This document shows, piece after piece, positions 1-60,281 of a stretch of 60,281 bases of DNA; position 1 is the stretch's first letter; each line of letters starts with the position of its first letter. The translations under genes were made by a program, and so were the position numbers. The stretch lies in contig CABYHU010000006.1 in assembly GCA_902518715.1 (NCBI GenBank), positions 1 through 60,281 of the forward strand. Direction: 5' to 3'. The notes beneath the pieces were generated by a model that worked only from the letters and a program-made list of their open reading frames with translations, was not told the DNA's origin and ran no database searches. The DNA comes from an uncultured SAR86 cluster bacterium (lineage in GTDB: Bacteria > Pseudomonadota > Gammaproteobacteria > Magnimaribacterales > D2472).

Positions 1-99
1 CTTATTTCTTTAAATGACAACTTTATGATTGATCTAAATTCAGAAAATTTGGATAATTTAAGAAGTATCTTTGGAGATAACAAGATTAAATTGAGTTAA
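1..99 (+). CDS. dnaE: C-terminal end of DNA polymerase III alpha subunit (partial)
   Basis: Only the last 32 codons and a TAA stop lie in the window. The reading frame is open from base 1 and ends 2 bases before the accA start codon. The tail has the hydrophobic/acidic pattern (NLDNLRSIFGDNKIKL) that resembles the end of DnaE proteins, where a short helix and strand close the C-terminal domain. The dnaE-accA-tilS order is standard in gammaproteobacteria, which is the main support. The peptide alone is too short to prove the family. Confidence 0.65.
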   Translation, partial: LISLNDNFMIDLNSENLDNLRSIFGDNKIKLS

Positions 100-101
100 C
101 T

Positions 102-1049
102 ATGATTAAGCGTCACTTTTTAGAATTTGAAAAGCCACTGGAAGAAATTGCTGACAAGATTGATGCGCTAGAGATTGTTTCAAAAGATAATCCCGAATTA
201 AGATCTCAGATAGACAAGCTTCAATCAGAATTTGAAGAAAGAACTAAAAAGATATACTCAAATCTTAACCGATGGAACAAAGTATTAATTTCAAGACATC
301 CGCAAAGACCTCATACTTCAGACTATATTGAGAATATTTTTTCTAATTTTGATGAGCTTCATGGAGATAGGCAGTTTGGTGATGACCCGTCAATAATTGG
401 AGGCCTTGCAAAAATCGATGAAATTCCAGTAATGATTATTGGTCATGAAAAGGGAAAGGGCACAGATGAAAAGGTCAAAAGGAATTTTGGAATGCCTCAA
501 CCAGAAGGATATCGTAAAGCAAAAAGATTAATGAAAATGGCCGAGCAGTTTGAGCTACCTATCATAACTTTTGTAGATACATCTGGAGCTTATCCAGGAA
601 TAGAGGGAGAGGAAAGAGGTCAAAGTGAAGCAATTGCTTCAAACCTAGCTCTAATGTCTCAACTCAAGACTAGAATCATTATTGTTGTAACTGGTGAAGG
701 TGGATCAGGTGGGGCTTTGGCTTTAGGTGTAGGCGATCATGTGACCATGCTTGAGCATGCAATTTATTCTGTGGCCTCTCCAGAGGCCTGCGCTTCAATT
801 GTGTGGAGATCTTCTGAGAAAGCAGAAGAAGCTGCAGAAGCAATGAAATTAACTGCAAAAGATTTGATTAAGCTCAATATTATTGATGAAATTATTGAAG
901 AGCCAACAGGGGGCGCACATAGAAATTACAAAACTATCTCTCAAAATGTTAGGCAGTCATTATTATCAAATATTGAAAATCTTAACAAGATTCCTCTTGA
1001 GAGACTTTTAGAAAGACGTTACTTAAGGCTCACGGAAGTAGGAAAATAG
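102..1049 (+). CDS. accA: Acetyl-CoA carboxylase carboxyltransferase, alpha subunit
   Basis: 315 residues, the usual length for AccA. With AccD it forms the carboxyltransferase that moves the carboxyl group from carboxybiotin to acetyl-CoA, giving malonyl-CoA for fatty acid synthesis in the cytoplasm. The N-terminal half starts with the typical helical segment beginning LEFEKPLEEI. The crotonase-like core contains the glycine-rich oxyanion-hole segment GEGGSGGALALGVGDHV at about residues 201-217 and the SPEACASIVW motif near 226. The gene follows dnaE by 2 bases and precedes tilS by 1 base, so the three are probably cotranscribed. accB, accC and accD are not in the window. Confidence 0.97.
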   Translation: MIKRHFLEFEKPLEEIADKIDALEIVSKDNPELRSQIDKLQSEFEERTKKIYSNLNRWNKVLISRHPQRPHTSDYIENIFSNFDELHGDRQFGDDPSIIGGLAKIDEIPVMIIGHEKGKGTDEKVKRNFGMPQPEGYRKAKRLMKMAEQFELPIITFVDTSGAYPGIEGEERGQSEAIASNLALMSQLKTRIIIVVTGEGGSGGALALGVGDHVTMLEHAIYSVASPEACASIVWRSSEKAEEAAEAMKLTAKDLIKLNIIDEIIEEPTGGAHRNYKTISQNVRQSLLSNIENLNKIPLERLLERRYLRLTEVGK

Positions 1050-1050
1050 C

Positions 1051-2013
1051 TTGTCACTTTCTACAAACCTCTTAGATGCATTGTCTCCAAAAAATAAAAT
1101 TTTTGTAGCTTTTAGTGGAGGACTGGACTCAACAGCACTTTTATTTTTATGTAAAAAAGCCTTAAAACAAAAAAAAATAAATAATTTAAAAGCTATTCAT
1201 ATAAATCATAATCTTTCAAAAAATAGTGACAACTGGCAGCAGCATTGTGAGAGTTTTTGCAGGAGTAATAATATTGAATTTGATTCTTTCATGGTAGAAG
1301 TATCAAAAAATAGATCCAGTATTGAGTCGCAGGCAAGGCAGGCAAGATATAAAATTTTTGAAAGCCTGTTAGATAAAAATGATCAGATTTTATTAGCTCA
1401 TCATAGAGATGATGTTTTTGAAACTATTCTTCTTAGGCTATTCAGAGGAACAGGAGTTGATGGTCTCAGTGGTTTAAATGAAAAAAGATCACTAGGTAAA
1501 GGAGAAATAATAAGACCTTTTTTAAACTTATCTAAATCTGATTTGGAAATTTTCGTTCATAAAAATGATTTGCCATTCGTAGAAGATGATACAAATTTAA
1601 ATAATGATTTTGATAGAAATTTTTTGAGAAATGAGATCATACCATCCCTTGAAAAAAGATGGAGCAAACTTGCTGAAAGGGCTGCACTAACCTCATTAAC
1701 GGCAAAAAAGAAAAAACTTTCATTAGATTTCATGCTTGAAAACAACTTTAAAAAAGAAATTTCTACAGGCATCATTGAAAGAGCAAAATTTATTGAGACA
1801 CCTTCCTTCTTAATAGAAGAGTTAATAAGATTAATTTTAAGAAAGAAGGGTATTGCACTACCTAGTCAGAAAGTTCTGTCTGAAATTATGAATGTATTTT
1901 TTCATAAGAAACCTTCAAATGAATCATATGTTGAGTGGTCAAGGAAAGATGGCGAGCAAATTGGAGGAAAAGTCTTCTCAGAGCATAATGATATAATTTT
2001 GAAAAAAAAATAA
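1051..2013 (+). CDS. tilS: tRNA(Ile)-lysidine synthetase
   Basis: Attaches lysine to C34 of tRNA-Ile(CAU), changing its decoding from AUG to AUA. The PP-loop ATP pyrophosphatase motif FSGGLDST lies at about residues 21-28. The start is TTG, one base after the accA stop; it puts the PP-loop at the normal distance from the N-terminus and no closer ATG fits. At 320 residues it is about 110 shorter than the E. coli enzyme and looks like the compact form lacking most of the C-terminal tRNA acceptor-binding domain. The gene sits in the conserved accA-tilS neighbourhood. Confidence 0.93.
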   Translation: MSLSTNLLDALSPKNKIFVAFSGGLDSTALLFLCKKALKQKKINNLKAIHINHNLSKNSDNWQQHCESFCRSNNIEFDSFMVEVSKNRSSIESQARQARYKIFESLLDKNDQILLAHHRDDVFETILLRLFRGTGVDGLSGLNEKRSLGKGEIIRPFLNLSKSDLEIFVHKNDLPFVEDDTNLNNDFDRNFLRNEIIPSLEKRWSKLAERAALTSLTAKKKKLSLDFMLENNFKKEISTGIIERAKFIETPSFLIEELIRLILRKKGIALPSQKVLSEIMNVFFHKKPSNESYVEWSRKDGEQIGGKVFSEHNDIILKKK

Positions 2014-2027
2014 CCTATAATTTAATT

Positions 2028-2810
2028 ATGAATACTGAAACACTTCAAATAAATATTGAATCACCTATAGCAACAGTCACATTAAATAGACCTAATGTTT
2101 TAAATGCTTTTAATGAGCAGTTAGTTCTAGACCTCCAACAAGCATTTAAAAGTTTGACTGAAGATGAATCAGTGAGGGTAATTATTCTCACCGGCTCAGG
2201 GAAAGGGTTTTCAGCAGGAGCTGACCTAACTGAAAGAGAAGCAAGTTGGGATCCTGACTGTCCATCAAAAGACGCTCTTCTTCGTGGTTATATGCCTATT
2301 TTCAATAATATTGTTGAAATGCCAAAAATTGTAATAGCTGCAATTAATGGTCCAGCAGCTGGTATTGGAGCAGCATTGGCGATGGCCTGTGATCTAAGAG
2401 TTATGACAAAATCATCATATATTCTTTCAGTTTTTAGCAATATAGCGCTTGTTCCTGATGGCGGATTAAATTGGCTTTTAACAAGATTCTTGGGATATGC
2501 AAAGGCTCTTGAATTTGCTATTGAAGCAAAAAAAATAGATTCACAAATGTGTTTAGATTTTGGTATTGCTAATAAAGTTGTTGAAGATAATAAGCTTCTT
2601 GAGGAGACATACTCCTGGGCAAATTCATTAGCGAAAAGATCACCTCAAGCGCTTTCAAACACCAAAAGACTAATGAGAGACTCTTTAAGTAAATCTTATT
2701 TTGAGACTTTCAAACAGGAAGCAGAAATTCAAAATGATATTTTTGGGTCCTCTGAACACAGAGAAGCTGTCCAAGCGTTTTTTGAAAAGAGGCAACCTAA
2801 ATTTGATTAG
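2028..2810 (+). CDS. Enoyl-CoA hydratase/isomerase family protein
   Basis: 260-residue crotonase-fold enzyme. The oxyanion-hole segments are visible: GKGFSAGADL near residue 60 and INGPAAGIGAALAMACDLRV near 105. The usual second glutamate of hydratases lies around SNIALVPDGGLNW (about 137-150), where the catalytic position is occupied by Asp-Gly, so hydratase versus isomerase activity cannot be settled here. Such enzymes act on 2-enoyl-CoA in fatty-acid or phenylacetate-type degradation. It starts 14 bases after tilS on the same strand. Its stop overlaps that of the convergent leuA by 4 bases. Confidence 0.88.
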   Translation: MNTETLQINIESPIATVTLNRPNVLNAFNEQLVLDLQQAFKSLTEDESVRVIILTGSGKGFSAGADLTEREASWDPDCPSKDALLRGYMPIFNNIVEMPKIVIAAINGPAAGIGAALAMACDLRVMTKSSYILSVFSNIALVPDGGLNWLLTRFLGYAKALEFAIEAKKIDSQMCLDFGIANKVVEDNKLLEETYSWANSLAKRSPQALSNTKRLMRDSLSKSYFETFKQEAEIQNDIFGSSEHREAVQAFFEKRQPKFD

Positions 2811-4468
2811 ATTAGTTTAGCTACTCCAACAATAATGGCTTCAAATGAAGCTTTTGTAGTATTTGGATTTATACCAACACCCCAACTTGTTTTGTCACCT
2901 TTTTGGAGTTCAATATAAGCAGCAGCTTGAGCATCAGAGCCAGATGAAATCGCACTTTGATGATAATCAGATACTTTTATATCAATTGATAGTTTTTGAT
3001 TCAGTGCATTTACAAATGCGTCAATTGGACCATTACCTGAACCAGATATTTCATGGTTTATACCATCAATTTCAATTTCAGCTTTAATATGATCACTTAA
3101 ATCAGTTGCATCTGAAGTTTTTAAGGAATAGTTTTTAAAACTATGCCCAGATTTTGGCATGACAAAGTTTGTATGAAAGATTTCCCAAATCTCTGATGTT
3201 GAAATTTCTTTACCAGTCTCATCAGCAATTTTTTGTATCTTCTGACTCATGCTTATTTGAAGCCTTCTAGGGAGAGACACGCCGTGATCTTTTTCCAATA
3301 GAAAAGCAACGCCTCCTTTTCCAGATTGTGAATTAATTCTCACAACGGCTTCATAAGTTCTCCCAAGGTCTGCAGGATCAATTGGTAAATAAGGCACTTC
3401 CCATTGCGGGTCATTAGAGCTTCTTAATGCATTTAAACCTTTTTTGATGGCATCTTGATGCGATCCCGAGAAAGCTGTAAAGACCAAATCTCCGGCATAG
3501 GGATGTCTGGGATGGACGGGTAGCTGATTACAGTATTCAACTTCTCTCATAACATTATTAATTTGTGAAAAATCTAAATTAGGATTTATACCTTGGCTAT
3601 ACATATTTAGAGCTAAGGTTACGATATCTACATTTCCTGTTCTTTCTCCATTACCAAATAACGTTCCTTCAACCCTATCTGCACCTGCCATTAAGCCAAA
3701 CTCAGAAGCAGCTATTGCTGTACCCCTATCATTATGCGGATGAAGTGAAAGACATATATTTTCCCTATTTTTAAAGTTCTCACTCATCCATTCTATTTGA
3801 TCTCCATATATATTTGCCGTTGACATTTCAACTGTTGCAGGAAGATTAATAATAATTTTATTATTTGAAGACTCTTTTAATATATCAACAACGTCATCGC
3901 AAACCTTTACTGCATAATCTAGCTCAGTTCCAGTGAAACTTTCAGGAGAGTATTCAAATGACCAATTAGTGTTTTTATATTCACTTGATAACTCTTTGAT
4001 TAATTTTGCAGCATCCGTTGCAATTTTTTTAACTCCTTCTTTATCTTTATCAAAAACAACTTTTCTTTGAAGAGTTGAAGTCGAATTATAAAAATGAAGA
4101 ATTGCATTAGGAGCTCCATCAAGAGCTTCGAAAGTTCTCTTTATAATTTCGGGTCTAGCTTGAGTAAGAACTTGAATAGTTACATCAGAGGGGATAACTT
4201 TTTCGTTAATTAAATATCTTGTGAAATCAAAATCAGTTTGTGATGCAGCCGGAAATCCAATCTCAATCTGTTTAAAGCCAATTTTGCATAATAGATTAAA
4301 CATTCTTTTTTTTCTTTCATCTCCCATTGGTTCAATAAGAGCTTGGTTTCCATCGCGCAGGTCTACAGAGCACCAAATAGGAGCATTTTCTATAACTTTT
4401 GAAGGCCATGACCTGTTTTCCTTGCTTACAGGCTTATATGGCTTATATTTTTTATTTGTTTTATCCAT
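2807..4468 (-). CDS. leuA: 2-isopropylmalate synthase (long, yeast/actinobacterial-type)
   Basis: 553 residues. Condenses acetyl-CoA with 2-oxoisovalerate, the first committed step of leucine synthesis. The N-terminus (KYKPYKPV... then WPSKVI) and the SVDLRDGNQAL motif near residue 34 are those of the longer class found in yeast and actinobacteria rather than the E. coli type. The metal-binding LHPHNDRGT motif is near residue 240 and GNGERTGNVD follows near 270. The C-terminal part matches the allosteric leucine-binding domain. It stands alone, without leuBCD, and is transcribed divergently from the holD-like gene only 29 bases away. Confidence 0.95.
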   Translation of the reverse strand: MDKTNKKYKPYKPVSKENRSWPSKVIENAPIWCSVDLRDGNQALIEPMGDERKKRMFNLLCKIGFKQIEIGFPAASQTDFDFTRYLINEKVIPSDVTIQVLTQARPEIIKRTFEALDGAPNAILHFYNSTSTLQRKVVFDKDKEGVKKIATDAAKLIKELSSEYKNTNWSFEYSPESFTGTELDYAVKVCDDVVDILKESSNNKIIINLPATVEMSTANIYGDQIEWMSENFKNRENICLSLHPHNDRGTAIAASEFGLMAGADRVEGTLFGNGERTGNVDIVTLALNMYSQGINPNLDFSQINNVMREVEYCNQLPVHPRHPYAGDLVFTAFSGSHQDAIKKGLNALRSSNDPQWEVPYLPIDPADLGRTYEAVVRINSQSGKGGVAFLLEKDHGVSLPRRLQISMSQKIQKIADETGKEISTSEIWEIFHTNFVMPKSGHSFKNYSLKTSDATDLSDHIKAEIEIDGINHEISGSGNGPIDAFVNALNQKLSIDIKVSDYHQSAISSGSDAQAAAYIELQKGDKTSWGVGINPNTTKASFEAIIVGVAKLI

Positions 4469-4497
4469 TTAATTCTTCAAAATGTTAACATCAAAAA

Positions 4498-4920
4498 ATG
4501 TTTGATACTAAGTCATCCTTTATTTTATCTAAATTAGGCATCCAGAGGTTTCAATCTCAAATAAATAACTCAAATTCAGAAGTAATATTTGGCGTACTTT
4601 GGGGCGATATTCTAACACTCTTGGACAAATCATTTAATGAATTAGAAGAAAATGAATTAAAGTTATTAATTAAAATAATAAAATCTATTCTCGAAGATGC
4701 TGGCGATTATCCTTTTTCTAAAGAAATAAATAATCTAAGTGAAATAAAGAAGAAACCAAAACTTATAATCTCCTTTACAGGCTCGAAGCAAAATCTGATA
4801 AAAGAATTTTCCCCAATAATTGAATCTAAACCTCTTTCTATACTTGAAAATAGTCTAGAGGATAAGAAAACATTATGGTCAAAGATAAAGGAACATAAAA
4901 ATGCATCTTCAGCTGGCTAG
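4498..4920 (+). CDS. holD: Putative DNA polymerase III psi subunit (HolD-like, divergent)
   Basis: 140 residues, close to E. coli HolD (137). HolD bridges the clamp loader to HolC and SSB. The protein shows two spots of resemblance at the right places: an N-terminal KLGIQRF (residues about 12-18; E. coli has QLGITQW) and a C-terminal KTLWSKIKEHK (about 124-134; E. coli ALWQQICTYEH). The gene overlaps the rimI start by 20 bases, as holD overlaps rimI in enterobacteria. Sequence similarity by eye is weak elsewhere, so the call rests on length, end motifs and context. Otherwise it would be a hypothetical protein. Confidence 0.62.
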   Translation: MFDTKSSFILSKLGIQRFQSQINNSNSEVIFGVLWGDILTLLDKSFNELEENELKLLIKIIKSILEDAGDYPFSKEINNLSEIKKKPKLIISFTGSKQNLIKEFSPIIESKPLSILENSLEDKKTLWSKIKEHKNASSAG

Positions 4921-5338
4921 CTTTGGTGATTTAGACCAAATCTCAACGATCGAAAAGGAAACGAATGAATATCCTTGGACACCAAATAATTTCAAGTCTT
5001 CATTGGACGCAGGGAATAGTTCTATAGTTCTAAAGGATAATAAAAATATTCTCGGGTATGCTTTTTTTTCAGTTATTGGAACTGACTCACATTTATTAAA
5101 CATTACCGTCTCAAAGAATTATCAAGGAAAAGGTTATGGAAAAAAGATTCTTAAGAAGGTTCTTTTTCAATCAAAAGTCTTAGGAGCTTCTATTGTTTTT
5201 CTTGAGGTGCGAGTTAGCAATCACAAAGCAATAAATTTTTACGAAAAATTTGGATTCAAGAGAGATGCTATAAGGTATAACTATTATGAGGGCAATCCTA
5301 AGGAAGATGCATTATTGATGTCAAAGCAAGGACTATAA
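4901..5338 (+). CDS. rimI: Ribosomal protein S18 alanine N-acetyltransferase
   Basis: 145-residue GNAT acetyltransferase. The acetyl-CoA pyrophosphate-binding loop is the NYQGKGYGKKIL segment near residue 72, and the C-terminal half has the family pattern LEVRVSNHKAINFYEKFGF near residue 105. RimI acetylates the N-terminal alanine of ribosomal protein S18. The ATG lies inside the end of the upstream holD-like gene in another frame, which suggests translational coupling. The stop overlaps that of the convergent glutathione peroxidase gene by 6 bases. Confidence 0.9.
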   Translation: MHLQLASFGDLDQISTIEKETNEYPWTPNNFKSSLDAGNSSIVLKDNKNILGYAFFSVIGTDSHLLNITVSKNYQGKGYGKKILKKVLFQSKVLGASIVFLEVRVSNHKAINFYEKFGFKRDAIRYNYYEGNPKEDALLMSKQGL

Positions 5339-5812
5339 AACCTTCTCAATTTCCTTTCTAATATACTTTGGTTCAACTCTCGGACTAAACCTTTCAACAA
5401 TTTTACCGTTATTGTTAATGAGAAATTTTGTAAAGTTCCACTTTATTGACTGAGTTCTAAAAATGCCAGGTTTATCGCTTTTAAGTAATTTAAATAGAGG
5501 ATGCGCTTCAGGACCATTTACTTTAATTTTAGAAAAAATTGGGAAAGTTACCGAGTAGTTAATATCGCAGAATTTACCAATTTCTTGATCACTACCAGGC
5601 TCTTGTCCACCAAATTGATTGCATGGGAAACCAAGGACAACAAAATCTCTATCTTTATAATCATCATATAGTTTTTGCAGACCTTCATATTGAGGAGTAA
5701 GGCCGCATTTACTTGCAACATTAACAATTAAAAGTGTTTTCCCTGCAAACTCAGACATACTAATATTGCTATTAGCTGAGTCCTTTACATCAATATTATA
5801 TATATCAGCCAT
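5333..5812 (-). CDS. Glutathione peroxidase family (thiol peroxidase)
   Basis: 159 residues, the normal bacterial length, with no signal peptide, so cytoplasmic. The peroxidatic residue is cysteine, not selenocysteine (ASKCGLT, Cys36). The other members of the catalytic site are visible: Gln in FPCNQFGGQEPG near residue 73 and Trp-Asn in KWNFTKFLIN near 125. Reduces hydrogen or organic peroxides; many cysteine-type members use thioredoxin rather than glutathione. Convergent with rimI (6-base overlap of stops), divergent from the ElaA-like gene 81 bases away. Confidence 0.95.
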   Translation of the reverse strand: MADIYNIDVKDSANSNISMSEFAGKTLLIVNVASKCGLTPQYEGLQKLYDDYKDRDFVVLGFPCNQFGGQEPGSDQEIGKFCDINYSVTFPIFSKIKVNGPEAHPLFKLLKSDKPGIFRTQSIKWNFTKFLINNNGKIVERFSPRVEPKYIRKEIEKVL

Positions 5813-5893
5813 CGATCTTTAGAAGCCTTTTGAAAAAGTTAATTTGTAGAAATATCTCCCTTAGCGCTATTATACAGCATTAAATTTTGTATT

Positions 5894-6352
5894 ATGACTA
5901 ACAATTTTAACTTCATTTGGCGCAATTTTAATTCTATCTCAAAAGATGAACTTTATGATGTTTTAAGTCTCAGACAAAGAGTTTTTATAATTGAACAAGA
6001 TTGTTTATATGAAGATTTAGATTATTCTGACCAAGATGCAAACCATCTCCTTCTTTATAAAGATAATAAGTTAATAGGATACTCTAGGGTTTTTTCACCT
6101 GGTATTAAATATGATGCCGCCTCAATAGGGAGAATAGTTACTGATTTAGATTATAGAGGAAAAGGTTATGGAAAGGGCATTACTCATGAATCTATCCAAT
6201 TTTTGAAAAATAATTTCCCTGAATCTGACATTACTATATCTGCACAATATAGACTAGTTGATTTTTACGAAAATCTTGGCTTTGAAACAGAAGGAAATGT
6301 TTACCTAGAAGATGATATTGAACATATTAAGATGACCTTAAAAAGTAAATAA
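5894..6352 (+). CDS. elaA: ElaA-like GNAT family N-acetyltransferase
   Basis: 152 residues. The N-terminal pattern LYDVLSLRQRVFIIEQDCLYEDLD (quoted in part: LRQRVFIIEQDC, about residues 23-34) is characteristic of the ElaA family, and the acetyl-CoA loop is DYRGKGYGKGI near residue 87. The substrate of ElaA is unknown. The gene stands alone between divergent gpx and a lipoprotein gene on the same strand. A family member is clear; whether it is the orthologue of E. coli elaA is inference. Confidence 0.82.
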   Translation: MTNNFNFIWRNFNSISKDELYDVLSLRQRVFIIEQDCLYEDLDYSDQDANHLLLYKDNKLIGYSRVFSPGIKYDAASIGRIVTDLDYRGKGYGKGITHESIQFLKNNFPESDITISAQYRLVDFYENLGFETEGNVYLEDDIEHIKMTLKSK

Positions 6353-6414
6353 ATAAATATTAAAAGCTTCTACAAAACAAGACTAATAATATGAGATAAT
6401 TGTCAAAAAATATT

Positions 6415-8163
6415 ATGTTCAAATTTAAATATTTCACTCTATTTTCTTTTACTTTATTGCTAATAAGTTGCAGTGGAAGTGATGGTGATAGTATTCCTAC
6501 TCTAGAGGCTACAGTTACTTCTTCTAATGATGCTCCTTTGTATGATGAAACATACACAATTAGTTGGGAATCAAATGCCAGTCAGTGCTATGCAACTTCC
6601 ACAACAGGATCATGGCTTGGCGAGTTAGCTCCCTCAGGAAGTCAGGATTTTGTTGCTAAGAGAGGAGGAACAGCAAATTATGGAGTGCAATGTAGAAAAA
6701 GTATAAATTTTGTAAATGCTTCAACAGATGTTGTTGTTACCAAGGATTTTATTAATTATTTTGATTTTGATGATGTTCAAACTTATGATCTTGGTTCTTT
6801 AAATATAAGTCTTAATAACAATTTAGATGTGCTAGATACCACTATCAGTGACTTTAATGAAGACTTTCTTTTGGATATTGTTTTGTTATTAGAAGATTCT
6901 GGCACTAAGGATTTAGGTGATTCATCTTATTTTATTTTAGCTTTTTATGGCCGGGATCTATCAACAATCAATGATGAAAATCCTTTTGTAATTCAAGAAA
7001 TTAATCAAGGAAATTGTGTGGCAGATAAATTAATAAGGGCTGATTATAATGAAGATGGTACGCTTGATATTATGACAATTTCAAGTTCTTCAGACGAGTC
7101 ATTAAATAAAAGAGGGATATGTATCTTTCTAACATCTGAAGAAGGGTTAGTCCTTCAAGATGAAGACTATATTACAAACGAAACTACCCTTGATTTGTCT
7201 AATGTTGAAATTGGGTCTACCGTTGCTTATGATCTAACTTCTAACCTGAGACCCGATATTTTACTTTTAGGAAATGGCGGAACCACAGATTTACCATTTT
7301 ATATATCACCTTCCGAGGAGGGACCTTCAGTTGTGCTTTCAAATCCTCTAAATACTCTAAATCCATATACAAGAAGTCAGGGTTGTGCAGAAGGAATTAC
7401 TTATTTATGTGACTGGATTTCAAAAGAATATCACTTTGAGGATTCAGTTATAATTAATGCAGATACTGATGGAATTTTAGATATAATCCACTCAATTAAT
7501 ACTTCTGAAGGCCCAACTTACACTTTATATAACACAAGATTTGAAGATGTTTACTTTGATTGGTCATTGCCAGTAGAGGATTATATTTCAACTTCTGTTT
7601 CTTCAGGTGATGGTGTTTCTTTGAGAATGGCACCAACTGATGGAAACTTAGACGGACGAACCGATCTACTATTATTTGAAAAAAGTTTATCAAGTGATAC
7701 TTTTAAAATTAGCATTCATGAAAAGGTTGTCTCAGAAGAAGATTCCATCGATGAAATCTCAAGAACAAATAATGGTGATTTTGCCGAAGAATATTCATTT
7801 CAAAATAGTCTGAAGTTTTCAAGCGAACTATTGGTATTTGATCTCGACAGAAATGGGTTTGCAGATATATTTATTCCCTACACAGAGCTACCGTATTCTC
7901 AAGCAAATGTTGAAAGTGATAAACACTTTTTAGCTTTTGAGAAGAGTTATATTGTTAATGAAGATGAAACTACTTCTCAAGATTGGATTGTACAAGACTT
8001 TTCAGATTTAATAGGCTTAGACGCTGGCAGTGTTTATAACTCTTGGATTGACTTTGACGGAGACAATGACCTAGATGTTATATTGATGATTCCTTCTGCA
8101 TCAGATGACGGATTAACAATTAATTATAATTTCAAAATATTTCTTAATAATTCTCTTTTTTAG
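6415..8163 (+). CDS. Secreted lipoprotein with Ig-like N-domain and Ca-loop (FG-GAP/VCBS-like) repeats
   Basis: 582 residues from the ATG at 6415; a TTG 15 bases upstream is possible but unneeded. A lipoprotein signal (hydrophobic stretch then LLISC, Cys19) predicts outer-membrane anchoring. Next comes an Ig-like segment of about 75 residues with ISWES, an internal Cys pair, and an SGS turn. The rest carries six Asp-rich loops: DFNEDFLLDI, DYNEDGTLDI, NADTDGILDI, GNLDGRTDLL, DLDRNGFADI, DFDGDNDLDV (around residues 146, 210, 349, 408, 477, 548). These fit calcium-binding FG-GAP/VCBS beta-propeller repeats. Function unknown; surface binding is plausible. No paired secretion gene is adjacent. 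Confidence 0.85.
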   Translation: MFKFKYFTLFSFTLLLISCSGSDGDSIPTLEATVTSSNDAPLYDETYTISWESNASQCYATSTTGSWLGELAPSGSQDFVAKRGGTANYGVQCRKSINFVNASTDVVVTKDFINYFDFDDVQTYDLGSLNISLNNNLDVLDTTISDFNEDFLLDIVLLLEDSGTKDLGDSSYFILAFYGRDLSTINDENPFVIQEINQGNCVADKLIRADYNEDGTLDIMTISSSSDESLNKRGICIFLTSEEGLVLQDEDYITNETTLDLSNVEIGSTVAYDLTSNLRPDILLLGNGGTTDLPFYISPSEEGPSVVLSNPLNTLNPYTRSQGCAEGITYLCDWISKEYHFEDSVIINADTDGILDIIHSINTSEGPTYTLYNTRFEDVYFDWSLPVEDYISTSVSSGDGVSLRMAPTDGNLDGRTDLLLFEKSLSSDTFKISIHEKVVSEEDSIDEISRTNNGDFAEEYSFQNSLKFSSELLVFDLDRNGFADIFIPYTELPYSQANVESDKHFLAFEKSYIVNEDETTSQDWIVQDFSDLIGLDAGSVYNSWIDFDGDNDLDVILMIPSASDDGLTINYNFKIFLNNSLF

Positions 8164-8172
8164 TTTTTAAAT

Positions 8173-9171
8173 ATGTTTGTAAGACTGGCTAAGGTAAAAG
8201 ATTGCCAAGAGATATATGATTTGATTAAAGATGGTGATTCGGGTATGACTACTTTGCCCAAATCTAAAGATGAAGTCCTTGAGAGAATTAGTTGGTCTAA
8301 AAAATCTTTAAACAAGAAAGCAAAAAGACCTGACAAAGATTCATATCTTTTTGTTCTTAAAGAAAATAATAGAATAGTTGGTATTTCTGCAATCTACACC
8401 TCTGTTTCAAAAAATGGAACTTCAGTTTTTTTTAAACAAAAAAAGAAGAAAATTTCCTCAAAAGTTTTTAAATTTAAGAAAAGTTTAGACGTTATTCAGT
8501 TACACACAGTTAAAAATCCATATACTGAATTAGGTACTCTTTATTTACATCCTGATTTTAGAGGAAAGGGAAGAGGATCTTTGTTGTCATTGGCGCGCTT
8601 TAAGTTTATGGCTCTCTGGCCTGAGAGATTTGATCAGAAAGTTGTTGCTGAAATAAGAGGTAAAGTAGATAAAGATGAAACTTCAATTTTCTGGAAACAT
8701 TTTAGTAAGTACTTTTTTGATGAAGAAATGTTCAACAATAATGAAATAAGTTATATAAATAATTCTTTTATTGCTGAGTCTATACCTAAACACCCATTCC
8801 TTGTAAGTCCATTAAATAGATCAGCTCAAAGGATAATTGGAATTCCAAATGATAATGCGGTACCTGCTTTTAAGATGATGGAATCTCAGAACTTTAAACC
8901 TAATGGATTGGTGGATATTATTGATGCTGGGCCTTGTCTTGACTGTAAGTTAAATGAAATTAAAACAATTAAAAATAATCAGTCTGTAAAAATAAAATCA
9001 TTTGGTCTTCCAGAAAAGCAATTCAGCGGCCTTATCTCAAATACAGATCTAAAAGGATTTAGAGTTGTCAGATCAGATTTTTCTTTTGATGGTGAAAAAG
9101 TTTCAATTCATAGAAACCTTATTAAGACTCTTAAATTAGGAACTAGTAGCAAGGTTGCAATTAATGTCTGA
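8173..9171 (+). CDS. astA: Arginine N-succinyltransferase
   Basis: 332 residues, the usual AstA length. First enzyme of the ammonia-producing arginine succinyltransferase pathway: arginine plus succinyl-CoA gives N2-succinylarginine. The N-terminus (VRLAKVKDCQEIYDLIK) and the GNAT-like LGTLYLHPDFRGKGRGSLLS segment at about residues 117-136 are typical, as is the RFKFMALWPERFDQKVVAEIRG region after it. The 3' end overlaps astB by 8 bases, so the two are translated together. astC, astD and astE are not in the window. Confidence 0.96.
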   Translation: MFVRLAKVKDCQEIYDLIKDGDSGMTTLPKSKDEVLERISWSKKSLNKKAKRPDKDSYLFVLKENNRIVGISAIYTSVSKNGTSVFFKQKKKKISSKVFKFKKSLDVIQLHTVKNPYTELGTLYLHPDFRGKGRGSLLSLARFKFMALWPERFDQKVVAEIRGKVDKDETSIFWKHFSKYFFDEEMFNNNEISYINNSFIAESIPKHPFLVSPLNRSAQRIIGIPNDNAVPAFKMMESQNFKPNGLVDIIDAGPCLDCKLNEIKTIKNNQSVKIKSFGLPEKQFSGLISNTDLKGFRVVRSDFSFDGEKVSIHRNLIKTLKLGTSSKVAINV

Positions 9172-10483
9172 AATAAACTTTGATGGTTTGATTGGTCCCA
9201 CACATAACTATTCAGGATTATCTGAAGGCAATAATGCATCAAAAAAAAATTATTCTTCACCCTCTAATCCCAAGAATGCAGCGCTACAGGGAATTAAAAA
9301 AGCAGAAACTTTAATTGCTTGTGGATTGAAACAGGGATTTTTCCTTCCCCATGAAAGGCCTTTTATACCAGGACTAAAAAAGCTTGGCTTTAAAGGAACT
9401 GATGCAGAGATACTTTCATCAGCATTCAATCACTCGCAGGTTTTATTGAGTAATTTTTCATCTGCCTCATCAATGTGGGCAGCTAATGCAGCAACTATAT
9501 CTCCAAGCTCAGACACTCAAGACGATAAGGTTCACTTAACGCCAGCAAATCTAAATACTATGTTTCATAGAAGTATTGAAACAGAATTTACATATCAGCA
9601 ATGCAAAATAATTTTTCCAAAAAAATATTTTGAAATTCATAAACCAGCCTTCACTATTTCAGGTTACGGCGATGAGGGAGCAGCAAATCATTTAAGAATA
9701 AGTAAATCTCACAATGAGAAAGGCTTTGAAATATTTGTATATGGCGATAGTGGTTTTAAAAATGATAAGACGTCAGTGAAGAGACAAGCACTTGAAGTTT
9801 CTAGATCAATTGCCTTTAATCACAAGCTAGATATGGAAAACACTTTTTTTCTTCAGCAGAATCATCAAGCTATTGAGGAAGGAAGCTTTCATAATGATAT
9901 TGTTAGCCTCTCAAATGAGAATGTCTTAATTGCGCATGAAAAGGCTTTCCAAAATAAAGATGATTTAAATAAAATGCTAAATATACTTGAATCTAAAATT
10001 GATAATTTCCAATATATTGAGATTTCTAATTCTGAAATTCCCTTAAAGGATATTATCAGCTCATATCTTCTTAACTCTCAACTCATTACGAACAGCAATA
10101 ACGAGATGCAATTAATTCTTCCTGAAGAAGTAAAACAATATGAAAATTGTATGTCTTGGCTAGATAAACTAAAACAAATCTCAGATGTAAAGCTTTTTGA
10201 TTTTGTTGATATTAGGCAAAGTATGATGAATGGAGGAGGGCCTGCATGTCTAAGGTTAAAAGTGATTTTAAATGATGAAGAACTTGAAAGCCTTAATCAA
10301 AATTTCCTAATGAATAGTGAGAGACTAGAATCTATTAAATTATTAATTGAAAGAGAGTATAGAGATGTTCTTTATCCTGATGATCTTAAGGATCCAAATC
10401 TACTTGATGAGAGCAGAAGAGTCCTAGATGAGCTTACACAAATCTTTAGTACTGGCTCAATATATGAATTTCAGAAACTTTAA
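9164..10483 (+). CDS. astB: N-succinylarginine dihydrolase
   Basis: 439 residues from the ATG at 9164, which lies inside the end of astA. Hydrolyses N2-succinylarginine to succinylornithine, CO2 and two ammonia. Family hallmarks: the N-terminal EINFDGLIGPTHNYSGLSEGN, the segment SSASSMWAANAATISPSSD near residue 100, and MMNGGGPACLRLKV near residue 355, which carries the catalytic Cys. An upstream TTG at 9155 is less likely because the family begins close to the EINFDGL motif. The gene ends 3 bases before the convergent valS stop. Confidence 0.96.
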   Translation: MSEINFDGLIGPTHNYSGLSEGNNASKKNYSSPSNPKNAALQGIKKAETLIACGLKQGFFLPHERPFIPGLKKLGFKGTDAEILSSAFNHSQVLLSNFSSASSMWAANAATISPSSDTQDDKVHLTPANLNTMFHRSIETEFTYQQCKIIFPKKYFEIHKPAFTISGYGDEGAANHLRISKSHNEKGFEIFVYGDSGFKNDKTSVKRQALEVSRSIAFNHKLDMENTFFLQQNHQAIEEGSFHNDIVSLSNENVLIAHEKAFQNKDDLNKMLNILESKIDNFQYIEISNSEIPLKDIISSYLLNSQLITNSNNEMQLILPEEVKQYENCMSWLDKLKQISDVKLFDFVDIRQSMMNGGGPACLRLKVILNDEELESLNQNFLMNSERLESIKLLIEREYRDVLYPDDLKDPNLLDESRRVLDELTQIFSTGSIYEFQKL

Positions 10484-10486
10484 TTC

Positions 10487-12709
10487 CTACCTATCAATTA
10501 ATGGCGCTTTAAAAATAATTGAATGAATTTCCTCAGTTATAAACGGAGCAAAAGGATGAATAAAAATAAGTATTTCCTTGAGAAGGGGATGCAGATTGTC
10601 AGTTTTTTCAGTTTTTTTGCATTCTTCAATGTAAACATCACAAAACTTATTCCAGAAAAACTCATATACATGATTAATAGCTAAATCTAACCTGTAATGA
10701 TTTACATTGTCCTCGACATCAGCTTTTAGCTGTTCAAATTCTTTTAATATCCATTTATCAGATTCAGATTCAGCTTCAAAATTGTTCCCTTTGTTTTCAT
10801 AACCATTAATAAATCTTGCAGCATTCCACATTTTGGTACAAAAATTTCTAAACCCTTTTAATCTACCAATTTCAAAACTTATATCCTTAGCATTAGTTGC
10901 AATGGAATAAAATGTCATCCGCAAAGCATCTGTTCCATAAGACTCAATACCATTTGGAAATTGTTTTTTAGTTTTTCTAGCAATCTTTTCTGCTAAACCT
11001 TCTTGCATAAGATTTGACGTTCTTTTTTCAAGAAGGTCTTCTAAAGATATACCATATATTAAATCAATAGGATCAATAATATTGCCTTTGGACTTTGACA
11101 TTTTTTGTCCATTTTCATCTCTTATGAGGCCAGTAACATAAACATCTTTAAAAGGAATCTTTCCAGTAAATTCGATACTCATCATGAGCATTCTTGCAAC
11201 CCAGAAGAAAATAATATCAAAACCAGTAACTAATAGATTTGTTGGGAAAAAAGTTTTAAGATTTTTTGATTCATTTGGCCATCCCATTGATGCAAAAGGC
11301 CAAAGGCTAGAGGAAAACCACGTATCTAAAACATCATCATCTTGCCTTAGCGATCTATTATCGAGTGAATAATGAGTTCGCACTTCATCTTCAGAATACC
11401 CGACATAAACATTTCCATGATCGTCATACCATGCAGGAATTCTATGACCCCACCAGATTTGTCTGCTAATACACCAATCTTCAATATTATTCATCCAGTT
11501 AAAATAAGTTTTAATCCAGTTTTCTGGATGAAATTTAATTTCCCCATTTTCTACAGCTTTATTTGCTTTATTAGCCATGTCCTTTGTTTTTACATACCAC
11601 TGATAACTCAGTTTGGGCTCTATAACTATATTTGAACGCTCTCCTCGGGGAACACTGATTTCATGTGGTTCCTCTTTTACAAATAAATCTAGTTTTTTAA
11701 TTTCTTGAAGAACAAGCTTCCTTACTTTGAATCTGTCTAAATTTTTGAATGGAGAAGGGACGTTATCATTACTATGTGCCTCATCAGTAAAAATATTAAG
11801 TGGTTCAAAATCTTCAATATCATCAGATATATGAACTTCATTATCTACACAATGAAGGCAGTATTTTTTACCAATTTCATAATCATTAAAGTCATGCCCA
11901 GGAGTAATCTTAAGGCAACCCGTTCCGAACTCTTTATCCACATAGTCATCACCAATTATCGGGATTTTTCTCTTTACAAATGGGAGCTCAACTTTTTTTC
12001 CAATGATATCTTTGTATCTTTCATCTTTAGGATTAACTGCAATTGCCATATCTCCAAACATAGTTTCCGGACGTGTTGTTGCAACTGTTACAAAATCATC
12101 TGAACCTATAATTGGATACTTTATATACCAAATAAGACCTTTTTTTTCTTGTCTTACAACCTCCAGATCTGAAACCGCAGTTTTTAAAGATGGATCCCAG
12201 TTTACTAACCTATAACCACGATAGATTTTCTCTTTCCTGTAAAGCTCAACAAAAGCTTTTAGAACAGCTTCATTAAAATCTTCATCCAAAGTAAATCTGT
12301 AATTACTCCAATCAACTGAGTTACCTAACCTTTTAATTTGTCCAGTAATTTTATTTTCTGAAAATTCTTTCCACTCCCAAACTTTTTTAACAAAATCTTC
12401 TCTACCCAAATCATTTTTATCAATATTTTCTCTGGATAGATTGTTTTCAACGACCATTTGCGTTGCAATTCCTGCATGATCGGTACCCATCTGCCAGTGA
12501 GTATTTACATCATTTAAGTGATTGTATCTGGCATAGAAATCCATTATCGAATACTGGAAGCTATGCCCCATATGAAGAGTTCCAGTTACATTTGGAGGTG
12601 GAATAACCTGCGAAAAAGTTTGTGAGGAGTTATTTTTTCCTAAATTATTTTTTGCCCAAAGCTCTGACCACTTTTCTTCAATAATAAGTGGCTCATATCT
12701 TTTATCCAT
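10487..12709 (-). CDS. valS: Valyl-tRNA synthetase, C-terminally short
   Basis: 740 residues against about 950 in E. coli. Class I catalytic motifs are intact: the HIGH-type TLHMGHSFQYS near residue 43 and QKMSKSKGN near 525. The CP1 editing domain is present, with the threonine-rich TTRPETMFGD near 215 and GTDHAGIATQ near 78. The anticodon-binding helical domain begins (TKMWNAARF) but the protein stops soon after FIHPFAPFITEEI, so the last part of that domain and the C-terminal coiled-coil arm are missing. Only 3 bases separate it from astB, so no remnant remains. It follows pepA, but holC is absent between them. Confidence 0.93.
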   Translation of the reverse strand: MDKRYEPLIIEEKWSELWAKNNLGKNNSSQTFSQVIPPPNVTGTLHMGHSFQYSIMDFYARYNHLNDVNTHWQMGTDHAGIATQMVVENNLSRENIDKNDLGREDFVKKVWEWKEFSENKITGQIKRLGNSVDWSNYRFTLDEDFNEAVLKAFVELYRKEKIYRGYRLVNWDPSLKTAVSDLEVVRQEKKGLIWYIKYPIIGSDDFVTVATTRPETMFGDMAIAVNPKDERYKDIIGKKVELPFVKRKIPIIGDDYVDKEFGTGCLKITPGHDFNDYEIGKKYCLHCVDNEVHISDDIEDFEPLNIFTDEAHSNDNVPSPFKNLDRFKVRKLVLQEIKKLDLFVKEEPHEISVPRGERSNIVIEPKLSYQWYVKTKDMANKANKAVENGEIKFHPENWIKTYFNWMNNIEDWCISRQIWWGHRIPAWYDDHGNVYVGYSEDEVRTHYSLDNRSLRQDDDVLDTWFSSSLWPFASMGWPNESKNLKTFFPTNLLVTGFDIIFFWVARMLMMSIEFTGKIPFKDVYVTGLIRDENGQKMSKSKGNIIDPIDLIYGISLEDLLEKRTSNLMQEGLAEKIARKTKKQFPNGIESYGTDALRMTFYSIATNAKDISFEIGRLKGFRNFCTKMWNAARFINGYENKGNNFEAESESDKWILKEFEQLKADVEDNVNHYRLDLAINHVYEFFWNKFCDVYIEECKKTEKTDNLHPLLKEILIFIHPFAPFITEEIHSIIFKAPLIDR

Positions 12710-12724
12710 TTAGGTAAAAGTTCT

Positions 12725-14224
12725 TTAGCTAAGAATCAAATCACAAAGAAGAGGAACTGGCCTTCCTGTTCCACCTTTTTCATTGCCTTTAACCCATGCA
12801 GTTCCGGCAATATCTAAATGAGCCCAGCTATAGTCTTCTGTAAACTTTGATAAAAAGCATGCTGCTGTAACAGTGCCAGCACCAGCACCACCTATATTTG
12901 CTAAATCAGCAAAATTTGTTTTGGTGCAAGATTTATATTCATCCCAGAGAGGTAATTGCCATGCTCTATCGCCAGAATTTTCTCCAGCTTGCAAGATCTT
13001 ATCAGCAAGTTTTTGATCATTTGCCATTAAACCAGATGCATAGTTTCCAAGAGCAACTACACATGCTCCAGTTAATGTGGCTATATCGATTACATGAGCA
13101 GGCTTATATTTCTTAACATATGTAAGAGCATCGCAAAGTACTAATCTTCCTTCTGCATCAGTATTAAGGATTTCAATAGTTTGTCCTGACATTGATGTTA
13201 CAACATCTCCAGGTTTAGTTGCATGAGCAGAGGGCATATTCTCAGCACATGCAAGAAGACCCACAACATTAACTTTTGCGTTGAGTCTCGCTAGAGCAAT
13301 CATTACGCCAAATACCGAGGCTGCTCCGCACATATCCCATTTCATTTCATCCATTGCAGGGGATGGCTTTAACGATATACCACCAGTATCAAAGGTTATT
13401 CCTTTTCCTACCAGGACAATTGGTTTTTCACCAGCTTTTCCTCCTTTATGCTCAATTGTCATCATTCTTGAAGGCTCATCACTTCCTCTTCCAACACTTA
13501 AGAAAGAACCCATTTTAAGTTTAGCCAAGTCTTTTTCATTAAAAGTTGAAATCTTTAATTTTGGAAAGGGTTTTTTTAAGGCTTTAACTTTTCTTTCAAT
13601 TATTCTTGGAGTGCATAAATTTGCAGGCATATCGCCTAAATGCTTGGCTGCATTCATAGCTTCGCCAACTGCAAAGCCAACCCTAGCCGAGGTTTTAAGC
13701 TTTTTCAAAGCTGAGGCTGTTACAGAACTCGCTATGATGGAAGCCTTTTTTAAACTAGGTTTTACAACTGTTTTATTTTTAGAGCTACCAAAAATATATG
13801 CAGATGCTTCTATTTGTCTGCAACAAACTTCAGTTAACCAGCTTTCATCTTTCCCATCGGGACATTTACATGCAAACATAACAGAAATGTCCTGTTTTCC
13901 AAGAGAATTAGCTGTTTTTGAGATAGATTTAAATAGATCTAACCAAAGGTAGGTATTAGATTTATCAGGAGTCTTCATAAGCAGAACTTCTTTTGATGAA
14001 ACACCATCGGGACTCTGAAGATTAAGAGACTTAGCTTTTGACTTCACAAAGGAATTTATAGATTTAAATAAACCACCCTTAGTTACTTTATCCATATGAA
14101 TTAGCAATTTATTCTTTTTAGCAGACTTATCAACAAGGACTACCAAAAGAGAGGATTTATCTTTCACAAACTCTTTGCCGCTTAGATTTTTAACTGAAAT
14201 GCTATTTAATACTCTGTAACTCAT
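12725..14224 (-). CDS. pepA: Leucyl aminopeptidase (M17)
   Basis: 499 residues. Two-metal cytosolic aminopeptidase; in E. coli PepA also binds DNA at carAB and in Xer recombination. The metal-binding and catalytic segments are seen: GKGITFDTGGISLKPSPAMDEMKWDMCGAA near residues 260-290 and the family signature NTDAEGRLVLCDAL near 345. The N-terminal domain is divergent and lysine/serine-rich. It is divergent from lptF with 62 bases between, and is followed by valS 15 bases later, as in E. coli apart from the missing holC. Confidence 0.96.
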   Translation of the reverse strand: MSYRVLNSISVKNLSGKEFVKDKSSLLVVLVDKSAKKNKLLIHMDKVTKGGLFKSINSFVKSKAKSLNLQSPDGVSSKEVLLMKTPDKSNTYLWLDLFKSISKTANSLGKQDISVMFACKCPDGKDESWLTEVCCRQIEASAYIFGSSKNKTVVKPSLKKASIIASSVTASALKKLKTSARVGFAVGEAMNAAKHLGDMPANLCTPRIIERKVKALKKPFPKLKISTFNEKDLAKLKMGSFLSVGRGSDEPSRMMTIEHKGGKAGEKPIVLVGKGITFDTGGISLKPSPAMDEMKWDMCGAASVFGVMIALARLNAKVNVVGLLACAENMPSAHATKPGDVVTSMSGQTIEILNTDAEGRLVLCDALTYVKKYKPAHVIDIATLTGACVVALGNYASGLMANDQKLADKILQAGENSGDRAWQLPLWDEYKSCTKTNFADLANIGGAGAGTVTAACFLSKFTEDYSWAHLDIAGTAWVKGNEKGGTGRPVPLLCDLILS

Positions 14225-14286
14225 GAAATTCTCCTATTTCAACATTGTTAATATATTTATTGTAATGCATCATACTTATTAAAGGC

Positions 14287-15399
14287 ATGTTTAAAAAGAA
14301 TATTCTTTATAAAAGCATTAACCTTGAAGTTTTTAAAAACTTTTTAGGATGCTTAACCATTTTATTTATCCTTGTAGCTAGCTCAAGGTTATTAGGATAT
14401 TTTGATAAATCAATTGCAGGAAATCTAGAGTCGGATTTAATCTTATCGATTCTAATTTTAAGGTCACCTGAGTTTATCAATCTGCTTATACCGCTTAGTT
14501 TCTTTCTGTCAGTATTAATTGCTCTAGGAAGGCTTTATATGGATCATGAAATTTATGCTTACCAGTCTGCAGGATATTCAAAGATAGCTTTTATTAAGTC
14601 TTTAATCTTTCAAACATTTTCTTTAACAGTAATTTCAGTCTTTTTAAGTTTTTATGTAACTCCAGATTTTGAAAAAAGAGCAGATGAAATACTTAATTAC
14701 TCTTCCATTGAAAAAAAGTTAAAATTGCTAAATGAGGATGAGCTAAGCCACATCTCAGATTCTTCATATCTTTACTTTTCTTCACGAAATGGAAATTATT
14801 TTAATCAGAGCATTTTCATTGAAGATGATGCAAATGGAATTTCAATAATTTCGGCTGAAAGACTTAAATTAATTGAAAAGAATAGAGCAACAGATTTTGA
14901 GTTCTTAAATGGAAAGATTTTCTTTGATGCTGCTTCGCCAAATTCTTTAGTAAGCTCCTTCAAAATGTTGACTACCGATTTTAATGAAAAAGACTCAGAA
15001 GAAGAATCTTTTGAAAGAGTATTTAATATTGATGAGCTTTCAGATAAGGCCCAGTTTGAGTGGGCTCTTGCAGTTCCATTAATGATAATAAATTTAATGA
15101 TTTTAGGAGTTTGTCTTACAAATTCTGCTCCAAGACAAGGCAGAATGATCTCTTTACTACCAGGCCTATTAATTTTCTTTTTATACCTCAGTACATTGAT
15201 AGTTTTTAGAGATGGCATATCCGAGAATAAGTCTTTTGCATATTTTGGTATGTGGCCAGTTCACTTTTTAGTTTTGTTGACATCAATCTTTCTTTTTGTG
15301 CGCGGTGACGTGGTCTCTAAAATTCTTTTCACAAAAACTAATATTGCCAAGGCAGTAATGGCATCAATTTTGCTAATTATTTTATTATGGTTAATTTAG
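14287..15399 (+). CDS. lptF: LPS export system permease LptF
   Basis: 370 residues. Inner-membrane partner of LptG and LptB in the ABC transporter that extracts lipopolysaccharide and passes it to the LptC-LptA bridge. The hydrophobic segments lie in two groups, residues about 12-120 and 260-370, flanking a soluble periplasmic domain, the LptF/LptG (YjgP/YjgQ) layout. The RLLGYFDKSIAG and EIYAYQSAGYS (cytoplasmic coupling helix, about residue 90) segments are typical. The end overlaps lptG by 13 bases. Position opposite pepA is the conserved gammaproteobacterial arrangement. Confidence 0.93.
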   Translation: MFKKNILYKSINLEVFKNFLGCLTILFILVASSRLLGYFDKSIAGNLESDLILSILILRSPEFINLLIPLSFFLSVLIALGRLYMDHEIYAYQSAGYSKIAFIKSLIFQTFSLTVISVFLSFYVTPDFEKRADEILNYSSIEKKLKLLNEDELSHISDSSYLYFSSRNGNYFNQSIFIEDDANGISIISAERLKLIEKNRATDFEFLNGKIFFDAASPNSLVSSFKMLTTDFNEKDSEEESFERVFNIDELSDKAQFEWALAVPLMIINLMILGVCLTNSAPRQGRMISLLPGLLIFFLYLSTLIVFRDGISENKSFAYFGMWPVHFLVLLTSIFLFVRGDVVSKILFTKTNIAKAVMASILLIILLWLI

Positions 15400-16397
15400 T
15401 AGGCATCTTTTCAAGACACATAATAGTAAGGACTTTTGTAATTACTTTACTAGTTTTTTTAGGCATTACTTTTCTTGATTTAATTTTCTCAATCATTGGT
15501 GATACTGAGGACTTAAATGAGGAATTCACTTTAAATGATCTTATCTTCACAACCTTATATAGATTGTTTCATGATTCAATGGACTACGTTCAGGGATCTT
15601 GTTTATTGGGAGCCTTAATATCACTTGGTCTTTTTAAAAGAGATGGAAATATTACAATAATTCGTTCAAATGGATTATCTCCTATAAAAATCTCACTAAT
15701 TTTTGCTCTTGGGCCAATTATCTTTTCACTTTTAATGATTTCGCTAGACAATAAGCTTTTCATTCAAGCAGCTAATCATGCTGAAACTTTTAATAGTCAA
15801 ATCAGTAGGGATAAGCTAGATATTAAGTTTTCATGGATAAAAGATGGAAATAAGATTCTGAGATACTCTCAAAAGAGGGAATCCGAAATATTAAATCCAA
15901 CATTGATTCTTCTTGATGAAAATGACTCAGTCAAAGAAATAATTTCTTCTGAAAAAGCAGAGGTTTCAGATGGATTGATCAAAATTGATAACTCTGAATT
16001 TAGATTCTATCTTTCAAAAGATAAGAATTTGGATAGATCAACTGTAAAAAATATTCCAATCGGGAGCTTGAAGAATTATTTAAGAGGATCTGAAGCAAAT
16101 AAGCTTGAAGACATAGAAAAGAATTTTATTGTAGTAGAAATCCTTAAAAGGATACTTTTACCAATATCAGCGCTTCTTTTAATATTAGCTGCATCAATGT
16201 TATTTTTTAGGGATCAAAGAAATAATTCTTTTGGATCATATGTTGTTGGAGGATTTCTCGGAGCTTTTGTTTTTAATTTAACTCAAGAGTTTTTTTTCAG
16301 CATGAGCCTTACGATTCAATCAAATATAGTTGCAATTTCGCTAGTGCCATATCTGTTACTTCTAGTAATTTTTTATTTAACTTATAAAAGGATTTAA
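15387..16397 (+). CDS. lptG: LPS export system permease LptG
   Basis: 336 residues, same two-block membrane topology as LptF with a central periplasmic domain. The start GIFSRHIIVRTFVITLLVFLG (first part, residues 6-15) and NITIIRSNGLSPIKIS, the coupling helix near residue 87, support LptG. It begins inside lptF and converges with the RDD-family gene, the two stop codons overlapping within TTAA. Together with lptB and the lptA tail at the far end of the window, much of the Lpt machinery is represented, though in two places. Confidence 0.93.
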   Translation: MVNLVGIFSRHIIVRTFVITLLVFLGITFLDLIFSIIGDTEDLNEEFTLNDLIFTTLYRLFHDSMDYVQGSCLLGALISLGLFKRDGNITIIRSNGLSPIKISLIFALGPIIFSLLMISLDNKLFIQAANHAETFNSQISRDKLDIKFSWIKDGNKILRYSQKRESEILNPTLILLDENDSVKEIISSEKAEVSDGLIKIDNSEFRFYLSKDKNLDRSTVKNIPIGSLKNYLRGSEANKLEDIEKNFIVVEILKRILLPISALLLILAASMLFFRDQRNNSFGSYVVGGFLGAFVFNLTQEFFFSMSLTIQSNIVAISLVPYLLLLVIFYLTYKRI

Positions 16398-16819
16398 TCT
16401 GAAGTAATTGATGTTTTAGATAATAAGTCACTAAGCGAGCTATTATTTTTATTTATTATTCTTAAGAAAAGCGGAATGCCAGCTAATGAAATGGTAAAGA
16501 TATTTGATAAAAATCTTATGATAGTCTGGATTATTGTAATCTGATTACCATCTTGTGAAACTATTCTTAATTTCCATGATGACATCCCTAAAGTTTTGCC
16601 TCCATATATCCAGAACATAGCAAAATAGAGCCATGTACTTAAAATCACAAGACTCATTCCAACAACAGGGTTAAGCGAGGACACTTCCCCAGTAAAAACA
16701 AACTTTAGACCTAGAGCAAGTGAACCAACTAAAAACCAAACACCTAACATAAGAAGTGAGTCATAAACAGTTGCAGCAACTATCCTTAATAGGGAAACTT
16801 TTTTATTTGTTGGTTCCAT
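16394..16819 (-). CDS. RDD family membrane protein
   Basis: 141 residues with three hydrophobic segments at about 12-38, 48-75 and 105-125. The Arg-Asp-Asp-type pattern starts with LLRIVAATVYDSLLMLGVWF, and GGKTLGMSSWKLRIV near residue 78 is the second conserved block of the family. RDD proteins are inner-membrane proteins of mostly unknown role; some are proposed transporters or membrane-protein partners. Lone minus-strand gene between lptG and a peptide transporter. Confidence 0.85.
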   Translation of the reverse strand: MEPTNKKVSLLRIVAATVYDSLLMLGVWFLVGSLALGLKFVFTGEVSSLNPVVGMSLVILSTWLYFAMFWIYGGKTLGMSSWKLRIVSQDGNQITIIQTIIRFLSNIFTISLAGIPLFLRIINKNNSSLSDLLSKTSITSD

Positions 16820-16859
16820 TTTTGGTATAGTACTAAATTATTTTCAAAAATAAATTATT

Positions 16860-18335
16860 ATGCATACTTCATCAGATATATTAGGTCATCCAAAAGGTTT
16901 ATTTGTTTGCTTTGCAACAGAAATGTGGGAAAGATTTTCTTACTACGGTATGAGAGCTCTTTTAATTTTGTATCTTACAAAGCACTGGGAGTTCTCCGAT
17001 GCTGCAAGTTATCTTATTTATGGAGCATATACCTCATTAGTTTACATAATGCCGGTTTTTGGGGGGATGCTAGCTGACCAAATCTTGGGATCAAAAAAAG
17101 CTGTTACCTATGGTGCAATACTTTTAGTTTTTGGTCATTTAGGAATGACTGTTGAAAGCAATGAACAGATTTTCTATTTATCTCTGGCCTTAATTGTATC
17201 TGGTGTAGGGTTTTTAAAACCAAATATTTCAACAATGGTTGGAGCTTTATATGAGGAGGGTGATCCAAGAAGAGATTCTGGTTTTACTATCTTTTATATG
17301 GGGATCAATATCGGCGCATTTACTGCGACTCTACTATGTGGATATCTTGGAGAAGAAATAGGTTGGGCATGGGGCTTTGGAGCTGCTGGAATAGGAATGT
17401 TGTTGGGATTGATTATATTTCTCTGGGGCCAAAAATATCTTGAAGGATTGGCAGAACCGCCTTCTGAAAAATATACAGAAAAGAAGGCAGGTATTACCTT
17501 TGAGAACTGGGCTTATATTTCCGGGATCATAATGGTTTTAACAACATGGTTTCTTGTTCAAAACTCACAACTTGTTGGACAACTGCTTGGAGGATTTGGA
17601 TTCATATTTATTGGAGCTTGGTTGATATATGCTTTATTCAAATGTGATCCTGAAGAAAGAGACCGTTTAATAGTAGTTGGGATATTAATCTTATTTTCAT
17701 TAATTTTCTGGGCTCTTTTTGAGCAGGCTGGATCTTCGCTAAATATACTTACTGATAGAGGTGTAGACAGAGTAATTCTTGGTTGGGAAGTTCCTGCTTC
17801 AATGTTCCAATCCTTGAATGCAGGGTTTATTTTTACAATAGCACCGCTTTTTGCTCTTCTTTGGATAGCTCTTGCAAAAAGAAATATGGAGCCTTCAACT
17901 CCAATTAAGTTTTCAATTGGGATTGTTTTTGTTGGCCTAGGTTTCCTAGCGCTTGTCTATGGAATGAAATCGTCTGAGGGCTTACAGACAGGAGTGGTGT
18001 GGATAATAGTGATTTATTTACTCCATACTTTAGGTGAGCTATGTCTTTCCCCGGTAGGCTTATCATCCGTAACTAAATTATCACCTCAGAGAATTGTTGG
18101 ATTTATGATGGGCATGTGGTTTTTTGCATCTGCAGCTGGAAATTATGTAGCAGGATTGATAGCAAGAGCAACATCTTCAGAAAGTTCTGGTGTTTCCGGA
18201 GAAGTTTATAATCTAGCTCAAAAGCAGTCATTTATAGACGTTTATACTGATGTTGGTTTAATGGCGATTGGATGCGGTATTATTTTAGCTCTAATTACTC
18301 CATTGCTTAAGAAATTAATGCATGGTTCCAGCTAA
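16860..18335 (+). CDS. Proton-dependent oligopeptide transporter (POT/PTR family)
   Basis: 491 residues, highly hydrophobic, compatible with the 14 transmembrane helices of bacterial POT transporters. The proton-coupling motif ExxER is in ATEMWERFSYYGMRALL near residue 22. GGMLADQILGSKKAVTYGA near residue 69 and FTIFYMGINIGAF near 142 are further family signatures. Imports di- and tripeptides with protons across the inner membrane, which suits an organism living on dissolved peptides. Divergent from the RDD gene with 40 bases between. Its last 14 bases overlap the small basic ORF. Confidence 0.94.
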   Translation: MHTSSDILGHPKGLFVCFATEMWERFSYYGMRALLILYLTKHWEFSDAASYLIYGAYTSLVYIMPVFGGMLADQILGSKKAVTYGAILLVFGHLGMTVESNEQIFYLSLALIVSGVGFLKPNISTMVGALYEEGDPRRDSGFTIFYMGINIGAFTATLLCGYLGEEIGWAWGFGAAGIGMLLGLIIFLWGQKYLEGLAEPPSEKYTEKKAGITFENWAYISGIIMVLTTWFLVQNSQLVGQLLGGFGFIFIGAWLIYALFKCDPEERDRLIVVGILILFSLIFWALFEQAGSSLNILTDRGVDRVILGWEVPASMFQSLNAGFIFTIAPLFALLWIALAKRNMEPSTPIKFSIGIVFVGLGFLALVYGMKSSEGLQTGVVWIIVIYLLHTLGELCLSPVGLSSVTKLSPQRIVGFMMGMWFFASAAGNYVAGLIARATSSESSGVSGEVYNLAQKQSFIDVYTDVGLMAIGCGIILALITPLLKKLMHGSS

Positions 18336-18450
18336 TAGAAAAAGAGATCCTGTTAAGAAAAATATGGATAAATTCCATAAACCAAAGACTCACAAAGATA
18401 AATCAAAATACAGTAGAAAGGAAAAATTTAAGCCGATTGATGAACTTTAA
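18322..18450 (+). CDS. Small basic protein, 42 residues
   Basis: The protein begins MVPANRKRDPVKKNMDKF and ends with KPIDEL. It is very rich in Lys and Arg with almost no hydrophobic residues, so it probably binds nucleic acid or ribosomes if expressed. The pattern NRKRDPVKKNMDKFHKPKTH resembles small conserved basic proteins of gammaproteobacteria that I remember only as hypothetical. It starts 14 bases inside the end of the peptide transporter gene and overlaps the convergent dapE end by 23 bases. Coding is supported by that resemblance and by the charge pattern, not by a search. Confidence 0.6.
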   Translation: MVPANRKRDPVKKNMDKFHKPKTHKDKSKYSRKEKFKPIDEL

Positions 18451-19564
18451 TTAGTATCTTTTTATATATTTCTTTTAAAGTACTTAGGTCTTCAATATCG
18501 ACATGTTCATCAATTTGATGGATGGTTTTATTTAGAGGCCCAAGCTCAACTATCTCTGATCCCATTGGTGCAACCCATCTTCCATCAGATGTGCCACCTC
18601 CATTATCAATTTTAGTATCGATATTATTTATTTCCTTAATTGATGACTTCACGATATCTATGAATTCAGTTTTTGAAGTCAAAAATGGAAGAGCGCTAAG
18701 TGTCCAACTTACATCGTATTTAAGATCTGATTTTTTTAACAATGCCTCAAACATTTCCTTGAGTCCATCCGGAGATGACTCTGGTGAAAACCTAAAATTG
18801 AAAGTCATTTCCAAAACTCCAGGCACTACATTTTCAGCTCCTGTTCCAGATTTAATATTTGAAACCTGAAAACTTGTCGGTTCAAAATTTTCATTGCCGC
18901 GATCCCATTCCATATTTTTTAGTTCTTCTAATGTTTTACCCATCCCCAAGATCGGATTTAATGCTTGCTTTGGATATGCAACATGACCCTGAATACCATA
19001 TACTCTAAGATTACCTGAAAGCGAGCCTCTTCTTCCTATCCTTATAACATCACCAACTTTTTTTGATGAGCTGGGCTCACCAATTAAACAGAAATCTATA
19101 AATTTATCTTTATCAATCATCTCATTGATCACTCTATCAACTTTCCCATTTTCTAACTTACCCTCTTCATTACTGTTTAATAAAACCATAATGTTAAAAG
19201 AGGGATCTTTGTTCTCAGAAAGAAACTCTTTAAGAGCAGAGATAAAACAAGCTACACCGCCTTTCATATCAGCAGTTCCTCTTCCATAAATCTTATTATC
19301 AATAATCTCACCAGAAAAAGGTGGAACACTCCACGCACTTTCAGGACCAGGAGGAACAACATCCGTATGACCTAAAAAACAAAAAGTTTTATTTTTTGAA
19401 TCTCCATTAGTGATGATTAAGTTACTAATATTTTTATAGTTTATTTCTTCAAAAGAAAAATCTAAACCATCAAATTGTTGCTTAATAACATCAAAGCAAC
19501 CGTTGTCATTTGGACTAATGGATTCAATTTTTATTAATTTTTTTAGAAGTTCTAAATTACTCAC
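18428..19564 (-). CDS. dapE: Succinyl-diaminopimelate desuccinylase
   Basis: 378 residues, the usual length. Removes succinate from N-succinyl-LL-diaminopimelate in lysine and peptidoglycan synthesis. Zinc-binding and catalytic motifs: GHTDVVPPGP near residue 65, GRGTADMKGGVACF near 94 and NEEGK near 131, with EPSSS near 163. The lid domain GRRGSLSGNLRVYG and the late GGGTSDGRW motif are also present. It starts with GTG whose G is shared with the TAG stop of map (TAGTG), so the two are coupled. Confidence 0.95.
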   Translation of the reverse strand: MSNLELLKKLIKIESISPNDNGCFDVIKQQFDGLDFSFEEINYKNISNLIITNGDSKNKTFCFLGHTDVVPPGPESAWSVPPFSGEIIDNKIYGRGTADMKGGVACFISALKEFLSENKDPSFNIMVLLNSNEEGKLENGKVDRVINEMIDKDKFIDFCLIGEPSSSKKVGDVIRIGRRGSLSGNLRVYGIQGHVAYPKQALNPILGMGKTLEELKNMEWDRGNENFEPTSFQVSNIKSGTGAENVVPGVLEMTFNFRFSPESSPDGLKEMFEALLKKSDLKYDVSWTLSALPFLTSKTEFIDIVKSSIKEINNIDTKIDNGGGTSDGRWVAPMGSEIVELGPLNKTIHQIDEHVDIEDLSTLKEIYKKILIKVHQSA

Positions 19565-20334
19565 TAAAATCTCTCTTCATCTCTTTTAGTAAGGACATCA
19601 CATCCATTTGATGTAATGGCAATTGTATGTTCCCACTGTGCTGAATTTCTTCCGTCCTTTGTTTCTACAGTCCAACCATCCGAGAGTATTTTAGTATATT
19701 TTGTACCTTGATTAATCATGGGCTCAATAGTAAAGCACATTCCTTCAACAAGCTCGATTCCTGTGCCTGGTTTTCCAAAATGCAACACTTGAGGATCTTC
19801 ATGATAGACCTTACCAATTCCATGACCACAATAGTCCTCAACAACGCTGTAGTGATTCTTTTCAGCATGAGACTGGATAACATGGCCTATGTCGCCTAAG
19901 GTGATACCAGGTTTTGCAATTTCAATTGCTTTGTACAAACATTCTTGAGTGACTGAGACTAATTTCTCATTGTGAGGTTGTGTCTTACCAACTAAAAACA
20001 TTTTTGAGGTATCTCCATACCAACCATCTTTAAGGACTGTAACATCAATATTTACAATATCGTTATCTTTGAGAATTTTGTTTTGATTAGGTATGCCATG
20101 ACAAATAACTTGATTAACGCTTATACATGATGTTTTTTCATAGCCGTTGTAACCAATATTAGCAGGAATCGCTTTTTGCTCATTAACAATAAAGTCATGA
20201 CAAATATCATCTAGTTCCCCTGTAGATATTCCAGGTTTAACATGTTCAGTAATCATATTAAGGACATTTGCAGCAAGTTGACCAGCACTTCTCAGTTTTT
20301 CTATATCATTTTTATTTTTTATTGAAATATTCAT
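19564..20334 (-). CDS. map: Methionine aminopeptidase, type I
   Basis: 256 residues. Removes the initiator methionine from nascent proteins. The metal ligands are in NIDVTVLKDGWYGDTSKMF (Asp-Asp, about residues 95 and 106), GHGIGKVYHEDP (His, about 170), TIEPMI (Glu, about 202) and WEHTIAIT (Glu, about 234). First gene of a two-gene map-dapE unit; divergent from carA with 155 bases between. Its usual neighbour rpsB is not here. Confidence 0.97.
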   Translation of the reverse strand: MNISIKNKNDIEKLRSAGQLAANVLNMITEHVKPGISTGELDDICHDFIVNEQKAIPANIGYNGYEKTSCISVNQVICHGIPNQNKILKDNDIVNIDVTVLKDGWYGDTSKMFLVGKTQPHNEKLVSVTQECLYKAIEIAKPGITLGDIGHVIQSHAEKNHYSVVEDYCGHGIGKVYHEDPQVLHFGKPGTGIELVEGMCFTIEPMINQGTKYTKILSDGWTVETKDGRNSAQWEHTIAITSNGCDVLTKRDEERF

Positions 20335-20489
20335 TATTTTTGATGCATATCTATAGACTAATTTTAATTAACCTTGTAAAGTACAATTTTAATGCCAGCA
20401 TGTAATTTTAGCTCATTAAAATCCCCAAAAAAAATATTTTTTTATCCTATTTTTTACTGTCAATTCTTCTCAATAAGGAGTAGATCATA

Positions 20490-21614
20490 GTGTCTTTTCC
20501 ATGCATTTTAGCACTTGAGGATGGAAGCACATTTGTTGGTCATGGTATTGGAGCTAAAAAAGTAGCAATTGGCGAAATTGTTTTTAATACATCCATGAGT
20601 GGCTATCAAGAAATAATAACTGACCCATCTTATTGCAAACAGATTATTACATTTACCCATCCTCATATAGGCAATACAGGTATTAATTCTGAAGATAATG
20701 AATCAGATAATATATATGCTGAAGGAATCGTTATAAGAGATTATATCTCTAAGCCAAGTAACTATAGATCTGAAGAAAATCTTGATAATTTCTTAGCAAG
20801 AAATAATTCTATTGGCATTTTTGGAATAGATACTAGACAGTTAACAATTATTTTGAGGGAAAAAGGCTCTTTGAAAGCATGCATTAGTCCGATAGATGAA
20901 AATAATGAAGAATCAGCAATATCTTTAGCAAAAAGCTTTGATGGTCTTGAGGGAATGGATTTGGCCAAAGAAGTAACTACGAAAAATTTATATTCTTGGA
21001 ATGAGGGAGTCTGGCCTGATTATAAAGAGTCAAAAAGCAAGCTGCATATCGTTGCATACGACTATGGAATTAAAAAAAATATTTTAAGACTACTTTCTGA
21101 GCATGTTGGAAAAGTAACAGTTGTAAATGCAAGATCCTCTTTTGATGAGGTTCTAAACATGAATCCAGATGGCATCTTTTTATCAAATGGACCTGGCGAT
21201 CCAGAGCCATGCGATTATGCTATTGAAAATATTAAAAGGGCGCTAAATGAAAACATTCCCATATTTGGGATCTGCCTTGGTCACCAACTATTAGCACTTG
21301 CAGGTGGAGCAAAGACTGAAAAAATGAAATTTGGTCATCATGGGGCAAATCATCCAGTGCAATCTTTAAAATCTAAGGAAGTATTCATAACAAGTCAAAA
21401 TCATGGCTTTGCAGTGAATGAAGACTCATTGCCAAACAATATTAATATTTCTCATATATCTCTTTTTGATCAATCGATTCAAGGTATTTCATTTAAAGAT
21501 AAGCCTGCATTTAGTTTTCAAGGACACCCTGAAGCAAGTCCAGGCCCCCAAGATATAGTTAGTTTATTTAAGCAATTTAAAGAAATGATAGATAAAAATG
21601 CCAAAAAGAAATGA
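20490..21614 (+). CDS. carA: Carbamoyl-phosphate synthase, small (glutaminase) subunit
   Basis: 374 residues. Releases ammonia from glutamine for CarB; the product feeds pyrimidine and arginine synthesis. The class I amidotransferase triad is visible: Cys in [12 protein letters not shown] near residue 262, with His and Glu in [10 protein letters not shown] near 347. The start is GTG, chosen because a good ribosome-binding site (AAGGAG, 20475-20480) lies 9 bases before it and the protein then begins like other CarA. The 3' end overlaps carB by 17 bases. Confidence 0.97.
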
Positions 21615-24600
21615 CATAAAATCCGTAATGATAATTGGTGCAGGGCCTATTATTATTGGTCAAGCATGCGAATTTGATTATTCTGGAGCCCAGGCATGTA
21701 AAGCATTAAAAGAAGAGGGTTATAGAGTAATTTTAGTTAATTCAAACCCAGCCACAATCATGACTGATCCATTGCTTGCTGATGCTACTTATATTGAACC
21801 AATTCACTGGGAGTCAGTTGCCAAGATAATAGAAAAGGAGAGACCAGACGCACTTCTCCCAACCATGGGAGGACAGACAGGTTTAAATACCGCTCTTTCA
21901 TTGGCTAGGGAAGGAATCTTAAAAAAATATAATGTTGAATTAATAGGCGCATCAAGAGAGGCAATTGACAAAGCTGAAGATAGACAGCTTTTTGATCAAA
22001 CTATGAAGAAAATAAATTTAGAAACGCCTCAATCAGGAATTGCGCACTCTATGGAAGATGCATTAGAAGTTCAGAAAGAGATCGGATTTCCATGCATTAT
22101 AAGACCTTCGTTTACTCTTGGTGGATCTGGAGGTGGAGTTGCATACAACATAGAAGAATTTAAAACAATCTGCGAGAAAGGATTAGATTTATCTCCAACA
22201 AATGAACTATTAATTGACGAGTCTCTTCTAGGTTGGAAGGAATACGAAATGGAGGTTGTCAGAGATAAAAATGATAACTGCATTATTATTTGTTCTATTG
22301 AGAACTTTGATCCAATGGGTGTTCATACTGGAGACTCAATAACTATTGCACCTGCACAAACTTTAACAGATAAGGAATTTCAAATAATGCGAAACGCCTC
22401 TTTTAAAATTTTAAGAGAAATAGGCGTGGAAACTGGTGGTTCAAATGTTCAATTTGCTATAAATCCAGTTGATGGTCGAATGGTTGTCATAGAAATGAAC
22501 CCCAGAGTAAGTAGATCTTCCGCTTTAGCTTCAAAAGCAACTGGATTCCCTATTGCAAAAGTTGCAGCTCTTTTGTCTATTGGATATACCCTTGATGAGC
22601 TTAAAAACGATATAACCTCAGGATTAACTCCCGCATCATTTGAACCTTCAATTGATTATATTGTGACAAAAATACCAAAGTTTGCGTTTGAAAAGTTTCC
22701 ACAAGCTGAACCAAGACTTTCTACACAGATGAAATCTGTTGGTGAAGTTATGTCAATTGGCTCAAATTTTCAGGAGTCTCTTCAAAAAGCCATTTGTAGC
22801 ATGGAGGATGACAAATGTGGGTTAGAAAAAATTCTTGATGATAGCGAGTTAATTAATGATAAGCTTGGATTTGAGTTAACTTTTCCAGGACCTGAAAGGC
22901 TTTTTTATATAGCAGATGCATTCAGATGTGGATGGTCTCTTGAAAAGATTTTTGATCTAACATCTATTGATCCTTGGTTTTTGAGACAAATTGAAGATTT
23001 AGTTTCTGAAGAAAATGCAATTGAAGGCTCTAAGCTTGAAAACTTATCAAAGGAGAATTTTATAAGGCTAAAGACTAAAGGATTTAGTGATCAAAGAATT
23101 GCAAACTTGCTTGATGAAAGCTATGAAGAAGTAAGATCAAAGAGGAAGTCACATAATATATTGCCTTCTTATAAGCGGGTTGATACATGTGCTGCAGAGT
23201 TTAAAACTTCAACTTGTTATATGTACTCAACTTATGAAGGTATATGTGAGAGTAAACCAACTTCAAAAAAGAAAATATTAGTGCTCGGAAGTGGCCCAAA
23301 CAGGATAGGTCAAGGCATTGAATTTGACTATTGTTGTGTTCATGCATCCCTAGCGATGCAGGAGGAAGGTTTCGAATCAATTATGGTTAATTGTAATCCT
23401 GAAACTGTCTCAACAGATTATGATGTTTCAAATAGACTTTACTTTGAGCCAATAACCTCTGAAAAGATCTTAGATATTATCGACTTAGAAAAACCCGATG
23501 GAGTCATAATTCAATTTGGTGGTCAAACTCCTTTAAAACTCTCAAATGATCTTGAGAACTATGGTGTAAATATCCTTGGGACAGAGCCTGATGCAATTGA
23601 TAGGTCAGAAGATAGAAAAAGGTTCCAAGAAATTATTAATAAGCTTGATTTGCTTCAACCAAAGAATGCAACTGTGTCCAGTTTAAAAGAAGCGCTTAAC
23701 AAATCAGATGAAATTGGCTTCCCGATTGTTGTAAGACCATCATATGTTTTAGGAGGAAGGGCTATGGAGCTTGTAAATAATAAAGATGAGCTAGGTATAT
23801 ATATTTCCGATGCAGTGCAAGCCTCTAATGAACGACCAATACTTTTAGATCATTATCTTGATAATGCAATTGAGGTTGATGTAGATGTTGTTTCAGATGG
23901 TAAGGAGATAGTAATTGGTGGAATACTTCAACACATTGAACAAGCTGGAATTCATTCAGGTGATTCAGCTTGCTCTCTGCCACCTTACTCTCTGAGTGAG
24001 GAAATAATTAAAAAGCTAGAACTTCAATCTAAAAAGTTAGCAGAAGAGTTAAATGTTATTGGTTTGATGAATGTTCAATTTGCAATTAAAGATAATGAAG
24101 TTTTCATTCTTGAAGTAAATCCCAGAGCATCTAGAACGGTTCCCTTTATTTCAAAATGTATTGGTAATTCTCTAGTGAAAGTTGCTGCAAAAACAATGAT
24201 TGGAAAAAGCTTAAAAGAACTAGGATTCTCAAATAAGCTACCTAAAAATATGTTTTTTGTTAAAGAAGCTGTTCTGCCTTTTGATAAGTTTCCCAATGTA
24301 GATCCAATTCTGGGGCCCGAAATGAAATCTACTGGAGAGGTTATGGGCATTGGAAGAAATTTTGGAGAAGCATATGGAAAGGCACAAAAAGCTGCAAATA
24401 AAGTTCTCAGAAGAAAAGGAAAGATTTTTATAAGCGTGAAAGAAGACGATAAGAAATACTTAGATTCAATAGTAGAAAAAATAATTAGTTTTGGTTTTGA
24501 AATTATTGCAACAAAAGGAACTGCAAAATATATTAAGAAATTAGGTTTTGATGTTCAGGAGATTAATAAGGTTGCCGAGGGAAGGCCACATATCGTTGAT

Positions 24601-24804
24601 GAGCTTGTTAATGATCAAGTTTGTCTCGTTATAAACACAACTCAAGGAAGACAGTCTATAAAAGATTCTGCATCTATTAGGCAGACGGCTTTGAGAAAAA
24701 AGATTCTGTGCACAACAACTATGTTCGGAGCAGATGCTTTGGTTAAGGCATTAGAAAATAAAGAAGAGAACTGGGAGTTCAGCTCTTTACAAGAAATAAA
24801 CTAA
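21598..24804 (+). CDS. carB: Carbamoyl-phosphate synthase, large subunit
   Basis: 1068 residues, full length. Two homologous ATP-grasp halves, beginning with [20 protein letters not shown] near residue 12 and [19 protein letters not shown] near 562. The first half makes carboxyphosphate and carbamate; the second makes carbamoyl phosphate. [12 protein letters not shown] and [12 protein letters not shown] are the paired ATP-grasp loops. The last 130 residues form the MGS-like allosteric domain (ATKGTAKYI, near 972). Translationally coupled to carA. Confidence 0.98.
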
Positions 24805-24830
24805 TCATCATAAGTTGATATAATTAACTC

Positions 24831-25307
24831 ATGTCTAGGGTGCCAATTACAAAAGAGGGAGAAATAATCCTGAAAGAAAGATTAACAAAGTTAAAATTTG
24901 TCGATAGACCTCAGATTTCAGAGGCTATTGCTGAGGCTAGGGCGCATGGAGATTTAAAAGAAAATGCTGAATATCATGCGGCAAAAGAGCAGCAGGGATT
25001 AACTGAAGCAAAGATTAATGAGCTTGAACATGCATTGGCAAATGCACAAGTAATTGATGTTAGAGAACTTCCTAAAACTGGGAAAGTAGTTTTCGGAGCA
25101 ACAGTTAAGCTATATAACTTAGATACTGATGAGTCAATCTCTTATCGAATTGTTGGAAACCTTGAATCTGATCCTGCAAATGGCATGATCTCAATTGATA
25201 CACCAATTGGAAGGGGCTTAATTGGAAAGTCTATTGGAGATGAAGTAAGTATTGAAACACCATCTGGAAAGCTAAATTTCGAAATAGAGGAAGTAGAGCA
25301 TATTTAA
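24831..25307 (+). CDS. greA: Transcription elongation factor GreA
   Basis: 158 residues, exactly the E. coli length. Restarts backtracked RNA polymerase by stimulating transcript cleavage through the secondary channel. The N-terminal coiled coil carries the tip acidic residues in [20 protein letters not shown] (about residues 37-56, Asp and Glu). The C-terminal FKBP-like domain includes [13 protein letters not shown] near residue 128. It lies 26 bases after carB, before rlmE, as in several gammaproteobacteria. Confidence 0.97.
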
Positions 25308-25310
25308 TTC

Positions 25311-25874
25311 ATGCATGCAGATAATTGGGCTCAAAAAGCAAAATCTTTAGGATATAGATCTAGAGCTGTATTCAAGTTAATTCAAATAATTGAAAAAATT
25401 AAACAAATTAAAAATCCAAACCTAATTTTAGATATTGGAGCTGCTCCAGGTGGATGGTCTCATTATTTAGCAAATAAATATCCAAATGCTGAAATATTTG
25501 CCATAGACATTTTAGAAATGGAAGAAATAAAAGGAGTAAAGTTTATACAGGAGGACTTAAGGAATATTGAACAAATAGATCAGCTCAATGATTTAAAAAA
25601 TAAATTTAATCTTGTGATTTCTGATTTAGCCCCAAATTTAACTGGTATAAGCAGTATTGATGAAGAAAATGTATTCGAGCTTAATTTGCTAACTTTAGAG
25701 GGAGCAATAAGATTTTTAGAAAGTAACGGTATATTTATTGTTAAAACTTTTCAAAACTCTAATTTAAAGAAATTTAGAAAAGAAATGGAAAAAAATTTAA
25801 AAATAGTCCAAACTGCTAAACCCGCTGCTTCCAAGAAGCAGTCAAAAGAGATATATTTATACGGTATAAAGTAA
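25311..25874 (+). CDS. rlmE: 23S rRNA 2'-O-methyltransferase (U2552)
   Basis: 187 residues, about 20 shorter than E. coli RlmE at the N-terminus, but the family motif [19 protein letters not shown] begins right after the start. The K-D-K-E catalytic set can be read: Lys in VFKL, Asp in ISDLAPN, Lys in FIVKTFQ, Glu in SKEIYL. The S-adenosylmethionine loop is [13 protein letters not shown] near residue 43. Methylates 23S rRNA in the A-loop during 50S maturation. Located just before ftsH (2 bases), the classic rlmE-ftsH pair. Confidence 0.96.
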
Positions 25875-25876
25875 CT

Positions 25877-27787
25877 ATGAACGATTTTTTAAAAAATATT
25901 TTTGTATGGCTTGTGTTAGGGTCTATTATTTTTTTAGTATTCAATAATGTTGAACCAACAGCTCCAAGAGAAACTATATCTTACAGTCAATTTAAACAAG
26001 AAGTTTTATCAGACAGAGTATCAGAAGTAACATATAAAGGTGATCAGATGACAATCTTTGGTCAAAGATTGGATGGGTCCAAGTTTAAAACCAATCATCC
26101 TATTTACAAGTCTGATCCTGTTTTAGATGCAGCGCTTCAAGAAAACGGAGTAATCACCTCATATGAAGAGGTTGAACAGCCATCAGTTTGGTCACAGTTA
26201 TTGGTTGGAGCATTTCCGATTTTACTTTTACTTGCGATATTTTTCTTTTTCATGAGGCAAATGCAGGGAAGTATGTCTGGAAGAGGTGGACCAATGTCTT
26301 TCGGAAAAAGTAAAGCCAAGTTAATGGAAGGTGGAAAGGTAAAGACTACTTTTAAGGATGTAGCTGGATGCGAGGAAGCAAAACAAGATGTACAAGAACT
26401 TGTTGATTACTTAAAAGATCCAACTAGATTTCAAAAAGTTGGTGGGAAAATACCAAGAGGTGTCTTAATGGTGGGTCCTCCTGGAACTGGTAAGACTCTT
26501 CTTGCTAGAGCCACAGCTGGTGAGGCTAGAGTGCCTTTCTTTAGCATTTCAGGCTCTGACTTTGTTGAAATGTTTGTTGGTGTTGGCGCATCAAGAGTAA
26601 GAGATATGTTTGATCAAGCTAAAAAGAATTCCCCATGTATAGTTTTTATAGATGAAATTGATGCCGTAGGTAGGCACAGAGGAGCAGGTCTTGGTGGAGG
26701 ACATGATGAGAGAGAGCAGACACTTAACCAGCTTCTTGTCGAAATGGATGGCTTTGAGGCTAATGATGGAATTATCATAGTTGCAGCAACAAATAGACCC
26801 GATGTTCTAGATCCAGCTTTATTAAGACCTGGAAGATTTGATAGACAAGTTGTTGTTGATATGCCTGATATTAGAGGAAGAGAACAAATCTTAAAAGTTC
26901 ATGTTCGAAAAGTTCCACTTGATAAAAATGTTGATCTAAGAGCAATTGCTAGAGGAACTCCAGGATTCTCTGGTGCGGATTTAGCTAACCTTATCAATGA
27001 AGCAGCTCTATTTGCGGCTAGATATGGTGATAAAAAAGTTGAGCAGACTCATCTGGATCTTGCTAAAGACAAAATCATGATGGGCCCTGAAAGAAAATCA
27101 ATGATACTTACTGAAGAGCAAAAACGTCTTACTGCATATCATGAAGCAGGACATGCTATTGTTGGAAGGATAGTTCCAGAACATGATCCAGTTTATAAAG
27201 TAACCATAATTCCTCGAGGCAGAGCTTTAGGAGTTACTATGTTCCTTCCTGAAGATGATAAGTATATGCAAAGCAAAGAGTATCTTTTGAGTAGAATATG
27301 TACGCTTTATGGTGGCAGAATAGCTGAACAACTTATTAATGGTGAGAGAAACATTACTACTGGCGCTTCAAATGATATTGAAGTTGCTACTGGAATTGCC
27401 ACTAACATGGTTACTAAATGGGGACTCTCTGACAAGGTCGGGCCTCTAAAGTTTGGAGAAGATGATTCAAGCCCATTTTTAGGGAGATCCGCATCTCAAT
27501 CATCAAAGACTTATAGTGATGAGACCTCAAAACTTATCGATAGTGAGATAAAAGACATAATTAATTCTTGCTATGAGCGAGCTGAAACTATTTTGAAAGA
27601 TAATATGGATAAACTCCATACAATGGCTGAGGCACTTTTAAAATATGAGACAATTGATCAGCACCAAATTGATGACATTATGAGCGGTGCAGAACCGAGG
27701 GAGCCTAGTGATTGGAATAATGACGATGAACCTCCCAAAAAAAGTACAAAAGAATCTTCAATAAAAGGACCAGCAGAAGAGTTATAA
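25877..27787 (+). CDS. ftsH: ATP-dependent zinc metalloprotease FtsH
   Basis: 636 residues. Hexameric inner-membrane protease that degrades membrane proteins and regulators such as LpxC. Two transmembrane segments at about residues 5-23 and 105-122 flank a small periplasmic domain. AAA+ Walker A GPPGTGKT is near residue 199, Walker [12 protein letters not shown] near 255, the second region of homology [20 protein letters not shown] near 305, and the zinc motif HEAGH near 421. The C-terminus is charged. Followed 7 bases later by glmM; the usual intervening folP is absent. Confidence 0.98.
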
Positions 27788-27794
27788 TAGACCT

Positions 27795-29120
27795 ATGAAT
27801 CTTAAATTTGGTACCGATGGGATTAGGGGGCCTGTCGAAACTAAAGTTACTCCTGAAGCTTGTCTTCGCATTGGTCATGCAGCTGGTATTGTTTTTAAAG
27901 AGCTCGGCTGGGATACAGTGTTAATTGGAAAAGATACCAGAGTATCAGGTTATATGCTTGAAGCTGCTCTTCAAGCAGGATTCTTGTCTGTCGGGATGAA
28001 TGTAAGGCTTCTTGGTCCATTACCAACGCCGGGTGTTGCATATTTAACTAAATCTTTCAGAAATCAGTGTGGTGTTGTTATAAGCGCGTCTCACAATGAT
28101 TATCAAGATAATGGAATCAAAATTTTCGATAATAGTGGCGTAAAAATTGATAGAAAGATTGAGATGATGATTGAAAATATTTTAAGTGACAAAATTACAT
28201 CATTACCATCAGTAGAAATTGGAAAAGCTAAAAGATTTGATGAATCTGGACCGAGATATGTTGAATTTTGCAAATCAACTGTTCCTGAAGATATTAGCTT
28301 TAGTAATTTAAGAATTGTCCTTGACTGCGCAAATGGAGCATCTTATAAGGTTACCCCAGATGTTTTTCATGAGTTGGACGCTGAAATAATAGTTGTTGGA
28401 GATCAACCTGATGGATACAACATTAACCAGGAATGTGGATCAACTAACCCTGAGCTTGTTCAAAGACTTGTTAAAGAGCATAGAGCTGACTTTGGAGTAT
28501 CACTTGATGGTGATGCGGATAGAGTAACTATTGTTGACAGAGAGTCAAATATATTAGATGGAGATGACATTCTTTATATTTTAGGTTTTGCAAATCCAAA
28601 TAGATTAGGTCCATGGTCAGGCATAGTTGGAACTCAGATGTCGAATGTTGGATTAGAAGATGGCCTTAATAAACTTGGGTATTCCTTTAAAAGGGCAGAC
28701 GTCGGTGATAAATATGTATCAGATTTGCTATCAAAAGAGGGTTGGCTTCTTGGTGGAGAGCCCTCTGGACATATTATCTGCAGAGACCTTGTCAGCACAG
28801 GTGATGGAACTATAGCAGCTCTTAAAACAATTAGTTCACTTGTTATGCTTGAGAAAGATCCTAAAGATGTTCTTTCGAATTACAAAAAAATACCCCAAAT
28901 AAATGAATCTATCAGTGTTATAAATAAAGATATTATTAGTGATGCTGAAGTAAAAACAGCTATAAATGATATAAAGTCAGACTTAACCATTAACAGGATT
29001 CTTGTTAGACCCTCAGGGACTGAAAATAAGATTAGAATAATGATTGAATCTGAAAATAAAAAAACAGCTAAAAAATATACAAATGATCTCATTAAACTGT
29101 TCGAGTCTAAAATCGCATAA
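27795..29120 (+). CDS. glmM: Phosphoglucosamine mutase
   Basis: 441 residues. Converts glucosamine-6-phosphate to glucosamine-1-phosphate for peptidoglycan and LPS precursors. The phosphoserine active site is in ISASHNDYQDNGIK near residue 99, the metal loop DGDADR near 240, sugar-binding GGEPSGHI near 322 and phosphate-binding RPSGTENKIR near 403. The protein begins NLKFGTDGIRG as expected. Part of the ftsH-glmM-tpiA-secG run. Confidence 0.97.
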   Translation: MNLKFGTDGIRGPVETKVTPEACLRIGHAAGIVFKELGWDTVLIGKDTRVSGYMLEAALQAGFLSVGMNVRLLGPLPTPGVAYLTKSFRNQCGVVISASHNDYQDNGIKIFDNSGVKIDRKIEMMIENILSDKITSLPSVEIGKAKRFDESGPRYVEFCKSTVPEDISFSNLRIVLDCANGASYKVTPDVFHELDAEIIVVGDQPDGYNINQECGSTNPELVQRLVKEHRADFGVSLDGDADRVTIVDRESNILDGDDILYILGFANPNRLGPWSGIVGTQMSNVGLEDGLNKLGYSFKRADVGDKYVSDLLSKEGWLLGGEPSGHIICRDLVSTGDGTIAALKTISSLVMLEKDPKDVLSNYKKIPQINESISVINKDIISDAEVKTAINDIKSDLTINRILVRPSGTENKIRIMIESENKKTAKKYTNDLIKLFESKIA

Positions 29121-29135
29121 GATATTTCAAATAAA

Positions 29136-29903
29136 ATGTCACACCCTCTTGTAATTGCAAATTGGAAAATGAATATACCCTCTGGAGGTATTTCAAGCTG
29201 GATCCAAAGTGAGATGGTATCTACTAATGATGAAGTAGATTTTAATAAAAAATCTTCATACTTTAAGTTTATGGGAATCGCTCCTCCAATTTCTCATTTA
29301 TCAGAACTAGAGAATTTATTAAATTTTGGATTTCTTGGCTCACAAGATATCTCTAGATTTAATGATGGCGCAAAAACTGGAGATATAAGTGCTGACATGG
29401 TGATTGACAAAGGCTGCACATTTTCAATTTTAGGCCATTCCGAAAGAAGAGAGTTTTATAATGAAACAAATAAGGATGTTTCAGAAAAGCTAAGAATATG
29501 TCTCGAGAAGAATATTTTGCCAGTTATCTGTATTGGTGAATCTCTTGAAGACTATAACGCAGGTAAAACTCTTGAAGTGCTGGATATGCAAATCAAAGAA
29601 ATATTTACATCTTTATCTACTAAAAAGACTGTTGTAATAGCTTATGAGCCAGTTTGGGCTATCGGCTCGGGAAAGACACCAACTCCAGATGATGTGAATA
29701 ATATTCACCAACACATTAAAGATATAGTACAATCCATCGCTGAAATTGAAGCTATTAGTTTTATCTATGGCGGTAGTGTAAATTGTGAAAATGCTAAAAG
29801 TTTTTTTCAACAAACAAATATTGATGGGGCTTTAATAGGTGGAGCTTCATTGAATGGAAAAGAATTTTTAGATATTTATAATGATTTTTTGGAGACCTTT
29901 TAA
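29136..29903 (+). CDS. tpiA: Triosephosphate isomerase
   Basis: 255 residues. Interconverts dihydroxyacetone phosphate and glyceraldehyde-3-phosphate. The catalytic residues are present: Asn and Lys in ANWKMN near residue 10, His in LGHSERREF near 99, and Glu in AYEPVWAIGSGKTP near 170. The phosphate-binding GGSVNCENA lies near 213. It lies between glmM and secG, an arrangement also found in other gammaproteobacteria. Confidence 0.97.
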   Translation: MSHPLVIANWKMNIPSGGISSWIQSEMVSTNDEVDFNKKSSYFKFMGIAPPISHLSELENLLNFGFLGSQDISRFNDGAKTGDISADMVIDKGCTFSILGHSERREFYNETNKDVSEKLRICLEKNILPVICIGESLEDYNAGKTLEVLDMQIKEIFTSLSTKKTVVIAYEPVWAIGSGKTPTPDDVNNIHQHIKDIVQSIAEIEAISFIYGGSVNCENAKSFFQQTNIDGALIGGASLNGKEFLDIYNDFLETF

Positions 29904-29906
29904 GAA

Positions 29907-30221
29907 ATGATTTTATTTGTACAAATTCTGTGTATTGTCCTTGCAGTTTTGCTTGTAATTCTTGTAATACTTCAACAGGGGAAGGGCTCCGACCTCGGAT
30001 CAGCATTTGGTGGAGGATCTTCTAACTCAATGTTTGGTGCTCTTGGACCTTCTAACCTTCTTGGAAGGTTAACATGGATTGTTGGATCACTTTTCTTAAT
30101 TCTTGCAATGACTCAAGCTGTTCTCTTGAAAAACTTAAACACGCAAGATAATTTAAGCTTTCCTGAACAGGAAATCATAATAGAAGAAATAGACGAATTA
30201 GATTCACTTCCAACAGAATAA
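29907..30221 (+). CDS. secG: Protein translocase subunit SecG
   Basis: 104 residues. Non-essential partner of SecYE that stimulates SecA-driven export. Two transmembrane segments, residues about 3-21 and 52-72, are separated by the glycine-rich loop with GKGSDLGSAFGGGSSNSMFG typical of SecG. The C-terminal tail is acidic (EEIDELDSLP). It lies 3 bases after tpiA and ends 3 bases before the 3' end of the convergent tRNA-Leu gene. Confidence 0.95.
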   Translation: MILFVQILCIVLAVLLVILVILQQGKGSDLGSAFGGGSSNSMFGALGPSNLLGRLTWIVGSLFLILAMTQAVLLKNLNTQDNLSFPEQEIIIEEIDELDSLPTE

Positions 30222-30224
30222 AGT

Positions 30225-30311
30225 TGGTGCCGAAGGCGGGACTTGAACCCGCACGAGCATTAGCTCACTACCCCCTCAAGATAGCGTGTCTACCAATTCC
30301 ACCACTTCGGC
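30225..30311 (-). tRNA. tRNA-Leu(GAG)
   Basis: 87 bases on the minus strand with an encoded CCA end. The acceptor stem GCCGAAG pairs fully with CTTCGGC. The anticodon loop TTGAGGG gives anticodon GAG, and a long class II variable arm (TGAGC/GCTCG) marks leucine. The T arm CGGG-TTCAAGT-CCCG is normal. E. coli has leuU(GAG) at the same secG position but on the same strand as secG; here it is inverted. Confidence 0.95.
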
Positions 30312-30324
30312 TTAAAAAAAACAT

Positions 30325-30330
30325 ATCATA
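30325..30330 (-). promoter_or_regulatory. Possible -10 element for tRNA-Leu(GAG)
   Basis: Read on the minus strand, TATGAT lies 13 bases before the first base of mature tRNA-Leu. The spacer region upstream is very A/T-rich and offers no convincing -35 box (only a T tract), so this is a weak call. Confidence 0.35.
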
Positions 30331-30367
30331 ACTCAAAATATTTAAATAAAAAAAAATTTGATATGCC

Positions 30368-30395
30368 TTGACCAACTAGCTATCATTTCTATAAA
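30368..30395 (+). promoter_or_regulatory. Sigma-70-type promoter of tRNA-fMet and the rimP operon
   Basis: TTGACC (30368-30373), a 16-base spacer and TATAAA (30390-30395) give five of six matches in each box. Transcription would start about 30402, some 11 bases before the mature tRNA. The downstream bases CATTCGCTGCGT are relatively GC-rich for this genome, as expected for a stringently controlled stable-RNA promoter. It probably also serves rimP, nusA and infB by read-through. Confidence 0.72.
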
Positions 30396-30412
30396 CTTCA
30401 CATTCGCTGCGT

Positions 30413-30489
<77 letters not shown>

Positions 30490-30490
30490 G

Positions 30491-30531
30491 TCAAAAATTA
30501 GAATTTTTGATGGGGCATATGCCCTGTTTTT
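30491..30531 (+). terminator. Tandem hairpins between tRNA-fMet and rimP
   Basis: Two perfect palindromes follow the tRNA by one base. The first (30491-30510) pairs TCAAAAAT with ATTTTTGA. The second (30513-30524) is GGGCATATGCCC, followed by TG and a run of five T. The second with its T tract looks like a weak intrinsic terminator or attenuator; the first could guide tRNA 3' processing. They lie before the rimP start at 30543, so they could set how much transcription passes from the tRNA into the operon. Confidence 0.5.
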
Positions 30532-30542
30532 GTATATGGAAT

Positions 30543-31022
30543 ATGGAAAAAGAGAAAATAAAAGAAATTATTGAACCCATTGTAAATGATCATGGTTGTG
30601 ATTTTTGGGGTTTAGAGATCTCCCAAGGAAAGAATATTCCTACCTTAAGGGTTTTTATAGATGCCATAAATGGTGCCACTATAGACGATTGTGAGAATGT
30701 TTCTAGAGATTTAAATCTTGAACTTTCAGTTGATTCAGATTTTATGGATGATTATGTTCTTGAAGTTTCGACTCCAGGTCTTGATAGAAAATTCTTTTAT
30801 AGCTACCAATTAAATGATTTTGTAGGAAAAACTTTAAAAATAAAGTTGAAAGATAAGATCAATGATAAAAAAACATTTAAAGCAATCTTGAAGTCAGTCA
30901 AAAATGATTCTCTTGAACTAAGTATAGGAAAAGAGGAATTAACTATCGGCTTTGGGATAATAGATATGTGCAAATTAATGCCAAATTACAAAGAAATTTT
31001 GAGGGAAAAAAATGGAAGGTAA
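30543..31022 (+). CDS. rimP: Ribosome maturation factor RimP
   Basis: 159 residues from the ATG at 30543. The open frame extends 36 bases upstream to a TTG, but that would place the start inside the hairpin region and add residues absent from the family, so the later ATG (MEKEKIKEIIEPI) is chosen. RimP assists 30S assembly. Typical features are GCDFWGLEI near residue 20, RVFIDAINGATIDDCENVSR near 37, and LEVSTPGLDR near 75. It overlaps nusA by 11 bases. Confidence 0.95.
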   Translation: MEKEKIKEIIEPIVNDHGCDFWGLEISQGKNIPTLRVFIDAINGATIDDCENVSRDLNLELSVDSDFMDDYVLEVSTPGLDRKFFYSYQLNDFVGKTLKIKLKDKINDKKTFKAILKSVKNDSLELSIGKEELTIGFGIIDMCKLMPNYKEILREKNGR

Positions 31023-32472
31023 AGAAATTTTAGCTGTTGTAGATTCTGTCTCCTCAGAGAAGGGTCTTGAGAAAGATGTTATTTTTGTTGCTATGGAGTT
31101 AGCAATTGCATCTGCTTCACAAAGACACTTTCATGAGGATGCTCAACTTATTGTTGAAGTAGATAGAGGATCTGGAGAATTTATTACAAAAAGACAGTGG
31201 GAAGTACTTGATGAAAATGATGAAGAATTTCACAGGGAATCTTACATATCACCCTCTGAATCATCTATGGAGATTGGAGAACTTTATTTTGAGCAAGTTG
31301 ATAATGTTGAGTTTGGAAGGATTGAAACACAAGCTGCTAGGCAGGTCATGCTTCAAAAAGTTAGAGAGGCTGAAAAAGAGCTTATCGTATCGAAATTCCG
31401 TTCAAGTGATAATAATTTAGTATCTGGATTCGTTAAAAGGGTTACAAGAGACAACATCATTGTAGATCTCGGCCAAGATGCAGAAGCCATTCTTCCCAGA
31501 GATCAAATTTTACCTGGAGAAATTTTTAAAATTAACGACAGAGTTAGAGCTGTATTACAAATAAAAGAAATTGAAGGCAGAGGACTTCAGTTAATGTTGA
31601 GTAGAATCTGTTCTGAAATGGTTACTGAGCTCTTTAGAATAGAAGTGCCTGAAGTAAATGAAGATGTAATAGAAATAAGAGGAGTAGCCAGAGACCCAGG
31701 ATCTAGATCAAAAATAGCTGTTAAAACTAATGATGGAAGAATTGATCCTGTAGGCGCTTGTGTTGGAATGAGAGGATCAAGAGTTCAAGCAGTTTCTGGA
31801 GAGCTTGGTAATGAAAGAATAGATATCGTAATTTACGATGATAATCCTGCCCAATTAGTAATTAATTCTTTAGCGCCGGCTAAAATTGAGTCAATAGTTT
31901 TGGATGAAACATCAAAATCTATGGAGATTGCTGTCAATCAAGAAAATCTTGCACTAGCAATTGGAGCAAGAGGTCAAAATATTAGATTAGCTTCAAAACT
32001 CTCGGGTTGGGACTTAAATATTATAAGCAGTGAAGAAGCAGAAGCTAAAGAAAAGGTTGATGAGACTGAATTCCTCGGAAAGCTTGTTACTAGTCTTGAA
32101 ATAAGTGAAGAATCAGCAGAATCAATTATTGAATTAGGATTAAGGAATTTTGATGATATTGCATATGCTTCCAAGAAAAAACTTTCAAATATTTTTGAAG
32201 ACGAAGAAGAAATACAAAGAGTTAAAAGTACTGCTGAAGATGCAGCTCTTCTAGAAGCAATGAGTGAAGTTGAGCAGGACGAACAAGATCAGGAGTCATT
32301 AACTGATCTTGAATTAAGCGAGGAACATGTAAATGCGTTAACTAAATCAGGCATCAAAAATAAAGATGATTTAGCTGAACTTGCTACAGATGAGTTAATG
32401 GAAATAATTGATATTTCTGAGGATAAAGCCTCAGAAATGATTATGAAAGCAAGGGAGCATTGGTTTAAATAA
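31012..32472 (+). CDS. nusA: Transcription termination/antitermination factor NusA
   Basis: 486 residues. Binds RNA polymerase and RNA to tune pausing, termination and antitermination. Order of domains: N-terminal RNAP-binding domain (1-130), S1 domain (about 135-200, VSGFVKRVTRDNIIVDLG), KH1 and KH2 (about 200-345, with GACVGMRGSRVQAV and AIGARGQNIRLAS), and two acidic helix-hairpin repeats at the C-terminus as in gammaproteobacteria. Starts inside the end of rimP; infB follows by 3 bases. Confidence 0.97.
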   Translation: MEGKEILAVVDSVSSEKGLEKDVIFVAMELAIASASQRHFHEDAQLIVEVDRGSGEFITKRQWEVLDENDEEFHRESYISPSESSMEIGELYFEQVDNVEFGRIETQAARQVMLQKVREAEKELIVSKFRSSDNNLVSGFVKRVTRDNIIVDLGQDAEAILPRDQILPGEIFKINDRVRAVLQIKEIEGRGLQLMLSRICSEMVTELFRIEVPEVNEDVIEIRGVARDPGSRSKIAVKTNDGRIDPVGACVGMRGSRVQAVSGELGNERIDIVIYDDNPAQLVINSLAPAKIESIVLDETSKSMEIAVNQENLALAIGARGQNIRLASKLSGWDLNIISSEEAEAKEKVDETEFLGKLVTSLEISEESAESIIELGLRNFDDIAYASKKKLSNIFEDEEEIQRVKSTAEDAALLEAMSEVEQDEQDQESLTDLELSEEHVNALTKSGIKNKDDLAELATDELMEIIDISEDKASEMIMKAREHWFK

Positions 32473-32475
32473 AAG

Positions 32476-34758
32476 ATGGCACAAACAACCGTTAAAGATT
32501 TTGCAAAGACTCTAAAAATATCTGAAGAAGCGCTACTAAAAAGAATGTCATCTGCTGGATTGTCTCATAGCAGCGTAACTGATGAAGTAACGACAGCCCA
32601 TAAACAAATTCTTCTAAGGTCACTTAAGCAGAAACAAAAACAAACTTCATCATCAATGTCATCATCATCAGGGGTTGGCATTAAGGTTAAATCTAAAGGT
32701 GGGAAAGCTGTTGCTGATTCTGGTGAAACTAAGAGCTACTCGGATAATATTGAGGCCAAAAGACAGGCTGCTTCTGAAGCATTAAAAGCTGAGCAGGTAA
32801 AAAGGCAAGAACAGCTAAAAGAAGCCGCCTCTAAAAGAGAAGCAAGATTCAAAGCAGAACAGAAAAATAAAGAAAATATTAAAGCCACTGAAAAACCTAA
32901 GAATGTTAAAGAAGAGCTTTCAAAAGCAGCTGAGAAGTATGCAGAAAGCGATGTAATGAATGTTGATGATCCAAAGCATAAGTTTGAAAAACCTCAAGAA
33001 TTTATTAAAAAAGATATTGAAATACCAGAATCTATTCAAGTTGGAGAATTAGCAAAATCGATGGCAATTAAGGGAGGCGAGCTTGTAAAAACTCTTATGG
33101 GTTTAGGAGTTTCTGCAACTATTAATGATATTTTAGATCAAGAAACAGCGATATTGGCTGTAGAAGAAATTGGTCACAACAGCATTGCAAAAGCCTCAGA
33201 TGATGTTGAGGAAGAATTATTAAGTCAAATTACATATGATGGCAAAGAAAAAACAAGATCTCCTGTTGTAACTGTAATGGGTCATGTGGATCATGGGAAA
33301 ACAACACTTTTGGATTTTATTAGGAAAGCTAAAGTGGTTGATTCAGAAGCTGGAGGCATAACACAACATATTGGTGCTTATGAGGTAAAGTCAAAGGATA
33401 GCAGTATAACTTTTATAGACACACCAGGACATGCAGCTTTTTCTTCTATGAGAGCTAGAGGTGCAAATACAACTGACATTGTTGTGTTAGTAGTTGCCGC
33501 AAATGACAGCATTATGCCCCAAACTGAAGAAGCCATAAATCATGCAAAAGCTGCTGAAGTTTCGATAATAGTTGCTATTAATAAGATGGATCTTCAAGGC
33601 GCTGATGCTGAAAAGGTAAAAGGGGATTTGGGGGCAAAAGACTTAGTGCCAGAGGATTGGGGCGGTAATGTGCAGATGATTCCTGTTTCAGCCCTCAATG
33701 GCGAAGGAGTTGATAAGCTTCTTGAAGCAATTTCTCTTGAGGCAGAAATTCTTGAACTTAAAGCTTTTCATGAAGGAGATGCTCAAGGTGTCGTTATTGA
33801 GTCTGAGTTAGATAAATTTAGAGGTGCTGTCTCAACATTCTTAGTTCAGAATGGTTGTTTGAAGGTTGGTGACGTTGTGATCAGTGATATGTCTATGGGG
33901 AAAGTAAAGGCAATAACGAACTCTTCTGGAGAGAAGATTAAGAAAGCAGGACCATCATCAGCAGTTGAGGTTCTTGGTCTTGATACTGCTCCAAATGCTG
34001 GAAGCTCCTTCCAAGTTGTTAAAAATGAAAAAGCTGCAAGAGAAGTCATAGATTATAGAGACAGTAAGCAAAAAGAAAAGAAACAAATTAAACAAAAAGA
34101 TGACAGCATGGGAGATATATTTGAATCAATGGGCCAAGCTTCGATGAAGTTTCTAAACTTAATAATTAAAACTGATGTTGCAGGGACTGCTGAGGCTATA
34201 AATGCTTCTCTTGCTAAAATAGGGAATGATGAAGTTTCAATTAAGATTATTGCCTCTGGAGTTGGCGGTATTACAGAATCCGATGCAAATTTAGCAATTA
34301 CCACCAATGCTAGCATTGTTGGTTTCAATGTTCGTGCTGACAATGCATCAAAAAAGATAATTGAAAAAGAAGGAATCGATTTAACTTACTACAGCATTAT
34401 TTATGAATTAATTGATGATGCGAAAGCAAAATTAAGTGGACTACTTGATCCAATTATCAGAGAAGAGATAGTTGGAACGGCTGATGTTCTCGAAGTATTT
34501 AATTCACCAAAATTTGGGCAAGTTGCAGGTTGCGTTGTTGTAGAGGGGACTGTTCTTAGGAATAAACCGGTAAGAGTTCTTAGAGATGATATTGTAATTT
34601 TCCAAGGTGAGCTGGACTCTTTAAGAAGATTTAAAGATGATGTTAATGAAGTCAAGAATGGAACCGAATGCGGAATGGGCATCAAAAATTATAAAGATAT
34701 TCGAGAGGGAGATAAGATTGAGGTATTTGATAGGAAAGAAGAATCTCAATCAATTTAA
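32476..34758 (+). CDS. infB: Translation initiation factor IF-2
   Basis: 760 residues, shorter than E. coli IF2 (890) through a reduced N-terminal region. That region begins with the IF2 N-terminal fold ([21 protein letters not shown]) and continues as a Lys/Glu/Ala-rich coiled segment to about residue 165. The GTPase G1 motif GHVDHGKTT is near residue 270, DTPGHAAF near 315 and NKMD near 370. The C-terminal domains bind fMet-tRNA. Part of the rimP-nusA-infB-rbfA-truB operon. Confidence 0.97.
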
Positions 34759-34764
34759 GATAAT

Positions 34765-35094
34765 ATGTCCTTAAGGCCTGAAAGAATAGCAGATTATCTA
34801 AAAAAAGAAATTTCAAATATCATTCTACAAAAAGTTAGAGATCCAAGACTTAAATCTATAGTCATAAACCATATTTCTGTAACACAAGATATTTCAGTAG
34901 CTAAAGTCTTTTATTCGGTCTATCAAGAAGAAAGTGAATTAAATGAAAAAATTCTTTCAAAATTTTCAGGCATGATTAGAAGCGAGATCTCAAAATCAAT
35001 GAAAATTAGACGAGTGCCTAAGATTCTATTCATTTTTGATAAAACGCCTGAGGAAGCAGATAACATAGAAAATCTCTTAAATAATATTAAATGA
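34765..35094 (+). CDS. rbfA: 30S ribosome-binding factor A
   Basis: 109 residues. Small KH-fold protein needed for 30S maturation and cold adaptation. The N-terminus RPERIADYLKKEISNIILQKVRDPRL and the later MRIRRVPKILFIFD-like segment (KIRRVPKILFIFD, about residues 80-92) are family signatures. Overlaps truB by 4 bases (ATGA). Confidence 0.95.
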   Translation: MSLRPERIADYLKKEISNIILQKVRDPRLKSIVINHISVTQDISVAKVFYSVYQEESELNEKILSKFSGMIRSEISKSMKIRRVPKILFIFDKTPEEADNIENLLNNIK

Positions 35095-35762
35095 ATTCAG
35101 GTATTTTTTTAATTAATAAAGACAAAGGTCTTTCATCTAATAAAGCCATACAAAAAATAAAAAGAAGACTGGATATAAAAAAAATTGGTCATTTTGGCAC
35201 GCTTGATCCTTTAGCAGAAGGCTTGTTAGTTTGTGGAGTTAATAAGGGCACAAAGTTATCAGAAAGATTCCTAAATTTAGATAAGTCATACTTTTCAAAA
35301 ATTATGTTGGGAATCCAAACCACAACTGATGACTCTGAGGGAAGTATTATAGTGGAGAAAAAGATTCAAGTAAGTGAAGAAGAAATTATTGAAATGATTA
35401 AGACCTTTGTAGGGGAGTCAAAGCAAAAAGCACCATTTTTTTCAGCTTTAAAATATAAAGGTAAACCGCTTTATAAGCATGCAAGAGAAGGAAGACTGAT
35501 AGAAAAAGAGGCCAGAGACATAAAAATTTATAAGATATTAAATATTGTTGTAGAAAATGCTTTTGTCTCCTTTGAAATATCTTGCTCCAAGGGCACCTAT
35601 ATTAGATCTATTGCAAGAGACTTAGGTGACAAGCTTGGATGTGGAGGCCATTTAGTAGAGCTTGTGCGGCTTTCCCAAGGTAAATTTGAACTTAAAGATG
35701 CAAAAAAAGTAGATGATGTCCAAATGAGTGATTTGATACATTTAGAGAATTTGTCCTTTTAA
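35091..35762 (+). CDS. truB: tRNA pseudouridine-55 synthase, lacking PUA domain
   Basis: 223 residues against 314 in E. coli. Makes pseudouridine 55 in the T loop of tRNAs. The catalytic Asp is in GHFGTLDPLAEGLL near residue 40, KAPFFSALKYKGKPLYKHAREG near 112 and CSKGTYIRSIARDLG near 165 are typical. The protein ends shortly after the catalytic core, so the C-terminal PUA RNA-binding domain is missing. Coupled to rbfA by an ATGA overlap. Confidence 0.95.
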   Translation: MNSGIFLINKDKGLSSNKAIQKIKRRLDIKKIGHFGTLDPLAEGLLVCGVNKGTKLSERFLNLDKSYFSKIMLGIQTTTDDSEGSIIVEKKIQVSEEEIIEMIKTFVGESKQKAPFFSALKYKGKPLYKHAREGRLIEKEARDIKIYKILNIVVENAFVSFEISCSKGTYIRSIARDLGDKLGCGGHLVELVRLSQGKFELKDAKKVDDVQMSDLIHLENLSF

Positions 35763-35778
35763 ATATCAAAGAAATAAG

Positions 35779-35807
35779 TTGTTAATATCTACAAATACCT
35801 TTAAGCT
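35779..35807 (+). promoter_or_regulatory. Candidate rpsO promoter
   Basis: TTGTTA (35779-35784), a 17-base spacer, then TAAGCT (35802-35807). The -10 box keeps only the key first, second and last positions. It lies about 75 bases before the rpsO start, leaving a leader long enough for autoregulation. Weak on sequence alone. Confidence 0.35.
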
Positions 35808-35823
35808 ACGCATTCAAACTTTA

Positions 35824-35874
35824 GACATGCGAGGTTTGACGGGTGTAAATAAATAAAAATGCATGTCCTAGGAG
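35824..35874 (+). promoter_or_regulatory. Possible rpsO leader structure near the ribosome-binding site
   Basis: GACATGC (35824-35830) can pair with GCATGTC (35861-35867), which ends 2 bases before the Shine-Dalgarno AGGAG (35870-35874); the start codon is at 35882. Ribosomal protein S15 is known to repress its own mRNA through leader structures in several bacteria, so a regulatory fold here is plausible. Only complementarity is seen. Confidence 0.4.
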
Positions 35875-35881
35875 AATAATT

Positions 35882-36151
35882 ATGGCGCTTTTAAAAGACG
35901 AAAAAGCTAATTTAGTCAAAAAATTCCAAAAGGGTGAAAACGACACTGGATCTTCAGAGGTTCAGATAGCTTTACTTACAGAAAATATTAATAAACTTCA
36001 AAGTCATTTCAAGACACATAAAAAAGATCATCACTCAAGAACTGGTCTAATTAGGATGGTTAATCTCAGAAGAAAACTTTTAGCATATTTAAAAAGAACT
36101 AATCCTGAAAGTTATAAAAAAATTATTACAGACCTTAATTTAAGAGGATAA
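35882..36151 (+). CDS. rpsO: 30S ribosomal protein S15
   Basis: 89 residues, the standard length. Binds 16S rRNA helix 22 early in assembly and contributes to a bridge with the 50S subunit. [20 protein letters not shown] near residue 21 and [22 protein letters not shown] near 48 are nearly universal motifs. Good ribosome-binding site AGGAG 7 bases upstream. rpsO-pnp is the conserved gene pair. Confidence 0.98.
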
Positions 36152-36154
36152 AAC

Positions 36155-38239
36155 GTGGAAAAACATTTAGAACCTAAATCATTATCATTTGAATATGGGG
36201 GTAAAGAAATAACCCTCGAAACAGGAAGAATAGCTAGACAAGCAACTGCTGCTGTTCTTGTTACTGTGGACCAAACTCAAGTACTTACAACAGTTGTTGC
36301 AAAAAAAGAAGCTGATCCTGGAAAGGATTTCTTCCCACTTGCAGTTTTTTATCAAGAGAAATTTTATGCAGCAGGAAAAATTCCTGGTGGGTATTTTAAG
36401 AGAGAAGCTAGACCAACAGAGAAAGAAACATTAACTTCCAGACTTATCGATAGACCAATTAGGCCTTTATTTCCTGATGAGTTTAAAAATGATGTTCAGA
36501 TTATGTCTACGGTGATATCTTCTGATGAAGAATTTTCTTCTGACATTGCAGCTATGATTGGTGCATCTGCAGCATTATCTTTGTCCGGCGTGCCTTTTCA
36601 AGGACCTATTGGTGCTGCAAGAGTTGGTTTTATTGATGGGAGCTATGCTCTTAATCCGTCAAAAAAAATAATGGATCAGTCTTTCTTGGATATGGTAGTT
36701 GCTGGTACATCTGAAGCAGTTCTTATGGTTGAATCTGAGGCAAGCGAACTTAACGAAGATCTTATGTTAGGCGCTGTGTTGTTTGGTCATAAATCTATGC
36801 AGATAGTTATTGATAAAATAAATGAGTTTAAAGAATTGGTGGGTGTGGAGGACTGGATAGTTGAAAAAGATGAGGAAACACCTAGATATTTTGCTGAACT
36901 TGAATCAGATTTTTCATCAAAGATTGAAGAAGCATTCACAATTGCAAAGAAATCAGACAGATCCGAAGCTATTAACGCAGTCCGTCTTGAAATTCTAGAA
37001 AAATATGAGGATCTTGATGAACTAGCTACTGGAAAAGTAATGAGCGCTTTCAAAAAACTTGAGAGTCAAATAGTTAGGAAAAATATTCTTTCAGGTAAAC
37101 CAAGAATCGATGGAAGAGATTTACATACCGTTAGACAGTTAACAGTTGAAACAGATGTACTTAATAGAGCTCATGGCTCAGCTTTATTCACCAGAGGTGA
37201 AACTCAGGCATTAGTAGCTGCAACGCTTGCATCTCCGCGAGATGCTCAAAGGCTTGAATCGCTTGATGGCGAAGAACATGATCATTTTATGCTTCATTAT
37301 AATTTTCCCGCTTATTGCGTAGGTGAGATTGGTATGCCAATGGGCCCAAAAAGAAGAGAGATAGGACATGGTAATTTGGCAAAGAGAGCTATAAAAGGAG
37401 TTCTTCCCGACTTTGATGCTTTTGGTTATACAGTGAGAATAGTCTCTGAGATTACAGAGTCCAATGGTTCAAGTTCAATGGCTACTGTGTGTGGAACTTC
37501 TCTTTCTTTGATGGATGCTGGAGTACCTTTAACAGCTCCTGTTGCTGGAATAGCGATGGGTTTGATTAAAGATGGCGATGAGTTTGCAGTTCTAACAGAT
37601 ATCCTAGGAGATGAAGATCATTTGGGAGATATGGATTTTAAAGTTGCTGGGTCTGAAAAAGGAATAACGGCATTACAAATGGACATAAAAATTGATGGTA
37701 TAAATGAAAAAATAATGGATGAAGCACTTACCAGCGCAAAAGTTGCAAGAATGCATATTCTTGAAAAGATGAATGAAGTTCTTTCTAAGCCTAAGGAATT
37801 AGCTTCAGATGCTCCATCAATGCAAAAATTCATGGTCAATAAAGATAAGATAAAAGAAATTATTGGAAAGGGTGGAGCAGTCATTAAGTCTATCCAAGAA
37901 GAGTCTGGAGCTGTTGTAGATATAAACGATACTGGAGAAATATCAGTCTTTGGTGACAACCAAGCTAAGATGCAGGCAGCACTTGATATTATCGATAAGA
38001 TTATTGAAGAGCCTGAATTAGACAAAGTTTACGAAGGAACAGTTGTTAAGATTGTGGACTTTGGAGCATTCGTAAATATTTTACCTGGGAAGGATGGATT
38101 GCTTCATATTTCAGAGATTTCGGAAGAGAGAACTGAGGATGTTTCAGCCGTTCTAGAAGAGGGACAGAAGGTTACTGTTAAGCTTATTGGCTTTGATAGG
38201 GGTAAAATGAAACTATCAATAAAAGCTCTTAGTAAATAA
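36155..38239 (+). CDS. pnp: Polyribonucleotide nucleotidyltransferase (PNPase)
   Basis: 694 residues. Trimeric phosphorolytic 3'-5' exoribonuclease, part of the degradosome in E. coli. Two RNase PH-like domains (about 1-210 and 300-540), with [20 protein letters not shown] near residue 73 and the second-core [11 protein letters not shown] near 345. KH domain with [11 protein letters not shown] near 570 and S1 domain with [14 protein letters not shown] near 627 follow. It starts with GTG three bases after the rpsO stop; translation is probably coupled. Confidence 0.97.
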
Positions 38240-38250
38240 AGTTCTAAAAG

Positions 38251-38286
38251 TCAAATTACGTTAAATATACTTTTGAGGTAATTTGA
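38251..38286 (+). repeat. Inverted repeat downstream of pnp
   Basis: TCAAATTAC (38251-38259) and GTAATTTGA (38278-38286) are perfect 9-base inverted copies around an 18-base loop. It lies 11 bases after the pnp stop and 62 bases before the small membrane protein gene. It could be an A/T-rich terminator or 3' stability stem for pnp, or an operator; no T tract follows. Confidence 0.4.
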
Positions 38287-38347
38287 AAACCATCATCAAT
38301 TTTGGTTTCATATGCGTGTTAACCATTACCTTTATAGGGGGGGAATT

Positions 38348-38566
38348 ATGGATAATGCAATGAAAATGATTGGTGATATAGTATCAAGTCTTACAAAGAT
38401 TCTTGTTGCTGTTATCGGATTAGGTGTTGTAGCTGGTATCGTTTTTGGTGATACATGGTTCTTCGGCGATGTTCTTTCAAATCTTCTAGGTGTTGTTTCT
38501 TCACTTGGTGATGCTGGACTCGTTGGATTACTTGTTGCTGCTATCCTAATAGGATTGCTTAAGTAA
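38348..38566 (+). CDS. Small two-segment membrane protein A (unknown family)
   Basis: 72 residues from the ATG at 38348, chosen because a G-rich ribosome-binding site (GGGGGG, about 38337-38343) precedes it; an in-frame ATG at 38312 is possible but has no such site. I do not recognise a family. Residues about 14-34 form a hydrophobic helix, then a short loop with FGDTWFFG, then SNLLGVVSSLGDAGLVG leading into a second hydrophobic helix to the end. Clearly related to the next gene: both share the order G-x-x-F-G, S-N-L, G-D-[AS]-G-[LV]-V and a hydrophobic tail. No signal peptide distinct from the first helix. Confidence 0.75.
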   Translation: MDNAMKMIGDIVSSLTKILVAVIGLGVVAGIVFGDTWFFGDVLSNLLGVVSSLGDAGLVGLLVAAILIGLLK

Positions 38567-38578
38567 TCATTTATTGTT

Positions 38579-38606
38579 TCAAAGGGAGATTAATTTCTCC
38601 CTTTGA
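38579..38606 (+). promoter_or_regulatory. Strong hairpin between the two small membrane protein genes
   Basis: TCAAAGGGAGA (38579-38589) pairs perfectly with TCTCCCTTTGA (38596-38606) around a 6-base loop, an 11-base-pair stem unusually GC-containing for this genome. No T run follows on either strand, so it is not a canonical intrinsic terminator. It starts 12 bases after gene A and ends 15 bases before gene B. It may protect the mRNA of A from 3' decay, or control B. Confidence 0.6.
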
Positions 38607-38621
38607 CTTAAAATCTCAAGA

Positions 38622-38858
38622 ATGAAGCTAGATTTTTACTACTCATTAAACAAAATCAAAAGTTACCTCAAACAGGTCACAGATGTTCTTCTGGTTGTAG
38701 TAGCAGTTGCTCTACTGCTAGGAGTTCTTTTTGGTCCTGATGCACCGTTTGTCGGAGCAGTATATTCAAACCTTGTTACCATATTAGATACGATTGGGGA
38801 TAGCGGAGTTGTTGCTCTTGTATCCTTGATAATAATCTTTTTAATAAACAAGAAGTAG
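38622..38858 (+). CDS. Small two-segment membrane protein B (paralogue of A)
   Basis: 78 residues. Unknown family. A basic N-terminal segment (NKIKSYLKQ) leads into a hydrophobic helix at about residues 20-40, then FGPDAPFVGAVYSNL, then TIGDSGVVALVSL and a second helix ending in NKK. The spacing and shared residues with protein A show tandem duplication followed by divergence. There is no clear ribosome-binding site after the hairpin (only AAG). It ends 4 bases before the 3' end of the convergent tRNA-Met. Positive-inside reasoning would put both ends in the cytoplasm. Confidence 0.72.
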   Translation: MKLDFYYSLNKIKSYLKQVTDVLLVVVAVALLLGVLFGPDAPFVGAVYSNLVTILDTIGDSGVVALVSLIIIFLINKK

Positions 38859-38862
38859 AAAT

Positions 38863-38939
38863 TGGTGGCTATGGGTGGAATTGAACCACCGACCCCAGCG
38901 TTATGAGTGCTGTGCTCTAACCATCTGAGCTACATAGCC
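38863..38939 (-). tRNA. Elongator tRNA-Met(CAT)
   Basis: 77 bases with encoded CCA. Acceptor GGCTATG pairs with CATAGCC. Loop CTCATAA gives anticodon CAT, and sequence similarity to E. coli metT, with a normal 1-72 pair, identifies the elongator. The anticodon stem CAGCA/CGCTG closes with an A31-C39 mismatch. It lies downstream of ychF in the same direction and may be the last gene of that operon. Confidence 0.94.
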
Positions 38940-38974
38940 ATTGACCCGAAATAATAATTTACTCTCAATAAAAG

Positions 38975-40066
38975 TCAAACATTAAATTTAAAGTGGGCTA
39001 TGTCTCCATCTTTAAACATATAATCTTTTCCTTCTAATCTTAATTTACCATTTTCTTTTGAGCCCGCCTCACCACCAAAAGATATATAGTCTTCAAAGCT
39101 AATAATTTCTGCTTTAATGAAACCTCTCTCAAAGTCCGTATGAATTCTTCCAGCTGCTTGAGGAGCAAGAGAGCCTCTTTTTAATGTCCAGGCTCTCAGT
39201 TCGTTTGGACCAGCAGTAAAAAAAGTATCTAAACCAAGAATTTCGTAGCCTTTATTAATAATTTTATTAAGGGCTGGTTCTTTTATACCTTCTAATTCTA
39301 GAAAATCTTTTTTATCTTGCTCATCAAGGTTAGCTATTTCTTCCTCTAATTTTATTTGAACTGCAATAACTTCTTGATTCATTTTTTTTGCATATTCTTT
39401 GAGATTATCGAGATTATCTGAAGATGATGAATTATCAGAAACATTTGCAATGAAAAACATTGGCTTAGCTGTCAATAATTGAAAAGACTGGATTATTTTT
39501 AGATCTTCTTTGTTGGAATAGTCAGATATATTAATAAAATTTCCAGATTCTAGAGTTTTTACACAACTATCGATTAAACTGAATTCATTTGCTGAATCCT
39601 TATCGCCTGATCTTAATTTTTTTTCGATTTTCTCTTTTCTTTTATTTAAGGTTTCTAAATCAGCAAAAATAAGCTCAAAATTTATTACCTCCGCATCTCT
39701 GGTTGAATTAATTTCACCATCTACATGAGTGATATTGCTATCATCAAAGCATCTTACAACATGAGCTAAAGCATTCATTTCTCTTATATTTGATAAGAAG
39801 CTATTTCCAAGACCTTCACCCTTAGATGCACCCTTAACCAATCCAGCAATATCAACTAAGTTTAATGTTGTAGGTATAACTTTTTTAGCTCTCACTATTT
39901 CTTGCAATTTATTGAGTCTTGAGTCAGGAACCTCAACAACTCCGATATTTGGTTCAATTGTGCAAAAAGGGAAATTTTCTGCAGGTATAGAGGATTGAGT
40001 AATTGCATTAAATAATGTTGATTTACCCACATTAGGTAATCCAATAATCCCACATTTAAAGCCCAT
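38975..40066 (-). CDS. ychF: Redox-regulated ATPase YchF
   Basis: 363 residues, the usual length. Obg-related P-loop protein that prefers ATP and associates with ribosomes. Walker A GLPNVGKST is at residues 9-17, the G3 DIAGLVKGASKGEGLG near 73, and the C-terminal TGS domain contains FFTAGPNELRAWTLKRG and GRIHTDFERGFIKAE. Follows pth by 1 base, the conserved pth-ychF pair. Confidence 0.97.
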   Translation of the reverse strand: MGFKCGIIGLPNVGKSTLFNAITQSSIPAENFPFCTIEPNIGVVEVPDSRLNKLQEIVRAKKVIPTTLNLVDIAGLVKGASKGEGLGNSFLSNIREMNALAHVVRCFDDSNITHVDGEINSTRDAEVINFELIFADLETLNKRKEKIEKKLRSGDKDSANEFSLIDSCVKTLESGNFINISDYSNKEDLKIIQSFQLLTAKPMFFIANVSDNSSSSDNLDNLKEYAKKMNQEVIAVQIKLEEEIANLDEQDKKDFLELEGIKEPALNKIINKGYEILGLDTFFTAGPNELRAWTLKRGSLAPQAAGRIHTDFERGFIKAEIISFEDYISFGGEAGSKENGKLRLEGKDYMFKDGDIAHFKFNV

Positions 40067-40067
40067 A

Positions 40068-40622
40068 TTAATTCACTAAGTTTTGGAGTTTTTCTATTTC
40101 GAGGCTAAATATTCTATCTTTGTGAGCTATTATTTTTTTATATAAGTCCTCAAGAAGCTGAGTCTCAGCTGGTTTAAACTTACCTAAAACCCAATTTGTA
40201 ACTTCATTTTTCCTACCCGGATGGCTAACGCCAATTTTTAATCTTTTAAAGTCTTTCCCAATGACATTTGATAAATCTTTTAATCCATTGTGACCGCCAT
40301 CTCCGCCTCCAGATTTAAATTTTGCCATACCAATTTGTGTATCAATGTCATCATGCAATACTAAAATCTGCTCTGGTTTAGCATTTAGGTATCTTTTGAG
40401 CAATAAAGCAACTCTGCCAGTTTCATTTACATACACATCTGGCACCACCAAGTAGACATAGGGCTCTACCTCACAAATACTACACTTTAATTTTGATTTT
40501 TTTACGAAAGTTAGTTCGTGATCTTTAGCAATTTTTTCAACCCAATCTTTGCCAATATTATGTCTGGTATTGTTATATTTTTCTTCTGGATTTCCGATTC
40601 CAAGAATAAATACTTTTTGCAC
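40068..40622 (-). CDS. pth: Peptidyl-tRNA hydrolase
   Basis: 184 residues from a GTG at 40622. Frees tRNA from peptidyl-tRNAs that drop off the ribosome. The open frame runs upstream into rplY, but the family begins at the strand KVFILGIGNPEEKYNNTRHNIG, so the GTG three codons before is the start. His and Asn of TRHNIG (about residue 20), Asn in VPDVYVNETG near 68, and HDDID near 93 form the active site. GGGDGGHNGLKD near 110 is also typical. 7 bases after rplY. Confidence 0.95.
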   Translation of the reverse strand: MQKVFILGIGNPEEKYNNTRHNIGKDWVEKIAKDHELTFVKKSKLKCSICEVEPYVYLVVPDVYVNETGRVALLLKRYLNAKPEQILVLHDDIDTQIGMAKFKSGGGDGGHNGLKDLSNVIGKDFKRLKIGVSHPGRKNEVTNWVLGKFKPAETQLLEDLYKKIIAHKDRIFSLEIEKLQNLVN

Positions 40623-40629
40623 AGAGTAA

Positions 40630-41331
40630 TTATTCTGAGGCTTCTTCTTTATCTTCTGATTCTTCAGAGCCTTCGTCAGAAGCTCCATCAGTGACCTCAT
40701 CACCATCTTCGTCTCCTTCAACAGTATCATCCTCAAGAGGCTCTTCTTCAACTACAGCTTTTGGAGCATTCACAGATACAACCATTTGATCAGTTTCTTC
40801 CGTAAGTCCTGGAATTTCTGAACCCTCTGGAAGTGATAAGTTGGTAAGTCTTATTGAGTCGCCCAAAGCAAGTTCGGCAATATCAACTTCAATAATTTCA
40901 GGAATATTTTCTGCAGAACACAGAATCTCTATATCTCTCATTGTTTTTGTAACAACTCCACCTTCTGTTTTAACTCCTATGCAGTCTTCTTCATTAAGAA
41001 AGTTAAAGGGAATTGTGACTTTAAGCATAGTTTTCCTCGAAACTCTCATAAAATCAGCATGAAGCAACTTACCTTTCATAGGCTCTCTTTGAAGTTCCTT
41101 AAGAACAACCTTTTCATCACTGTCACCCACTTTTATGATTAGAACTTGAGTAAAAAAAAGATCATTCTGTGATGCCTTTGTGAGCTCATTTAGAGGGATG
41201 TTTACGTTTAAGAGCTCTTTTTCATTTCCATAAATGACAGCTGGAACCATGTTTTCACTTCTGATATTCCTAGCTCTATTAGACCCAAGCTCAGACCTTG
41301 AAACTGCATTTATCATTATTTGTTCTGACAT
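40630..41331 (-). CDS. rplY: 50S ribosomal protein L25/general stress protein Ctc
   Basis: 233 residues, the long (Ctc-type) form with an N-terminal 5S rRNA-binding beta domain (about 1-95) and a C-terminal beta domain. The start MINAVSRSELGSNRARNIR and LHADFMRVS near residue 90 are typical. The last 40 residues are an Asp/Glu-rich tail, probably disordered. Between prs (9 bases) and pth (7 bases), as in Pseudomonas. Confidence 0.95.
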   Translation of the reverse strand: MSEQIMINAVSRSELGSNRARNIRSENMVPAVIYGNEKELLNVNIPLNELTKASQNDLFFTQVLIIKVGDSDEKVVLKELQREPMKGKLLHADFMRVSRKTMLKVTIPFNFLNEEDCIGVKTEGGVVTKTMRDIEILCSAENIPEIIEVDIAELALGDSIRLTNLSLPEGSEIPGLTEETDQMVVSVNAPKAVVEEEPLEDDTVEGDEDGDEVTDGASDEGSEESEDKEEASE

Positions 41332-41340
41332 AAAAACCTC

Positions 41341-42294
41341 TTATAAAAAAACCGCACTCAAGGATTCTTCATTAGAAAGCCTCTTAATACACTCTGATAT
41401 TAATGATGCGATTGATATGACGCGTATTTTACTGCATTTTTGACCATCTTTGGTAAGAGGAATCGAATTAGTTACAACAAGTTCATCAATCTCAGAATTA
41501 CTTATTCTTTCAATAGCCGGACCTGATAAAACAGGATGAGTTATATATGCACTTACTTTACTTGCCCCAGAATCTTTTAAAGCCTTAGCTGCATTACATA
41601 ATGTTCCTGCTGTATCGATGATGTCATCAGGAACAATACATTCTTTTCCATCAACATCACCAATGATATTCATCACCTCTGACTCATTGGCCTTATCTCT
41701 TCGCTTATCTATAATTGCAAGATCAAGGTCATTTAGATATTTTGCTAATGCTCTCGATCTAACAACACCACCTACATCTGGTGAAACAATAACTAAATTA
41801 TCTTTAGAATAATTTTTAGATATATCTTCAACCATAAGTTTTGTTGCATAAACATTGTCAGCAGGCATATCGAAAAAACCTTGGATTGTCTCAGAATGAA
41901 GGTCTAGAGTTAGAACCCTATTAATGCCCACAGAGCTAAACATATCAGACACAACTTTTGCACTAATTGGGACTCTTGAAGATCTTACTCTTCGGTCTTG
42001 TCTAGCATAGCCAAAATAAGGAACAACTGCAGTAATCTTAGAAGCAGAAGATCTCTTTAGGGCATCAGCTAGTAACATTAGTTCCATGAGATGTTTATCA
42101 GCTGGAAAGCAGGTGGACTGAATTATAAAGGTATCATGACCTCTAACATTCTCATTAATTTCTACTTGTATTTCACCATCTGAAAAGGTTCCCAATTCAA
42201 TAGAAGATAGCTCATTATTTAAAAGTTTTGCGACTTCATCTGATAGATCAATACAAGATGACCCTGAAAAGATATCTATTATTCCGTTACTCAT
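41341..42294 (-). CDS. prs: Ribose-phosphate pyrophosphokinase
   Basis: 317 residues. Makes PRPP for nucleotide, histidine and tryptophan synthesis. The ATG at 42294 is chosen; the open frame continues upstream through the tRNA-Gln gene, which cannot be coding. Motifs: [10 protein letters not shown] near residue 98, [16 protein letters not shown] near 168 and the PRPP loop [10 protein letters not shown] near 220. Only 7 bases separate the start codon from the tRNA 3' end, so no Shine-Dalgarno site lies outside the tRNA. Confidence 0.97.
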
Positions 42295-42301
42295 ATTTAT
42301 T

Positions 42302-42376
42302 TGGCTGGGGTGGTAGGATTCGAACCTACGCATGACGGGATCAAAACCCGTTGCCTTACCGCTTGGCCACACCCCA
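42302..42376 (-). tRNA. tRNA-Gln(TTG)
   Basis: 75 bases with encoded GCCA end. Acceptor TGGGGTG pairs with CACCCCA. The anticodon stem CGGGT-type arm surrounds loop TTTTGAT, giving TTG. The weak 1-72 pair (T-A) is typical of glutamine tRNAs. It lies 5 bases after the ispE stop and 7 bases before the prs start, the ispE-tRNA-Gln-prs order also seen in Pseudomonas. Confidence 0.95.
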
Positions 42377-42381
42377 TCTCT

Positions 42382-43170
42382 TTAAACTCCTGTCAATGGT
42401 GAGTATTGTAATCCTTCACAGAAAAAGAATCTCCAATTTTTTGGAATTTTTTGTAATATTTTTTCTAAATCATCTTTTTTGTCATACTCTATAAAGAGCG
42501 TTGAACCAGTTCCAGATAGCTTCAAATCATAATCATTTATATTACTAGCATAAAATTCTTCAATGCTTTTATTTTCTCTTAGTAGGATATCTAGGAATGA
42601 ATTTTGATGCTTGGAACTTAATTTATCAATTTTGAGTTTTCTAAACATTTCACCAGTTGAAACCTCAATATTTGGACAAATAAGAAAGAATTTATTTTTT
42701 CTAAATCCAACATCTAAAAAAACGTCACCAATTCCTTTTGCAATAGCATTTTTACCATATATAAATATAGGAATATCTGCACCTAAAGGCTTCCCAATCT
42801 TAGCTAACTCTTCCCTAGACAAATCAAGATCCCAAATTTTGTTTAATGCAATTAGAGTTGTTGCTGCATTAGAGCTTCCACCTCCAAGCCCAGCCCCAAC
42901 TGGAATATTCTTTTTTAAATGAATCTGAATACCTTCATCTACTTCGCAATATTCTTTGATTGCGTTGAATGATTTAAAAATTAAATTATTTTCGGGTTCT
43001 ATCTCTAAGCCATCACAGCTAATATTGAAAGATTCATTACTTTTCTCGAATGAAATCTCATCGAATAGATCTATAAATTGGAAGGTAGTTTCTAAATTAT
43101 GATAACCATCAATTCTTTTTGAAATAACTCTCAAGTTAAGATTTAACTTTGCAGGAGATAAAAACTTCAT
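42382..43170 (-). CDS. ispE: 4-diphosphocytidyl-2-C-methyl-D-erythritol kinase
   Basis: 262 residues. GHMP kinase of the non-mevalonate isoprenoid pathway. The substrate motif SPAKLNLNL is at residues 5-13 and the ATP-binding glycine loop PVGAGLGGGSSNAAT at 90-104. LSGTGSTLF near residue 213 is the third GHMP motif. First gene of the minus-strand ispE to ychF operon and divergent from hemA. lolB, often nearby, is absent. Confidence 0.96.
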   Translation of the reverse strand: MKFLSPAKLNLNLRVISKRIDGYHNLETTFQFIDLFDEISFEKSNESFNISCDGLEIEPENNLIFKSFNAIKEYCEVDEGIQIHLKKNIPVGAGLGGGSSNAATTLIALNKIWDLDLSREELAKIGKPLGADIPIFIYGKNAIAKGIGDVFLDVGFRKNKFFLICPNIEVSTGEMFRKLKIDKLSSKHQNSFLDILLRENKSIEEFYASNINDYDLKLSGTGSTLFIEYDKKDDLEKILQKIPKNWRFFFCEGLQYSPLTGV

Positions 43171-43205
43171 TTTGCTTCAATTATTTTTCTTTACTAGATA
43201 AGTTG

Positions 43206-43234
43206 TATAATAACATTCATAGTTTTGATCAAAA
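43206..43234 (+). promoter_or_regulatory. hemA -10 box and adjacent palindrome
   Basis: TATAAT at 43206-43211 is a perfect -10 box, but the bases where a -35 should lie are only a T-rich tract. The 12-base palindrome TTTTGATCAAAA at 43223-43234 lies just downstream, near the expected start of transcription, where a repressor could act. The rest of the 125-base ispE-hemA gap shows nothing else I can support. Confidence 0.4.
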
Positions 43235-43295
43235 ATGAAAAAAAATCTTTCAAATCAATCAATTTTTAGCTTCAGCTAAATTCTTAATTTAAATA

Positions 43296-44525
43296 ATGCA
43301 AGAAATTCACCTAGTTGGAATAAACCATAAGACCTCAAAGGTTTCAGATAGAGAAAGATTTATCGTCGATGATTCAAATCTCATTTATCTAAATGATTTT
43401 CTTATTTCAAAATTAGATAAAAAGATTTCTGGTTTTTTTGGTCTTTCTACATGTAATAGGACTGAAATATATTTCTATGGAGATAAGGGCATAGAAGATG
43501 ATGTCCTAAAGCTAACTAAAGAGGCTCTTAATATTCCTGATATACCTGATAAAAGCTTTTATATTTATGACGGGTTAAAAGCATTTGAACATATGTGTAG
43601 AGTTTGTTGCGGCATAGATTCTCAAGTGGTTGGAGAACAAGAAATATTTGGACAATTTAAAAACGCATATAACTCAGCCAAAGCTTTTAGGATCGTTGGG
43701 AAAGAACTTATGATTTATGTTGAAAAAGTTTTTGAAATTACAAAAAAAGTAAGAACTGAAACAAAGATAGGTATAAATCCGTTATCTGTGAGTGGCTTAT
43801 CATTCAACCTCGTAAAGGAAATATTTGAGAATCCTGAAAATAAGGAAGTCCTTGTAATTGGAGGAGGAGATTTAGCAAAATCTATAATTAAAAACCTCTT
43901 TGACAAAGGCTTGAGGTCTATTTCTGCTATAAATAGAACTATAAAAGAAATAAAGATATCTGAAGATTTTTCTATAATTCCGATGCCTCTAAATCTAGTA
44001 CATAGAGAAATTATTAATGCTGATATTATTATTTGCTCTGCATCAAGTCTTACACCAATTATCGGTAAAGGAGCAGTTGAAAATGCATTTAAAAATAGAG
44101 GAAACAAACCAATGATGATAATAGATTTGGCTGTTCCTAGGAATGTCGAGCCAGAAATAGAAGATTTAGAACTAGTTTACTTGTTTTCAATTGATGATAT
44201 CGAAAAGATTTCTCAAGATAATCTTGAAGAAAGATTAGTTGAAGCTGGAAGAGGAAAAGAGATCATCAAATATCAAGCCTTAAAATCACATAAAACTATT
44301 GATTCGAAGATAGAAGATGACAAATTTGCTTTTGAGATATTAAAACTTCTCAAATCTATAGATGATAAAAGAGTATTTGAACTTTCCAATGACAAAGACA
44401 TAAATTTAGAGTTTTTAACTCTTGTTGAAAATACAAACAATATTCAATTATCAGAAAAGCTTAGAAAAAAAATTGAACTTATCGATGGCCAAAAACTTAT
44501 TTCAATAATTTCTAATTATAAATAA
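43296..44525 (+). CDS. hemA: Glutamyl-tRNA reductase
   Basis: 409 residues. Reduces glutamyl-tRNA to glutamate-1-semialdehyde, the committed step of tetrapyrrole synthesis by the C5 route. The catalytic Cys53 is in LSTCNRTEIY; VGEQEIFGQFKNAY near residue 113 and the NADPH-binding VLVIGGGDLAKSI near 185 follow. AVPRNVEPEI near 284 is typical. The TAA stop overlaps the prfA ATG by one base (TAATG). Confidence 0.97.
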   Translation: MQEIHLVGINHKTSKVSDRERFIVDDSNLIYLNDFLISKLDKKISGFFGLSTCNRTEIYFYGDKGIEDDVLKLTKEALNIPDIPDKSFYIYDGLKAFEHMCRVCCGIDSQVVGEQEIFGQFKNAYNSAKAFRIVGKELMIYVEKVFEITKKVRTETKIGINPLSVSGLSFNLVKEIFENPENKEVLVIGGGDLAKSIIKNLFDKGLRSISAINRTIKEIKISEDFSIIPMPLNLVHREIINADIIICSASSLTPIIGKGAVENAFKNRGNKPMMIIDLAVPRNVEPEIEDLELVYLFSIDDIEKISQDNLEERLVEAGRGKEIIKYQALKSHKTIDSKIEDDKFAFEILKLLKSIDDKRVFELSNDKDINLEFLTLVENTNNIQLSEKLRKKIELIDGQKLISIISNYK

Positions 44526-45616
44526 TGCAAGATTCTATTGAGGCAAAGCTAATAAAACTTTCAGAACGCCTTTCAGAAATCGAAAAACAATTAATTGAGG
44601 AATCCTCAACTTTAAATCAAGATGATTTAATTTCATTAAATAAAGAGTTTTCGCATATTCAACCTATTGTTGATCTTTATTCCAATTATCTAAAGGTTCT
44701 AGATGAAAATACACAAGCAATAAGTCTTTCAAAGTCTGATGAAAATGAAATTAAAGAATTGGCTCAAATAGAGGTTGAAGAAACAGAAAACTCAATGAAT
44801 GAAATCCTTGGAGAACTAAAGTTAATGCTTTTACCAGTTGATGAGGATGATGAAAGATCAGCTTTTTTAGAAATCAGAGCTGGAGCAGGAGGAGATGAAG
44901 CTGGGATTTTTTCAGGTAACTTATTTAGGATGTACTCCAGGTTAGCAGAAAGGGAAAAATGGATTATTGAAATTATTTCCCAGAAAGATGCAGAGCATGG
45001 AGGCTTTAAAGAAATAATTGCAAAAATATCAGGAAAGCTAGTCTACAAAACACTTAAATTTGAATCGGGAGTTCATCGGGTTCAAAGAGTTCCCGAAACT
45101 GAATCTCAAGGTAGAGTCCATACATCAACATGCACAGTTGCTGTTCTTCCTGAGGCAGAAGAAATAGATGATATAGAGATAGATAAATCAGAAATAAGAG
45201 TAGATACTTTCAGAGCGTCTGGAGCAGGGGGTCAGCATGTTAATAAAACTGACTCAGCTGTAAGAATTACTCATCTTCCAAGTGGTTTGGTTGTAGAGTG
45301 TCAAGATGATAGGTCGCAGCACAAAAATAAGACAAAAGCATTATCCCTCTTAAGCGCCAAGTTAAAAAAACAGGAGGAAGAAAATCAGCAAGCTGAAATA
45401 GCTTCTGAGAGGAAGATCCTTGTAGGCTCAGGCGATAGAAGTGAAAAAATTAGAACTTATAATTTTCCTCAAGGAAGAGTTACTGACCATAGAATTAAAC
45501 TTACCCAGCATAATCTTGATCAAGTAATGGATGGAGATATAAGATCTATCAGCGATGCCCTAATAGCAGAAAATCAGCTAGAAATGCTTGCTCAGCTTGA
45601 ATTAGATAATAAATGA
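44525..45616 (+). CDS. prfA: Peptide chain release factor 1
   Basis: 363 residues. Recognises UAA and UAG. The GGQ motif (SGAGGQHVNKTDSAV) is near residue 235. The codon-reading tripeptide falls in RVPETESQGR near 190, so it is Pro-Glu-Thr where E. coli has Pro-Ala-Thr; both fit the class pattern P-x-T. Followed by prmC with a 4-base ATGA overlap; PrmC methylates the Gln of the GGQ motif. Confidence 0.97.
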   Translation: MQDSIEAKLIKLSERLSEIEKQLIEESSTLNQDDLISLNKEFSHIQPIVDLYSNYLKVLDENTQAISLSKSDENEIKELAQIEVEETENSMNEILGELKLMLLPVDEDDERSAFLEIRAGAGGDEAGIFSGNLFRMYSRLAEREKWIIEIISQKDAEHGGFKEIIAKISGKLVYKTLKFESGVHRVQRVPETESQGRVHTSTCTVAVLPEAEEIDDIEIDKSEIRVDTFRASGAGGQHVNKTDSAVRITHLPSGLVVECQDDRSQHKNKTKALSLLSAKLKKQEEENQQAEIASERKILVGSGDRSEKIRTYNFPQGRVTDHRIKLTQHNLDQVMDGDIRSISDALIAENQLEMLAQLELDNK

Positions 45617-46395
45617 AGTCTGAAAAAGGTATTGATCTTTCTGAATTAAGCCATGAGACCAAAAGGGACATAAATTTCTACATAAAAGAAAAATTTAAAG
45701 ACTCATCTAAATTTACTCAAAGTCAAATTAATAAAATAGAAAATGTTGCTAAATCATTAGAAGAAGGGTACCCGAGGGATTACTTAATTGGAAACTCTGA
45801 ATTTTATGGAAGAAAATATTTTGTAGATCAAAGAGTTCTCATTCCAAGACCTGAAACAGAAGTTCTTGTGGATACGATAAAAAGTTTAAATTTATCTGAT
45901 GGCTCAATTCTATGTGATCTTGGAACAGGATCAGGATGCATTGGCATTTCTTTAGCAATGTTAAATGAGAGTTTCATTGTATTTGGTGTAGATATTTCTG
46001 AAGAAGCTATTCTAGTTGCAAGAAAGAATGATCTAACTTACATGAAAAAAAATTTCTTTTTAATCCAATCAAACTGGGCTTCATGTTTTCAAGAAAATTC
46101 TATCGACTGCATAATTTCTAATCCTCCATATATTGATAAAGATGATTCTCACCTAGCAGATCTAAAGCATGAGCCATTACTAGCCCTTGTTTCTGAATTA
46201 CATGGGCTAGAAGCTTTCGAAATTATTTCTCAACAAGCTAAACAATTACTTAAGAAAGATGGATTACTGCTACTAGAGCATGGCTTTGATCAAAGCGAGC
46301 ATGTTGAGAAAATTATTTATAAAAATGATTTAAAATTAATTAGAAAGATAAAAGATCTATCAGGAAATGATAGAGTGATATTGGCACAAAAATGA
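45613..46395 (+). CDS. prmC: Release factor glutamine N5-methyltransferase
   Basis: 260 residues. The N-terminal helical domain binds the release factor; the C-terminal Rossmann domain holds S-adenosylmethionine. LIPRPETEVLVD near residue 77, CDLGTGSGCIGISLA near 101 and the catalytic SNPPYI near 170 are diagnostic. Coupled to prfA upstream and to the MoeB-like gene downstream, both by ATGA overlaps. Confidence 0.97.
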   Translation: MKSEKGIDLSELSHETKRDINFYIKEKFKDSSKFTQSQINKIENVAKSLEEGYPRDYLIGNSEFYGRKYFVDQRVLIPRPETEVLVDTIKSLNLSDGSILCDLGTGSGCIGISLAMLNESFIVFGVDISEEAILVARKNDLTYMKKNFFLIQSNWASCFQENSIDCIISNPPYIDKDDSHLADLKHEPLLALVSELHGLEAFEIISQQAKQLLKKDGLLLLEHGFDQSEHVEKIIYKNDLKLIRKIKDLSGNDRVILAQK

Positions 46396-47129
46396 ATTTA
46401 GATTTTTTTGAAAAACAGTTACTTATAGATAATTTCTCCGAGAAATTACAAAAAAAGATCTTTGATACAAATTGTCTTGTAATCGGAGGAGGTGGCATTG
46501 CTCATCCGCTACTCACCTATTTAGTTTCGACAGGTTTTGGAAATATTTCAATTGCTGATGGTGATAAGGTAGAGCTATCAAATCTTCACAGACAATACCA
46601 TTTTAATGCAAGCGATCTCAATAAAAGAAAAGCAGAAGTCTTGAAAGAGAAATTTAAGAATGAGTACGAATTTATTGATATTAAATCAATAAATAAATTC
46701 CTGGAGGAAAAAGATCTATTCGAATTAATTGAACATCATGATTTGATTTTTGATGCATCTGATAATTTCCAAACAAGATATATCTCTAATGATGTCTGTC
46801 ATGAGCATAAAAAACCCCTAATATCTGGAGCAGCAGAGGGGATGTTAGGAATTGTTGCTGCTTTTAACTTTAAAGAAGATTCACCTTGTTATGAGTGCCT
46901 ATTCCCAAGAAACTATGACTTAAATGAAAATACCTGCCAAAATTCTGGTATTACACCTTCAGTGCTGGGCATAATTGGATCTTTTATGGCTTCAATTGCT
47001 CTAAAAATAATTGCTGATAATGCATTTAGTAGTTCGGTAATGCGGATAAATTTATCTGATCTTAGTATTTCTCAGCCAAAACTTCAAAAAGATGTATTTT
47101 GTAAGATTTGTGGAGAAAACAAAGGATGA
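46392..47129 (+). CDS. moeB: MoeB/ThiF/HesA-family adenylyltransferase (E1-like)
   Basis: 245 residues. E1-like proteins adenylate the C-terminus of a ubiquitin-fold sulfur carrier (MoaD or ThiS). The nucleotide loop VIGGGGIAHPLL is near residue 32, DKVELSNLHRQ near 55 and the Mg-coordinating DASDNFQTRY near 120. Four cysteines in pairs, CYEC near 170 and CKIC near 240, form the usual zinc site. NTCQNSGITPSVLGIIGS is the MoeB-like segment. The prmC-moeB order is seen in Pseudomonas, favouring MoeB, but ThiF cannot be excluded. No MoaD or ThiS gene is nearby. Confidence 0.85.
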   Translation: MNLDFFEKQLLIDNFSEKLQKKIFDTNCLVIGGGGIAHPLLTYLVSTGFGNISIADGDKVELSNLHRQYHFNASDLNKRKAEVLKEKFKNEYEFIDIKSINKFLEEKDLFELIEHHDLIFDASDNFQTRYISNDVCHEHKKPLISGAAEGMLGIVAAFNFKEDSPCYECLFPRNYDLNENTCQNSGITPSVLGIIGSFMASIALKIIADNAFSSSVMRINLSDLSISQPKLQKDVFCKICGENKG

Positions 47130-48169
47130 TAACAGGCTATATTGAGGGCTATTATGGTGTTGAACTATCTTGGAAAGAGAGAGATTCTATAATATCAAAA
47201 CTTCATCAGGTCGGATGCAACACTTATTTTTATTGCCCGAAAGAGGATCCTTATCATAGAGTTAGATGGAAGGATGATTATCCAATTAATTGGATAGAAG
47301 ATTTTAAAAAATTCAAGTCTAATGCAGATAGTGCTGGAATTGATATTATCTTTGGCATTTCTCCGGGCGCATCTTTGGAGTTAAAAGATTTTGAACATTT
47401 AGAAAGAAAAATAGGCATCTTTAAGGAGCTATCTATTGAAAATTTCTGTATTCTTTTTGATGATATTCCTAAGGAAAAAGAGCAATTCTCTCTTCATAAA
47501 GAAGTGCTTGAACTTTGCTTAGAAAAGTTTCCAAATATTAATTTTTCTTGTGTGCCGTCGCAGTATTGTAAATACATGGTTGAAAATTCTAATAATTCTT
47601 ATTTAGCAGAATTAGATAAAGTTGATACAAGTATTCCTTTCTTTTGGACAGGAAATCAAGTTATAACATCCAATTATTGTGATAATAATATTGATAGTTG
47701 GAAAGAGTTGTTCCGTGAGGATAGAGACTTAATAATTTGGGATAATACTTTTGCAAATGACTATTGTGTTCCTAAGATTGTTATGCAAAATTTTGATGGC
47801 TTTTTTTCTAAAGATGATAAAAAATTATCTGGGTTTCTCTTAAATGCATCTGGTATAGAGTTAATAGATCTTATTGCTATTGAAATATTAGACAACGCAT
47901 TAAAGGAAAAACAAATAATGCTAGATGATATTCTAAAAGATAGAGGCTTTCCCAAAGAACTCATTAATTTAAGTAATTTTTTTAAAATAAACATTTCATC
48001 GAGCTTTACAGATGATGAAAAAAAAGATCTAGATTTCCTCCTCTGGAACTGGAATGGAAAAATAAAGAAGTTTTTTTATCCATACCTGCATCAACTTAAC
48101 CAAATTTTTAATGAAACAGATAAGCATGAAATAAATGGTTTAAAAAAGCGCTTTCGTATTAAACAATAA
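47126..48169 (+). CDS. GH84 family beta-N-acetylglucosaminidase (O-GlcNAcase-like)
   Basis: 347 residues from the ATG at 47126, which overlaps the upstream stop (ATGA). Family 84 hydrolases remove terminal beta-linked GlcNAc by substrate-assisted catalysis. The signature GYIEGYYGVELSWKER (residues 4-19), NTYFYCPKEDPYHRVRW (32-48), the catalytic Asp-Asp pair in LFDDI (Asp112, Asp113), FFWTGNQV (172-179) and IIWDNTFANDY (203-213) align closely in order with human O-GlcNAcase. No signal peptide, so cytoplasmic. No carbohydrate-binding or C-terminal domain beyond about 130 residues of helix-rich sequence. Substrate unknown; recycled cell-wall GlcNAc or a modified protein are possibilities. Confidence 0.88.
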   Translation: MITGYIEGYYGVELSWKERDSIISKLHQVGCNTYFYCPKEDPYHRVRWKDDYPINWIEDFKKFKSNADSAGIDIIFGISPGASLELKDFEHLERKIGIFKELSIENFCILFDDIPKEKEQFSLHKEVLELCLEKFPNINFSCVPSQYCKYMVENSNNSYLAELDKVDTSIPFFWTGNQVITSNYCDNNIDSWKELFREDRDLIIWDNTFANDYCVPKIVMQNFDGFFSKDDKKLSGFLLNASGIELIDLIAIEILDNALKEKQIMLDDILKDRGFPKELINLSNFFKINISSSFTDDEKKDLDFLLWNWNGKIKKFFYPYLHQLNQIFNETDKHEINGLKKRFRIKQ

Positions 48170-48224
48170 AGATATTTTTATTATAAGAATATTAGGTTAA
48201 TATTTAATTTAGATTTTAAGAAAT

Positions 48225-48539
48225 ATGAGTGAAGTTCCAGTATATGTTGTAGCAAATATCGTAATCCAAGATCCTGATACTTATAAAAAATATGAAAAAG
48301 GATTCTTTCCGATATTAAAGAAATATGAAGGCAAGTTCATTACTTTTGACGATAATATTGGTCAACTTGAAGGAAGTTCTGAAGTTTCTGGAAGAGTTAT
48401 AATCTTTTCTTTTCCAAATGAAAACTTAGCCGATCAATGGTATAGCAGTGTCGAGTACCAAGAATTAAGTGCTTTTAGAAGAGAGGGCACTGATACCATT
48501 TCAATTTTTAAAGTTAAAGGACAACCACCAAGAAATTAA
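48225..48539 (+). CDS. DUF1330 family protein
   Basis: 104 residues. The pattern VYVVANIVIQDPDTYKKYEKG and the late GRVIIFSFPNENLADQWYSS match the DUF1330 ferredoxin-like dimeric barrel family, whose function is unknown. It precedes an acyl-CoA ligase gene by 13 bases including a strong ribosome-binding site, so the two are probably cotranscribed. 55 bases separate it from the GH84 gene. Confidence 0.9.
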   Translation: MSEVPVYVVANIVIQDPDTYKKYEKGFFPILKKYEGKFITFDDNIGQLEGSSEVSGRVIIFSFPNENLADQWYSSVEYQELSAFRREGTDTISIFKVKGQPPRN

Positions 48540-48552
48540 GGGAGGAATAATT

Positions 48553-50172
48553 ATGTTATTAGGAGATATGCAAGACTGGAAACCAAATGTTGCAAGCATT
48601 ATAGAGTATGCTGCAGATATTTATCCTGATTCTGAAGTAGTAAGTAAATTAGTAAGTGGTGAAGTCCATAGGACTAACTATAAAGAGGTATGCGTTAGAT
48701 CAAGGAAGTTAGCTTCAAAGCTTTCTCAAGATGGTTATAAACAAGGAGATGTCATCGCCACTCTTGCTCTAAATACATTTAGGCATCTTGAAGCATATTA
48801 TGGTGTTTCAGGAATGGGCGCAGTTGTTCATACTTTAAATTTTAGATTACATCCCGAGCAGGCAGTTTACATAATTAATCATGCTGAAGATAAAGTAATC
48901 TTTGTTGAGGCACCTTTTGTTCCTATCCTAGAGGCGCTTCAAGAAAACCTTAGCACTGTTGAGAAATATATTGTCTTTTGCAATAAAGATGAGATGCCTG
49001 AGACTTCTCTCAAAAATTGTTTGTCATATGAAGAATACATTGAAGATGGTGATGAAAATTTTGTTTGGCCAGACCTTCCTGATAATGCAGCTTGTGGACT
49101 TTGCTATACATCGGGCACAACAGGAAATCCAAAAGGAGTTTTATATTCTCATAAATCGACCATTCTCCATGCAATTTCAGCAGCTGGACCAAAGGCTTTA
49201 AAAATTGAAGGAGATGACTCTGTTTTAATGGTTGTTCCTATGTTCCACGTTATGGCATGGGGGGTTCCATACTATGGTGCAATTTATGGACTTAAAATTG
49301 TAATGCCTGGAATGGCAATGGATGGTGAATCTCTCTATGAAATGTGCAAGGAGGAGAAGGTAACACTTGCCTTTGGGGTGCCAACTGTTTGGATGCAGCT
49401 GTTGGGGTATTGTAGAGAAAATAATGTTGTCCTTGAATCAATGAATAGTACTGTAATAGGAGGTTCAGCAGTAACAGTAGCAATGATAAAAGAGTTTGAT
49501 CAAGTTCATGGAGTAACCGTTCTTCAAGGATGGGGTATGACTGAGATGAGTCCTCTTGGAACAACAAATTTTCCAACCCCAGAAATGGAGGAAATGTCTG
49601 ATGATGAAAAGTATGCAATTCAAGTTAAAGCAGGTAAGCCTGTTTTTGGTGTAGAAATGAAGATAGTAGATTCTGATGGTAACACTCTTCCAAATGATGG
49701 TAAGGCTTCAGGAAGCTTATTAGTAAGAGGCCCTTGGATTATTAAAAAATATTTTAAAGCTGAGGAGGATGCTGTAGATAAAGATGGCTGGTTTGATACG
49801 GGTGATATATCTTCAATAGATCCAGATGGATATATGTCTATTGTTGATAGAGAAAAAGATGTCATTAAATCAGGTGGCGAATGGATTAGTTCAATCGATG
49901 TCGAAAATGCTGTAGCTAGTCATCCAGACGTAATGCAAACAGCAGTTGTTGGCATTCCTCATCCAAAATGGGATGAAAGACCACTTTTATTTGTTGTTTC
50001 TAATTCTGGTAATGAAATTAATAGAGAAGAATTAGATGAATTAATGCTAAAGAAGTTTGAAAAATGGCAACTTCCTGATCAGGTAGTCTTCTTAAAAGAA
50101 TTGCCAATAGGTGCTACAGGAAAGGTGAAAAAGATCGATTTAAGGGAAGAATATAAAGAGCACTATATTTAG
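48553..50172 (+). CDS. AMP-dependent acyl-CoA ligase (medium/long-chain type)
   Basis: 539 residues from the ATG at 48553, selected because GGAGGA (48540-48545) lies just before it; the longer frame would overlap DUF1330. ANL-superfamily motifs: [17 protein letters not shown] near residue 183, [11 protein letters not shown] near 326, GWFDTGDIS near 413, [15 protein letters not shown] near 433, and the C-terminal catalytic Lys region TGKVKK near 525. Activates a carboxylic acid to its CoA thioester via an acyl-AMP. Closest in style to AlkK-like fatty acyl-CoA ligases; the true substrate is not readable from sequence. Confidence 0.92.
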
Positions 50173-50181
50173 GAGAACATT

Positions 50182-50640
50182 ATGCCAATGACATTTGTAA
50201 AACCTGAAGAATTAGATAGTTATGTTGGTAAGTCGCTTGAACCTAGTGAGTGGCTGACTATTGATCAAGAAAGAATAAATAATTTTGCTGATGCAACTAA
50301 TGATCATCAATTTATTCATGTTGATCCTGAACAAGCTGCACCAATATTTGGATCAACAATTGCACATGGATTTTTATCATTATCTCTGACTTCGGGAATG
50401 GGAGAGGAAAATGCTTTAGTTGTTGAGGGCTCAAAAATGAGTCTAAACTATGGATTAGATAAAATTAGATTTCTTGCACCTGTTCCTGTAAATTCTAGAA
50501 TAAGAATGCACTCAAAGATTGTAGAAGTTAAGGAAAAGAACCCAGGTCAATTTCTTATTAAAAGCGAAGTTACTATGGAGCTAGAGGGCTCCGAAAAACC
50601 AGCCTTTATTGCTGAACAACTTGGTCTTTGGGTCACTTAA
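50182..50640 (+). CDS. MaoC-like (R)-specific enoyl-CoA hydratase
   Basis: 152-residue single hot-dog domain. The hydratase-2 catalytic pair is in TNDHQFIHVDPEQA (Asp41 and His46), followed by FGSTIAHGFLSLSL near residue 56. Adds water to trans-2-enoyl-CoA giving the R-3-hydroxyacyl-CoA; NodN-like and PhaJ-like proteins share this form. It follows the acyl-CoA ligase by 9 bases with an AGGAGA site, so a shared lipid or carboxylate pathway is likely. Stop overlaps the convergent gatB stop by 4 bases. Confidence 0.92.
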   Translation: MPMTFVKPEELDSYVGKSLEPSEWLTIDQERINNFADATNDHQFIHVDPEQAAPIFGSTIAHGFLSLSLTSGMGEENALVVEGSKMSLNYGLDKIRFLAPVPVNSRIRMHSKIVEVKEKNPGQFLIKSEVTMELEGSEKPAFIAEQLGLWVT

Positions 50641-52067
50641 GAATTTAGCGCTTTTTTCAATAAATCGTTCACTGCTTTAGGGTTAGCTTTCCCTTGAGTT
50701 TCTTTCATTACTTGGCCAACAAAGAAACCAAAAAGCTTATCTTTACCGTTTTTAAAATCTTCAACTTGTTTTGTATTTGATTTGATTACTTTTGTGATTA
50801 CTTCTTCAAGAAGGTTCTCATCTTGAATCTGAACCAATCCTTGCTCATTAATTATTTCATCTGCATTTCTGCCTGTTTCCCAAATTGCAGCAAGTATAGT
50901 TTTTGCTATTTTTTTAGATATTGTTCCATCAGATATTCTTTGAAGCAGAATATTAAAATTATCTGACGAGAGTTTAGATTCATCTATCTTTATATTATCC
51001 TTATTAAGCAGGGAGCCAATTTCACCAACTATTAGATTAGCAGCAAGTTTTGGATCATTTTTAGATTCTAATGCAACCTCAAAGAAAATAGATAGCTCTC
51101 TTGACGAGGAAATAATTTCAGCTTCACTTTCGTCGATTTGGAATTCCGAAATATATCTTCTTGATTTATCTGCAGGAAGTTCAGGGAAAGTACTTCTTAT
51201 TTCCTCCATCTCATCATCAGAAATAACTACTGGTAGCAGATCAGGATCAGGAAAGTATCTGTAGTCATTCGCAAACTCTTTTGATCGCATCGGCCTTGTT
51301 TCATCCTTTCCACTATCATAAAGCCTTGTTTCTTGGGTAACTTTTTTACCGCTCTCTAGTACTTTAATTTGTCTTTTGATTTCGAAATTAATAGCTTTTT
51401 CAATAAACCTAAATGAATTAATATTTTTTATCTCAGTTCTAGTGCCTAACTCAGGATCACCAACCTTTCTGATAGAAACATTCGCATCGCAGCGCAAAGA
51501 TCCTTGCGACATGTCACCATCACATACATCTAGAAATGTAACAAGTTGATGCAAAGCCTTCATGTAAGAAACAGCTTCTTTGGCACTAGATATTTCTGGC
51601 TCAGATACAATCTCAAGCAGAGGGGTTCCTGCTCTGTTTAAATCAATAACAGATTTATCTGGATAGGCATCATGTATTGACTTTCCAGCATCTTCTTCAA
51701 GATGCGCTCTTGTAATGTTTATGGTTTTTTTATCTCCATCCACATCAATATCGATAGATCCTCCCTCAACTATAGGCTTTGTCATTTGAGTTATTTGATA
51801 GCCTTTTGGCAGATCGGGGTAGAAATAATTTTTTCTATCAAAAGAAGATTCTTGATTGATATCTGCATCAATAGCTAACCCAAATCTGATGGCTTTTTTA
51901 AATGCATCTTTATTCACAACAGGTAAAACTCCAGGCAAACCCAAATCAACTAAATCTACCTGAGTATTGGGCTCTGAACCAAATTTTGTTGATGCGCTTG
52001 AGAAAAGCTTCGTATTTGTAGACAGTTGCGCATGGACTTCTAGACCGATTACTGTTTCCCAGCTCAT
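50637..52067 (-). CDS. gatB: Asp-tRNA(Asn)/Glu-tRNA(Gln) amidotransferase subunit B
   Basis: 476 residues. Kinase and tRNA-binding subunit of GatCAB, which amidates misacylated Glu-tRNA-Gln or Asp-tRNA-Asn. [15 protein letters not shown] at the start, the zinc/kinase region with [15 protein letters not shown] near residue 78 and [11 protein letters not shown] near 197 are typical. The C-terminal YqeY-like tail ends normally. Last gene of gatC-gatA-gatB. Confidence 0.97.
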
Positions 52068-53515
52068 GAGCTCTCTCCAAGATTAGGAGTTTTGAGATGC
52101 CAATCACTATTTTTTTGATATTGATGTGCAAAATTTAATATATTTGATTCCTGTAAGTAATTTCCTATAAGTTGTAAACCAATAGGAAGGCCTTTTGCAA
52201 AACCATGAGGTATAGACATTGCAGGAACGCCAGCTAGATTTGAAGAAATCGTAAATAAGTCTTCTAAATACATTTCAATTGGATCCTCAGTTTTTGAGCC
52301 GATTTTAAAAGCAGAGCTTGGTGATGATGGAGACATTATTATGTCAACTTCATTAAAAGCATCTACAAAGTCATTTTTTATCATTCTTCTTGATTGCTGA
52401 GCTTTCTTATAATAAGCGTCATAGAAACCCGCTGATAAAACATATGTTCCTATAAGAATTCTTCTTTTAACTTCGTCCCCAAAACCTTCAGATCTTGATT
52501 TTATGTATAGCTCCTCTAAATTCTCTGCATTTTTTGCTCTATAACCATATTTAACTCCATCAAATCTAGAAAGGTTTGATGAGCATTCAGCTGGAGCAAC
52601 TACATAATAAGTTGGAACAGAGAGTTTGATATTTGGCATTGAAACCTCAACAAAATTTGCCCCCAAATCTTCAAATATTTTCTTTGAATGTTCAAAAGAA
52701 TCCTGAACTTCTTTATTTAGACTAGAAATATCGAACTCTTTAATAATGCCAATTTTCTTACCTTTTAGATCATTATTTATATTATCTAGATAATTTTCCT
52801 GTTCATCGCTAATTGAGGTTGAGTCTTTTGAGTCATGGCTACAAATATGATTAAGTAAAAGAGCACAATCCTCTGCATTTCTTGCAAAGGCCCCAGCTTG
52901 ATCAAGACTGGAAGCAAAAGCTATCATTCCCCACCTTGAAGCTCTTCCATAGGTAGGCTTTATACCAGTAATTCCACATAATGCAGCTGGTTGCCTTATA
53001 GATCCACCTGTATCTGTTCCAGTTGCAGCGCAAACAAGACCTTCTGAAACGGCTGCTGCTGAACCACCAGAGCTTCCTCCTGGAACTCTTTCAAGATCCC
53101 ATGGATTTCTTACTGTCCCGTAATAGCTTGTTTCATTTGAGGACCCCATTGCAAACTCATCCATATTGGTTTTTCCAACACAAATGCTGCCAGCAGCAGA
53201 GAGATTATCTACAACAGTAGCATCATAAGGAGGAATAAAGTTCTCTAAAATCTTTGAACCGCAAGTTGTCCTTAGATTTTTTGTACAAAATAGATCTTTT
53301 TGAGCGATTGGTATCCCTGCGAGATCGCCATCAACTTTACCCTCATCAAAATCTTTTGCTTTGTTTAGTGCTGATTCTTCATCTAGTGTAATGAATGAAT
53401 TCGTTTTACTTGACGAAATATTTTTAAAGGTTTCGTTTACCAGCTCGTAGGAAGATATCTCTTTATTCTCTAAAAGTCTTTTTAATTCAGCTAATGTTTT
53501 AAATCTAATACTCAT
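52064..53515 (-). CDS. gatA: Asp-tRNA(Asn)/Glu-tRNA(Gln) amidotransferase subunit A
   Basis: 483 residues. Amidase-signature glutaminase supplying ammonia to GatB. The Ser-cisSer-Lys triad can be read: Lys in [10 protein letters not shown] near residue 72, Ser in [12 protein letters not shown] near 147, and Ser in [12 protein letters not shown] near 171. Overlaps gatC and gatB by 4 bases each, so all three are coupled and made in proportion. Confidence 0.97.
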
Positions 53516-53793
53516 TCAACGACTTTTGGGACCATAAAATAATCTTGATCTGACTCAGGAGAGTTCGACAGAAAAGCTTCTTTTCTATTTCTTGAAGTCA
53601 CTGAGTCCTCTCTTTTAGGAGCTACTTTTTCTAACGGATTGGAAAGTGGTACTATATCTTCAGTATTAAGATCTTGAAGCTCAGCAACGAAATCAATTAT
53701 ATTTTCTAGGTCTTTGGTAATTTTTTCTTTTTTATCCTTATCTAGCTTTAATCTAGCTAAATAAGAGATAGTTTCAACTGTTTTATTGTCCAT
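53512..53793 (-). CDS. gatC: Asp-tRNA(Asn)/Glu-tRNA(Gln) amidotransferase subunit C
   Basis: 93 residues, the normal size. Wraps around GatA and GatB. The start [20 protein letters not shown] and the later LREDSV-like KREDSVTS near residue 56 are characteristic. First gene of the gat operon, divergent from mreB with 74 bases between, matching the gammaproteobacterial gatC/mreB junction. Confidence 0.95.
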
Positions 53794-53814
53794 ATATAGG
53801 ATATTATATTAAAG

Positions 53815-53844
53815 TTGCGAGATGTTAACCTAACGCAGTGTAAT
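53815..53844 (+). promoter_or_regulatory. Candidate mreB promoter
   Basis: TTGCGA (53815-53820), an 18-base spacer and TGTAAT (53839-53844) on the plus strand. Transcription would start about 53851, immediately before the ribosome-binding site TGAGGAA of mreB. The mirror region would have to hold the gatC promoter too; I see no clear one. Confidence 0.45.
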
Positions 53845-53867
53845 TTTATATATTTTTGAGGAAAATT

Positions 53868-54917
53868 GTGGAATTTAACTTATTCAAAACAGCTAGAGGG
53901 CTTTTTTCAAATGATCTATCAATAGATCTTGGGACTGCTAATACCTTAATTTACACAAAAGATGTAGGAATAGTGCTAAATGAACCTTCGGTTGTAGCGA
54001 TAAGAGAATCCAGAGGTCAAAAAACTGTTGTTGCCGTTGGCGCTGAAGCAAAGAAGATGCTTGGTAGAACGCCAGGAAATATTACAGCAATAAGACCCTT
54101 ATCCGATGGAGTTATAGCTGATTTCCAGGTAACAGAGAAAATGCTTCAACATTTTATCGCCACTGTTCACGAGCAAAGATTTATTAAACCAAGTCCAAGG
54201 ATACTAGTGTGTGTTCCATGTAGATCAACTCAAGTTGAAAGAAGAGCCATAAGGGAATCTGTTCTTGGAGCAGGGGCTAGAGATGTAAAGCTTATTGAAG
54301 AGCCAATGGCTGCAGCTATTGGAGCAGGTTTGCCTGTTGAAGAAGCTAGCGGAAGCATGGTGATAGATATTGGTGGTGGTACTTCTGAAATTGCCATACT
54401 TGCATTAAACGGTGTTGTCTATGCTGAATCGGTAAAAATCGGAGGAGATAAGATGGATGAATCAATTGTTTCCTACATTCGAAGGAATTATGGGTGCGTT
54501 ATTGGGGAATCAACTGCTGAGAAAATTAAACAAACAATCGGATGTGCATCTGAGGACTCTGAAAAACAAGAAATGATGGTTACTGGTAGAAACTTAGCAG
54601 AGGGTATTCCTGAAACATTTAGTCTTTCAAGCGATCATGTTTATGATGCTATGAAAGATCCGCTTAATGGGATTATCCGTGGAATAAGGGATGCACTTGA
54701 GCTTTCTCCACCCGAGCTGTCTGCAGATATAGCAGAAAGAGGTATTGTCTTAACAGGTGGAGGAGCGTTGTTGAGAGATTTAGATCGATTAATTTCATCT
54801 CAAACCGGAATACCAGTTATTATTGCTGAAGACCCCCTTACCTGCGTCGCAAGAGGGGGAGGCCAAGCGTTAGAAATAATAGATAAATATAATATAGACC
54901 TATTATCAACTGAGTAA
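53868..54917 (+). CDS. mreB: Rod shape-determining protein MreB
   Basis: 349 residues from a GTG at 53868; GAGG at 53858-53861 is the ribosome-binding site, and the upstream in-frame TTG at 53856 overlaps it. Actin-like ATPase that guides lateral cell-wall synthesis. [18 protein letters not shown] (phosphate 1) begins the protein; [14 protein letters not shown] near residue 135, [10 protein letters not shown] near 160 and the adenosine motif [12 protein letters not shown] near 290 follow. An organism with mreBCD is expected to be rod-shaped or ovoid. Confidence 0.97.
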
Positions 54918-54918
54918 T

Positions 54919-55740
54919 ATGGCAAGATTGCCTGATAGATCATCAAGGTTTATGTTGATAGCAACTTTTATTATTTGCTCATCAATCTTATTTGCTGATT
55001 TTAGATTTGATACTTTTAAGCCTGTTCAGAATTTTTACAACTCTTCTTCGATTTTCATTCGAGTGTTTTCCAGTGAGTACATTGTAAGACCCTTATATAG
55101 ATCTCTTTCAAGTGTGCGAGATACAAGAAGGGCTAAGGAAGAAAATAAAAACTTAAAAGAAGAACTCAACAAGCAATTAATTGAGAATTATATTATTTCT
55201 AATAAGGAAATTTTAAATAGAAATATTTTCTTTGATCTTACAAATTTGGAAAAGTTAGATCTAAAGTTAATTCCTGCAAAGGTTGTGGATTTTGATGTTA
55301 ATCAATACAGATGCTGCGATAAGCATAGAATGTTTTTATTGCCCGAAGTATCAAGTGATATTGATTCTTTTAAAGTCGTAATAAATCCTGAAGGTATAGT
55401 AGGACAAACAATTAAAGTTAACAGGAGCTTATTTGAAGTAATTTTGTTAAGCGATAAAAGCCATAAGATACCGATACAAAATGAAAATAATTTTTACTGT
55501 GAAGCAAGTGGATTAGGAATACCTAAAAAAATATTCTGTGACGTTGATTTAACTTTGGGGGATAAAGATTTTGAATTAAAACAAAAGATTTATTCATCTG
55601 GACTGGGCGGCATATTTCCAAAGGGAATTGAAATCGGAAGCATTTATGAAATCCAAGATTTAACCCCTAAAGAGGTTAGGATAGTAATTGATTTAAATGC
55701 AGACCCCTTAATATCAAATTATTTTGGAGTTCTTCTTTAA
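54919..55740 (+). CDS. mreC: Rod shape-determining protein MreC
   Basis: 273 residues. One N-terminal transmembrane helix (about 12-28), a coiled coil (about 70-95, KEENKNLKEELNKQ), then a periplasmic beta domain with NPEGIVGQTIKVNRSLFEV near 155 and LLSDKSHKIPI near 176. Links MreB and the elongation PBPs. The last base overlaps mreD. One base after mreB. Confidence 0.93.
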   Translation: MARLPDRSSRFMLIATFIICSSILFADFRFDTFKPVQNFYNSSSIFIRVFSSEYIVRPLYRSLSSVRDTRRAKEENKNLKEELNKQLIENYIISNKEILNRNIFFDLTNLEKLDLKLIPAKVVDFDVNQYRCCDKHRMFLLPEVSSDIDSFKVVINPEGIVGQTIKVNRSLFEVILLSDKSHKIPIQNENNFYCEASGLGIPKKIFCDVDLTLGDKDFELKQKIYSSGLGGIFPKGIEIGSIYEIQDLTPKEVRIVIDLNADPLISNYFGVLL

Positions 55741-56213
55741 TGAAACTATCAGAATTAGTATTTTTGACTGTAATTTTTATATTACTTAGTTTTGTTGATT
55801 CTCAAGTTAATCTTTTTCTAATAGATTTTTTTATAGTTTCGAACATAACTTACCTATTTCTTTGTTACTTGTGTTTTAGGAATCCGCAAAAGATTAATTC
55901 CTTATTTGGTGCATATATAGGTTTTATAATTGATCTCCACCAAAATACTTTTTTTGGTCTTCATGCAACATTATTTACATTATCCATTCTCTTAATCAAC
56001 TATAACTACTTTAGATTGAGAATGTTTTCGACTTTACAAATAACAGCAGCTTTTAGCTTTTTTACAGTTTTTTTTGTTGGATTTAAGAGTATTTTAGTTT
56101 CAACAATGAATTTTCAGTATCTAATAGTCTTTCTTAGTTTTTTTTCTGCATTTCTTACTTATCTCTTTGTTCCAAGTCTCGGTAAATTCTTAATAAAGAA
56201 AACTAAACTTTAA
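55740..56213 (+). CDS. mreD: Rod shape-determining protein MreD
   Basis: 157 residues, almost wholly hydrophobic with about five transmembrane segments. Sequence is poorly conserved across the family; GAYIGFIIDLHQNTFFGLHA near residues 58-77 is the recognisable core. Identity rests on topology plus position after mreC, with which it shares one base (TAATG). Confidence 0.9.
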   Translation: MKLSELVFLTVIFILLSFVDSQVNLFLIDFFIVSNITYLFLCYLCFRNPQKINSLFGAYIGFIIDLHQNTFFGLHATLFTLSILLINYNYFRLRMFSTLQITAAFSFFTVFFVGFKSILVSTMNFQYLIVFLSFFSAFLTYLFVPSLGKFLIKKTKL

Positions 56214-56214
56214 A

Positions 56215-58176
56215 ATGAAAAATGCTTTTTTATTAAGGTTTTTTTTGGTGATTTTTTCACCACTTATAGTTATTTCATTATTGTATTTTTTGTTTCTAAG
56301 TAAGCCTGAGCTTTTTTCTGGGAGTTTTGAAAAATATAAGTATCAAGATTACTCATTTAGCTTTAAAGAGGTAGTTACAAACAAGAATCCCCTATATCCA
56401 GAATTGATATTTGAAGATGTTGTTCTAACAAATAAAAATGAGGATATTAAGATTATTAATCTTAAGATAGGCCTCAACATGCTTGGATATTTTTTTGATG
56501 ATCTGAAAAGAATAAAATATTTAAAAATATACGCAACACAAATTAAAACAGAGAATTATATTTCGTTACTCCCAGAAAACTCTATCGCACTGAAGAATAA
56601 TTTATTAAACATAATTGATGATGGCAATATCGAGGAGCTATATTTTGAATTTATAGATGAAGCTGATATCAGCATCAATAATGAATTAATAATTTCAGAT
56701 GTAATTCTTAATTTAGGATCTGAAAGAAAATTAACAACTAAACGAGCATACATAACTGCAGATCCCCAAGAAGTTAAGATTAAACTAGATAAAGGTTCAT
56801 TCGAAGACCTTCCATTTGAAGAAATTTCTGGATTCTTAAATGTAGATACAATGCAATTGAATTATATTTCTTATCACAAATCTATTAATGCATATGCTGA
56901 AAATATTCTTCCGCTGGGAGTTTTAAACTTTAAAAATGATATTCAGCTGTTTACAACAGGTTTTGCTGACTTCAAAAACAACAAAAATAAGAATTTTGGT
57001 TTTATAAGTTTTCAAGACCTTTCAGATATTAAATATCTGCAAGATGGATTTAATATTAAGACTAATATATTTATTGAAGACTTTAATAATGTATTTTCAC
57101 AAAATTTTATTTCTTTCAATGAACTCAAGATAAATCTATATCTATCTGGTAATGAAATACAAAATTCATCTGCATTCAATTTCTTTTCAGATAAAGATTC
57201 CGGTGTTGAGCTATCAGGAAGCTTCAATAAAGGAAATCTCACTTTAGATTTTAATAGTGAAAATCTTAAAGGATCTTTAGTTAGAGATGATTCAAGCTTT
57301 TTCAGAATTAATCTTTATGACTCAAATATTAATTTTAATTTTGGGGATTCCGAAGAAGATAATTTTATTCTTCCAAACTTAAAGTTCAGGGTAACAGGAG
57401 AAAATGTTAGTTTTAATGATGCAATATTCAACTCAATAGATTTTTATTATCTAAAGAATGGGGATGTTCTCACATTAAATGATATAAATATCGATAGTGA
57501 CTTTTTGAAAATATCTAATTATGAAAATGAGCCTGCTTATTTTTCTATTAATACAGCCCGAGATTTTTACAAAATTAAAGGTTTATATGAATTCAATAAT
57601 ATTAAAGAAGCTTTAAAGCTTAAAAATTTTCCATCAATAAATTATTTTAGGTCGAATATAAATATTCAGTGGAACAATCTTCTCGAACTTAGAAATATAG
57701 AAGGAAGTATGGATTTTTTAACTAAAGATTTCCAAATAAACCAAAGAAATCCGAACTCTGCTTTACTAAATCTAATCGGCTTGTTAAATATTCAATCATT
57801 TTTTGATGGTTATGACGGATCGTCAACAGATGAATATATCAAGTTTAAAAGAGGGAGCGGAAGTATAATCTTTTCTCAAAATTATGGGAGGATTGTTGAT
57901 GACTTTTCTTTTGAGGCTGATTTCGGAAATATGGATTGGAATGGCTTTATTATCAAAGATAATGCTGGTTCTTTTGAAAAGTTGGATCTTGAACTATCTT
58001 TAAAATTAAATCTTCAAGAAAATATACCTTGGTATGCAGCTATTTTTGGTGGTCTTAGCGTAGCTGCTGGAACAGCAATTATTGGAAATGTTTTTGAAGA
58101 TCAGATTGAAGATATTTCAACTATAGAATACTCAGTGAAGGGACCGCTGAATTCTCCTAATCTAGAAAGGTTATAG
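56215..58176 (+). CDS. YhdP-like AsmA-family protein, half-length
   Basis: 653 residues with one N-terminal membrane helix (about 8-28) and then beta-strand-rich periplasmic sequence. The C-terminal part resembles the YhdP end: LNLIGLLNIQSFF near 530, a KFKRGSGSIIFS strand near 548, and a final glycine-rich hydrophobic segment (FGGLSVAAGTAIIG) before VKGPLNSPNLERL. YhdP and its relatives form bridges moving phospholipid to the outer membrane. E. coli YhdP has about 1266 residues, so this version would be half as long. In E. coli yhdP follows mreBCD after two other genes (maf, rng), here absent. Family call is by context and C-terminal pattern. Confidence 0.68.
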   Translation: MKNAFLLRFFLVIFSPLIVISLLYFLFLSKPELFSGSFEKYKYQDYSFSFKEVVTNKNPLYPELIFEDVVLTNKNEDIKIINLKIGLNMLGYFFDDLKRIKYLKIYATQIKTENYISLLPENSIALKNNLLNIIDDGNIEELYFEFIDEADISINNELIISDVILNLGSERKLTTKRAYITADPQEVKIKLDKGSFEDLPFEEISGFLNVDTMQLNYISYHKSINAYAENILPLGVLNFKNDIQLFTTGFADFKNNKNKNFGFISFQDLSDIKYLQDGFNIKTNIFIEDFNNVFSQNFISFNELKINLYLSGNEIQNSSAFNFFSDKDSGVELSGSFNKGNLTLDFNSENLKGSLVRDDSSFFRINLYDSNINFNFGDSEEDNFILPNLKFRVTGENVSFNDAIFNSIDFYYLKNGDVLTLNDINIDSDFLKISNYENEPAYFSINTARDFYKIKGLYEFNNIKEALKLKNFPSINYFRSNINIQWNNLLELRNIEGSMDFLTKDFQINQRNPNSALLNLIGLLNIQSFFDGYDGSSTDEYIKFKRGSGSIIFSQNYGRIVDDFSFEADFGNMDWNGFIIKDNAGSFEKLDLELSLKLNLQENIPWYAAIFGGLSVAAGTAIIGNVFEDQIEDISTIEYSVKGPLNSPNLERL

Positions 58177-59508
58177 TAGAAATATTGTTGCTAGGCCCAG
58201 AAAAGAAACAAAACCTACAACATCAGTCACTGTTGTCACAATAACACTCCCAGCAATAGCAGGATCCTGATTTAATCTTCTTAAGATAATAGGTACAAAA
58301 ACTCCTGCAACAACTGAGCTTAGAAGATTGATTATCATTGCTGCAGCAATTAGCGCTGAAAGAATTAACTGGTTAAACCAAACATAAGTAATTAAACTAA
58401 TTATTAAAGACAAAATGATTCCATTGAGGATTGCAACCGCTAGCTCCCTTTTAAAAAGCCACCCAAGATTCGAATTTGAGATTTGCTCTAACGTTAATCC
58501 CCTCAATACAATTGTTAAAGTCTGGGTTGCCGCAACTCCTCCCATGCTTGCAACGATTGGCATCAAAACAGCTAGGTATACTATTTTATCAATTGCATCT
58601 TGAAAAATATTTATTGCTAAGGCTGCTACGAATGCTGTGATGAGATTAAGGCCAAGCCAAACAATCCTTCTTCGTGCAGCTCTTGCTGGGGGAGAAAAAG
58701 TATCTTCAGCAATTCCAGCCATGCTCAAAAAGTTTTGATCTGCATCCTCAATAATGACATCCACGACGTCATCAATGGTGATTCTTCCAATGAGCTCATT
58801 TTTATCATTAACTACTGCAGCAGATATAAGATCATTTTGTTCAAAAAATTTAGAAACTTCTTTATCAGATTCATTGACCATAAAAGAATGCGGTTTGTCA
58901 TTCATAACGTCTGATACTTTTAGCTCTGGATTTGAGCTGATAATTTTTGAAATCTTTAGCTCGCCGATAAAATTATTGTTCTTAGAGACTACAAACAGTT
59001 TATCTGTATTTTCTGGGATATCACCAATTGATCTGAGATATTCAAGAACTAAATTAAGAGTAGAATCTTGTTGGACGCTGATAATATCGTTATTAAGCAA
59101 GCCACCTGCAGAATCTTCAGGATACTCTAAGACCATCTCAACCCTTTCTCTATCTATTTTAGTCATCTTAGACAGAAGAAAACTTATTCTTTGTTGAGGA
59201 AGATTCTGAAGAATATCAACCATCTCATCTAATTCAAGGTTTTGAACTAAATCTAGCAGTTCTTCATTAGAAATTTCATCAAATAAATCTTGCTGAATTT
59301 CTTCGCCCAATTCGCTCAGCACATCGGCTTCATTCGATTTATCTATAATTGACCAAATTACTTTTCGCTGTTCTGAGGGAGTTGATTCAAGACAGTGAGC
59401 AATCTCATGCGAATCCATTTTAGAGAGGATTCTTTGAATCTGGATAAATTTATCTTCAGATTTTTTGCTTAATATCTCAAAAATCTTTTCTTGATTGTAG
59501 GTTTCCAT
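58171..59508 (-). CDS. mgtE: Magnesium transporter MgtE
   Basis: 445 residues from the ATG at 59508 (a TTG one codon earlier is not needed). Mg-gated channel. N-terminal helical superfamily domain (about 20-130), two CBS domains (about 135-250, acidic and Mg-sensing, with LIGRITIDDVVDVI near 237), a connecting plug helix and five membrane helices. The pore segment with GVAATQTLTIVLRGL near 325 is typical. Start overlaps the lptB stop by one base (TGATG). Convergent with the yhdP-like gene. Confidence 0.95.
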   Translation of the reverse strand: METYNQEKIFEILSKKSEDKFIQIQRILSKMDSHEIAHCLESTPSEQRKVIWSIIDKSNEADVLSELGEEIQQDLFDEISNEELLDLVQNLELDEMVDILQNLPQQRISFLLSKMTKIDRERVEMVLEYPEDSAGGLLNNDIISVQQDSTLNLVLEYLRSIGDIPENTDKLFVVSKNNNFIGELKISKIISSNPELKVSDVMNDKPHSFMVNESDKEVSKFFEQNDLISAAVVNDKNELIGRITIDDVVDVIIEDADQNFLSMAGIAEDTFSPPARAARRRIVWLGLNLITAFVAALAINIFQDAIDKIVYLAVLMPIVASMGGVAATQTLTIVLRGLTLEQISNSNLGWLFKRELAVAILNGIILSLIISLITYVWFNQLILSALIAAAMIINLLSSVVAGVFVPIILRRLNQDPAIAGSVIVTTVTDVVGFVSFLGLATIFLL

Positions 59509-60227
59509 CAATCAAAAACTGTTCCAAAGTATTCCTCTTTAATAAGCGAGCTGTTTATAAGATAATCTTTTTCACCTTTATCAAGGATACTTCCATCTTT
59601 TATGACAATTGAGTAATTGCATATATCTATGGTTTCTCTCAGATTATGGTCAGTTATTAAGATACAAATACCTTTGTCAGAAAGGCTCTTTAAAACATTT
59701 TTAATATCTTGAATAGCAAGAGGATCAATGCCAGCAAAGGGCTCATCTAAAAGTATTATTTTTGGTTTTGAAGCTAAACATCGAGCTATTTCAACTTTTC
59801 TTCTTTGCCCGCCTGATAACACATAACCCATTGAATCCTCAATAGACTCAAGACCAAACTCTGTAATTGTATTTTGATAAAAATTAATAAGATCTTCTTT
59901 TTTAAAAAAATTTCTTTCTGCGACGCCTAAAATATTTGATTTTACTGATAGGTTTCTAAATATTGATGGTTCCTGAGGCAAATAGCTCATTCCAACTTCG
60001 GCTCTTTTATGAGGAGGAATCATAGTTATATCCTTGTTATCAAGAAAAACTTCTCCACTATCTATTTTAATTAATCCTAAGATTGAGTAAAAAGTTGTCG
60101 TTTTACCAGCACCATTAGGTCCCAACAGTCCAACAATTTGACCCTCTGAAATATCAAATGAGATCTCATTAATAATTTGCTTATTTTTAATAGACTTTGA
60201 TATATTTTTAACTCTAAGGACTTCCAT
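59508..60227 (-). CDS. lptB: LPS export ABC transporter ATP-binding protein LptB
   Basis: 239 residues. Powers lipopolysaccharide extraction with LptF and LptG. Walker A GPNGAGKT is at residues 36-43, the Q-loop is in MSYLPQEPSIFRNLSV near 82, the ABC signature LSGGQRRKVEIARCLA near 139, Walker B IILLDEPFAGIDP near 158 and the H-loop TDHNLRET near 193. The order lptA-lptB matches other gammaproteobacteria, though the usual following rpoN is replaced by mgtE. Confidence 0.97.
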   Translation of the reverse strand: MEVLRVKNISKSIKNKQIINEISFDISEGQIVGLLGPNGAGKTTTFYSILGLIKIDSGEVFLDNKDITMIPPHKRAEVGMSYLPQEPSIFRNLSVKSNILGVAERNFFKKEDLINFYQNTITEFGLESIEDSMGYVLSGGQRRKVEIARCLASKPKIILLDEPFAGIDPLAIQDIKNVLKSLSDKGICILITDHNLRETIDICNYSIVIKDGSILDKGEKDYLINSSLIKEEYFGTVFD

Positions 60228-60228
60228 A

Positions 60229-60281
60229 CTAGTTTATTTGAAGCTCTCCAGAACCCATATTGAATTTTATTATTTTACCTC
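60229..60281 (-). CDS. lptA: C-terminal end of LptA (partial)
   Basis: The last 16 or so codons of a minus-strand frame end with TAG two bases before the lptB start. The tail reads KIIKFNMGSGELQIN, a beta-strand-like end. LptA, the periplasmic LPS bridge protein, is the gene usually directly before lptB. The call is by position; the fragment is too short to show the family. Confidence 0.55.
   Translation of the reverse strand, partial: GKIIKFNMGSGELQIN

Follow-up and report, generated by a model that had tools for sequence, protein, structure and literature searches.

SieA of phage P22 is described as a phage inner-membrane protein that blocks DNA entry (PMC10883804), and Imm of phage T4 (83 aa) carries the annotation "immunity membrane protein". 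Marine T4-like phages (Melnitz, pelagimyophages) are described as carrying CsgGF outer-membrane pore genes, for which a role in lysis timing has been proposed (PMC9004378), and in the Rhodobacter puf operon segmental mRNA stability is reported to make the small membrane subunits exceed the products of the downstream genes (PMC6238624). A predicted SAR86 phage is known from metagenomes, according to PMC5332604.

Here we consider two adjacent genes, A and B, from a SAR86 genome of 1.06 Mb, and the homologues of A in marine phages. Like SieA (by its description) and Imm, phage A would be a small phage inner-membrane protein acting at the membrane; however, A shows no homology to Imm (membership in that family was rejected, hhalign P-value 0.45), it usually has a barrel-like partner gene, and bacteria hold a paired version. 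With holins and pinholins A shares its length, two helices and an occasional place before a lysozyme-domain gene, but it has no holin family match, and in most phage A loci no lysis gene was seen close by. The CsgGF phages are likewise phages of streamlined marine bacteria with an outer-membrane protein of unclear use, although the genes are different and the available part of PMC9004378 mentions no two-helix partner resembling A. The likeness to puf consists in an intercistronic hairpin and in small membrane subunits that would be in excess, whereas no relation in sequence is claimed and an effect of the hairpin on the A:B ratio is only presumed.

The gene pair and its predicted products

The first-pass annotation of the window (the whole stretch of 60,281 nt analysed here) described two adjacent ORFs of 72 and 78 codons with a common layout, set in their own intergenic space and separated by a strong hairpin, and all of this was borne out (Table 1). 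Gene A starts 108 bp from pnp, the spacer between A and B is 55 bp, and the pair is followed by a tRNA-Met gene on the opposite strand, which precedes ychF, opposite in strand to A and B. An in-frame ATG at 38312 would extend A to 84 aa; the downstream start is favoured because of the ribosome-site-like run that ends at 38345 and because of the alignment of relatives. Between pnp and A there is an imperfect inverted repeat, TCAAATTAC...GTAATTTGA (38252-38290), which recurs in the g1 genomes. An Rfam scan returned the tRNA alone above threshold.

Table 1. Window coordinates of the two genes and of the signals accompanying them
Feature	Position	Strand	Basis or comment
Gene A, 72 aa, predicted two-helix inner-membrane protein, proposed major subunit	38348..38566	+	
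Gene B, 78 aa, paralogue of A, proposed minor subunit	38622..38858	+	
Strong, purine-rich ribosome-site-like run 5' of A	38336..38345	+	Sequence; duplex energies of A versus B
Intergenic A/B hairpin, 11-pair stem, terminator- or stabiliser-like	38579..38606	+	Position conserved across lineages, sequence different

Both proteins contain FG ahead of the loop, SNL and GD[AS]G[LV]V. The match between them is restricted to the second half in BLASTP (E 3e-6), is found again by tblastn in their own genome (E 3.7e-7), and extends over 74 columns in the profile-profile comparison (probability 99.0%, E 4e-18). On these comparisons A and B are homologous beyond chance. In a FastTree phylogeny of 121 short sequences 39 of the 42 B proteins form one clade (support 0.96), in agreement with the old duplication suggested earlier.

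No recognised family could be assigned, as had been the case on first reading. Credible matches were found neither in Pfam (best E 0.0031, DUF6366, which is matched by three of 37 B members at E<=1), nor in NCBIfam (queried with A and B of the window only), PHROGs (best E 0.036 for A/B and 0.098 for phage members) or PADLOC (best E 0.013). The sequence search of PDB gave no match for A and six incoherent ones for B (best E 0.046); for the A and B models, Foldseek against PDB gave none at E<=10, and a second structure search none at Z>=2. Named phage and plasmid records had no match to A of L064, named phage records had none to A of L263 and L242, and no name for the family was found in the literature at title level. 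Two specific candidates were rejected. The match of B to TrbL/VirB6 (PF04610) has 14.7 bits versus the Pfam cut-off of 25.9, with two of 37 B members matching at E<=1. The F-type ATP synthase subunit c has a conserved acidic residue in its second helix; the mean D+E count in helix 2 is 0.21 in 38 cellular A proteins, and 0 in 41 phage A and 42 B proteins.

The loop together with the middle helix is acidic in all three groups, the mean K+R and D+E counts being 0.11 and 2.55 in cellular A (n = 38), 0.10 and 1.98 in phage A (n = 41), and 0.48 and 2.60 in B (n = 42). The C-terminal ends are positive in each group; the N end is positive in B and neutral on average in A. As the loop is acidic and the C ends are positive, both ends are predicted to be inside and the loop on the periplasmic side, and these charges fit the inner-membrane placement suggested previously for both proteins. 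A cytoplasmic C end also fits the long lysine-rich C-terminal tail of a B-like relative in genome G325. L117 (8887-9435) encodes a B-like protein that ends in a lysine/threonine-rich tail of 100 residues. Within the helices of A and B no residue that is polar or charged is conserved. G57 occurs in all 79 A proteins and in 40 of 42 B proteins; G60 is likewise found in all 79 A proteins, but in only five of 42 B proteins. AlphaFold models both proteins as helical hairpins with weak to moderate confidence (A, pLDDT 79, pTM 0.40; B, pLDDT 85, pTM 0.52).

The window hairpin has a free energy of -17.9 kcal/mol (z -5.9 versus mononucleotide shuffles). Strong hairpins (z<=-2) occur in 70 of 71 distinct A-B spacers (median dG -20.7) and in 24 of 84 same-strand control spacers (Mann-Whitney p 1e-22), where the A-B spacers come from related genomes and hence are not independent, and the control spacers lie between mechanically called ORFs. 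The stem sequence differs among SAR86 families, SAR92, SAR11 and f105, and in L123 the change affects both sides of the stem; as the stems differ between lineages, the position of the hairpin appears to be kept while its sequence turns over. In the window only 15 nt separate the hairpin from the start of B, leaving no room for a separate promoter 3' of the hairpin.

At the ribosome site the median duplex energies are -9.8 (A) and -1.7 (B), with A the stronger at 66 of 81 loci, counted without deduplication. In a ranking of the 58 window ORFs by codon use A comes first, the contrast being weak in this genome, and its ribosomal-codon signal is likewise weak (95 of 5000 simulations, with a small contrast); codon use thus agrees weakly with an excess of A. 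From these sequence features, A looks like the major subunit and B like the minor one. By analogy with the puf operon we infer that the product of A is in excess over that of B, since the hairpin would end or stabilise most transcripts after A.

The pair would then constitute two unequal subunits of an inner-membrane complex built from helical hairpins, co-assembled with both ends inside and with the acidic loop and middle helix in the periplasm. The hetero-oligomer had already been proposed in the first-pass annotation, and we consider an unequal complex of this kind probable; the pairing of A and B in unrelated neighbourhoods, the conserved hairpin and the ribosome-site difference all point to it indirectly.

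Distribution, constraint and apparent exchange in bacteria

In the SAR86 order 89 of 101 genomes were matched by A as the query, with two matches each, and at every SAR86 locus examined A is followed by B. The same order was observed in Porticoccaceae/SAR92 (nine of nine loci) and in SAR11 (two of two loci, from records named Pelagibacter or Pelagibacteraceae). A alone was found at seven loci of Woeseia-like and other gammaproteobacteria, two of the seven coming from one bin. In the gammaproteobacterial bin JAPYQN two contigs (L188 and L191) each have a single A gene, the two genes being different. In an evenly drawn class sample eight of 369 genomes matched at E<=1e-9 (a further 20, at E 0.002 to 0.1, were not counted as members); five of the eight are outside the order and belong to four families, with pairs in G201, G317 and G438 and single copies in G422 and G325. 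In the phylum sample (398 genomes) the only strong match was in the genome of the window itself.

Among the 12 genomes of the order without an A match, ten also had no match in the profile search, and G052 and G082 had weak partial matches. The true ychF is also missing from G006, G052, G060 and G075, and in G079 and G082 ychF is situated at a contig end; in these six genomes A is likely missing through an assembly gap or a contig end. In genus g12 (G062, which is complete, and G089) and in G077 A seems to be truly absent.

The expectation that the pair would be found after pnp holds for three SAR86 families and is not general. The pair is localized between pnp and ychF in f1, f2 and f4, with extra genes in f2 and f4; in f3 it lies among other genes, and among other genes again in the non-SAR86 lineages. 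Thus, the order of A and B is kept while the neighbourhood changes. No barrel gene was seen near cellular A in any locus read. At four loci a 105-aa membrane protein is encoded 3' of the pair (L186, L192 and L198, about 5630-6144; L178, 5821-6138), and its second half resembles the A motif, G-G-L-P-V-I-G-G. In the Porticoccaceae loci L171, L172 and L175 ORFs resembling, by eye, lycopene cyclase, blh and idi of the retinal pathway lie 5' of the pair (about 1850-4820). The link to proteorhodopsin prompted by these ORFs was rejected, as the presence of A does not track PF01036: G422, G317, G201, G325 and G438 have A without PF01036, and G062 and G089 have PF01036 without A.

Both copies are retained under constraint among the closest relatives, as had been supposed: compared with L119, L120 and L121, the window has no nonsynonymous and three to four synonymous changes in A, and zero to one nonsynonymous and nine to 25 synonymous changes in B. 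At larger distances the behaviour of A is different from that of its neighbours. In 34 syntenic loci (561 pairs, not independent) A is near-identical (pN<0.05) while pnp differs (pN>0.1) in 33 pairs, all between g1 and g5; the reverse pattern, where A differs and pnp is near-identical, was observed in 13 pairs, all of them including L130 or L139. Between the window and L123-L128 (g1-g5) pS is 0.18-0.36 in A and 0.69-0.74 in pnp. Codon constraint alone does not explain these low values, as pS of A is similar to that of other genes in comparisons with L133, L147 and L144 (0.62-0.65); it is lower with L151 (0.51). In L123/L124 versus g1 the synonymous differences concentrate in the final third of A; the permutation counts for the three pairs, which were picked after viewing the alignment, are 79, 21 and 9 of 20000. 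No such clustering was observed in L126-L128.

For the window and L139 the nonsynonymous and synonymous differences are 22/14 in A, 2/15 in B, 5/80 in pnp and 28/81 in ychF (Fisher test for A: p 1.9e-10 versus pnp, 7e-4 versus B, 1.5e-4 versus ychF). Weaker pairs are the window and L129, not significant versus ychF (p 0.19), and L119 and L139 versus B (p 0.05); the signal comes from few alleles (L130, L138/L139, L129) in non-independent pairs. Judged by these substitutions, host A alleles look swapped between genera, with an excess of amino-acid change compared to the flanking genes.

In the tree of 121 sequences the phage A proteins are split among four positions. f112 has a single A, which groups as sister with A from phage L292 (support 0.99), and A of one SAR86 f4 genome (L073) falls among phage sequences (0.65-0.93), being the sister of the seven phage sequences of a smaller tree (0.97). 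These trees suggest that A has been exchanged between cells and phages, in one direction or the other.

The same data bear on an alternative in which A and B form a small membrane complex with a housekeeping function, such as helping another membrane machine to assemble or to remain stable, and phages have copied it for reasons other than exclusion. Such a complex would fit the near-universal presence of A in SAR86, the strong constraint among the closest relatives and the strong ribosome site of A, but not its patchy occurrence outside SAR86, its apparently true absence from g12 and G077, or the apparent swapping of its alleles, and we regard it as a somewhat unlikely explanation.

Phage homologues and their neighbours

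The first alignment retrieved five relatives from viral contigs. With the phage alignment, 389 pattern stretches were obtained, of which 214 were confirmed as A-like by tblastn at a candidate-relative threshold; the 80 best of the 214 were retained. The 82 phage loci examined form 41 A clusters at 90% identity. The contigs are of phage origin, since neighbours of A match phage families of PHROGs: tail sheath and tube (L240), terminase and portal (L292), clamp loader (L234) and thymidylate synthase (L250). B was not found among 22 stretches retrieved from viral contigs with a limited pattern. As far as sequence can tell, this is an unnamed family, of which several marine bacteria have two unequal members side by side and many marine phages have one.

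A barrel-like outer-membrane gene lies within four genes of phage A in 28 of 41 clusters, being directly adjacent on the same strand in 26; the remaining 13 clusters have no such neighbour within four genes. In 21 of the 28 the gene belongs to one main family and is always adjacent on the same strand; the other seven are TorF-like, five of them adjacent. Reciprocally, in 80 loci fetched with one barrel-like gene, which partly overlap the first set of phage A loci, A is situated 26-93 bp downstream on the same strand in 59. In the other 21 loci A is 2.6 kb upstream in one and not found in 20, of which four have less than 150 bp of contig downstream and 16 have room for it; in a lineage where the barrel gene occurs without A, the downstream gene is another small ORF. 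PF09694 was found in three of five TorF-like phage proteins tested. Members of the main family match PF13505 below the cut-off (E 0.0018 and 0.0039) and have a signal-peptide-like start. Going by these profile matches, some TorF-like proteins can be called barrels with confidence, and the main family weakly so.

The other neighbourhood to be considered is that of lysis genes. If phage A were a small holin or a lysis regulator, the cellular pair would be a domesticated holin/antiholin-like pair. Its small size and two helices agree with this, as do the two of 41 clusters (five loci) where A directly precedes a lysozyme-domain gene and the one cluster (17 loci) where it lies in a lysis cassette with an amidase, a PF05105 holin and a coiled membrane protein. 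However, a lysis-type gene occurs within 8 kb in only four of 41 clusters (by BLAST with few examples), one of these genes being a tail lysozyme; the lysozyme of L230 has its best PHROGs matches among tail-lysozyme families; and the lysis cassette already contains a holin. Matches of A and B to holin families do not exceed chance: the best holin profile for A is phrog_2879 (E 6.3), and Phage_holin_Dp1 (E 0.081) is matched by one of 37 B members. A strongly translated holin in nearly all SAR86 genomes would also be hard to explain. Phage homologues exist and two clusters precede a lysozyme-domain gene, in line with the holin guess made on first reading, but the commoner neighbour is the barrel-like gene, and we consider a holin unlikely. 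In L385 (132-3411) we observed, by eye, a row comprising A, a small coiled ORF, a lipoprotein-like ORF, a DUF5675-like ORF, a coiled membrane protein and a barrel gene. The presence of A in the same stretch as the DUF5675-like ORF and the coiled membrane protein would suit a holin, and this row may be a lysis cassette. For a bacteriocin, the other guess made at first reading, nothing was found in support.

The barrel gene itself could also indicate uptake, with a phage outer-membrane porin and an inner-membrane pore feeding the infected cell and the cellular pair acting as an inner-membrane channel. Phage and SAR86 TorF-like proteins resemble each other (30-39% identity in many pairs), and the layout of helix, loop, middle helix and helix is compatible with a pore. 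Also in favour, host TorF-like genes adjoin, by eye, P-II or ammonium-transporter-like genes in L216, L221 and L224. On the other hand, the helices lack a conserved polar or charged residue, no channel family is matched, TorF-like genes do not adjoin host A at the loci read, and the main barrel family is weakly barrel-like. Uptake also seems to us an improbable role.

Proposed role and significance

We rank an exclusion-like role first for two reasons: outer-membrane genes accompany phage A far more frequently than lysis genes do, and the alleles of cellular A seem to be exchanged and to diversify. Under exclusion, marine phages would use an A of their own, in most cases together with an outer-membrane barrel protein, to modify the envelope of the infected host, most likely so that competing phages are shut out, much as by SieA and Imm. 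Cellular A would be the counterpart met by infecting phages, which may account for the swapping and diversification of its alleles. The entire chain, from the unequal complex of A and B to the use of phage A with the barrel for exclusion, is put forward tentatively, as a possible course of events. In a still more specific version, which we think rather doubtful, the barrel and A of the phage would be an envelope module that imitates the host's two entry points as a decoy and shuts out rivals at each membrane; in the bacterial version, rich in A and capped by B, phage pressure would drive the turnover of alleles.

SAR86 and SAR11 rank with the most abundant bacteria of the surface ocean, and little is understood about their infections. 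A nameless family that is present in nearly all SAR86 genomes searched and is carried by more than 200 viral contigs, often with a second envelope gene beside it, raises a testable question: which membrane step is altered by the phages, and is the bacterial pair the phages' target or their model? The A-B hairpin provides a clean case in which RNA structure may preserve a subunit ratio despite turnover of its sequence. If true, an envelope module common to marine bacteria and their phages would be previously undescribed.
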